Origin: Bacteroidales bacterium | Lineage (GTDB): Bacteria; Bacteroidota; Bacteroidia; Bacteroidales; ML635J-15 | Direction of reading: 5' to 3' | Length of the DNA: 35,754 nt | Assembly: GCA_028702675.1 (NCBI GenBank) | Contig: JAQVOJ010000004.1 | Span: 22,734-58,487 of the forward strand | In this document: positions 1-35,754 of the stretch, in pieces | Layout of the letters: the number at the start of each line of letters is the position of its first letter | Numbering within the stretch: the stretch's first letter is position 1 | Made by a program: the position numbers and the translations under genes | The notes under the pieces: model-generated | Told to the model about the DNA's origin: nothing | Seen by the model: the letters and a program-made list of their open reading frames with translations, nothing else | Databases searched by the model: none

Positions 1-1550
1 AATTGGGCATCTTGAGCCACAGAACCGGTAAACAAAATCGATCTTCGCACATTATTAAGTAGAACTTCAGATAAGTTTGCTGCTGAAAGATAGTTAACAT
101 TATAAACGAACTGAAAATCGGCTGAACTGGTTTCTGATGCTCGTTTTACAGGGCCTGTAACGGCGGCTGTATGTACGATAAAGTCAAAAATTGTATTATT
201 TTCAACCAGTTTTTGAGCTTGCTGCTTTACGTTTTCAGGATTTGAGAAATCAAGTTTTATATACTCAACCGAAACATCAAAATTTTTGAGCTGATTTAGA
301 AGATCATCTAGTTTATCAACCGAATTATTATACTGTAAAACGATATTTGCTCCTTTTTGAGCAAGTTGTATAGCAATTGCCGAACCTAATGCGCCTGTAG
401 CACCTGTAACTAAAACTTTACAATTTTCTAAATCTTTTTTATGTTTTTTAAATTTATATTTTCTCGGGACAATATATGCAAAGCCACCAAATTCGCCACC
501 AAGTCCAGCTACTGATGTTAATATTTTCTTTCCTTCTTTGAGCATTCCACGCTCATGTAATAAGCACAAAGCAACAGGAACAGAAGCTCCACTAAGGTTA
601 CCATAATTGAATTGTACCTCTTGAAATGTTTTGTCAAGTGGAAATTCCAAATTTTTAATAACATTATGAACAATAGCATTACCTGTTTGGTGAGGTATAA
701 AAATATCAACATCATCATTTTTCCAGTCGGTAAATTGCATTAATTCATTTGCTACCTTAGTCATATTAGGCACGGCTCTACGTTTAACCATTCTTGGTTC
801 CATGTACAAATTACCTTCTCTATTAGCTCCTAAAAAATCAATCATGTACAAATCTTCGTAATTGCATACCTTAACAATTCCTTCTTTTTTCTCCCCTACT
901 ACTTTGCTAATAATTACAGCAGCTGCACCGTCGCCAAATGTTGTGTATGGAACAAAATCGTTTTCGTTTAAAAGTAATTCAGACATAACTTCGGTATGAG
1001 CCACAACAACATGCTTAGCATTAGGATTATTTTTAAGAAAAAGTATAGCACGTTCTACATTAATATTAAATCCTACACATGCCGAAGTTAAAGTAATTGT
1101 TTGAGATTGATTTTCGTACTTAGTAAAATATGCCTTAAGTGTAGCAGATACACCTGGAGCCTGTTCGTGAGGAGTTGCTGTGCTCACCATCCATGCGTCA
1201 ATATTTTCGGGATGTATATTTGAACCTGAAAATGCCATATCAACAGCCTTTACACACAAATTGAGTGAATTGTCGGCACTCTTATAGTTTTTCTTAACAG
1301 GAGGGAAAGGCACAACATGATATCTGTTGCTAAACCCCATCATTTTGGTTGCCATAAACTCAAAAGGACTTACTCCCAAATTATTTTTCTCAAATTCTTT
1401 ATAATTATCAGAATCACTAATTCTGGAACTATCAAATCCTGTAATATATCCTTGCTCTATTGCATCTGATATTTGCTTATTAGTAACTTTATACTTACCA
1501 AGAGCATATCCATAACTACTAAAAATAAAATTTGTATAATGTTTAGACAT
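1..1550 (-). CDS. KAS III (FabH-like) ketosynthase fused to a short-chain dehydrogenase, partial at left edge
   Basis: One uninterrupted frame runs from the ATG at 1550 to the window edge (516 codons, no stop), so the C-terminus is missing. Residues 1-365 are a ketoacyl synthase III fold with the full Cys-His-Asn set: C158 in TSACVGF, H287 in IPHQTGN, N318 in YGNLSGAS, plus the family motif FGDGAAAV near 205-212. After a lysine-rich linker (about 364-376) a Rossmann domain starts: VLVTGATGALGSAI at 379-392, later HTAAVTG and NVNYLSAANL, typical of SDR ketoreductases. The SDR Tyr-x3-Lys pair would lie beyond the edge. KAS III enzymes condense an acyl-CoA or acyl-ACP with malonyl-ACP, and an SDR would reduce the 3-keto product, so the fusion could carry out two successive steps; substrate unknown. 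It starts 7 bases after the crotonase stop, so one operon is likely. Confidence 0.88.
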   Translation of the reverse strand, partial: MSKHYTNFIFSSYGYALGKYKVTNKQISDAIEQGYITGFDSSRISDSDNYKEFEKNNLGVSPFEFMATKMMGFSNRYHVVPFPPVKKNYKSADNSLNLCVKAVDMAFSGSNIHPENIDAWMVSTATPHEQAPGVSATLKAYFTKYENQSQTITLTSACVGFNINVERAILFLKNNPNAKHVVVAHTEVMSELLLNENDFVPYTTFGDGAAAVIISKVVGEKKEGIVKVCNYEDLYMIDFLGANREGNLYMEPRMVKRRAVPNMTKVANELMQFTDWKNDDVDIFIPHQTGNAIVHNVIKNLEFPLDKTFQEVQFNYGNLSGASVPVALCLLHERGMLKEGKKILTSVAGLGGEFGGFAYIVPRKYKFKKHKKDLENCKVLVTGATGALGSAIAIQLAQKGANIVLQYNNSVDKLDDLLNQLKNFDVSVEYIKLDFSNPENVKQQAQKLVENNTIFDFIVHTAAVTGPVKRASETSSADFQFVYNVNYLSAANLSEVLLNNVRRSILFTGSVAQDAQ

Positions 1551-1557
1551 TTTTGAA

Positions 1558-2307
1558 TTATTTCTTAAAAAACTCTCTAATTTTCTGTTTCCCATATCTT
1601 TCTAGAAGACTTCTATACTCAGCAGCTTCGGTGTTCATGCAATCTCCAACACTTTGATAACTTGTGTTTAACAACAATCTCTTAATACATGCCAAAACTT
1701 CTGAATTTTTATCGGCAAGTTTATCGGCAATTTCAATACAACGCTTATCTATCATAATATTTGGAACTATCTCGTGAATTAAGCCTGTATTTAATGCAAG
1801 ATTTTGGGGTATAATTTCACCTGTAAACAGGAAATATCTTGCGTGCTCCACTCCTATAATTCTTGCCAACATATTTATTCCACCTGCTCCCGGAATGATA
1901 TCATATTTTGCTTCCGGCAAACATAATTCAACATTTTCGGCAGCAATTCTAATATCACAAAACATTGCTAATTCTAAACCTCCTCCATAAACCATCCCCG
2001 AAAGTTGAGCAATTACAGGAATATCCATTAATGCAAATTTTGAGAATAAACTTTGCACCTTTATACTCATTAATTCAGCTTCTTCTCCATTTACATTAAG
2101 CATTTCTTTAAAATCTCCACCGGCAGAAAAATAATCTGGAAATGCTTTAATGATTAACACCTTAACATTTTCATTTTCTAAAACATTAATCAAAACATCG
2201 TTTAATTGACCTAGCAATTCCATTGATAAGGCATTCTTTTTATCAGGCCTATTTAGACTAATAATACCAATATTACCTTGCGTTTCGAACAAAATCAAAT
2301 CGTTCAT
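1558..2307 (-). CDS. Enoyl-CoA hydratase/isomerase family protein (crotonase)
   Basis: A 249-residue crotonase of normal family length. The oxyanion-hole segments are visible: FSAGGDFKEM near residue 60 and GMVYGGGLELAMFCDI near 104-119. The acidic residues that correspond to the two hydratase glutamates appear to be present (GGLELA, and LPEAKYDIIPGAGG near 130-143), so hydratase or dehydratase chemistry on acyl-CoA or acyl-ACP is plausible. Isomerase or decarboxylase activity cannot be excluded. It precedes the KAS III-SDR fusion by 7 bases on the same strand. Ketosynthase, ketoreductase and dehydratase functions side by side suggest a dedicated chain-elongation or tailoring pathway that continues left of the window. 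The start ATG at 2307 follows 323 bases of non-coding DNA, so this is probably the first gene of the operon. Confidence 0.9.
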   Translation of the reverse strand: MNDLILFETQGNIGIISLNRPDKKNALSMELLGQLNDVLINVLENENVKVLIIKAFPDYFSAGGDFKEMLNVNGEEAELMSIKVQSLFSKFALMDIPVIAQLSGMVYGGGLELAMFCDIRIAAENVELCLPEAKYDIIPGAGGINMLARIIGVEHARYFLFTGEIIPQNLALNTGLIHEIVPNIMIDKRCIEIADKLADKNSEVLACIKRLLLNTSYQSVGDCMNTEAAEYRSLLERYGKQKIREFFKK

Positions 2308-2630
2308 AGAAAGATATTTTTCGTAAAATTAATGTTTTAAATGGTATTTTTAAATTGAATAAATCTAAAAATGTTTAAACCATACGATATCAATGCCTAT
2401 AAAGCTTGCTATATTTTAAATCTTTTGGAATTATAGAGGTGAATTAGTATGACTATAGCTGTCTTTAAACTCTCACCCTTCTTTATAAATAAAGCTATGT
2501 CTATAAATAATCTAGCACAAAAAGAATATTTTAAAAAATCTAAATAGGGTTTTAATACAGCCTCCAAAATTTTTATTATTTTTAACACTTGAAAATAATT
2601 ATTAGCAATCAATTTTAAAAACTGATTAAT
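2308..2630. other. Divergent intergenic region, 323 bases
   Basis: AT-rich DNA between the crotonase (minus) and the DHOD-like gene (plus). It should hold the promoters of both. A near-consensus -7 box TATATTTT lies around 2410-2417 on the plus strand. No RNA gene or convincing hairpin was recognised. A 32-codon frame inside it is listed separately. Confidence 0.5.
2449..2547 (+). CDS. Possible 32-residue small protein (weak)
   Basis: The frame ATG 2449 to TAG 2547 encodes a basic peptide beginning MTIAVFKLSPFF and ending FKKSK. A purine-rich GAGGTG stands about 8 bases upstream of the ATG, and a near-consensus -7 box lies about 30 bases upstream. Chance frames of this length are common in AT-rich DNA, so only the upstream signals favour it. 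No family recognised. Confidence 0.15.
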   Translation: MTIAVFKLSPFFINKAMSINNLAQKEYFKKSK

Positions 2631-3611
2631 ATGGCAAACATTTCGGTAGATTATTTAGGACAGGAACTTAAAAGTCCATTAATAGTAAGTAGTTCGGGTT
2701 TAACTAAAAACATAGATCAAATTGTAAATGCAGCAAATTTTGGAGCTGGTGCAATAGTTTTGAAATCACTATTCGAGGAACAAATTCTATTCGAGGCACA
2801 CAAAACCATTGGTCAAGGGCATGATTATCCTGAGGCAATAGATTATATTAAAAACTATTCCCGTCATAATTCGGTAAGCGAGTATTTAGATTTGATAAAA
2901 TCTGCCCGCAGCGAAGTAGATATTCCTATAATAGCAAGCATTAATTGTGTAAGCGACGACGAATGGGTTGACTTTGCCAGAGAAATTGAAAAAGCAGGAG
3001 CTCATGCTCTTGAACTCAATATGCATATAGTTCCTTCTTGTGCAAATACAAAACCAACTGAAATAGAAGAAACCTACTTTAAAATAATTGAACATATAAA
3101 ACCAAAATTAAAAATTCCTATTGCATTAAAAATTGGGTATAATTTTACAAGTCTGCCATGGTTTATCAATCAACTAAAATTTAGAGGGATAAACACTTTT
3201 GTATTGTTTAATCGTTTTTATGAACCGGATATTAATATTGACACTTTACACATTGTTTCATCTTCGGTATTTAGCCGAGATACAGATATAAAACACTCTT
3301 TGCGTTGGGTTGGCTTAATAAGCGGTTTAGTTGAAGATATCGACATATCAGCCTCAACAGGAATACATGATGCTGCTGGTGTTGTAAAGCAAATTCTTGC
3401 CGGTGCTAAAACCGTACAACTTTGTTCAACATTGTATCAAAATGGGATGAAAACCATAGAAACCATTAACACAGAACTGAAAGAATGGATGACAGAACAC
3501 AAATTTAATGACTTAAAAGAGTTTAGAGGGAAAATGTCTTATAACAACATTGAAAACCCTCAAGTTTATGAGCGTGCTCAATTTATGAAGTATTTTAGTT
3601 CTTTAGAATAA
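2631..3611 (+). CDS. Dihydroorotate dehydrogenase-like flavoprotein, function uncertain
   Basis: A 326-residue TIM-barrel protein resembling class 1 dihydroorotate dehydrogenases (COG0167 type). It starts with the typical N-terminal strand (LGQELKSPLIVSSSGLTKN), has a central IPIIASINC strand, IPIALKIGYNF near 165, and ends in a phosphate-binding region STGIHDAAGVVKQILAGAKTVQL near 247-270, which would hold the FMN phosphate. The active-site loop, which in true class 1 enzymes reads roughly N-x-SCPN, is here NMHIVPSCAN near 134-143. The usual catalytic cysteine context is altered, so it may not act on dihydroorotate. No pyrimidine gene lies nearby. It is monocistronic and ends in a strong terminator 66 bases after its stop. 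Confidence 0.75.
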   Translation: MANISVDYLGQELKSPLIVSSSGLTKNIDQIVNAANFGAGAIVLKSLFEEQILFEAHKTIGQGHDYPEAIDYIKNYSRHNSVSEYLDLIKSARSEVDIPIIASINCVSDDEWVDFAREIEKAGAHALELNMHIVPSCANTKPTEIEETYFKIIEHIKPKLKIPIALKIGYNFTSLPWFINQLKFRGINTFVLFNRFYEPDINIDTLHIVSSSVFSRDTDIKHSLRWVGLISGLVEDIDISASTGIHDAAGVVKQILAGAKTVQLCSTLYQNGMKTIETINTELKEWMTEHKFNDLKEFRGKMSYNNIENPQVYERAQFMKYFSSLE

Positions 3612-3677
3612 TTTTTTGAATACACTAAATATTTTAACCTGTAAGTTATTTGTGGTTAATTAATAATAACAGGTTAT

Positions 3678-3709
3678 TACCTCAAACCAAGTTTGAGGTA
3701 TTATTTTTG
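3678..3709 (+). terminator. Rho-independent terminator after the DHOD-like gene
   Basis: Perfect 10-bp stem TACCTCAAAC / GTTTGAGGTA with a 3-base CAA loop (3678-3700), followed by TTATTTTTG. The U-tract overlaps TATTTTTG (3702-3709), which also matches the Bacteroidota -7 box TAnnTTTG and stands 25 bases before the next start codon, so the end of one gene and the promoter of the next may share these bases. Confidence 0.85.
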
Positions 3710-3734
3710 TTTATAATTAAACTAAAATCAAGAT

Positions 3735-4820
3735 ATGCCTAACCATAAATATTTTATAATTATTGTTATTCTTTTAATAACATTTTCTAAGTTTCGGTCT
3801 TACTCCCAAGTTTTTACAGAGCAAGAGTCGTATAGTATAATTCTTTTAATCGATGTTTCGGGAAGTATGGCCGGCGACAAAATAAAAGCTGCACAAAAAG
3901 GAGGCGAAGAAATACTTTCGATGTATTCTAAATATGATACAGAATACTCTATTATTACGTATAGTGGCAGTTGCTCAAGCCCCATAAGAAGTCATATAGG
4001 TTTTTCAAAAGACACTATTTATCTTAAAGAGTTTTTACAAACACTTGAAACCTCTAACAGCACGCCATTGTCAGAAGCTTATAAATATGCAGCACATTAC
4101 ATGAAGACTAGCAGTAGAAGTAAAACCCAAAAGCTCATTTTCATTTTAGGAGATGGTGGTGATGATTGCAGGAGTCTTGACAAAGTTCTTGAAGATTTAA
4201 GCACAAAAGATATGCTATATCAGACAGTGAGTGCAGGGCTTGAAGCTGATACTAAGACACAAAGAGACTTACAAAAAATTGCAATTCGCACAGGAGGAGT
4301 ATATACAGATGCAAATCCTGCTTCAAAATTAGAGTTAGATATTCCTAAAACTTTTCTAATACCAATGATTAAGGTAATTACAGGATATTCTAAACCGGCT
4401 TCCGAAAATATTTTTTATGGAAAATATCCCAAAGAAACTTTGATAGAATATTTTAATAATACAGTTTTTAAACTTGATTCGCTAAACTATTTAATTCACC
4501 CCGACAATTACTGGGGCATGAAAATTACTATCAAAGATGTTCCATATATTTTCAATTTTTCTAAAGCTGGTTTTACGTACTACATACCTGAAAACAAATC
4601 ATGGGTTGACGGAGAATTAAGTATTCAGGATGATGAAATAATTATTACTGCAATCCTTGAAGACAATATTGAATCAATCTATAGATGCAGGGTAAAATAT
4701 TTATCTCAAAAACGTATGGAATTATGCTTAATAAACTACGAGGGGGAAGACTACTGTTGCAAACCAAACTTGAGTACCGAAGATAGTGCATTTATTCTGT
4801 ATTTTACAAGACTAAAATAA
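3735..4820 (+). CDS. Secreted von Willebrand factor A domain protein
   Basis: A 361-residue protein with an N-terminal hydrophobic signal (about 5-22) ending near SYSQ, so exported. Residues about 33-215 form a vWA domain with a complete MIDAS metal site: D40-x-S42-x-S44 (LLIDVSGSM), T110 in NSTPLSEA, and D140 in FILGDGGDD. vWA domains with intact MIDAS usually bind a partner through a divalent metal. The C-terminal half (about 220-361) is not recognised; it is beta-rich and contains paired cysteines (CRVKYLSQ, CLINYEG, DYCCKPN). No transmembrane helix follows the vWA domain, unlike BatA/BatB proteins, so it is probably periplasmic or surface-released. It converges on the MATE gene with only 7 bases between stops. 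Binding partner unknown. Confidence 0.82.
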   Translation: MPNHKYFIIIVILLITFSKFRSYSQVFTEQESYSIILLIDVSGSMAGDKIKAAQKGGEEILSMYSKYDTEYSIITYSGSCSSPIRSHIGFSKDTIYLKEFLQTLETSNSTPLSEAYKYAAHYMKTSSRSKTQKLIFILGDGGDDCRSLDKVLEDLSTKDMLYQTVSAGLEADTKTQRDLQKIAIRTGGVYTDANPASKLELDIPKTFLIPMIKVITGYSKPASENIFYGKYPKETLIEYFNNTVFKLDSLNYLIHPDNYWGMKITIKDVPYIFNFSKAGFTYYIPENKSWVDGELSIQDDEIIITAILEDNIESIYRCRVKYLSQKRMELCLINYEGEDYCCKPNLSTEDSAFILYFTRLK

Positions 4821-4827
4821 AAAATGA

Positions 4828-6192
4828 CTAAAGTTGTAAAGCTGCTTTTTCTCTTTTAAGATTCCGGATCTGTATTAATACCATGACTAATGTGAGACCG
4901 GCAGCGAAGAAATCTGCGGCAGGAAAAGCTGCCCAAATACCCGTAATATCCCATGCTAATGGAAATAAAATAACAAATGGGATAAGAAACAACACCTGTC
5001 GAGCTAAAGCCAGCACAATTGCACCTCTGGCTTTGCCTAAAGCTTGATATAATCCTGAACCAATAATCTGAAAACCTATTACAGGAAAAGCTATAACAAC
5101 AATTCTAATAGCATGGGTTCCAATATCTATTAATTCCTGATCGGTAGAAAAAATACTCATTAATTGCTTTGCAAAAACAACCATAACAACAAAAGACAGG
5201 ATTGATACTAAAGTTGCTGTAAGATTAGCGACTCTGATACTAGTTAAAACTCTTTTGAGTGAGCCTGCTCCATAATTATATCCTGCAATAGGCATAAATC
5301 CTTGATTAATTCCAAATAGTGGCATAAAAGTAAACATAAGCAGTCTGAAGATCACTCCAAATGCAGCTACAGCTGTACTACCGCTGTATTGTATCAGCAA
5401 ATTAAACAATACAATATTCATTAAAGAATTTGCAATATGCCTTGCAAATGAAGATGCACCAATTGCAAAAGTTTCTTTCACATAAACTTTATTAAGAGGA
5501 GCCAAAAAAGATAACCCTTTCATACTTAACACCCTTGCCTTTGCTCTATAGAAATACCAAATTGACATAATTGCACCTAATGCCTGACTTAAAGATGTTG
5601 CAATTGCAGCTCCTTTTATCCCCATATTAAGTTCGAAGATAAAAATAGGGTCTATAATAAGATTAAGCACAGCAGCAAAGGTTTGTACAAACATTACAAA
5701 TTTAGCATTTCCTTCTGCTCTTATAATATTAGCATTTAAATTAATAATGTTCATAAAAAAGCTACCAATTAATGCATAAGAGCTGTATTCTTTGGCATAA
5801 GGTAATATTTCGGAATTAGCACCAAATAAAACCAATAATGGTTCGATAAAAATGTATGCCAACAATATCAATACAATATTTAAAACTAAAACTAGCTTAA
5901 ACAGGTTGTTTAAAACCTCTGTAGCTTTAGCCATATTTTTGGCACCAAGTGCTCTACTTATAATAGAAGCACCTCCAATACCAATTGCAAGACCAAAATT
6001 AGTAACAGTCATTAAGAATGGGAGTGAAACAGACACGCCTGCAATACCAAGAGTTCCGACACCTCTTCCAACAAATATGGTATCTGTCAAATTGTAAATC
6101 GTAATAGCCAACATACCTAATATACTTGGCATTGAAAGCTTAAACAACAATTTACCTATGTTTTGTGTACCCAAACGTTCAGCGTTATCCAT
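4828..6192 (-). CDS. MATE family efflux transporter
   Basis: A 454-residue inner-membrane protein with about 12 hydrophobic helices in two similar halves, the normal MATE size. The N-terminal signature is clear: GKLLFKLSMPSILGMLAITIYNLTDTIFVGRGVG, then GIAGVSVSLPF and GGASIISRALGAKN, all characteristic of the NorM/DinF superfamily. The second half contains FGINQGFMPIAGYNYGAG. MATE proteins export cationic drugs, metabolites or peptides using a Na+ or H+ gradient; the substrate cannot be told here. A Na+-coupled mode would fit a cell that has Na+-pumping NQR, but that is inference. It lies 65 bases downstream of the 5'-nucleotidase on the same strand, probably with its own promoter. Confidence 0.92.
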   Translation of the reverse strand: MDNAERLGTQNIGKLLFKLSMPSILGMLAITIYNLTDTIFVGRGVGTLGIAGVSVSLPFLMTVTNFGLAIGIGGASIISRALGAKNMAKATEVLNNLFKLVLVLNIVLILLAYIFIEPLLVLFGANSEILPYAKEYSSYALIGSFFMNIINLNANIIRAEGNAKFVMFVQTFAAVLNLIIDPIFIFELNMGIKGAAIATSLSQALGAIMSIWYFYRAKARVLSMKGLSFLAPLNKVYVKETFAIGASSFARHIANSLMNIVLFNLLIQYSGSTAVAAFGVIFRLLMFTFMPLFGINQGFMPIAGYNYGAGSLKRVLTSIRVANLTATLVSILSFVVMVVFAKQLMSIFSTDQELIDIGTHAIRIVVIAFPVIGFQIIGSGLYQALGKARGAIVLALARQVLFLIPFVILFPLAWDITGIWAAFPAADFFAAGLTLVMVLIQIRNLKREKAALQL

Positions 6193-6257
6193 AAACTCAT
6201 CCCTTCAACAAATACATTATTTCAACATTAACCAGAAATAAAAAACGCAAAAGTAAT

Positions 6258-8045
6258 CTAATTGTTTATAAACTTAAAAACTAATCGTGGAGTTTTATAG
6301 TATTCAGGGATATTGGGGATACCATTTCCGTCAGTATCTTTAAATGATTTGGCAAATTCTAAAAGTGCTAACCATTCTTTCCCTTCTTGTGTGCCGTGTT
6401 TAGATGTATCAAAATCAATCCAAGTACTGCCAAAATCTTTATATATATTTCCATTCTTATCTTTAGGCTCTACTTTTATAATACCAAAAGTCATTTTCTT
6501 GATTACCCCTATCGATTCTAACATATATATACTTGCCGAAAGACTATAAAGCTCATTATTTTTCTTCGATAGGTTTAATTCTTTGTCATTAATTATTATT
6601 TTTTGCACTTTTTTCATAAAACCTTTACTCATGTCAATCTCCACTTCCATACCAGAATAGTAACAATATGCAGCAGTATTTGAGGGGGATATAGCGAGAA
6701 GTATTTCGACAACTCTCTTTATTTCAACCGGTGTGAGATAAACTTTTGCTAAAGGATATCCAGGAATTGGGTCGTCGCCCAAGCCAAGAGAAACAATTCT
6801 GAATAAATCTGAGGCTGTTTGCAATCCTGTATCTCCTTTTTTCATATTGTCACGAATAAGCCCTGTGGCAATAAGTGCTATATCTGTTCCCTCATCAGAG
6901 TTTTTGTTCACATAGTAATGAATTGCATCGGCAAGCAATGGACCTAGATTACTATTATTAGGCTCGTGTTCGTTACAAACCAAGTCAAAGTCAGTTTCAA
7001 CAACAGGTTCATCATATTTAATATTCAAATCATTAAGAAAGGCATCGTTTAAAAGTTGTTTTTGCTGATCTATTTGTTCGTGTATATCTCGATTACCTAA
7101 TATTTGATCATTTACCTGAATAAGCTTATATTGTGCAAAGCTTATTTTACCGGCTTTAATTTCTAATTCTAGTCTGCCCACAAATTGCCCATAAGCACCT
7201 GTTTGTACAATAGGTATGTCATTTTCCCAAACAACTTCGCTAAGCACAGAATGTGTATGTCCACTAATTATTACATCAATGTATTTTGCTTTTTTTGCAA
7301 GTTTTACATCCTCGCCTTCCCAATTTCTAGATTTGCCTGGACTTACACCACTATGCGAAAGGCACACAACAAAATCGACACCTTTGTCTTTCTTTAAATA
7401 TTTTGATGTTTTTTTTGCTGTTTTTATTGGGTCGAGAATTTTTACTGGATCGGTATATAGTGCTACTTCAGTTGCATCGTAACCCAACAAAGCAAAAACA
7501 CCAATCCTTAAACCGGCTCTTTCAATAATTGTATATGGAACAATTACACTATCATTAAATAATCTTTCGAGTTCATCATCGGCAGGGTCTTTATCATCAA
7601 ATTCAATATTTGATAAACATAATTGAGGAATTTGAGACTTTTCTTTAGATTTATTAATAATTGTAGCTAAATCACCGGGACCATTATCGAACTCGTGATT
7701 TCCAATTGATACAACATCGTAACCAGCTTGTCCCATTAATTGTAGTTGCAAACCATTAACAGGTTCGAGCATATGGAAAAAACTTCCCATCAAAAAATCA
7801 CCGGCATCTACAACCAAAATATTATTACCAAATTTTTGTTTCTCGGCTTTAATAATACTTGCAATACGTGCAAATCCGCCCAAGGTTTTATCATTATTTA
7901 TTTTTAATGGTGAGTACTCTATTTCGGGAGCGTATCCTGTAAGTTTACTATGTATATCGTTAGTGTGTAAAATTACTAGATTAGCGTCTTGAGCCGCAAT
8001 TGACAGCGTTATTAAAATACATATCGACAAAATAATTAATCTCAT
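6258..8045 (-). CDS. Secreted 5'-nucleotidase / UshA-like metallophosphoesterase
   Basis: A 595-residue exported enzyme. The signal peptide covers about 1-18 (MRLIILSICILITLSIAAQ). The N-terminal calcineurin-like domain carries the two-metal ligands: D30 and H32 in LHTNDIHSKL, D83 in VVDAGDF, N116-H117 in IGNHEFD, H231 in CLSHSGV, and H263-x-H265 in ISGHTHS. From about residue 350 a 5'-nucleotidase C-terminal substrate domain follows (DFDLVCNEHEPNNSNLGPLLADAIHYYV; IALIATGLIRDNM). Enzymes of this family remove phosphate from extracellular nucleotides or cleave UDP-sugars in the periplasm for scavenging. The metal site looks intact. The C-terminal tail (DTDGNGIPNIPEYYK) resembles a Ca2+-binding DxDxNG loop, a small addition. 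No T9SS sorting domain is visible. Confidence 0.92.
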   Translation of the reverse strand: MRLIILSICILITLSIAAQDANLVILHTNDIHSKLTGYAPEIEYSPLKINNDKTLGGFARIASIIKAEKQKFGNNILVVDAGDFLMGSFFHMLEPVNGLQLQLMGQAGYDVVSIGNHEFDNGPGDLATIINKSKEKSQIPQLCLSNIEFDDKDPADDELERLFNDSVIVPYTIIERAGLRIGVFALLGYDATEVALYTDPVKILDPIKTAKKTSKYLKKDKGVDFVVCLSHSGVSPGKSRNWEGEDVKLAKKAKYIDVIISGHTHSVLSEVVWENDIPIVQTGAYGQFVGRLELEIKAGKISFAQYKLIQVNDQILGNRDIHEQIDQQKQLLNDAFLNDLNIKYDEPVVETDFDLVCNEHEPNNSNLGPLLADAIHYYVNKNSDEGTDIALIATGLIRDNMKKGDTGLQTASDLFRIVSLGLGDDPIPGYPLAKVYLTPVEIKRVVEILLAISPSNTAAYCYYSGMEVEIDMSKGFMKKVQKIIINDKELNLSKKNNELYSLSASIYMLESIGVIKKMTFGIIKVEPKDKNGNIYKDFGSTWIDFDTSKHGTQEGKEWLALLEFAKSFKDTDGNGIPNIPEYYKTPRLVFKFINN

Positions 8046-8174
8046 ACTAATAAATTTATTTTATAAACAATTTAAAATGATACTGTAAAGGTAGCATTTA
8101 AACCTTAAGTTCTCATTTCGCAAAATCATTACAAATAATTAAAATTTGATTAAAATTAAAAATGTTAAAAAAAT

Positions 8175-9470
8175 TTATTCAACAGAATTTATTCTTTTAT
8201 AACCAACAAGCTTATTATATCCGGCACGTGAATCGAGATGATAAACAAAAATTAAATAATCGTTCTCGGTTTGCCAATGATGACCTTCGAAAAAACCATG
8301 ATCGGGCTTTTTAATATCGTCATTGTTTTTTAATACATATCTATAATTGTAGTATCCCTGCTTTAGAAGGAAATATTTTTCAAAATTATTTGTTTCGGAG
8401 TTGTATTCCATTTTCGAATATTCATCGAGGCGATAATTAGTAAATTCCCCATATATATGTACCGATGAGTTTGGGATATTATCACTAGCAACAAGCGAAA
8501 ATTTAACAATAGCATAATCTGATTCTAATGAAGCATAACCACTTGCATCACTCCTATCTGTTTTATTAATAAACCTTCCGTTAATATCCTCAACACTACT
8601 ATAGGGCAAAAATAATTTATTTTCGTCGGGGAATAACTCAACATAATAATACGGATTTTTATAGCTGATATTTTGTATTCGTTCACTCAGAATTCGCATA
8701 TTTCTGAAATTAAAATATCGAAATTCATTAGAAGCCATAAAAGTATTACCCTCGTCGTGATTATAAACCAATTTATCGGTATTAATAAAACTTGGCTCTA
8801 AATCATCAATAACTAGGTCCCAAGAATTATTTTGCATAATAACTATTTTAATCTCATCAATAGGGTTACTAATTCTGTACGATCCGGTAAGTAATGTAAG
8901 ATCAATTTTTTGTGCTCGTTGTCGTATTAATGAAGATGCAGATTGGGAAATATTAGCTTCAATAGGAATATTGTAATCGGCTACCATAAATCGTTTAGTA
9001 CAAACTAATTTATTGATATCATCATCTTCGTAAACCACGAGCAGATAGTTTCCTGAATATCGAAATTTCAAATCCTGATTTGGAAGTTCTAATTGATAAT
9101 TAGTAAAATTTACGAATGTATTAAGCGAAAAATCGTAGTCATTAATGGGATTAGACTCAAAACCATCAGCATATTCCATAAACATTAGATTGCTTGGCTG
9201 CCAATCGTAAGAACAATGAATTACAGAATAGTAATAATTCTTAACACCACCTTCAATATCATCAAAACTAAATAAGAGGGTTTGGTCAGAACTTAAATCT
9301 ATTACCGGATACGACACCTCCCATTCGGGATAATGCATTCGCATACTTTTTATACTGGTTTTATAAGATTTATCTATATAATCTCCTGTAAATTCATCAG
9401 GGTTAATACCGAATAGATTTAATACGATAAATAATATAATTACCGAAAATATTGTTCTTAATGATGGCAT
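8175..9470 (-). CDS. Type IX secretion system plug-family protein (formerly DUF5103)
   Basis: A 431-residue exported protein with an N-terminal hydrophobic signal (about 6-20). The sequence follows the DUF5103/T9SS plug layout: an early segment SIKSMRMHYPEWEVSYPVIDL, then LLFSFDDIEGGVKNYYYSVIHCSYDW, and a C-terminal EGHHWQTENDYLIFVYH. Established knowledge: proteins of this family close the lateral or periplasmic opening of the giant outer-membrane SprA channel when no substrate passes. It is not in a cluster with other T9SS genes here, as is common in the phylum. A T9SS substrate is encoded at 21857-23089, so the pathway is probably active. It is transcribed divergently from a secreted protein gene with 70 bases between starts. 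Confidence 0.82.
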   Translation of the reverse strand: MPSLRTIFSVIILFIVLNLFGINPDEFTGDYIDKSYKTSIKSMRMHYPEWEVSYPVIDLSSDQTLLFSFDDIEGGVKNYYYSVIHCSYDWQPSNLMFMEYADGFESNPINDYDFSLNTFVNFTNYQLELPNQDLKFRYSGNYLLVVYEDDDINKLVCTKRFMVADYNIPIEANISQSASSLIRQRAQKIDLTLLTGSYRISNPIDEIKIVIMQNNSWDLVIDDLEPSFINTDKLVYNHDEGNTFMASNEFRYFNFRNMRILSERIQNISYKNPYYYVELFPDENKLFLPYSSVEDINGRFINKTDRSDASGYASLESDYAIVKFSLVASDNIPNSSVHIYGEFTNYRLDEYSKMEYNSETNNFEKYFLLKQGYYNYRYVLKNNDDIKKPDHGFFEGHHWQTENDYLIFVYHLDSRAGYNKLVGYKRINSVE

Positions 9471-9540
9471 AACTATTGATAAGTTTTCAAATTAGTTTTA
9501 TTTAAAATATTAAATAATTATTTTTACAAAAATAACAGTA

Positions 9541-10518
9541 ATGAAACAAGTATTATTATTATTTATTACAATTTGTGTCAATTCTGTTTTGTTTGCACAA
9601 ACAGGCAAAAATCAAGCCATTGAAATAATCAACGAGAAAACCGGTAATCATAAAGATATACCGGGCATGCAGATCAGTATTATACCTCCACATGATTTTG
9701 TTTTTAGCGACCGATTCACAGGTTTTGAGCACAAAATAGCTGGTTCGAGTATTATGATATCGGAAGTACCCGGAGATGTTCATCATAGTTTTCTTGGTTT
9801 TAGTAAAGCAAATATGATGAAAGCAGGAATGATTGTAGAAAACGAGATTTTGTATCAAATAAATGGTTATGATGCTCTTTTTCAGAAAGGACAACAAGGA
9901 GCTTATGGTAAAATATATACAAAATATATACTGGTAATTGGTGATTATAAAAAAACATTTATGCTCTCGGCATCATTACCAATTGAAACATCGCAAACAC
10001 ATAAAAAAGAAGTAAAAGAAGCCTTACTGTCTATTGTATATGAACCCGACCGAAAGGTTACAAAAGAAGATAAGTATGATTTTTCAATTGATGTAGAAGA
10101 TACAGGCTTATTAAAAACTAATATTTTAGTTAATTCGCTAATTTATACTGATGACGGAAATATTCCATCACAAACAGAAAGTAAAACATCACTTATGGCA
10201 AGCAGAGCTAAACTAACTAATGTAAATATAGACAAAAAAACCTATGCATTAAAATTAATGGAACTGTACCCTGTTACTTGGGCTACAGGTGAAAAATTAG
10301 AACCAAAACCTATTACAATCGATGGACTATCAGGCTATGAAATTTACGGTATTGGCATAAATGATGAAAATAATAAAATAGAATTAATTTATCAGGTTAT
10401 ATTATTCCATGATTCTTATTATTACAGCATTTCCGGCATGACTTTCAGTAATAAATTTGAAGAGCATCTTAGTACTTTTAGAAAAATAGCCAACAGCTTT
10501 AAGCTTAAGAAGCAGTAA
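9541..10518 (+). CDS. Secreted protein of unknown function
   Basis: A 325-residue protein with a signal peptide (MKQVLLLFITICVNSVLFAQ). I do not recognise a named family. The mature part appears to contain two similar halves: each has a segment of the type GYDALFQKG/GYEIYGIG, preceded by a large hydrophobic strand and followed by a strand such as ILVIGDYKKTFMLSASLP or YQVILFHDSYYYSISGM, then a helix ending the unit (HKKEVKEALLSIVYEP; FEEHLSTFRKIANSFKLKK). This resembles the PsbP-like or DUF1795-type fold in which a short secreted domain reports on membrane stress, but the resemblance is by eye only. It is followed by a terminator at 10529-10551, so it is probably monocistronic. Location periplasm or outer surface. 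Confidence 0.7.
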   Translation: MKQVLLLFITICVNSVLFAQTGKNQAIEIINEKTGNHKDIPGMQISIIPPHDFVFSDRFTGFEHKIAGSSIMISEVPGDVHHSFLGFSKANMMKAGMIVENEILYQINGYDALFQKGQQGAYGKIYTKYILVIGDYKKTFMLSASLPIETSQTHKKEVKEALLSIVYEPDRKVTKEDKYDFSIDVEDTGLLKTNILVNSLIYTDDGNIPSQTESKTSLMASRAKLTNVNIDKKTYALKLMELYPVTWATGEKLEPKPITIDGLSGYEIYGIGINDENNKIELIYQVILFHDSYYYSISGMTFSNKFEEHLSTFRKIANSFKLKKQ

Positions 10519-10528
10519 TTATTATGTC

Positions 10529-10551
10529 AAAATCTTATTCAAGATTTTTTT
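10529..10551 (+). terminator. Terminator hairpin after the secreted protein gene
   Basis: 8-bp stem AAAATCTT / AAGATTTT with loop ATTC, running directly into a T-tract. The stem is AT-rich and therefore weak, but position (10 bases after the stop) and U-tract fit intrinsic termination. Confidence 0.6.
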
Positions 10552-10615
10552 ACAATTGATTAAATAAACGCAAAATAAACTAACATTAATCACAGTTTAA
10601 TAAATTCAGTTTATG

Positions 10616-10623
10616 TAGTTTTG
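10616..10623 (+). promoter_or_regulatory. Bacteroidota-type -7 box before the HAD nucleotidase
   Basis: TAGTTTTG matches TAnnTTTG exactly and ends 10 bases before the ATG at 10634. No clear TTG-type -33 box is seen 19 bases upstream. It would give a very short leader, in line with the lack of a Shine-Dalgarno site. Confidence 0.45.
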
Positions 10624-10633
10624 CAGATTAGAT

Positions 10634-11326
10634 ATGAAAGCATATAAGAATTTATTTATAGACCTGGACAGGACTTTGTGGGATTTTGAAGCAAACTCTG
10701 AAGAAACATTTAGAGAACTATTCAACAAGTATAATTTACAATTGCATTTTTGTGATTTTAATGATTTTTTTGTGAGATATCGAAAAAACAATAATTATTT
10801 GTGGAGCCAATATAGAGAAAATCTTATTTCAAAAGATAAACTTAAATGGCTAAGATTTGACCTTACTTTTAGAGAAGTAAATTTAATAAATAAAGAACTT
10901 GCTATAAGTTTTGGCAACGACTATATTACCATAAGTCCCGAAAAAGTTAAGCTTATCCCAAATACTATCGAAGTATTGGAATATTTACACCCTAAGTACC
11001 ATTTATATTTAGTTACAAATGGATTTAAAGAAGTTCAAGAAAAGAAACTAACAAATACAGGATTAAATAAATATTTTAAGCGGATTTTTACTAGTGAAGA
11101 GATTGGATTCAATAAACCTCACCCTGAATATTTTAGTTATGTATTATCAGAAACCAATGCCTCAATTATTGATTCGATAGTAATTGGTGACGATTTAGAG
11201 GTAGATATTAAAGGAGCTAATCATCATAATTTAGATACAATTTGGCTAAACAATAATGGTAACAAAGCTAGTTACAAGGTTAGCTACGAGATTAAAAAAC
11301 TTTCTGAAATATTAAATATATTATAA
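10634..11326 (+). CDS. yjjG: YjjG-like HAD-superfamily nucleotidase
   Basis: A 230-residue cytoplasmic HAD phosphatase of subfamily IA. All four motifs are present: I, D10-L-D12-x-T14 (FIDLDRTLWDFE); II, T128 in LVTNGF; III, K161 in FNKPHPEYF; IV, D186-D187 in IGDDLEVDIKGA. A helical cap lies between motifs I and II (about 20-100). The opening LFIDLDRTLWDFEANSEETF is typical of the YjjG group, which dephosphorylates dUMP, dTMP and non-canonical pyrimidine nucleotides and so cleans the nucleotide pool. Other HAD-IA substrates remain possible. It has its own -7 box and precedes the thioredoxin gene by 68 bases, which also has a -7 box, so the two need not be co-transcribed. Confidence 0.85.
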   Translation: MKAYKNLFIDLDRTLWDFEANSEETFRELFNKYNLQLHFCDFNDFFVRYRKNNNYLWSQYRENLISKDKLKWLRFDLTFREVNLINKELAISFGNDYITISPEKVKLIPNTIEVLEYLHPKYHLYLVTNGFKEVQEKKLTNTGLNKYFKRIFTSEEIGFNKPHPEYFSYVLSETNASIIDSIVIGDDLEVDIKGANHHNLDTIWLNNNGNKASYKVSYEIKKLSEILNIL

Positions 11327-11333
11327 ACTTAAA

Positions 11334-11341
11334 TATATTTG
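11334..11341 (+). promoter_or_regulatory. Bacteroidota-type -7 box before the thioredoxin gene
   Basis: TATATTTG matches TAnnTTTG exactly, 53 bases before the ATG at 11395. A -33 TTG at the expected distance is not obvious. Confidence 0.45.
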
Positions 11342-11394
11342 CACTTGTGAACATAGGCATAATCCTTGTAAACATAATAAACAAAAACACATAA

Positions 11395-11787
11395 ATGAAT
11401 ACAAAACGCTCATTATTCTTACTTGCCTTAAGTATTTTTATACTTGGCTTAAATACACTAGCACAAGACGATTCAAGAATTAAAGTGATTTCAGGAAATA
11501 GCTTTAATACGGATATAAAAAAGGGAGTTGTAGTAGTTGATTTTTATGCTGATTGGTGCCGTCCTTGTAAAATGCTAACTCCTTTGTTAGAAAAAATTGC
11601 TTTTGAAGAAGAAGGTAAATTTACAATTGCAAAATTAGATGTTGACAAATATCCGGAAATTTCATCTGAATATGGTATTAGAGGAATTCCCTGTCTTATA
11701 GTTTTTAAAGATGGCGTTGAAGTAGATAGAATTGTTGGATTACAAACTAAAGAGAATATAATTGCAATTGTAAATAAGCATTTATAA
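11395..11787 (+). CDS. Exported thioredoxin
   Basis: A 130-residue thioredoxin fold with an N-terminal signal peptide (about 1-23, ending TLAQ), so it works in the periplasm rather than the cytoplasm. The redox site is C55-R-P-C58 within VVVDFYADWCRPCKM, and the cis-proline loop is IRGIPCLIVF near 100; it also has an extra cysteine directly after that proline (IPC). The CRPC pair instead of CGPC changes redox potential in known thioredoxins. Likely roles are reduction or maturation of exported thiol proteins such as cytochromes or outer-membrane proteins; the partner cannot be told. The gene stands alone, facing the dnaK gene tail-to-tail. Confidence 0.85.
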   Translation: MNTKRSLFLLALSIFILGLNTLAQDDSRIKVISGNSFNTDIKKGVVVVDFYADWCRPCKMLTPLLEKIAFEEEGKFTIAKLDVDKYPEISSEYGIRGIPCLIVFKDGVEVDRIVGLQTKENIIAIVNKHL

Positions 11788-11963
11788 ATATCTTGCTCAG
11801 TGAGGTCAAAAGTTTTATCATATTCTTTTCATATTTTGCATAAACACAGCATAATAAGGGAGCGAACAAGAATTAACCCGTTCAATATTTAAGTTTTTTT
11901 TTGATAATTATCACATAGACTTTTTTGTGTAACGCTATTTCAGGACGAGACAATTCAGAAATA

Positions 11964-11994
11964 AAAAAGGAGTTACTTTACGCAACCCCTTTTT
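11964..11994 (-). terminator. Bidirectional terminator between dnaK and the thioredoxin gene
   Basis: An 11-bp stem with one mismatch (AAAAAGGaGTT / AACCCCTTTTT) and a 9-base loop. A T-tract follows on both strands, so it can end dnaK transcription (minus) and thioredoxin transcription (plus). It lies 22 bases after the dnaK stop. Confidence 0.75.
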
Positions 11995-12016
11995 ATTTTT
12001 TTAGAATCAGTACTAC

Positions 12017-13927
12017 TTATTTCACTTCTTCGAAATCAACGTCAGTTACTTCGTCGTCACCTGATTTTTTATCATCACCTTGTTGGGCTCCTTGGTTAGT
12101 ATATGCATTCGCACCTTCTTGAGCTTGCTGTGCATTATACATGTCTTGCGAAGCAGCTTGAAAAGCAGTATTTAACTCGTTCATTGCAGTATCGCATGCT
12201 TCTACATCCTGATTTTTATGAGCTTCTTTTAGCTTGTTTAGTGCTTCTTCGATAGGAGCTTTTTTGTCGGCAGGAATTTTCTCTCCAAAGTCTTTTAGTT
12301 GTTTTTCGGTTTGGAATATCATACTGTCGGCTTGATTTAGCTTATCGATACGTTCTTTAGCTGCTTTATCGGCATTGGCATTAGCTTCAGCTTCTGCTTT
12401 CATTTTTTTAATTTCCTCATCACTCAATCCCGAAGAAGCTTCTATACGTATGCTTTGTTCTTTTCCTGTTCCTTTATCTTTAGCCGAAACATTCATAATA
12501 CCATTAGCATCAATATCGAAAGTAACTTCGATTTGAGGGACTCCGCGGGGAGCAGGTGGTATTCCGTCAAGATGGAAACGTCCAATAGTTTTATTATCTT
12601 TTGCTAAACTTCTTTCCCCTTGCAACACATGAATTTCAACCGAAGGTTGATTATCGACTGCAGTAGTAAAAGTTTCGGCTTTTTTTGTTGGTATTGTAGT
12701 ATTAGACTCAATAAGCTTTGTCATAACACCACCCATAGTTTCGATACCTAAAGAAAGAGGAGTAACGTCTAGAAGAAGAACGTCTTTAACTTCGCCTGTT
12801 AGTACACCACCTTGAATAGCTGCACCAATAGCAACAACCTCGTCAGGATTAACACCCTTGCTAGGAGCTTTTCCGAAAAAGTCTTGAACTTTTTTCTGGA
12901 TTGCCGGAATACGTGTACTTCCACCAACCAATAAAACTTGGTCAATATCTGAAGCTTTTAATCCTGAATCTTTAAGAGCTTGCCTGCATGGTTGAATTGT
13001 AGCCTCAACAAGTTTGTCAGTTAATTGCTCAAATTGAGATCTTGTTAATGATTTAACTAGGTGCTTTGGAATTCCGTCCACCGGCATAATATACGGTAGA
13101 TTTATTTCTGTTGTGCTCGAACTTGACAATTCAATTTTAGCTTTTTCGGCAGCTTCTTTTAGTCTTTGCATTGCCATTGGGTCTTTTCTTAAATCTACCC
13201 CTTCATCAGCTTTAAACGAATCTGCTAACCAATCAATAATTATTTGGTCAAAATCATCACCGCCAAGATGTGTATCTCCATTAGTCGATTTTACCTCAAA
13301 AACTCCATCTCCAAGTTCTAAAATTGATATATCGAAAGTACCACCACCGAGGTCGAAAACGGCGACTTTCATGTCAATATCTTTTTTATCTAATCCATAA
13401 GCAAGTGCTGCAGCAGTAGGCTCATTAATAATTCGACTAACCTTTAAGCCGGCTATTTCGCCTGCCTCTTTTGTAGCTTGACGCTGAGAGTCATCAAAAT
13501 ATGCAGGCACAGTAATTACGGCTTCGGTAACTTCTTGACCGAGATAATCTTCGGCAGTTTTCTTCATTTTTTGAAGAATCATAGCCGATATCTCTTGAGG
13601 AGTATATTTTCTATCATCAATAACAACTCTTGGAGTATTATTGTCACCTTTTATTACCTTATATGGCATACGTGCAACATCTTTTGCCACATTGTCATAT
13701 TTTTCGCCCATGAAACGCTTAATAGAAGCTACTGTTTTTTGAGAATTTGTAATAGCTTGACGTTTTGCAGGGTCTCCAACTTTTCTTTCACCATTTTCAA
13801 CAAATGCAACCATCGAAGGAGTTGTCCGTTTTCCCTCACTATTGGGAATTACAACGGGTTCGTTACCTTCCATTACGGCTACACACGAGTTGGTTGTTCC
13901 TAAGTCAATTCCAATTATTTTACCCAT
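12017..13927 (-). CDS. dnaK: Chaperone DnaK (Hsp70)
   Basis: A 636-residue Hsp70 of full length. The ATPase domain (about 1-385) starts with [17 protein letters not shown], has [17 protein letters not shown] and the second phosphate loop [21 protein letters not shown], and the adenosine motif [14 protein letters not shown]. The interdomain linker reads [18 protein letters not shown], followed by the beta-sandwich substrate domain and a helical lid. The tail is Gln/Ala-rich and ends [13 protein letters not shown], close to the EEVD-like end common in bacteria. It folds and protects proteins together with DnaJ and GrpE. Neither partner gene is adjacent, so dnaK stands alone here. No CIRCE-type inverted repeat is visible upstream; a heat-shock sigma promoter cannot be judged by eye. 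Confidence 0.99.
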
Positions 13928-13959
13928 ATTAATAAAGTTTTTTTTTAATATATTATTTT

Positions 13960-13988
13960 CAAATTAATTTCGCATAGTTTATTTACAA
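13960..13988 (-). promoter_or_regulatory. Possible dnaK promoter (weak)
   Basis: On the minus strand TTGT, 17 bases, then TTAATTTG, which is one base off TAnnTTTG. It lies 33 bases before the dnaK ATG. Position and spacing are reasonable but the boxes are imperfect. Confidence 0.3.
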
Positions 13989-14101
13989 TAGATATGCCAT
14001 AGAATATTTACAATATATTAATGCTAATATGTCTTAGTTATTTACGAAATTACTGAAAATTTAGTCAATTACGATTTGAATTTACGACATAAAGTCAGAG
14101 T

Positions 14102-14560
14102 TTATTTAGCTTCGTTGTAAATATCTTGGAGTCTTCGTAAAAGCTTTAACCATGTGCCAACCTCAATATCAATTCCCCAACTTCCGGGAATTACTTTTTC
14201 GAGGCGAATTAAAGTGAGAAATGCTTTTTTTATAAAATTTATATCAGCGTTTCTTAACAAATCAGATCTGCATAATGTACGATTCATGTCGCGCATCCAA
14301 TTGTTATAGCTATTACATTCATGAACCGAACAATCATAATTTTCAAGAAAGCTTTTCATTTGTTCATAATCTTCAACCAACTTGGCTTCAAACAAAGCTT
14401 CGATAAACTGGTAAATAGCAGGTGTGTACTCAAAACTGTGATCTTCATGATAGCTGATATAGTCTTTTTCGCACACATTTGTAAAAAATGGGATATAATT
14501 TAATACCTTTTCAATTTTACTATTCGTATTTTTAATATTTAATTTATCAGGATTATTCAC
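14102..14560 (-). CDS. Small hypothetical protein, possibly DUF6508-type
   Basis: A 152-residue soluble, helix-rich protein read from a GTG start at 14560; no ATG lies upstream in frame before a stop, and the next ATG would remove 67 residues. Recognisable stretches are IPFFTNVCEKDYISYHEDHSFEYTPAIYQFIEALFE and TLIRLEKVIPGSWGIDIEVGTWLKLLRRL. These remind me of the DUF6508 family of small bacterial proteins, which has no known function; this assignment is from memory. It lies 73 bases downstream of apbE on the same strand and may be read through from the nqr-apbE operon, but nothing in it points to a role in NQR. Confidence 0.6.
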   Translation of the reverse strand: MNNPDKLNIKNTNSKIEKVLNYIPFFTNVCEKDYISYHEDHSFEYTPAIYQFIEALFEAKLVEDYEQMKSFLENYDCSVHECNSYNNWMRDMNRTLCRSDLLRNADINFIKKAFLTLIRLEKVIPGSWGIDIEVGTWLKLLRRLQDIYNEAK

Positions 14561-14633
14561 AAAAATAAAATTTACTTCTTCTGGAATTTAAGAATAAACA
14601 GCCTTTTAGACTAAATGTTCATACCAATTTTAC

Positions 14634-15641
14634 TTAGTATTTACTTACAAACGATTTAAAACCCGAAGATTGTTCTGTTTCAATTTGCTTGTTTTCGTTC
14701 AAGTAAATAAAATAAGCTTCCAGATTATCTTCAGCTTCTACAATTTCCATACTTTCATTTAAACCTAAGACCATAAATGCAGTAGCAAAAGCGTCGGCAT
14801 AAATACATTTCTTAGCTATTACGGTAACACTTAAAAGCTCGTTAATAGCGGGAAATCCAGTTCTGGGATCAAGAGAGTGTCCCAAACTCTTATCTTTAAT
14901 TTCTATATATTTTCGGTAATTACCTGATGTAGCAGCCGACCAATCCGAAAAATTAATAATAATCTGTGTTTCTCTATCTTCGTAATTTGAATCTTTAACC
15001 GGCTTATCTATACCAATAGACCATGGGTCAGAACTTGGATTTAAGCCTGTAGCATACACCTCTCCCCCAATCTCAACTAAATAATTTGTAATACCTTGCT
15101 TTTTAAGATATTCGCTTACAACATCAACAGATAAACCTTGAGCAATACCGTTACCAATAATCTTAATCTCAGGATACTTTTTGGTAATCTTTCCATTCTC
15201 AAAGCTAATATTATTCATACCTACGTATTTCAATAAACTATTTATATAGCTAGTATCAATACTATTAATTTCATTTTTATTTTCCCATCCAAATCCCCAC
15301 GCATTTGCTATTGGAGCGATACTTATATCGAAAGCTCCATTAGTTTTATCATAAACAAGTTGGGCAGCTTCATACATTTCAGTAAAATAAGCATCAGCCT
15401 TATTGGATTCATTAGAATTAATACGACTAATTAATGATTCACTATCGTAATTCGACAAAGATTTACTAAAATCTTGTAATATACTGTCGATATTTAAACA
15501 CAATTCGGTACTATGTTGATAAGTAACATTATAAAATGTGCCCTGTGTTGTACCTGTGCAAGTATAATAATTGTCAGATTTAAAATTATTACAAGCAAGA
15601 ATAGAAATAATGCCAACAATTGTAAGAAATAAATATTTCAT
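14634..15641 (-). CDS. apbE: FAD:protein FMN transferase, lipoprotein
   Basis: A 335-residue ApbE-family enzyme. The N-terminus is a lipoprotein signal with lipobox ILAC, giving lipid-modified Cys17, so it sits on the periplasmic face of a membrane. Family motifs are present: TQGTFYNVTY near 31-40, SRINSNE, GAFDISIAPIANAWGFGW near 97-114, GNGIAQGLSVDVVSEYL, VEIGGEVYATG near 194-204, and ATSGNYRKY with GHSLDPRTGFP near 234-260. It takes FMN from FAD and links it by a phosphoester bond to a threonine. The targets are evident next door: the SGAT-type threonines of NqrB and NqrC. It follows nqrF by 88 bases on the same strand, an arrangement that makes it the maturation factor of this complex. 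Confidence 0.95.
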   Translation of the reverse strand: MKYLFLTIVGIISILACNNFKSDNYYTCTGTTQGTFYNVTYQHSTELCLNIDSILQDFSKSLSNYDSESLISRINSNESNKADAYFTEMYEAAQLVYDKTNGAFDISIAPIANAWGFGWENKNEINSIDTSYINSLLKYVGMNNISFENGKITKKYPEIKIIGNGIAQGLSVDVVSEYLKKQGITNYLVEIGGEVYATGLNPSSDPWSIGIDKPVKDSNYEDRETQIIINFSDWSAATSGNYRKYIEIKDKSLGHSLDPRTGFPAINELLSVTVIAKKCIYADAFATAFMVLGLNESMEIVEAEDNLEAYFIYLNENKQIETEQSSGFKSFVSKY

Positions 15642-15729
15642 ATTTAAAATGTTAGTTAATAACTAAGTCAAAGATTAAAGATAATAAGATTTAATGAAGT
15701 TTCAATAACACAAAATATCTGTATTGATA

Positions 15730-16989
15730 TTACCCTCCAAAATCGTCGAAAGCAATCATTTCTTTAGGCACACCAAAATTGTCTAACATATTGAGTACAG
15801 CATCGTTCATTAAAGGTGGTCCACATAGATAATATTCAATTTCTTCGGGTTCTTCGAGTTTACTCAAATAATTATCCATAATTACTTGGTGTATAAAACC
15901 GGTATATCCATTCCAGTTATCGTCTTTTTTAGGTTCAGATAAGGCAATATGAAATGTAAAGTTTGGAAATTCTCTTTCAATTTTTCTAAATTCCTCTTCG
16001 TAAAAAATTTCGCCTTTAGAACGAGCTCCATACCAGAATGTAACTTTTCTGTCAGTTTTAATAGTATGAAACAAGTGGAACAAATGACTACGCATAGGAG
16101 CCATACCGGCACCTCCACCAATAAACATCATTTCTCGATCAGTTTCTTTAATAAAAAATTCGCCGTAAGGACCTGAAATATAGACTTTATCTCCCGGTTT
16201 ACGCGAGAATATATAAGATGAACATATTCCGGGGTTAACATTTGCAAATTTGTTTTTCTTTCTATCCCAAGGAGGAGTTGCTATTCTAACATTAAGCATA
16301 ATGATATTGTTTTCGGCGGGGTGGCTAGCCATTGAATAAGCTCTGAAAGACTCTTCGTAATTTTTCATTTTTAAATCCCACATTTTAAACTTATCCCATT
16401 CATGTTTAAATCTATCATCTACTTCAATATCCTTTGCAAAATCAACTTCTACTTTTGGCACATCAATTTGAATATAACCTCCTGATTTAAAATCTAGTTT
16501 TTCTCCTTCGGGTAATTTTACAACAAACTCTTTAATAAAAGTAGCTACATTTTTATTACTAAGCACTTCGCATTCCCACTTTTTGATTCCCATAACTTCT
16601 TTAGGAATTTCAATTTTCATATCGTTCCTAATTTTTACCTGACAACCAAGTCTCCAATAGTTTTGTTGTTCTTTACGACTAAAAAATCCTGTTTCAGTAG
16701 GTAATATACTTCCCCCACCTTCTAGTACCCTACATTTGCACATCCCGCAAGTACCACCGCCACCACAAGCCGAAGGCAAAAGTATTCCATTATTACTAAG
16801 TGTTTGTAATATTGTGCTGCCTGGCTCTATTTCTATTGTTTTCTCATCATTTATTGTCAATTTAACTTTACCTTGAGGAGTAAGTTTCTTTTTTGCGATT
16901 AACAACAATATTACCAATATCAGAATAATAACCAGAAAAACAGCTATACTTAATAGTATTATAGTTGTTTGCGAGGCAAGTAAAATCAT
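15730..16989 (-). CDS. nqrF: Na+-translocating NADH:quinone reductase subunit F
   Basis: A 419-residue electron-entry subunit. One N-terminal membrane helix spans about 7-32. A plant-type 2Fe-2S ferredoxin domain follows with cysteines C75, C81, C84 and C116 (SACGGGGTCGMC ... LGCQV). The FAD domain has R216-A-Y-S219, and the NADH domain has GGGAGMAPMR at 291-300 and a C-terminal YYLCGPPLMND. It oxidises NADH on the cytoplasmic side and passes electrons through FAD and the 2Fe-2S centre into the complex. It is the last nqr gene, 12 bases after nqrE. All cofactor ligands I can check are intact. Confidence 0.98.
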   Translation of the reverse strand: MILLASQTTIILLSIAVFLVIILILVILLLIAKKKLTPQGKVKLTINDEKTIEIEPGSTILQTLSNNGILLPSACGGGGTCGMCKCRVLEGGGSILPTETGFFSRKEQQNYWRLGCQVKIRNDMKIEIPKEVMGIKKWECEVLSNKNVATFIKEFVVKLPEGEKLDFKSGGYIQIDVPKVEVDFAKDIEVDDRFKHEWDKFKMWDLKMKNYEESFRAYSMASHPAENNIIMLNVRIATPPWDRKKNKFANVNPGICSSYIFSRKPGDKVYISGPYGEFFIKETDREMMFIGGGAGMAPMRSHLFHLFHTIKTDRKVTFWYGARSKGEIFYEEEFRKIEREFPNFTFHIALSEPKKDDNWNGYTGFIHQVIMDNYLSKLEEPEEIEYYLCGPPLMNDAVLNMLDNFGVPKEMIAFDDFGG

Positions 16990-17001
16990 AACAATTTTTT
17001 T

Positions 17002-17619
17002 TTACAAATTTATACCCATAAAACCCATAAATGCCAGGCCCATAAGTCCCGTAATAATGAAAGTAATTCCAAGTCCTTTAAGTGGTTCAGGAACATTACT
17101 GTATTTAATTTTTTCGCGAATGGCAGCAATTCCAACGATAGCGAGAAACCATCCAACACCGGAGCCTAGTCCAAAAACTGTAGCTTCAGCAATATTTGCA
17201 TATTCTCTTTCTGCCATAAATAAAGAGCCTCCAAGAATAGCACAATTAACGGCAATAAGCGGTAAAAATATCCCTAACGAAGAATACAAGGAAGGGCTAA
17301 ATTTTTCGACTATCATTTCTACTAGCTGTACCATAGAAGCAATTACTGCAATAAAAAATATAAATCTAAGAAAGCTTAAATCAACATCAGCAAAATCTTC
17401 GCCTAACCATCTCATAGCACCTTCTTTCAATATAAAGTTTTCGATTAAATAATTTAAAGGTACTGTAAAGCCAAGTACAAATATCACAGCTAAACCGAGC
17501 CCTACAGATGTTTTTACAGTTTTAGAGACAGCAAGGTATGAGCACATTCCAAGAAAATATGCAAACACCATATTATCAATAAAGATACTTTTAACGAAAA
17601 TATTTATTAGATTTTCCAT
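17002..17619 (-). CDS. nqrE: Na+-translocating NADH:quinone reductase subunit E
   Basis: A 205-residue integral membrane protein with six hydrophobic helices, homologous to NqrD. The two cysteines that help hold the inter-subunit 2Fe-2S cluster between NqrD and NqrE in the solved complex are present at C26 (FLGMCSYLA) and C126 ([10 protein letters not shown]). The internal gene order D-E-F and spacing (22 bases from nqrD, 12 to nqrF) are canonical. Members of the related RnfA family look similar, but the neighbours settle the assignment to NQR. Confidence 0.98.
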
Positions 17620-17641
17620 AATCCAAATTTTTCAAACATAA

Positions 17642-18268
17642 TTAATTTTCTTCCTGTAATTCAGGGTTTTTAGCTCTTTGTACCCAAATAATAACACCTA
17701 CAACAATAAGTGCCATAGGCGGTAAAATAAACATTCCATTATTTACGTAGCCTAATTCGTAAAAAGAATCCGGGATTACCTGCACATTCCAAATTGTTCC
17801 GCTACCAAACAATTCTCTAAAAAAGGCAACAATAATAAGTATAGCTCCATAGCCTGCGGCGTTACCAATTCCGTCTAAAAGACTTGGCCATGGTTTATTA
17901 GCAAGTGCAAAAGCTTCTAAACGCCCCATTATAATACAGTTAGTAATAATTAGACCTACGAAAACGGTAAGTTGTTTGCTAATATCAAAGACATAAGCTT
18001 TTAAAATTTCGTCAACAATAATTACAAGTGCAGCAATAACCACTAGCTGCACTATTATGCGAATTCTATTGGGAATAGTTTTTCGGAGTAGGGAAATAAT
18101 AACGTTAGACATTGCCATTACGAAAACAACGCTCAAAGCCATAACAAAAGCAGGCTTAAGCTTTACGGTAACGGCTAATGCAGAACAGATACCCAAAACT
18201 TGAATAGTAATAGGATTGTTTTTATTAATAGGATCTGTTAGTAGTTTTAAATTTTTTCGTGAAAACAT
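17642..18268 (-). CDS. nqrD: Na+-translocating NADH:quinone reductase subunit D
   Basis: A 208-residue six-helix membrane subunit. C28 (VLGICSALAV) and C111 (IITNCIIMGR) match the cluster ligands expected for NqrD, completing the four-cysteine set with NqrE. The conserved loop GRLEAFALANKPWPSLLDGIGNAAGYG lies at about 115-141. It forms, with NqrE, the path for electrons from the NqrF ferredoxin domain across the membrane to the NqrC flavin, coupled to Na+ movement. It starts 11 bases after nqrC. Confidence 0.98.
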   Translation of the reverse strand: MFSRKNLKLLTDPINKNNPITIQVLGICSALAVTVKLKPAFVMALSVVFVMAMSNVIISLLRKTIPNRIRIIVQLVVIAALVIIVDEILKAYVFDISKQLTVFVGLIITNCIIMGRLEAFALANKPWPSLLDGIGNAAGYGAILIIVAFFRELFGSGTIWNVQVIPDSFYELGYVNNGMFILPPMALIVVGVIIWVQRAKNPELQEEN

Positions 18269-18279
18269 ATTCTAAATAA

Positions 18280-18978
18280 TTATTTGTTATTCAAATAAGG
18301 TTCGTAAAGTTTTAGACAATCGAATAGCATGTCTTCCAGTCCGTTGCTTGTAATAGTACCACCAGATATAGCATCTACACCATGAATATTGTCGGGTGGT
18401 GCTCCGCCTTTAACAACTTTAATGGAAACGAAATCGCCATTTTCATCAAAAATCTTTTTTTCAGAGAATTTCTGCTGATACCAATCAGTTTCAATTTCGG
18501 CACCAAGCCCAGGAGTTTCCGATTTATGACTAAATGTAGCACCAAAAACTGTTGTCATATCTTCATTTAATGCTATATATCCCCAAATTGGACCCCATAA
18601 GCCTTTGCCCGATAGTGGAATAATATATTTTAACTCTCCATTATCTAATTTACCAATAAATACAGGTAGTTTTATATCTTCATGTTCTTTATATAATTCC
18701 TTTTTTAGATCAAGTTCAAAAACATCTACATCAGGGATAATTTCTCCGTTTGTATTTACAGCAATCATTTCTGTAATGTATTTATCAAACAAATCTTCTG
18801 CATTTTCAACAGTATTTTTAATTTGAAGAGCGCTTAAAATATTTCTTTTCTTTTCTATTTCAACATTTTTTGTTTGCATAGGTTTTAGTGATATTGCAAC
18901 AAACGACAATATTGCCCCTACCACAATTACCATAATAATTGAAAAGATAAATATGTATGTATTGCTATTTCTGTTCAT
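18280..18978 (-). CDS. nqrC: Na+-translocating NADH:quinone reductase subunit C
   Basis: A 232-residue protein with one N-terminal membrane helix (about 8-30) and a periplasmic flavin domain. The FMN attachment site is T208 in VDAISGGTITSNG. The usual motif is SGAT, so here alanine is replaced by glycine directly before the modified threonine, a mild variant that still fits ApbE recognition. Upstream in the fold, GLWGPIWGYIAL and SHKSETPGLGAEI (about 127-162) are standard. It relays electrons from the NqrD/E cluster to the covalent FMN of NqrB. It lies 3 bases after the nqrB stop, indicating translational coupling. Confidence 0.98.
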   Translation of the reverse strand: MNRNSNTYIFIFSIIMVIVVGAILSFVAISLKPMQTKNVEIEKKRNILSALQIKNTVENAEDLFDKYITEMIAVNTNGEIIPDVDVFELDLKKELYKEHEDIKLPVFIGKLDNGELKYIIPLSGKGLWGPIWGYIALNEDMTTVFGATFSHKSETPGLGAEIETDWYQQKFSEKKIFDENGDFVSIKVVKGGAPPDNIHGVDAISGGTITSNGLEDMLFDCLKLYEPYLNNK

Positions 18979-18981
18979 AAC

Positions 18982-20163
18982 TTAAGCTTTAGCATGTTTA
19001 AAACGTTTCATTCTTTTATTGATATTCCCCTGCACTACATAATAATCGATAAGAGGTGCAAATACATTCATTAATAAAATTGCCAGCATCATACCTTCGG
19101 GGAAAGCGGGATTTAACACTCTAAAAAGAATTGCTAACATACCAATTAAAACCCCATAAATGATTTTCCCTTTAGCTGTTTGCGAGGCTGTTACAGGGTC
19201 GGTTGCCATAAACACCATACCAAAAGCGAAACCACCAATTATAAAGTGGTTCCACCACGGTAATTCCATATAAGGATTAATAGCAAACAGATTTAGGATT
19301 ATCCCCATCAATGCACCACCGGCTAAAACCGAAATCATAATTCGTAAACTTCCAACTCCTGTTGCTATCAGTAAAACAGCACCTAACAAAATAGCCAAAG
19401 TAGAAGTCTCACCGATTGAACCTGGCATAATACCTAGAAACATATCCCAATTTGATAGTGCATTTCCGGCGCCATTTACAAACTGAGTGCTTCCCTCTGC
19501 TGCTTGAGCCATTGGTGTAGCTCCCGAAAAGCCATCTATAATTCCCTCTCCTTTTAGCATTCCTCCTATCCAAACTTTATCTCCCGACATAAATGCCGGG
19601 TATGCAAAAAACAAAAATGCACGGGCAGTAAGAGCAGGGTTAAGTATATTCATTCCGGAACCGCCAAATACTTCTTTGCCAAAAATAACTGCAAAAGCTG
19701 TTGCAACTGCAACCATCCAAAGGGGTACATCAACAGGCATTATTAACGGGATTAGAAATCCTGACACAAAAAAACCTTCGTTTACTTCATGCTTGCGGAT
19801 TTGAGCGAAAATAATTTCGATTCCTAAACCCACTACGTAAACAACAATAAATATCGGTAGAATCTTTATTAAACCATATCCTATCATCGACCAAAAATCA
19901 AGAGCCGCTCCTGTAGCTAAAGCATGTTGATATCCAGTATTATAAACACCAAACAGAAACGCCGGAATCATTGCCATTACAACAATTATCATAGTACGTT
20001 TCATATCAACTGCATCTCGTATATGAGCTCCTTTTTGCGTTACCTTATTCGGCACAAACAAAAATGTTTCAACAGCATCGAAAAAGCTATGCAGAAAATA
20101 AAGTTTCCCACCTTTCTCAAAGTTTGGTTTAATCTTATCTACTTGTTTTCGGATAAATTTCAT
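18982..20163 (-). CDS. nqrB: Na+-translocating NADH:quinone reductase subunit B
   Basis: A 393-residue membrane subunit with about ten helices. The covalent FMN threonine is T216 in GFSGATPMAQAA, and the preceding region KEVFGGSGMNILNPALTARAF is the conserved riboflavin/FMN neighbourhood. It carries the Na+ channel and quinone site of the complex. The N-terminal cytoplasmic extension (about 1-55, IRKQVDKIKPNFEKGGKLYF) has the usual form. It starts 34 bases after nqrA on the same strand. Together with A, C, D, E and F it makes a full six-subunit set with no frameshift. Confidence 0.98.
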   Translation of the reverse strand: MKFIRKQVDKIKPNFEKGGKLYFLHSFFDAVETFLFVPNKVTQKGAHIRDAVDMKRTMIIVVMAMIPAFLFGVYNTGYQHALATGAALDFWSMIGYGLIKILPIFIVVYVVGLGIEIIFAQIRKHEVNEGFFVSGFLIPLIMPVDVPLWMVAVATAFAVIFGKEVFGGSGMNILNPALTARAFLFFAYPAFMSGDKVWIGGMLKGEGIIDGFSGATPMAQAAEGSTQFVNGAGNALSNWDMFLGIMPGSIGETSTLAILLGAVLLIATGVGSLRIMISVLAGGALMGIILNLFAINPYMELPWWNHFIIGGFAFGMVFMATDPVTASQTAKGKIIYGVLIGMLAILFRVLNPAFPEGMMLAILLMNVFAPLIDYYVVQGNINKRMKRFKHAKA

Positions 20164-20197
20164 GATATGAAACTAATTTACAATGTATTAAAACTTA

Positions 20198-21547
20198 TTA
20201 ACTCATTTCTTCTCTCATCAATTCAAGTCCTTCGTGTAATATGCTTTGCACTTCTGTTTTAGAGGTACAAACAAATTCACATAAAGCCAGATCTTCCTCA
20301 ATAACCTCGTATATACCCAATTGCTCCATTTTATCAATATCTTTTACAATTATTGCTTTTATCAGATGTTGAGGTAATATATCGAATGGACAAACTTTTT
20401 CGTATTGTCCTGTCATTACAAAAGGTCGGTGTCCACCATGAAAATTCGTATTTATTGTATATTTTTTATTTGGTGTAAGAAAACTAAAGTATAGTCTAGA
20501 GCTACTAAATTTTTTTAAACCTGGCAGCAACCACCCAAACATTTCGTATTCGTTTCCTTCGGGAATTATACATAATTGATTTTCGAAGAATCCTAATGCT
20601 CCATCTTTTTCAATTTTTGTACCTGTTAACACATTACCGCTAATAATCCTACAATTTTCGTTGCTAATCTGTCCATCAATAATATTAGATACACTTGCCC
20701 CAAGAAATGTTTTAATATACTTAGGTTCTTTTACTTCAGAGCCCGACAACACAATTGTACGTTCAGCCGAGAAATATCCTTTATCGATTGTATTTGCAAT
20801 ATGCAATAAATCTTGAGCATTTAATGTAAAAACAGTTTCATCTTTATTTATAGGATCAAATTTGTTGATTAATGTACCAACATTTCCGGCAGGATGTGGC
20901 CCAGAAATTTCAATTGTATTAATATTATTAATCCCTACGAATGCTTTTAACAATTTGCTATCTTTACGAAGACCTATGTAAACATTGCCATTAGTTAAAC
21001 TTGAAATATAGTAAAGAGCGTTGGTTAATAATTTTTGTTTCCCGTCTAGTAAATAATCGTAATCAGGTGCCAAAGGAGCAGTATCGTATAAGCTTATAAA
21101 AATTGATTTTGGGACAAGTTTTGTATCAGCAATTATTCCGTAAGGTCTTTGTTTAAAAAATTGCCATAATCCCGATTTACAGAAGAACTCCACAATTCGT
21201 TCACGAGAATCAGTATAAGCAGGTACTTCGAGCTTTTCATAGTCGTTTTTAAAATCGTTTTTGATATTTATCTGTAATATCTTCCGTTTTTCACCTCTTA
21301 CAATCTCTGTAACTGTACCTGAAATTGGAGAAACAAAAACTATCTCAGGGTTATTTTTATCGAAAAATACCGGCGATCCAATCTTAAGTTTTGTTTCCGG
21401 TTTTGCTATTACTTTGGGTTTGATAGCATGAAAATCTGATGGTTTAATAGCAAAGTTATCAGGTGCCTCAATCTCTTTTATCTTTTTAGAAGCCTCACCT
21501 TTAAGCCTTATATTCAAACCCTTACGAATTTTTAATTTATATTCCAT
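20198..21547 (-). CDS. nqrA: Na+-translocating NADH:quinone reductase subunit A
   Basis: A 449-residue cytoplasmic subunit, first gene of the operon. The N-terminal biotinyl-like barrel begins KIRKGLNIRLKGEASKK, followed by KLKIGSPVFFDKNNPEIVFVSPISGTVTEIVRGEKRKIL (about 73-111). The mid-domain contains the HPAGNVGTLINKFDP stretch typical of NqrA. The C-terminus has VMTGQYEKVCPFDILPQHLIKAI and a final helix. It helps form the quinone-binding region at the membrane surface. Its upstream region holds the likely operon promoter at 21614-21644. Confidence 0.97.
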   Translation of the reverse strand: MEYKLKIRKGLNIRLKGEASKKIKEIEAPDNFAIKPSDFHAIKPKVIAKPETKLKIGSPVFFDKNNPEIVFVSPISGTVTEIVRGEKRKILQINIKNDFKNDYEKLEVPAYTDSRERIVEFFCKSGLWQFFKQRPYGIIADTKLVPKSIFISLYDTAPLAPDYDYLLDGKQKLLTNALYYISSLTNGNVYIGLRKDSKLLKAFVGINNINTIEISGPHPAGNVGTLINKFDPINKDETVFTLNAQDLLHIANTIDKGYFSAERTIVLSGSEVKEPKYIKTFLGASVSNIIDGQISNENCRIISGNVLTGTKIEKDGALGFFENQLCIIPEGNEYEMFGWLLPGLKKFSSSRLYFSFLTPNKKYTINTNFHGGHRPFVMTGQYEKVCPFDILPQHLIKAIIVKDIDKMEQLGIYEVIEEDLALCEFVCTSKTEVQSILHEGLELMREEMS

Positions 21548-21613
21548 ATGGAACTTTTTGTTTGAACAATATTACTTTAACTGTTAGAATTACTTTTTGT
21601 TCTGTAAAAACAG

Positions 21614-21644
21614 TAAAAATACAAATTTTGTAATTCATTCACAA
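21614..21644 (-). promoter_or_regulatory. nqrA: Likely promoter of the nqr operon
   Basis: On the minus strand TTGT, 19 bases, then TATTTTTA, one base off the Bacteroidota -7 consensus TAnnTTTG with the consensus 19-base spacing. It lies 67 bases before the nqrA ATG. The leader contains a short inverted repeat (CTGTTTTTACAG, 21602-21613). Confidence 0.4.
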
Positions 21645-21778
21645 TATTTAAAAGCATCAAAACCGACTTATTCTTAAAGATTTTTTATCTTGAAAATTTA
21701 TTAACTCAAAATATAAATTATTATTTTAAGAACATTTTGAACATTTTACTCAAGTTAAGATGTAGTTCAACTTTGAAT

Positions 21779-21814
21779 ACTCGCATGGTTCCTAAAGCTT
21801 TCGGAATGCGTACT
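21779..21814. repeat. Imperfect palindrome (REP-like or operator-like)
   Basis: Core TTCCTAAAGCTTTCGGAA matches its own reverse complement at 16 of 18 positions and is flanked by ACTCGCA and TGCGTACT, which pair after a small offset. It lies 43 bases beyond the stop of the T9SS substrate gene. It may be an RNA 3'-end hairpin, a protein-binding site or a dispersed palindromic repeat; a second copy is not seen in this window. Confidence 0.4.
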
Positions 21815-21856
21815 ACTCATATTCTTATTTATTATGCACTAGAGGTTAGTTTTTTA

Positions 21857-23089
21857 TTATTCCTTAACGAACTTATTCATTATGATTTCTTCATTCGTTT
21901 CAATTCGTATTGTATAAACCCCACTCTCTAATTTTGATATGTCTATTTCTGTTTTTGTTCCTGATGTGTTCAGTTTTTTGATAATCTTTCCCTGTAAGTT
22001 CATTATTTCTATTCTTCCTGGGTAAATTCCTTCGATAGTAATATATTCATTTGCAGGGTTAGGATAAATAATGATACAATTTTTGTTTGATACTTCTTCA
22101 ATGTCAGCTGATATATCCCAAACATAAATTCCATTTGAAGTCCCTGCATAAAGAAGCGTAGTATCAGCAGGGCTTTGAGCAAGACAAAAGACTACACTAT
22201 CCTCTAAACCATCATTAATAGTTTCCCAACTTACACCACCATTTACTGTCCTTTTTACACCATAAACAGAATCTGCCGCATATATAGTATTTGGCTCATA
22301 TATGGGACTTAGATTAAGAGGATTAATAAGAATATCTGTAATAAAATCCCAATATTCCGAAATATCCCATGTTATACCATATGTAGATTTATACATTCCA
22401 GCAGAGTTACTATTTCCATCAATTGCAGCCCACAGGTAACAAATATTATCTGAAGAAAGTGCATGAACTTGAGAATTTGTCGGTGTATTTGTATTATACC
22501 AAGGACCGCCATTATCATAATCATAATAAAATATACCACCTTCTGTTCCTGCAAAAAGAACCTGACCTGAATCACAATCCATAGGATTTATATGCGTAAG
22601 CGAAAGAATATTCAAATTTCCCAAACTATCATTTATTACAGACCAACTATTTCCATTATCACTACTTTCATACACACCCGTTTCTTTTGCACCGACAATA
22701 ATAGTTCCTTGAGGATACCCGGGAATCGTAATTGAAGTAGCCAAATAAAGCCATTTTAATAAATTCCAACTATTTCCACCGTCAATAGATTTGTATATTC
22801 CATCACTATATGAACCTCCTCCAAAAGTTGCATACATTGTATCAGGATTATCTGGATAAAATAATATTGAGTTGAAAGGATAAAATGAGACAGTATCCCA
22901 ATATAATCCACCATCAGAAGATTTATAAAGATAGCCCTCTTCAGAAGACACAAATATTATGTCTGGATTTACAGGATGAACTGCAACCTCATAGATACTT
23001 TCATTGGGGAACCCTAAAAATGACCATTGTTGGGAATAACTGTAAAATCCTATGCAAATTAAACTTAAAAGCAAAATTTCTTTTTTCAT
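21857..23089 (-). CDS. T9SS-secreted Asp-box (BNR) repeat protein
   Basis: A 410-residue surface or released protein. It has a signal peptide (about 1-20), then beta-propeller-like repeats with Asp-box motifs of the SxDxGxxW kind at 57-64 (SSDGGLYW), 101-108 (SIDGGNSW), 142-149 (SSDNGNSW) and 281-288 (TVNGGVSW), and a more degenerate one near 192. The last 70 residues form a type A T9SS sorting domain: IIYPNPANEYITIEG, IMNLQGKIIKKL, SKLESGVYTIRI, ending NKFVKE. T9SS would export it and attach or release it at the cell surface. The propeller may bind glycans or proteins; catalytic sialidase residues are not evident. It has an unusually good Shine-Dalgarno site (23094-23100), rare among its neighbours. 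Confidence 0.88.
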   Translation of the reverse strand: MKKEILLLSLICIGFYSYSQQWSFLGFPNESIYEVAVHPVNPDIIFVSSEEGYLYKSSDGGLYWDTVSFYPFNSILFYPDNPDTMYATFGGGSYSDGIYKSIDGGNSWNLLKWLYLATSITIPGYPQGTIIVGAKETGVYESSDNGNSWSVINDSLGNLNILSLTHINPMDCDSGQVLFAGTEGGIFYYDYDNGGPWYNTNTPTNSQVHALSSDNICYLWAAIDGNSNSAGMYKSTYGITWDISEYWDFITDILINPLNLSPIYEPNTIYAADSVYGVKRTVNGGVSWETINDGLEDSVVFCLAQSPADTTLLYAGTSNGIYVWDISADIEEVSNKNCIIIYPNPANEYITIEGIYPGRIEIMNLQGKIIKKLNTSGTKTEIDISKLESGVYTIRIETNEEIIMNKFVKE

Positions 23090-23479
23090 AAAGCCTCCTT
23101 TTTAATGATTATTTTTTTTCAATTAATTCATTTATACTTTTTTAGTGGGGTTTATTCAATTCATTTTTTCTTGGCCCGTTGTCATTTCAGCCCCTTGTGC
23201 ATAACTCATTTATTAAACCAACTCTCCCATAACTTTCTAAACGCCTATCAAATAGCCGTTTGTAAAACATTTGTAAGTAATTATATGCATTTATAAACGA
23301 GTTTGCTTGTTTTCTTTCGCAATTTAACAAAAATTACGTATTATATGAAAGTTAGTTTACTGTTTTTTGTTTTTTTTCGAGTGTATCGTATAATTATTGT
23401 TAACTTAACATAATCTTTTAAGCATTAGCTGCAAATGCTCTTAAAATTCTCATTTATAATTGCTATTTAGATATCATTT
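23090..23479. other. Intergenic region, 390 bases
   Basis: Upstream of the T9SS substrate gene and downstream of aat, both minus strand. Besides the ribosome site at 23094-23100 it contains an inverted repeat with one mismatch (CGTTTGTAAA near 23262, TTTATAAACG near 23288) and a more GC-rich stretch around 23170-23250. No promoter could be placed with confidence and no coding or RNA gene is supported. Confidence 0.4.
23094..23100 (-). promoter_or_regulatory. Strong Shine-Dalgarno site of the T9SS substrate gene
   Basis: On the minus strand AAGGAGG lies 4 bases before the ATG at 23089. It is fully complementary to the usual 16S rRNA tail, unlike the AT-rich leaders of almost all other genes here. 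It fixes the start codon. Confidence 0.65.
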
Positions 23480-24121
23480 TCAAGAGAATAGATACTTCTG
23501 ATATTCGTCGAATGAAATATAGTGTCCACCATATTTACGCATATTTTCGGTTTCCATCTGTGCATCAATGATTTTTATATCTTTTTGTTTACAGTATTCG
23601 ATTAAATAATAAAAAGCTACATTTCCTGCATCCGACATAGTGTGAAACATCGACTCTCCACAAAAAACCTGCTTTAGTTCTACACCGTACAAGCCACCAA
23701 CAAGCTCGTTGTAGTAATATACTCCTATACACATTACAAATCCAAGTTTATGCAACTCAGAATAAGCTTTAATCATATCATTTCCTATCCATGTTCCAAC
23801 TTGATCTTTACGTGATATTTTTGCACAATTTTCAATAATTCTTTCAAAATCCACATTAAACTTTACTGTAAACTTATCATTTTTTATCAATTTGAGAAGA
23901 TTTTTACTTGGCTTATATGTCTCAATTTCTACAATATAACGCGGATTTGGTGCCCACCAAAATATTTCTTCACCTTGCTCAAACCAAGGAAATATTCCAT
24001 TTGAGTATGCAAGAATTAATCTCTTTGGACTTAAATCGCCACCAACTGCGAGCAATCCATCTTCGCAAGCAAGCGATGGGTGTGGAAAAGACAAACTATT
24101 ATCAAGTAAAAATACAGACAT
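23480..24121 (-). CDS. aat: Leucyl/phenylalanyl-tRNA--protein transferase
   Basis: A 213-residue cytoplasmic enzyme that moves Leu or Phe from its tRNA to proteins with N-terminal Lys or Arg, marking them for ClpAP (N-degron pathway). Family motifs are strong: FPHPSLACEDGLLAVGGDLSPKRLILAYSNGIFPWFEQGEEIFWWAPNPR over about the first 60 residues, then VGGLYGVELKQVFCGESMF and DAQMETENMRKYGGHYISFDEY. I place the start at the ATG 24121; the frame is open to a TTG two codons further (24127) but ATG is preferred and nothing conserved is lost. Only 38 bases separate it from the divergent DUF2752 gene, so the promoters must overlap or lie within coding DNA. Confidence 0.94.
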   Translation of the reverse strand: MSVFLLDNSLSFPHPSLACEDGLLAVGGDLSPKRLILAYSNGIFPWFEQGEEIFWWAPNPRYIVEIETYKPSKNLLKLIKNDKFTVKFNVDFERIIENCAKISRKDQVGTWIGNDMIKAYSELHKLGFVMCIGVYYYNELVGGLYGVELKQVFCGESMFHTMSDAGNVAFYYLIEYCKQKDIKIIDAQMETENMRKYGGHYISFDEYQKYLFS

Positions 24122-24159
24122 ACCCAAAACTAATTTATTTTATTTATTTTTGAAATATT

Positions 24160-24447
24160 ATGCTCGATTTTTGGGGAAAACATATGATTCCTTGTCCGTT
24201 TAAGTTATTAACTGGTCATGATTGCCCTGGCTGCGGCATGCAAAGAGCTCTTATTGAATTACTTAAAGGCGATATTAAATCTAGCTTTTTGCACTACCCT
24301 GCTTTAATACCAATAATTATTATGTTTGGATTTTTGTTTTTACATTTGAAGTTTAATTTCAAACATGGAGCACAAATATTAAAATATTTATTTATTCTAA
24401 ATGCAATAATGATATCAGTCAATTACTTATATAAACTTTTCTTTTAA
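24160..24447 (+). CDS. DUF2752 small membrane protein
   Basis: A 95-residue protein with the DUF2752 signature CPFKLLTGHDCPGCGMQRALIELLKGD: cysteines C12, C22 and C25 in the order Cys-x9-Cys-x2-Cys, then two hydrophobic helices (about 48-65 and 74-92). The cysteines could bind a metal or form a disulfide at the membrane surface; the function of the family is unknown. It is the first gene of a plus-strand run; the next gene follows 11 bases later. Pairing with a DUF4190-type membrane protein is common in Bacteroidota. Confidence 0.82.
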   Translation: MLDFWGKHMIPCPFKLLTGHDCPGCGMQRALIELLKGDIKSSFLHYPALIPIIIMFGFLFLHLKFNFKHGAQILKYLFILNAIMISVNYLYKLFF

Positions 24448-24458
24448 CACTTATTAAT

Positions 24459-25025
24459 ATGGATACTAATAACAAGAATTTAAACCAACGGGGTTTCTCA
24501 GAAGAAAACGAACAAAGCGATGAACTAATTCCCTCACCTTCAATACAATCGAAGCAACAATCTTCGTTTCAAGCTCCCGTAACATCACAGTCAGCAGGCT
24601 ATACAGGTAATAGCAGCAACACAAGCGACACATCAAATCAACAATACAATAATAATAAGCAACAATCGCACAGACAAAACCAATTTATAGTATCATCTCC
24701 AAATTCTGGAGCTATTCTAACTTTGGGAATATTGTCATTAGTAATGTTGTGCTGTTGCGGACCTTTTCTTGTAGGACCTGTTTTAGGAATTATTGCTATT
24801 GCTTTGGCTCCGTCAGCAATTCGCAAATATTATGAAAACCCCGACATATACAAACCAGGATCGCTTTCAAATATTAAAGCCGGAAGAACATGTGCAATTA
24901 TAGGCATATCCATAGGAGTAATTTTATTTATGTTTTGGCTTTTAGGTTCAGGCTTAAACTTTTTTGATAATATAGATCAATTCGAGAAAATTTATAAAGA
25001 AGCATGGGACGAAATGGGATATTAG
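24459..25025 (+). CDS. DUF4190-type membrane protein with disordered N-terminus
   Basis: A 188-residue protein. Residues 1-80 are very rich in Ser, Gln and Asn and look disordered. Two membrane helices follow (about 85-118 and 147-168), the first containing the CCCG cluster (98-101) in ILSLVMLCCCGPFLVGPVLGIIAIALAP. Between them is NIKAGRTCAIIGISIG, matching the DUF4190 pattern in which small residues allow close helix packing. It ends 1 base before the acyl-CoA reductase start. Function unknown; the tight link with the DUF2752 gene suggests they act together in the inner membrane. Confidence 0.75.
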   Translation: MDTNNKNLNQRGFSEENEQSDELIPSPSIQSKQQSSFQAPVTSQSAGYTGNSSNTSDTSNQQYNNNKQQSHRQNQFIVSSPNSGAILTLGILSLVMLCCCGPFLVGPVLGIIAIALAPSAIRKYYENPDIYKPGSLSNIKAGRTCAIIGISIGVILFMFWLLGSGLNFFDNIDQFEKIYKEAWDEMGY

Positions 25026-25026
25026 T

Positions 25027-26046
25027 ATGAAGCTTGATAAACGTATTAAAGCCTTACAATATATAGGGCATATTTGCCAAAAAGCTCTTAATAACCAGGA
25101 TAATAACTTTCCCGGATTTGATAATATAATGTATCATAATCCATGGTTTACTCCCGATAATGTTAGGTTTTGCTTAAATTATTGGCACAATACTTTAACT
25201 AATTCAAATATTAAGAACTGGCTTTCGAGATATCAGCTAAAAGATGAAAACTCAAGTAAGAGTCTGGGACTTGTTTTTGCCGGCAATATACCCCTTGTTG
25301 GATTACACGATTTATGTTGTGCTATTGCTGTAGGCGTAAACTTGAAAATCAAATTTTCGTCTAAAGACAGACTTTTACCAGAATGGATTATTAACTCATT
25401 GAAATCAGAATTTAAAGAGCTTGAAGACAAAATTGAGTTTAGTGATAATTTCATTTCAGATTTTGACGCAATAATTGCCACAGGAAGTAATAATACTTCT
25501 AGATATTTCGAGTATTATTTTGGAAAATACAAACATATAATTAGACATAATCGTAACAGTATAGCAATAATTTCAGGCAAGGAAAATCGAGATACCATAG
25601 AAAAACTTGCTGACGACATTTTTCTGTACTTTGGACTTGGATGCAGGAGCATAAGTAAACTTTACCTTCCCTCAAATTTTGATTGTAAAGTTTTAGAAGA
25701 AGGGTTCCAAAAATATAATAAATTATTATCACATAATAAGTATGCTAACAATTACGATTACTGGAAATCGGTATATACTTTAGATAAAATTAAATTTACC
25801 GATATGGGTTTCTTTATTCTAAATAATACAGAATCACTTTACTCACCCCCATCAGTTATAAATTACGAGTACTACAGCAAAACTTCGGAACTAAATAAAT
25901 GGATAAAATTGAACCAAAACAGTCTTCAGTGTGTTTTATCAGAAAACGAAGAATTATCTAAAAACAAATTTGGGACATCACAAAAACCTGCATTAAACGA
26001 ATATTCAGACAATATTGACACTATTAATTTTTTAACTTCATTATAA
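25027..26046 (+). CDS. LuxC-like acyl-CoA reductase
   Basis: A 339-residue protein of the aldehyde-dehydrogenase superfamily, LuxC branch (PF05893). Visible features are the nucleotide-binding region SLGLVFAGNIPLVGLHDLCCAIAVGVNLKIKFSSKD (about 79-114), FDAIIATGSNNTSRYFEYYF near 146-165, RHNRNSIAIISG near 173-184, and the putative catalytic cysteine C206 in YFGLGCRSISKLYLP. LuxC enzymes reduce fatty acyl-CoA to aldehyde with NADPH. This short form (usual LuxC about 480) is frequent in Bacteroidota, outside lux clusters, and its real substrate is not known. Its stop overlaps the next start (TAATG), so the two are translationally coupled. Confidence 0.8.
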   Translation: MKLDKRIKALQYIGHICQKALNNQDNNFPGFDNIMYHNPWFTPDNVRFCLNYWHNTLTNSNIKNWLSRYQLKDENSSKSLGLVFAGNIPLVGLHDLCCAIAVGVNLKIKFSSKDRLLPEWIINSLKSEFKELEDKIEFSDNFISDFDAIIATGSNNTSRYFEYYFGKYKHIIRHNRNSIAIISGKENRDTIEKLADDIFLYFGLGCRSISKLYLPSNFDCKVLEEGFQKYNKLLSHNKYANNYDYWKSVYTLDKIKFTDMGFFILNNTESLYSPPSVINYEYYSKTSELNKWIKLNQNSLQCVLSENEELSKNKFGTSQKPALNEYSDNIDTINFLTSL

Positions 26047-26564
26047 TGATTATAAAATTTAGAATAATTTCTACAGAAATTGATGGCTTTGTTCGAGATA
26101 TTGAAATATCATCGGATATGAGTTTCTACGATTTACATTTAGCCATTCAGGCAGCTTGCGATTACGACGAAGGGATAATGGCTGCATTTTATACTTCAGG
26201 CAAAGAATGGAATAGAGGTCAGGAAATTGTTTTGCAAATTATGGACGAAGAAGAACAAAAAAATGCTCTCTTAATGAAGAATATAAGCATTAGCGAATAT
26301 ATTAAATCTAAAGGCGATAGACTGCTTTATTTATACGATTTTTTTAGTGTTAGATATCTATTCATTGAAGTGGTAAACTTAAGAGAAAAAACCCAAAGCG
26401 ACGAAGACATTGAATATCCTGTTTGTACATTATCTGAAGGTAAACCACCTCAACAAATTCTAGTCGACGATATCACAGACATTTGCTACGAAGACGATGT
26501 AAGAGACGAGTTTGACGATTTTGAAGATATGGGCTTCGATAATATTGACGACTATAATTTATGA
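26046..26564 (+). CDS. pRiA4b ORF-3-like protein
   Basis: A 172-residue acidic soluble protein. The first 115 residues fit the plasmid pRiA4b ORF-3-like family (PF07929): KFRIISTEIDGFVRDIEISSDMSFYDLHLAIQAACDYDEGIMAAFYTSGKEW, then GDRLLYLYDFFSVRYLFIEVV. The tail from about 130 is strongly acidic (EDDVRDEFDDFEDMGFDNIDD), suggesting binding to a basic partner or nucleic-acid mimicry. Database names such as IS1096 passenger come from the first members and do not mean it is mobile here; it lies in a stable chromosomal operon. It overlaps acyl-CoA reductase by 1 base and miaA by 4, so all three are coupled. Function unknown. Confidence 0.75.
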   Translation: MIIKFRIISTEIDGFVRDIEISSDMSFYDLHLAIQAACDYDEGIMAAFYTSGKEWNRGQEIVLQIMDEEEQKNALLMKNISISEYIKSKGDRLLYLYDFFSVRYLFIEVVNLREKTQSDEDIEYPVCTLSEGKPPQQILVDDITDICYEDDVRDEFDDFEDMGFDNIDDYNL

Positions 26565-27484
26565 GTGCTAAAACACTTGTTGTAATTCTTGGAGCTACAG
26601 GCACAGGTAAAACCTCGCTTAGTATTAATTTGGCAAAGCATTTTAACACACATATTATTAGTGCCGACAGTCGCCAATTATTTAAAGAAATGCCCATCGG
26701 GTCGGCTGCTCCAGATATTAATCAACTTAATGAAGTAAAACATTTTTTTGTAGGCTCTCATTCTGTACACAATTATTACAATGCAGGAAGGTACGAAGAA
26801 GATGTATTGAAAATACTCGAAGAAGTATATCTGAAAAAAAACATAGCTATTATGTGCGGAGGTTCCGGAATGTACATAGACGCCGTTTGCAGAGGTATAG
26901 ACTATATGCCGGAGTATAATAAAAATATTCGTGATGAACTTACAGCAGAATACGATGCAAATGGACTTGATGCTTTGCTCGAAGAATTGAAAAAAGTTGA
27001 CTCTAATTATTACCACGAAGTCGATAAAAATAATGTACAACGTATATTGCGAGGACTTGAAGTATATAGACTAACAGGGAAATCATATTCGGAATACCGG
27101 GTACAAAACCAAAAAGAAAGACCCTTCAATATCCTAAAAATAGGCTTACACTTAGATAGAGAATTATTGTATGATCGGATTAACTCAAGAGTTGACTCAA
27201 TGATACAAGACGGTTTAGAAGAAGAAGCAAAAAGTTTATATCCATTTCGGCATCTTACTCCCTTAAAAACTATAGGATACAGAGAATGGTTTGAGTATTT
27301 CGATGGAAATATTAGCAGAGAAAAAGCCATTGAATTAATTAAAAGAAATACTCGACATTATGCAAGGAGGCAAATCACATGGTTTAAGCGGTATGATGAT
27401 ATTAATTGGTTCGAACCTAAGTTTTACGAAAAAATAATCCTATTCATTAAAGATAATTCTGATTATTCACACAAAAAACCATAA
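26561..27484 (+). CDS. miaA: tRNA dimethylallyltransferase
   Basis: A 307-residue enzyme that attaches the dimethylallyl group to A37 of tRNAs reading UNN codons. The P-loop GATGTGKTSL is at 11-20, then the conserved ISADSRQLFKEMPIGSA near 34-50, GGSGMYIDAVCRGIDYMP near 101-118, and the C-terminal tRNA-binding TIGYREWFEYFDGNISREKAIELIKRNTRHYARRQITWFKR. It starts inside the stop of the previous gene (ATGA overlap). Its stop abuts the stop of the convergent LPP20-like gene with no spare base. Product normally serves MiaB next; the radical-SAM relative nearby is RimO, not MiaB. Confidence 0.97.
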   Translation: MSAKTLVVILGATGTGKTSLSINLAKHFNTHIISADSRQLFKEMPIGSAAPDINQLNEVKHFFVGSHSVHNYYNAGRYEEDVLKILEEVYLKKNIAIMCGGSGMYIDAVCRGIDYMPEYNKNIRDELTAEYDANGLDALLEELKKVDSNYYHEVDKNNVQRILRGLEVYRLTGKSYSEYRVQNQKERPFNILKIGLHLDRELLYDRINSRVDSMIQDGLEEEAKSLYPFRHLTPLKTIGYREWFEYFDGNISREKAIELIKRNTRHYARRQITWFKRYDDINWFEPKFYEKIILFIKDNSDYSHKKP

Positions 27485-28531
27485 TTACCTAAACTTATCT
27501 TTAAACATCCATCGCCACAAGAAAAATCTCTTTTGGGGTAATTGCTTAGTTTCATTTTTCTTATTATCAATATTTTTTAAAGATTGCATTTGCTGATACT
27601 TAGCCAATTCTACTGAAGCGTATAATTGATTATTGAAAATCCCCAGATTATGTAAACAAAAATTTAAAGTATTCTTTGAAACTTGTCGATAAAATTTGGT
27701 TTTATCAGTATCTTTTCCTGTATCATCAACAAAATAATTATCCTTTACAGTTCCCATTTTAACAGAATAGTTTTTCGAAATCTTTATCATTCCTAACATA
27801 ATAGATTCAAGATATGCATACCACAAACCCTTTTGTAAATCGGAACTAGCTTCGTATTTACTTATATCAAAACCTTGACTTAAAGTATTATAATACTGAT
27901 AAAAATACCCCATAGGCTGAATTAAACTGTCGTTAACTCTGGTTTCGGGAACAATAGTACCATTTACATTTGTTGCACGATAATTAGTCTTAGTTTTGTT
28001 TACATCAAGAATCAATTCTGAGTTTAAGCTAATACTTCTAACACTCTCTAATGCTCTTGTATTGCTGCGTTCAAAATCCTGACGGAAATACTCTCCAAAA
28101 ACCCTGTAAGATTCACCATCCTCGCCACTATTATCAACTTCAATCGCAAGCAAAACAATAGCTTCACCATTCTTATTTCTATATGTATATACTTCGGTAT
28201 ATTTTTTAATAAAAGCTTCAGACTCAAATCTTGCTAATTCTTGGCGAATTTCACGCAAAATATAATCACGATTTACTTCTTCACCCTCCCCAAAATAATC
28301 ACTGGTATAAGAAATCTCTGTTGCATTAATAATAACAGCAAGTTGTAAGGCTCGTAGTGTAGCAAGATTGAACCCTACGGAATCCTCCATTCGTGGATCA
28401 GAAATACCTATCACAAAGATTTGTTCCTCGTTTTCAGGAATATTAAAAAACCAATCGGGAGTTTCATAATATTGAGCAAACAAGCTATTTGTGAATAAAA
28501 CAATAAACAAAACAATCTTTAATTCCTTCAT
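27485..28531 (-). CDS. Secreted LPP20-like protein
   Basis: A 348-residue protein with a signal peptide (MKELKIVLFIVLFTNSLFAQ). Directly after it comes PDWFFNIPENEEQIFVIGISDPRM, then an alanine-rich helix SVGFNLATLRALQLAVIINATEI. This order (P-x-W near the start, a GIS turn, then a helix of regularly spaced alanines) is typical of LPP20 and related surface lipoproteins; there is no lipobox cysteine here. The rest (about 120-348) is not recognised and ends in a basic tail RFFLWRWMFKDKFR. A periplasmic or outer-membrane role in the cell envelope is likely; nothing more can be said. Confidence 0.65.
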   Translation of the reverse strand: MKELKIVLFIVLFTNSLFAQYYETPDWFFNIPENEEQIFVIGISDPRMEDSVGFNLATLRALQLAVIINATEISYTSDYFGEGEEVNRDYILREIRQELARFESEAFIKKYTEVYTYRNKNGEAIVLLAIEVDNSGEDGESYRVFGEYFRQDFERSNTRALESVRSISLNSELILDVNKTKTNYRATNVNGTIVPETRVNDSLIQPMGYFYQYYNTLSQGFDISKYEASSDLQKGLWYAYLESIMLGMIKISKNYSVKMGTVKDNYFVDDTGKDTDKTKFYRQVSKNTLNFCLHNLGIFNNQLYASVELAKYQQMQSLKNIDNKKNETKQLPQKRFFLWRWMFKDKFR

Positions 28532-28567
28532 GCTTTATATCTTTACACCGTTAAAAATAATGCTTTA

Positions 28568-29866
28568 ATGACACATTCCGAAAAAAATATACATATTATT
28601 ACACTTGGCTGTTCCAAAAATCTGGCCGATTCCGAAAAATTGCATTATCAGCTCACAAAAGCCGGATACTTTGTAACTCATAATCAAAACATTGACAAAT
28701 GCGATACAGTAATTATAAATACATGTGGGTTTATTAACGACGCTAAAGAAGAGTCCATAAATACAATAATAGAGGCAATTTCGCTTAAAACAGCAGGCAA
28801 TATTAATAAGATTATAGTATTTGGGTGCCTTTCAGAAAGATACATGCAAGAATTGAAAGCTGAAATTCCGGAAGTCAATAATTGGCTCGGTAATTATAAT
28901 CCTGAAAGCTTATTACGCATTTTAGGAAAATCTACACTTGAAAAACCAGAGTACGGAAGACATACCGATAATCCCGGACATTATGCATATTTAAAAATTG
29001 CTGAAGGCTGTAACCGAACTTGTGCGTTTTGTGCAATCCCACTTATAAAAGGCAAATTTATATCGCAAACAAAAGAAAGCATTATTGAAGAAGCAAATTG
29101 GCTAAGCCAAAAGGGAGTTAAAGAACTGATTCTTATTGCTCAAGATTTAAGTTACTATGGACGTGATATCTATAAAAAAGCAATGTTGCCAAAATTAGTT
29201 GAAGAGTTAAGTAAAATAGAAAAAATAGAGTGGATTCGTCTTCATTATCTTTATCCTGCAATGTTTCCCAACAATTTAATTGATGTAATGGCAGAAAACA
29301 AAAAAATATGCAAATATGCCGATATACCTTTTCAACATATAAGCGACAACATGCTTAAAGCAATGAAACGCCAACACAATAAAACTTCGAGCATGAAACT
29401 AATTGAAGAGTTTAGAAATAAAATACCGAATATTGCGTTGAGAACAACACTTCTAACAGGGTTTCCCGGAGAAACAGACAGAGATTATGAGGAATTGCTA
29501 AATTTTGTAAGACAAGTAGAATTTGACAGATTAGGCGTTTTTACTTATTCACACGAAGAAAATACTTATGCCGGCGAAAGATTAAAGGATAATATTCCAC
29601 AAAAGATAAAAGAAGAGAGAGCTGCCTATATTATGGAAATTCAGGAAGAAATATCTCTAAAAAAGAATAAAGAAAAGATTGGAAAATCCATAAAAGTAAT
29701 TGTTGACAATTTTAACGGAGAACATTACTATGGCCGCACAGAATTTGACTCAGTAGAAGTTGATAACGACGTTATTTTTACTTCAGAAACACCAATGCAA
29801 CCCGGTAATTTTATAAACGTAAAAATAAATGAGGCAGGCAGTTTTGAATTATTTGGCAAAGCATAA
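28568..29866 (+). CDS. rimO: Ribosomal protein S12 methylthiotransferase
   Basis: A 432-residue radical-SAM methylthiotransferase that modifies an aspartate of ribosomal protein S12. The N-terminal domain holds the auxiliary 4Fe-4S cluster with C15 (LGCSKNLADSE), C53 (NTCGFINDAKEESI) and C87 (FGCLSERY). The radical-SAM cluster is C148-x3-C152-x2-C155 (EGCNRTCAFCAIP). A TRAM domain closes the protein (about 370-432). The LGCSKN and NTCGFI forms favour RimO over MiaB. It is divergent from the LPP20-like gene (36 bases between starts) and is followed by the tRNA-Arg gene 71 bases later. Confidence 0.96.
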   Translation: MTHSEKNIHIITLGCSKNLADSEKLHYQLTKAGYFVTHNQNIDKCDTVIINTCGFINDAKEESINTIIEAISLKTAGNINKIIVFGCLSERYMQELKAEIPEVNNWLGNYNPESLLRILGKSTLEKPEYGRHTDNPGHYAYLKIAEGCNRTCAFCAIPLIKGKFISQTKESIIEEANWLSQKGVKELILIAQDLSYYGRDIYKKAMLPKLVEELSKIEKIEWIRLHYLYPAMFPNNLIDVMAENKKICKYADIPFQHISDNMLKAMKRQHNKTSSMKLIEEFRNKIPNIALRTTLLTGFPGETDRDYEELLNFVRQVEFDRLGVFTYSHEENTYAGERLKDNIPQKIKEERAAYIMEIQEEISLKKNKEKIGKSIKVIVDNFNGEHYYGRTEFDSVEVDNDVIFTSETPMQPGNFINVKINEAGSFELFGKA

Positions 29867-29908
29867 AACAAAATCTCAATATTTTTTCCTTTCATTCTCA
29901 AAAAAGTG

Positions 29909-29916
29909 TATATTTG
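29909..29916 (+). promoter_or_regulatory. -7 box of the tRNA-Arg gene
   Basis: TATATTTG matches TAnnTTTG exactly, 21 bases before the tRNA 5' end. The -33 region 19 bases upstream (TTCC) is not a good match. Confidence 0.5.
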
Positions 29917-29937
29917 CAACCCAATAAAAAAATAATT

Positions 29938-30011
29938 GGACCCGTAGCATAATTGGATAGTGCACCTGACTACGGATCAGGAGGTTGGGGGTTCGAATCC
30001 CTCCGGGTTCA
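29938..30011 (+). tRNA. tRNA-Arg, anticodon ACG
   Basis: Full cloverleaf by hand: acceptor GGACCCG (29938-29944) with CGGGTTC (30004-30010, one G-T pair), D stem GCAT/GTGC, anticodon stem CCTGA/TCAGG with loop CTACGGA giving anticodon ACG at 29972-29974, T stem GGGGG/CCCTC with loop TTCGAAT, discriminator A30011. CCA is not encoded. The A at position 34 would be edited to inosine by TadA. Its 3' half is the integration site of the element to the right. Confidence 0.96.
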
Positions 30012-30012
30012 C
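29967..30012 (+). repeat. Left attachment site (attL), inside tRNA-Arg
   Basis: 46 bases from TGACTACGG to GGGTTCAC, covering the anticodon arm through the 3' end of the tRNA. Identical to 35428-35473 except base 29997. The functional tRNA is complete on this side, so integration restored the gene. Confidence 0.9.
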
Positions 30013-30022
30013 GCTAAAAATC

Positions 30023-30050
30023 AAAGGGTTACAGCAATGTAACCTTTTTT
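30023..30050 (+). terminator. Element-borne terminator of tRNA-Arg
   Basis: 11-bp stem (AAAGGGTTACA with TGTAACCTTT, one G-T pair) closed by a GCAA tetraloop at 30034-30037 and followed by six T. It starts 12 bases after the tRNA. Because it lies inside the element, the element supplies a new terminator in place of the chromosomal one now found at 35482-35511. Confidence 0.8.
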
Positions 30051-30060
30051 ATTTTGATAA

Positions 30061-30081
30061 TTGTAACACAATTGTAACACA
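30061..30081. repeat. Left arm-type repeats, two copies
   Basis: TTGTAACACAA then TTGTAACACA in direct tandem, period 11 bases (one helical turn), 48 bases inside attL. The same unit occurs three times at 35280-35312 near attR, in the same orientation. Matching repeats near both ends of an integrative element are the usual form of integrase or excisionase arm sites. Confidence 0.75.
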
Positions 30082-30178
30082 TAACATGGCTTAGGGGGGT
30101 GGGGTGTAGTATAATTTAATGGTGATTTAAAATAAAATTTCATTATTTTAAATCGATAATTAATTGAAAAATATACAA

Positions 30179-30574
30179 CTATTCATTAAAACTTTGCTGT
30201 TCTAACGCCAAATTTTCCGCTTCAATATCTGAAAAAATAATTTGAACAGGCTTATGATGGTCTTCTGCAAAGTCTTGAGGTGTGATTTTTTCTATTAAAA
30301 TTCTTTGTTCTTCTGCGGTTAATGGTGGGTTGGTTTTTATCAACTCATCAAGTTTAATAGTATTTTCGGTTGGTCGAGGTAAAGCAAATTGCAGTAATTT
30401 AGTGTAAAAATGTAGCCGGTCTTGTGGCTGCATATCCTGAAAGTCTTGTTTCACTTGCTCGAAATTGTCGTTCAAAAATTCGGTAATCAGATTGCGGAGT
30501 TCTGCGGTGCATTTGTTTTTACTTCCGGCTGGTCTTCCGTCTGGGTTATTAGTTCTTCCTTTTGGTAGTCCCAT
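30179..30574 (-). CDS. DUF5681-like protein
   Basis: A 131-residue soluble protein. The N-terminus MGLPKGRTNNPDGRPAGSKNK is the hallmark of the DUF5681 group, a basic GRP-rich stretch seen at the front of many phage and element proteins, sometimes next to terminase genes. It is followed by a helical region LRNLITEFLNDNFEQVKQDFQDMQPQDRLHFYTKLLQFALPRP. I recall no proven function; DNA binding by the basic N-terminus is plausible. It is the last gene before attL and is separated from the main operon by 212 bases carrying the iteron-like repeats, so it probably has its own promoter and control. Confidence 0.65.
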   Translation of the reverse strand: MGLPKGRTNNPDGRPAGSKNKCTAELRNLITEFLNDNFEQVKQDFQDMQPQDRLHFYTKLLQFALPRPTENTIKLDELIKTNPPLTAEEQRILIEKITPQDFAEDHHKPVQIIFSDIEAENLALEQQSFNE

Positions 30575-30648
30575 ATTTTTGTATTTTTTTGTTGTTTCAA
30601 ATTATTTTTTAAATCTCTTGGTACACTCTTATAATAAATTTATAAAAA

Positions 30649-30686
30649 ATCTTTCTATAGTATCTTTCTATAGTATCTTTCTATAG
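30649..30686. repeat. Iteron-like tandem repeats, three copies
   Basis: ATCTTTCTATAG occurs at 30649-30660, 30662-30673 and 30675-30686, exact, period 13 bases. They lie in the 212-base non-coding gap upstream of the DUF5681-like gene. The sequence just after them, TATAGGTCGTGT (30683-30694), recurs at 30747-30758. Short spaced repeats of this type are typical of replication origins or multi-site operators. Confidence 0.75.
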
Positions 30687-30690
30687 GTCG

Positions 30691-30734
30691 TGTAAATGTT
30701 TAAAGTCAAATTGTAGTCGAATTGAACATTTACA
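30691..30734. repeat. Inverted repeat beside the iteron-like array
   Basis: Perfect 10-bp arms TGTAAATGTT (30691-30700) and AACATTTACA (30725-30734) around a 24-base centre. The arm core AAATGTT also forms the dyad at 33008-33041 elsewhere in the element, so one protein may bind both. Confidence 0.65.
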
Positions 30735-30786
30735 AAACTCTTTTTTATAGGTCGTGTTATGGTCTTTATTGTCATGTTTTTAGCTT

Positions 30787-31077
30787 TCATTTTGTTACAC
30801 CTGTTACAGTATCTGTAACATCGTTACATTTATTTATTATTCTGCTTACTTGTGTATGCGAAATTCCGGTTCTATCAGCAATTTGCCTTAAGCTTAAGCC
30901 CTGTTTATGTAATATAAGAACATTATGTTCTGGGCTGTCGCTTAGTTGCTCTTGTGCTTTTTTCTCCCAATGCCTCAAATTTGCTTGTTTAACCTTTTCA
31001 GGGTTCTTTTTTCTCCATTGACGATGGTACTCATTCTTAGCCTTGCGGGCTGCTTCTGATAATTCTAATTTGCTCAT
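30787..31077 (-). CDS. Small helix-turn-helix protein
   Basis: A 96-residue protein in two parts. Residues 1-45 are a charged helix (SEAARKAKNEYHRQWRKKNPEKVKQANLRHWEKKAQE), of the kind seen in small mobile-element and phage proteins. Residues about 55-82 form a resolvase-type HTH: ILHKQGLSLRQIADRTGISHTQVSRIINK. It likely binds DNA, perhaps the repeats of the same element. Its last codons contain a perfect 8-bp inverted repeat of the TGTAACA motif (30802-30820). It follows the 232-residue gene by 4 bases at the end of the operon. Confidence 0.75.
   Translation of the reverse strand: MSKLELSEAARKAKNEYHRQWRKKNPEKVKQANLRHWEKKAQEQLSDSPEHNVLILHKQGLSLRQIADRTGISHTQVSRIINKCNDVTDTVTGVTK
30802..30820. 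repeat. Inverted TGTTACA/TGTAACA pair inside a coding end
   Basis: TGTTACAG, spacer TAT, CTGTAACA: perfect 8-bp arms. A further TGTTACA is at 30793-30799 and CGTTACA at 30822-30828. The core equals that of the arm repeats. They fall in codons for Val-Thr pairs, so amino-acid repetition could also explain them. Confidence 0.5.
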
Positions 31078-31081
31078 GATT

Positions 31082-31780
31082 TTAAAATTTATTGTTTGAC
31101 TTAAGTTTATTTAATGCTTTATTGATTGCTTCCAGTTCCTTTTGTCTGTATGCCTTATTTAAGTTAGATTTTCGCTTCTTTTCAACTTCATAAACAAGTT
31201 GCTCCAAATTGAGTTGGAAGCTGTAATAACAACCTCTGGTGTATCTACCATAATACACAAGTTGCCAATTATTCCGAAGCTCTTTTTTTATCTTATTCGT
31301 TTGATATTCACTTGTAAAAAACTTTATTTCCGACGATAGTTTGTCAAATGGTTTCAACGATGAGGCTTTACCGTCCATTCTTGCCCATAAATAAGCGTTG
31401 GTTATTTTACAGTATGCTTTATTCTGTATAATGCTTTTGAGTGCTAAAAACATCAAGAAACAAGCTTTCTCGAAGTTGGTTTTATGGTTTTTATAATAAT
31501 CAAAGAATAAATCTGTACTTATACCAACTTTGGGGCTGTTGCTTGCTATTGAGTTGTGCAATGCTTCGCCATTATCACAAGTATTTTCTTCATTGCATGT
31601 TACTCTAAAATGCTTACAAGCTGCTGTAATCCTTACCGAAATATCATCATACTCAAGTTTATTTGCTGCATGGTCGTATATTGCATAATCAAAGATATTG
31701 TTAAGGCTTTGGTTGGTGTTTGGTATGAAGTCCTGCAATAATTGTACAGGAACATTAAAATACTTCTTATCTGTTCCCAT
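31082..31780 (-). CDS. Unknown protein, possibly a DNA-replication or regulatory factor
   Basis: A 232-residue protein, start taken at ATG 31780 (a TTG three codons upstream also opens the frame). No family recognised with certainty. The opening KKYFNVPVQLLQDFIPN and a middle segment with helices FEKACFLMFLALKSIIQNKAYCKITNAYLWARMDG, then TNKIKKELRNNWQLVYYGRYTRGCYYSF (wing-like), could make a winged-helix DNA-binding fold like those of initiators. The C-terminus is a long basic coiled-coil-like helix (LVYEVEKKRKSNLNKAYRQKELEAINKALNKLKS). It overlaps the nuclease gene by 14 bases. A role in replication or packaging of the element is only a guess. Confidence 0.6.
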   Translation of the reverse strand: MGTDKKYFNVPVQLLQDFIPNTNQSLNNIFDYAIYDHAANKLEYDDISVRITAACKHFRVTCNEENTCDNGEALHNSIASNSPKVGISTDLFFDYYKNHKTNFEKACFLMFLALKSIIQNKAYCKITNAYLWARMDGKASSLKPFDKLSSEIKFFTSEYQTNKIKKELRNNWQLVYYGRYTRGCYYSFQLNLEQLVYEVEKKRKSNLNKAYRQKELEAINKALNKLKSNNKF

Positions 31781-32258
31781 TGCTACCAAATTTTAAATTA
31801 TACCAATTATAAAATCCTATAAAGTTTCGAACTATAATATAAATGCCACCTGCTGCTTCAATATCCTTTTGATATTGTCTTTGATAGCTGCTTTGTTTAT
31901 CGTTACCAACCTTAACTTCAATTTTAACGGCTCTACCTCTTATTGTCGCACTTATATCAGCCGTTCCACGAGTTCCGGCGGTCTTACCATACTGAACACT
32001 TCCAATAGTGCGAACACGTCCCGAAACATCTGTAAATGTCTTTCTATTGTCAATTATTCGACCTGTACAGTTTATTCGTTCAGCTTGTCCGCCATTCAAT
32101 CTAATGAAGTGTATAATCATTTTAGTTAAGCCGTTGGCGGTCTTGTCTGTATAGCGTGGACTTGTTCGAGCATACTCCGGCATACTTGGGTACTTTCTGC
32201 GATGATCCTGCAAATACAATTCTCGGAGCTTAGCAATTGCAGTTCTTTTATTTTTCAT
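31767..32258 (-). CDS. PD-(D/E)XK nuclease, VRR-NUC-like
   Basis: A 163-residue protein. The C-terminal half is a PD-(D/E)XK nuclease core: D101 in GTADISATI, then E114-V-K116 in AVKIEVKVG, followed by Q126 and Q130 in SSYQRQYQKDIEAAGGIYIIVRNF, the order expected for the VRR-NUC clan. The N-terminal half is basic (KKNKRTAIAKLRELYLQDHRRKY) and may bind DNA. Such small nucleases occur in phages and integrative elements and act on branched DNA or as nickases; cleavage preference unknown. All catalytic residues I can identify are kept. It overlaps its neighbours by 11 bases on the upstream side and 14 on the downstream side. Confidence 0.75.
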   Translation of the reverse strand: MKNKRTAIAKLRELYLQDHRRKYPSMPEYARTSPRYTDKTANGLTKMIIHFIRLNGGQAERINCTGRIIDNRKTFTDVSGRVRTIGSVQYGKTAGTRGTADISATIRGRAVKIEVKVGNDKQSSYQRQYQKDIEAAGGIYIIVRNFIGFYNWYNLKFGSNGNR

Positions 32259-32574
32259 AGCTAAATAGGTTTAATTGTGTAACTGGTTGCTGTTGCAAAT
32301 AGTCCGGGTTCGTGGTGATGTAATTCGCATTGAAGCCAGTCTTCTTACATTTAGCTTTGCAGACTTCCCAAAGTTGCCCCGACTTCTCAAGCATACGTTT
32401 GTAGCGGGTTATGTTTTTTTGATAAATTCCAGTGGCTTCAGCTACCATTGAAGCGGTGGCAATATGGTTGCTTAAGTATTCATTAAAGGCTTGTATTTGT
32501 GGCTTATTATCAGTACATTTGCCTTTGTTTGTTGCCCCTTGCTTCCCGGCGGGGGTTTTTTCTATTGCTTCCAT
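32248..32574 (-). CDS. Small helix-rich element protein
   Basis: A 108-residue protein with a winged-helix-like centre: IQAFNEYLSNHIATASMVAEATGIYQKNITRYKRMLEKSGQLWEVCKAKCKKTGFNANYITTNP. Proteins of this shape recur in Bacteroidota mobile elements next to excisionase-type genes, but I know no tested function. The helix pair ATASMVAEATGIYQKNITRYKRML could be a helix-turn-helix. The stop of the HTH gene overlaps its start (TAATG), so the two are coupled. The N-terminal Lys/Gly/Thr-rich tail (TPAGKQGATNKGK) is probably flexible. Confidence 0.65.
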   Translation of the reverse strand: MEAIEKTPAGKQGATNKGKCTDNKPQIQAFNEYLSNHIATASMVAEATGIYQKNITRYKRMLEKSGQLWEVCKAKCKKTGFNANYITTNPDYLQQQPVTQLNLFSYEK

Positions 32575-32933
32575 TATCTTACTCCCTTTCTTTGTGAATT
32601 TAAAAACGCAGCGGCTTCTGCTTCAACTTCGGAGCTGGTTTTTTTACTGCCGGACTTAATCCAATCAATCAATACTTGTTTATCAAAATATAAACGACCA
32701 TTTCGCTTGCTCACGCCAGGCAGTTCGCCTCTACTAACTTTTGAATAAATCGTAGGAGTTCTTAAATGCAATAGCTTAGCAGCCTCATCGATAGTTAATA
32801 ATTCATTTTCTTCGGGTTCGGGAGTCATTATTTCCCAATCGATTAAAATGGCTTTAATCTCGCTTAGTTGTTTAATCATTCTATCTACAGCATCTGGCAT
32901 ACTGTCGAATGATGTTTTTTGTTGTTCTTCCAT
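32574..32933 (-). CDS. Excisionase-like helix-turn-helix protein
   Basis: A 119-residue DNA-binding protein. The HTH_17/MerR-like module lies at about 46-92: LTIDEAAKLLHLRTPTIYSKVSRGELPGVSKRNGRLYFDKQVLIDWIKSG, with the K-R-N-G-R-L-Y-F wing typical of excisionases and similar helper proteins. The N-terminal 45 residues form a helix with an acidic linker. It opens the main operon, preceded by 106 bases holding a perfect 12-bp inverted repeat right at its start codon and a 34-bp dyad further upstream, which suggests autoregulation. Likely role: directing excision with the integrase, or controlling the operon. Confidence 0.8.
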   Translation of the reverse strand: MEEQQKTSFDSMPDAVDRMIKQLSEIKAILIDWEIMTPEPEENELLTIDEAAKLLHLRTPTIYSKVSRGELPGVSKRNGRLYFDKQVLIDWIKSGSKKTSSEVEAEAAAFLNSQRKGVR

Positions 32934-32973
32934 TTTGTAACAATTTTAAATTATTATTATTATTGTTACAAAA
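32933..32973. repeat. Perfect 12-bp inverted repeat at the HTH gene start
   Basis: Arms TTTTGTAACAAT (32933-32944) and ATTGTTACAAAA (32962-32973) around 17 AT-rich bases. The left arm touches the start codon. Each arm contains TTGTAACA, the core of the arm repeats at both element ends. A bound repressor would block expression of the operon. Confidence 0.75.
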
Positions 32974-33007
32974 ATATAGTGTTTGTTTTGTTAAATGGCT
33001 TATATTC

Positions 33008-33041
33008 AAATGTTTATAAGTGTTAACAACTGTAAACATTT
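33008..33041. promoter_or_regulatory. 34-bp dyad upstream of the excisionase-like operon
   Basis: AAATGTTT (33008-33015) and AAACATTT (33034-33041) are symmetric about the palindrome GTTAAC (33022-33027), all centred on 33024.5. It overlaps the stop codon of the 323-residue gene. A protein binding as two dimers, or an origin element, would fit. Confidence 0.6.
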
Positions 33042-34011
33042 AGCTGTCTTGTGCTAATATTGTTTTTATTTGTTTTTCAATTGTTTCAGGTTCATTATCG
33101 AAAAACAACTCTTTCTTTAACTCATTAGTAGCTGTTATGAAGTATTTATTGACTGTTCGTCCATCAAATTTTTTATTTCCTGTCAAGGTTCTACAAAAGT
33201 TCTGCCTATTATTGCCGTTTTTATGTCTATTATTAATATCAATATAAACGATACTCTCTTGTACCAAATATTGTATTAAAGCTGCTTTCTCCTTGTTTTC
33301 GGCATTCTTATATTTTTCTTGTATTTGATTAATCTTTGCTTCGGATAATTCACGAAAAAAATCTTTAAATCTAATTTCCTGTGGGGTTGTGATATTGTCT
33401 TCTAACTCTTGCAAATATTTTGGTACTTCGTTTGCTATTATATTTTGACCTTTTATTAATTCTTTTATCATTTCATTTCTGGCTTGTAAGTCCTTTATTG
33501 AAACTACACCTTGTGCCATTGGACGTTTAGCAAGTATTTTTTTTATTGAATCTGGTAACTTTTGTTCCAGTAAAATCAGATCGTTTTTCAACTTAACTCT
33601 TTGCTTAATATTTTCTATTATTTCCAAATGATAATTAAAAAACTCTCGGTTTACTGATATGTTATAGCCATTTCCAATTATTGAAGATGGTATAGGAATT
33701 TCTGTTTTGTCGGGTTCGATAAAGATTGGTGTATCGTTTTTATCATAGTACCATACAGTATTAGAATCAACAGTTCGGGTAATACCGTCTTTATATTTGG
33801 CTGTAACATACTTACCACTATAAACTTTTGATTTGTACCATGTTAACCAATTATCAATAATACCTGTTAGCCTTTCAAAAAACTCGTCTTTATTGTGTTC
33901 ATAGTGTTCATTTACAATGTTTACATAATAGTTTTCCCAATCAATTTCAGGGTTCTTAAATGCTTCAATTATTATACTCTGGTAATCTTTTTCTAAAAGT
34001 ATTTTATTCAT
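33040..34011 (-). CDS. 323-residue unknown protein, possible cargo
   Basis: No family recognised. The N-terminal part (about 1-110) has many aromatic residues (WENYYVNIVNEHYEHNKDEFFERLTGIIDNWLTWYKSKVY). The middle (about 125-255) is helical and charged, with coiled-coil character (HLEIIENIKQRVKLKNDLILLEQKL; IRFKDFFRELSEAKINQIQEKYKNAENKEKAALIQYLVQES). A C-terminal segment YIDINNRHKNGNNRQNFCRTLTGNKKFDGRTVNKYF looks like a conserved surface loop with basic residues. No signal peptide or membrane helix. It lies 23 bases after the integrase gene and is separated from the other operon by the control region. In small satellites this slot often holds cargo such as defence genes, but nothing in the sequence proves it. 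Confidence 0.6.
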   Translation of the reverse strand: MNKILLEKDYQSIIIEAFKNPEIDWENYYVNIVNEHYEHNKDEFFERLTGIIDNWLTWYKSKVYSGKYVTAKYKDGITRTVDSNTVWYYDKNDTPIFIEPDKTEIPIPSSIIGNGYNISVNREFFNYHLEIIENIKQRVKLKNDLILLEQKLPDSIKKILAKRPMAQGVVSIKDLQARNEMIKELIKGQNIIANEVPKYLQELEDNITTPQEIRFKDFFRELSEAKINQIQEKYKNAENKEKAALIQYLVQESIVYIDINNRHKNGNNRQNFCRTLTGNKKFDGRTVNKYFITATNELKKELFFDNEPETIEKQIKTILAQDS

Positions 34012-34034
34012 TATCCATTGTTATAAGTTTAACA

Positions 34035-35264
34035 TTAATTCGCTTTACTAAATCCTACAGTTAGATTATTGGTTTGCTCCTGTATTTGTTCTTTTTCAAA
34101 GCTATCTAAATAACTCTCGGTTGTGCCTACGTTACTATGCCCCAATAATTCACTTATAAGCTCGATTGATGCTCCAGAACGCTTTAAAACAGTTGCGAAG
34201 CTGTGCCTTGCGTAGTATGTAGTAATCGGCTTATTTATATTAAGTTCGATTGCAATTCGTTTCATGTATTTATTTATGGTCTTGGTTAATTGTTTAATAG
34301 TAGCTTGCTGCTCTATTGCTGTCATTCCGGGTTTAAGGTGCGAAAAAATATAAGTTTCTTTAACTACAGACAATTGTCCCCACTTCTTTATAATAGCCTT
34401 TGTTTCAGGCTTCAAAGCAACCACTATGCTTTTACTTTCCCTTTGTGTTCGCTTGGTTTTGGCTCTATTATAAATAATCATATCGTCGTTAATATTGCTC
34501 CATTTCAACAAACACAAGTCTTTTACATTCATTCCATTGCATAAATACATGAATATCCAGTAATCCTTTGCCATTTCCTTATTAGTATTAGCCGGGACTT
34601 TGTGATTAAAAATCTTAGCCACCTCATCGATGGTTAATGCTTTCTTAGTGTTTTTACCAGTAGGTATAGAATATAGCTTTTTGCTTTCGCCAAATGGGTA
34701 AATACTTCTATCAATGTTTTGTAAATTGTAAATAGCTCTTAAGCTTCTTAAATAAATACCAACGGTTGTAATACTTTTACCTTTTTTAATCATCCAGTTT
34801 TCATATTTTTTTAAAAAAGCCGGTGTAATATCTGCGAAGCTAAGGTTCTTTTTAAAGCTTTCTAAACTTCGTTTTGCATTCCTGTAGCTTTCAGCCGTAG
34901 CAATTCGATTTTCATCTATAAGCTGTTCTATGTATTTATCAAATGCAAATGATATACTATTTGTGATATTTCGCTGCTCAAAATATGCCTGCTCGAAGTT
35001 GTCAAATGTAAAAACAATAAGTTTTTTATTAATTACATCGGTTGCCTTGTTTTGATAATATAAGATTTTATCATAATTTTCTTTTTGTTTCTTGGTTTTT
35101 CTTTCAGCATGAAATACTTTTTCATACTCATCTGGAGTAAGGTAAATATTTGTTGGGTAATATTTCCGCTTTCTTAAATAAGTTACTTTGATTTTAACCG
35201 AACATTCGCCATTTTTTCTTGGTCTTGTTTTGTCAATATAAATATCTGCTTTTGCTTTGCTCAT
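34035..35264 (-). CDS. int: Tyrosine site-specific integrase
   Basis: I set the start at ATG 35264, giving 409 residues (numbers below). Upstream codons to a TTG at 35312 would translate the arm repeats and run into the -7 box, so they are not coding. Layout: N-terminal arm-binding domain (about 1-95), SAM-like core-binding domain (about 100-205), catalytic domain (about 210-400). Catalytic residues: nucleophile Y385 (TTESYLDSF), H376 (LLGHSN), R353 (YYARHSF). The first Arg of the usual R-H-R-Y set is N246 (CNGMNVKDL) and the box II His is Tyr (Y350), substitutions I recall as normal in this Bacteroidota integrase branch. It lies beside attR and points inward. Target: the tRNA-Arg 3' half. 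Confidence 0.92.
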   Translation of the reverse strand: MSKAKADIYIDKTRPRKNGECSVKIKVTYLRKRKYYPTNIYLTPDEYEKVFHAERKTKKQKENYDKILYYQNKATDVINKKLIVFTFDNFEQAYFEQRNITNSISFAFDKYIEQLIDENRIATAESYRNAKRSLESFKKNLSFADITPAFLKKYENWMIKKGKSITTVGIYLRSLRAIYNLQNIDRSIYPFGESKKLYSIPTGKNTKKALTIDEVAKIFNHKVPANTNKEMAKDYWIFMYLCNGMNVKDLCLLKWSNINDDMIIYNRAKTKRTQRESKSIVVALKPETKAIIKKWGQLSVVKETYIFSHLKPGMTAIEQQATIKQLTKTINKYMKRIAIELNINKPITTYYARHSFATVLKRSGASIELISELLGHSNVGTTESYLDSFEKEQIQEQTNNLTVGFSKAN

Positions 35265-35279
35265 GACTGAAATTATTTT

Positions 35280-35312
35280 TTGTAACACAATTGTAACACA
35301 AATGTAACACAA
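35280..35312. repeat. Right arm-type repeats, three copies
   Basis: TTGTAACACAA (35280-35290), TTGTAACACAA (35291-35301), ATGTAACACAA (35302-35312), period 11 bases. They sit between the integrase ATG and its -7 box, so binding by integrase would also shut off its own gene. The same unit is present twice at 30061-30081. Confidence 0.8.
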
Positions 35313-35317
35313 AAGTA
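35310..35317 (-). promoter_or_regulatory. int: -7 box of the integrase gene
   Basis: TACTTTTG on the minus strand matches TAnnTTTG exactly, 45 bases before the ATG at 35264. It overlaps the outermost arm repeat. No clear -33 TTG at 19 bases. Confidence 0.5.
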
Positions 35318-35427
35318 CAAAACAAACAAATATTAAAAAAAGTTGATTTTAACATAATTCGCTTATTTTCAAGCCTTAAGATAGCATTTGTTTTGCTTTC
35401 TTAAATACCTGTTTTGTGGCTAAGGTA

Positions 35428-35473
35428 TGACTACGGATCAGGAGGTTGGGGGTTCGAGTCCCTCCGGGTTCAC
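35428..35473 (+). repeat. Right attachment site (attR), tRNA-Arg 3' half remnant
   Basis: 46 bases equal to 29967-30012 but for G35458. The upstream tRNA half (acceptor 5' strand, D arm) is absent, so this is not a functional tRNA. It marks the right end of the element. Confidence 0.9.
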
Positions 35474-35585
35474 AAAAGAAGCCTGAACAACGATAGTTGT
35501 TTAGGTTTTTTCTTTTAAATGCGTTGAGCTTGCTCATAAGCATTCAGAAGGAAAAAACGAAATATGCGAAAGCATATTCAGGCTT
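35459..35585 (+). repeat. Tandem unit copy 1: tRNA 3' tip, terminator and structured segment
   Basis: 127 bases from TCCCTCCGGG to TTCAGGCTT, repeated without visible change at 35628-35754 (offset 169). Contents: the last 15 bases of the tRNA repeat, a terminator hairpin (35482-35511), a nested hairpin ATGC..GAGC-TT-GCTC..GCAT (about 35519-35543), and AATATGC-GAAA-GCATATT (35561-35578). The arms AAGCCTGAA (35479-35487) and TTCAGGCTT (35577-35585) can close the whole segment. Confidence 0.85.
35482..35511 (+). terminator. Original chromosomal tRNA-Arg terminator, displaced
   Basis: 10-bp stem CCTGAACAAC / GTTGTTTAGG (one G-T pair), loop GATA, then TTTTTTC. It starts 9 bases after the attR repeat, as expected for a terminator of the tRNA before integration. 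Confidence 0.8.
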
Positions 35586-35627
35586 TATGATTGAGCTACA
35601 TATCCAAAATTTGGGATCATGAAATAA

Positions 35628-35754
35628 TCCCTCCGGGTTCACAAAAGAAGCCTGAACAACGATAGTTGTTTAGGTTTTTTCTTTTAAATGCGTTGAGCTT
35701 GCTCATAAGCATTCAGAAGGAAAAAACGAAATATGCGAAAGCATATTCAGGCTT
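35628..35754 (+). repeat. Tandem unit copy 2 (runs to the window end)
   Basis: Second copy of the 127-base unit, separated from copy 1 by 42 bases (35586-35627). Its leading bases read AATCCCTCCGGG and so have the A of the intact tRNA, not the G of attR. It may continue past the window. Its terminator lies at 35651-35680. Confidence 0.85.
35651..35680 (+). terminator. Second copy of the tRNA terminator
   Basis: Same hairpin and T-tract as 35482-35511, shifted by 169 bases. No promoter or gene is seen directly before it in the window. Confidence 0.7.

Follow-up and report, generated by a model that had tools for sequence, protein, structure and literature searches.

What kind of element was inserted behind the tRNA-Arg(ACG) gene of this Bacteroidales genome, and how does it travel? 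The gene is the sole tRNA detected by ARAGORN in the stretch of 35,754 nucleotides analysed here (the window). An earlier sequence-only reading had placed there a 5.46-kb insert bounded by a 46-bp direct repeat, and both the repeat search and ARAGORN bore this out. The two copies of the repeat (spacing, 5461 bp) differ by one mismatch (98% identity), and the left copy forms the 3' part of the tRNA gene. The length and near identity of this pair exclude a chance occurrence. At the mismatched base, attR carries G as does the tRNA of a relative (G318), and attL carries A; such a difference is expected if the tRNA's present 3' end arrived with the element. Empty attB sites, for which the same reading had called, were found in the genomes of relatives: the rimO-tRNA-Arg site is without insert in G295, G317 and G299, indicating that the site is occupied here. 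The contig stops at the window end inside a tandem repeat, and the chromosome past attR cannot be traced.

Eight genes, all on the minus strand and all with open reading frames, make up the element (Table 1). Profile searches against Pfam and PHROGs confirmed the content read from the sequence, that is, an integrase, an excisionase-like HTH protein, a PD-(D/E)XK nuclease, an HTH protein, a DUF5681-like protein and two unknown proteins, and detected no structural, relaxase or transfer gene in the element; the gene count was corrected from seven to eight by addition of the gene for the 108-aa protein. Homologues of this protein adjoin the nuclease and xis in two other loci (L029 and L039). Residues D101 and E114-x-K116 of the nuclease, corresponding to the D...ExK motif, are invariant in five homologues. 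No match to the P4 genes alpha, sid, delta, psu and ash was obtained in the element with Pfam and PHROGs, and the DUF3987/DUF5906 primase, present in some relatives, was absent from it by Pfam. All genes lie on one strand, and there is no divergent control region. Defence cargo was also considered and dropped, PADLOC giving only weak HTH-type matches.

Table 1. Features of the element and of its borders (positions in the window)
Feature	Position	Strand	Evidence and remarks
tRNA-Arg(ACG)	29938..30012	+	Intact, reconstituted at left end; insertion target; ARAGORN and empty homologous sites in relatives
attL core	29967..30012	+	46 bp, 3' part of tRNA gene; one base off attR
Element-borne terminator for tRNA	30013..30052	+	GGGTTACAGCAATGTAACC, then T-run; hairpin -12.2 kcal/mol
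Left arm-type site candidates	30059..30082	+	Two tandem 11-bp copies (TTGTAACACAA)
DUF5681-like protein, 131 aa, proposed terminase small subunit (TerS)	30179..30574	-	TerL-adjacent homologues; slot replacement in sister elements
Three tandem 13-bp copies (ATCTTTCTATAGT), candidate iterons/origin	30649..30686	.	AT-rich intergenic region (TRF); inferred role
HTH protein, 96 aa, regulator candidate	30787..31077	-	HTH_23 1e-6; phrog_14214 3e-11
235-aa protein, candidate replication initiator	31082..31789	-	No Pfam match; AlphaFold pLDDT 88; homologues in other Bacteroidales
PD-(D/E)XK-like nuclease, 163 aa	31767..32258	-	phrog_93 endonuclease 4e-5
108-aa DNA-binding-like protein	32248..32574	-	Weak Pfam/PHROG matches only
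Excisionase/AlpA-like HTH_17 protein (xis), 119 aa	32574..32933	-	PF12728 5e-12; phrog_66 excisionase 1e-8
Inverted repeat TTTTGTAACAA...TTGTTACAAAA, operator candidate	32933..32973	.	Overlaps xis start
323-aa protein beside int	33040..34011	-	No Pfam match; place corresponds to iolg in PICMIs
Tyrosine integrase (int)	34035..35264	-	PF00589 Phage_integrase 1.9e-19, PF13102, PF17293; Arm-DNA-bind_5 and SAM_5 domains
Right arm-type site candidates	35280..35312	+	Three tandem 11-bp copies
attR core	35428..35473	+	Repeat search
Original chromosomal tRNA terminator	35480..35512	+	Hairpin -14.8 kcal/mol, then T-run; now 5.46 kb away from tRNA

The 235-aa protein lacks pri-rep homology. In the fold search with its model, the matches that cover residues 7-193 and name a molecule were RepE54 or another Rep protein, at a weak level (Z about 6, rmsd 4-5 Å). 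The protein is thus a candidate for a two-winged-helix, RepE-like initiator, as judged from the model.

The gene adjoining the tRNA is better called DUF5681-like, because its match to the DUF5681 profile (18 bits) falls below the cut-off (27.5). Its involvement in packaging by a helper, hinted at in the sequence-only reading, gained support from two sides. First, a homologue lies directly upstream of the large terminase (TerL) in four phage-type loci, preceding Terminase_3 in L063, L064 and L071 (3e-17 to 3e-13) and Terminase_6 in L133 (3e-25); the profile used for these homologues was built from elements only, the phage sequences of G172 and G158 being excluded. Second, in four sister elements (L172, L184, L185 and L188) the same slot is filled by a different protein that matches PHROG terminase small subunits (to 5e-17). 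This gene neighbourhood and slot replacement indicate that the DUF5681-like gene very probably encodes a terminase small subunit (TerS). When its structure model (pLDDT 74) was searched against viral structures, no known TerS fold came up, and profile searches of PDB sequences yielded nothing useful.

The sequence-only reading had proposed to look for the same gene order in other Bacteroidota, and it does recur there, in many genomes, as free-standing, tRNA-bounded elements. Across the family the order is fixed: int and its neighbour come first, then xis and a replication gene that can be exchanged, and last the DUF5681-like gene adjoining the tRNA; the position beside int is filled by some gene in nearly all relatives. 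A TerS-like protein was found in 27 of 295 Bacteroidales genomes. For 18 of the 32 TerS-like places examined, the 8 kb upstream encode an integrase on the same strand, together with xis in 17 of them; an adjacent TerL takes the place of the integrase in three of the 32. The many related elements at other tRNAs in Bacteroidales measure about 5-7.5 kb, with one at 9.7 kb; most are bounded by direct repeats, these ranging from 5.2 to 7.5 kb apart from the 9.7-kb one, and several lie at the 3' ends of tRNA or tmRNA genes. The family is also represented in Bacteroides, Prevotella, Parabacteroides and Tannerella records, and some relatives encode D5/DUF5906 primase-helicases.

A second element of this type sits in tRNA-Glu of the same genome. 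The two elements share TerS at 96% identity and, over 635 nt, the N-terminal part of the 323-aa gene at 95%, whereas int, xis and rep differ; the high identity of these parts points to recent exchange. The Rep of the tRNA-Glu element is a rolling-circle protein of the Phage_CRI type. A filamentous provirus, considered on account of this Rep, was rejected, as no filamentous-phage morphogenesis or capsid gene was matched there. Among 52 loci with a related CRI-type Rep in named genomes, the order int-xis-rep was observed in 42, the A1-type TerS in 24 and a Terminase_3-type TerL in none. About half of the CRI-Rep loci are without A1-type TerS within 6 kb; some of these have another TerS, and in some none was seen. 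The A1-type TerS is too diverse for a pattern scan.

Three IMG/VR contigs carry relatives. For the one examined at its ends (L199), a complete circle was considered and rejected, since it lacks a terminal repeat; it starts within an apparent chromosomal gene and hence is no proof of packaging. Scans of viral contigs with the 235-aa protein and with TerS singly, and tblastn searches of phages and plasmids with both, gave no match.

These findings support the reading of the element as a minimal TerS-carrying phage satellite, akin to a stripped PICI or to a PICMI with TerS, to which we assign a probability of roughly three in four. PICIs are defined by int, AlpA/xis, a replication module, TerS and the lack of structural genes, within roughly 8-15 kb. 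With the Gram-negative type of PICI the element shares the site-specific integrase and att repeats, the AlpA/xis-type HTH_17 protein, the absence of structural genes and, as gene neighbourhood and slot replacement suggest, its own TerS; its candidate initiator may serve as the replication module. It differs in its 5.46 kb and eight genes, in a TerS of the different, DUF5681-like family, in the absence of known capsid-size or interference genes, and in the one-stranded arrangement without divergent control region. The terS gene is listed as packaging redirector of other satellite families (PMC10803314). The phage-inducible chromosomal minimalist islands (PICMIs) of Vibrionaceae resemble the element in size and economy, and in them, too, int is accompanied by an HTH_17/AlpA-type regulator, a replication gene and, next to int, a further gene (PMC10803314); in PICMI115 this gene, iolg, overlaps int by four bases (PMC10803314), and its counterpart here is 24 bp from int and overlaps it in L026. 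PICMIs lack terS, sit next to fis and rely on a primase of the DUF3987/DUF5906 type (PMC10803314), whereas the present family uses tRNA genes as sites (here the tRNA-Arg adjoining rimO, not beside fis), varied replication genes and TerS. P4-like satellites share site-specific integration and, with some relatives, the D5/DUF5906 primase-helicases, but the element lacks capsid-control and decoration genes (sid, delta, psu), is half the size and has TerS.

An integrative mobilizable or plasmid-like element, which would integrate, excise, replicate by its Rep and conjugate via a resident ICE or plasmid, with the DUF5681-like gene as a DNA-binding regulator, is an unlikely but not negligible alternative. 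The N-terminus of the DUF5681-like protein is AT-hook-like (HMG-I, E 0.04), and the Rep of the tRNA-Glu element belongs to the Phage_CRI-type rolling-circle Reps, which are related to relaxases. Moreover, known Bacteroides mobilizable units rely on int, a single mobilization gene and tRNA sites, and NBU/Tn-type elements agree with ours in host phylum, tRNA target and tyrosine integrase; NBU1 and NBU2 are named in PMC11389934. The present element, however, has a TerS-like gene instead of a mobilization protein, and neither relaxase nor coupling protein was detected in it or in the relatives scanned. Nor does conjugation account for the homology of the distal gene to the phage gene upstream of TerL, or for the unrelated TerS-like genes that take its place in sister elements.

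The proposed satellite would bring an integrase, an excision factor, a candidate initiator of replication and, in its probable TerS, the DNA-recognising half of a phage packaging motor, and so would most likely spread in the particles of other phages. The integrase, using the arm sites near both ends, would put the circle into the tRNA-Arg 3' end, and the insertion would restore the tRNA and its terminator. Upon infection by a helper phage, Xis and Int would excise the element, the RepE-like initiator would replicate it, and its TerS would bind the element DNA and hand it to the TerL and capsid of the helper. As a capsid-remodelling gene is absent, the simplest way to fill a head of normal size would be a headful of concatemers of the 5.46-kb element. 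Of the large-terminase families tested (Terminase_3, Terminase_6N and Terminase_6C), none was present in the host genome; a resident helper was accordingly rejected, and an external one would be needed.

This lack of a resident helper terminase, the observation of the element in integrated form only and the one-base difference between the att copies might suggest a satellite by descent of which the present copy is decayed and immobile. We consider such decay improbable, because all eight reading frames are open, the att difference is accounted for by the incoming attP, and the 95-96% identity shared with the second element in TerS and in a portion of the 323-aa gene speaks for recent exchange. 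That the element is what a deletion left of a full prophage or conjugative element is highly improbable, even though int, xis and TerS-like genes are all found in prophages. A remnant would not recur as the same compact, att-flanked set in fixed order, as this set does at diverse tRNAs of numerous genomes. No element examined was part of a larger prophage, a finding that would have refuted the sequence-only reading, and the phage-type loci have TerS beside TerL with no int within 8 kb.

The proposal of a Bacteroidota satellite class is supported as to the satellite, by recurrence, empty sites and the TerS evidence, and is slightly too narrow as to the phylum, because two gammaproteobacterial MAGs share the gene order. 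Phage satellites are known mainly from Enterobacteria, Vibrio, Gram-positive and some marine or soil bacteria, and Bacteroidota is a dominant gut and environmental phylum. No description of this family, nor of any phage satellite of Bacteroidota, was found in a literature search that did not cover the de Sousa 2023 satellite survey; the family of minimal elements is apparently both widespread and undescribed. Whether it forms a class of its own, very widespread and made up of minimal Bacteroidota satellites, with fixed places for int, the int-side gene, xis, a replication slot and a TerS slot, and with the replication gene and TerS as exchangeable cassettes, we regard as evenly balanced. If so, exchange of TerS could switch helper phages, and in the branch with rolling-circle replication concatemers would pass directly to headful packaging. 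The compact layout ending in the TerS slot offers a direct handle for finding such satellites, and the conserved int-side gene is flagged as a likely essential part. The DUF5681-like family, without assigned function in PHROGs, is given a proposed role as small terminase, and the TerS type would predict the helper range.

The element at tRNA-Arg(ACG) is bounded by a 46-bp direct repeat, of which the two copies lie 5461 bp apart and differ by one mismatch; the left copy (attL) forms the 3' part of the tRNA gene, and the second (attR) lies downstream. This repeat, the tRNA and the gene set noted in the sequence-only reading were all confirmed. Tandem copies of the 11-bp TTGTAACACAA just within each end are plausible candidate arm sites, the integrase having an Arm-DNA-bind domain; several relatives carry different repeat pairs of their own at both ends. 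The mismatch base is A in attL, and G in attR and in the tRNA of the relative G318, the pattern to be expected had the tRNA taken its current 3' end from attP. The element carries a terminator directly after tRNA-Arg, and a second tRNA-type terminator past attR presumably served the tRNA before insertion. Empty attB sites, which that reading had proposed to seek in relatives, were found after rimO-tRNA-Arg in G295 and G317 (next gene about 60-130 bp past the tRNA) and in G299 (ordinary genes), with no integrase nearby.

Past attR, a 169-bp tandem repeat, each unit starting with the final 15 nt of tRNA-Arg, fills 35459-35754 to the end of the window and contig; the contig stops exactly 127 bp into the second copy, a length suggestive of an assembly k-mer limit. 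In G318 the same tRNA is followed by similar repeats of the tRNA 3' end (locus L087, at 2682, 2782, 2909 and 3009), reminding one of the E. coli tyrT/rtT repeats.

Features of the window element; each of its eight genes lies on the minus strand
Feature	Position	Strand	Support
46-bp direct repeat	29967-30012, 35428-35473		
TTGTAACACAA copies	30059-30082, 35280-35312		
DUF5681-like protein	30179-30574	-	DUF5681 match under Pfam cut-off
13-bp tandem repeat	30649-30686		three exact copies
HTH protein	30787-31077	-	Pfam and PHROGs
235-aa protein	31082-31789	-	
Nuclease-like protein	31767-32258	-	PHROG endonuclease match; D...ExK motif, invariant across five homologues
108-aa protein	32248-32574	-	
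HTH_17 excisionase (xis)	32574-32933	-	Pfam and PHROGs
323-aa protein	33040-34011	-	
Integrase (int)	34035-35264	-	Pfam and PHROGs

Since the structure model of the DUF5681-like protein was uninformative, its assignment was based on gene neighbourhood rather than fold or biochemistry. Homologues are found immediately upstream of a Terminase_3 large terminase (TerL; 1e-19 to 1e-38) at loci L063 and L064 of genome G172 and L071 of G158, and of a Terminase_6 large terminase at L133 (G537). A TerS-like profile built from elements only, with the G172, G158 and L038 sequences excluded, detected the TerL-adjacent homologues at 3e-13 to 3e-25; a fifth such case, L095 (G107), was weak (0.008). In sister elements without the DUF5681-like gene, the position just after rep is occupied by a different HTH protein that has matches to terminase-small-subunit families of PHROG (L184, 5e-17; L172, L185 and L188, about 1e-7 to 1e-6). 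Two unrelated kinds of TerS thus fill one slot, which supports TerS as the purpose of the slot, and the neighbourhood argues that the DUF5681-like gene encodes a small terminase. Two tandem, diverged TerS-like genes were observed at L035 (8779-9368), L147, L150 and L155, as if hedging between helpers.

The mid-element replication slot is filled in relatives by unrelated occupants, including CRI Rep, D5/DUF5906 helicases, AAA_25 ATPases, BT4734-like, DUF6371, DUF3987 and Lin1244-like proteins, and O/DnaC-like pairs. The 235-aa gene stands in this same slot. By sequence its product matched nothing in Pfam or the PDB; residues 7-193 of its model (pLDDT 88) align with RepE54, a two-winged-helix initiator, and with Rep proteins related to it (rmsd 4-5 A) with a Z-score of about 6, by itself insufficient for a replication reading. 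The 13-bp copies between the TerS and HTH genes are candidate iterons. At L027 (10874-12226) and L029 (9545-10921), replication-slot proteins of about 450 aa carry DxxxxQP and I.HDE/HDS motifs that resemble a family-A polymerase palm, with no polymerase Pfam match.

A second element of 5.2 kb was found in the same genome (contig C111), sited in tRNA-Glu(TTC) and flanked by a 17-bp repeat, in the order int, 343-aa gene, xis, 162-aa gene, Phage_CRI replication protein (filamentous G2P-type) and DUF5681-like gene. In DNA, the DUF5681-like genes of the two elements, and also the initial two thirds of their int-side genes, are 95-96% identical, whereas int, xis and replication genes differ, indicating that modules were exchanged between elements.

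Relatives of the DUF5681-like protein were detected in 27 of 295 genomes sampled from the order. Among 32 places examined, 18 have an upstream same-strand integrase within 8 kb (17 with xis too) and three have an adjoining large terminase in its place; most of the rest run into contig ends or have rep or xis genes only. Direct repeats flank most elements tested (5.2-7.5 kb, one 9.7 kb), several matching 3' ends of tRNA (Cys, Ala, Asn, Leu, Gln, Ser, Met, Val) or tmRNA. A CRI Rep scan of named genomes gave 52 loci, in hosts including Bacteroides, Phocaeicola, Prevotella, Parabacteroides, Tannerella forsythia, Prolixibacteraceae and two gammaproteobacterial MAGs; int, xis and rep occur together in 42, TerS of the DUF5681-like type (A1) in 24, and a Terminase_3-type large subunit in none of the 52.

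The two gammaproteobacterial loci (L185 and L188, one in Methylophaga) have int-xis-CRI Rep with a different TerS-like gene, reflecting either binning error or broader host range. The 9.7-kb TerS-bearing element L033 (genome G122, tRNA-Leu), with O-like and DnaC-like replication genes, encodes a 735-aa, possibly structural protein (10121-12328) matching phrog_19383, a phage protein of unknown function (2e-121). At L134 (9692-10825, G323), an LRR-TIR protein, possibly defence cargo, adjoins a TerS-like gene.

The window element would most economically be read as a phage satellite. On entry of a helper phage, Int and Xis would excise the element, which would replicate from its own origin; its TerS would then recognise it for packaging by the TerL and capsid of the helper. 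As no capsid-remodelling gene is visible in the element and 5.46 kb is far under a tailed-phage headful, packaging would likely be as concatemers, as shown for PICMIs (PMC10803314). Terminase_3, 6N and 6C gave no match in the host genome (98.9% complete), and the helper would therefore be an infecting phage.

The element resembles PICIs in gene logic, but is smaller, with TerS from a different family and no divergent control region. Its size and the gene next to int recall PICMIs; unlike these, it carries TerS, has tRNA targets and lacks fis. It is not P4-like, and no relaxase was detected in it. A full-text search of a literature collection that is incomplete for subscription journals and does not include the main survey of satellites found no Bacteroidota satellite of such kind. 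The analysis bears out and strengthens the main idea of the sequence-only reading, a minimal integrative element or phage satellite. The element belongs to a widespread family of TerS-carrying minimal integrative elements, apparently not described so far, and these are most probably phage satellites.
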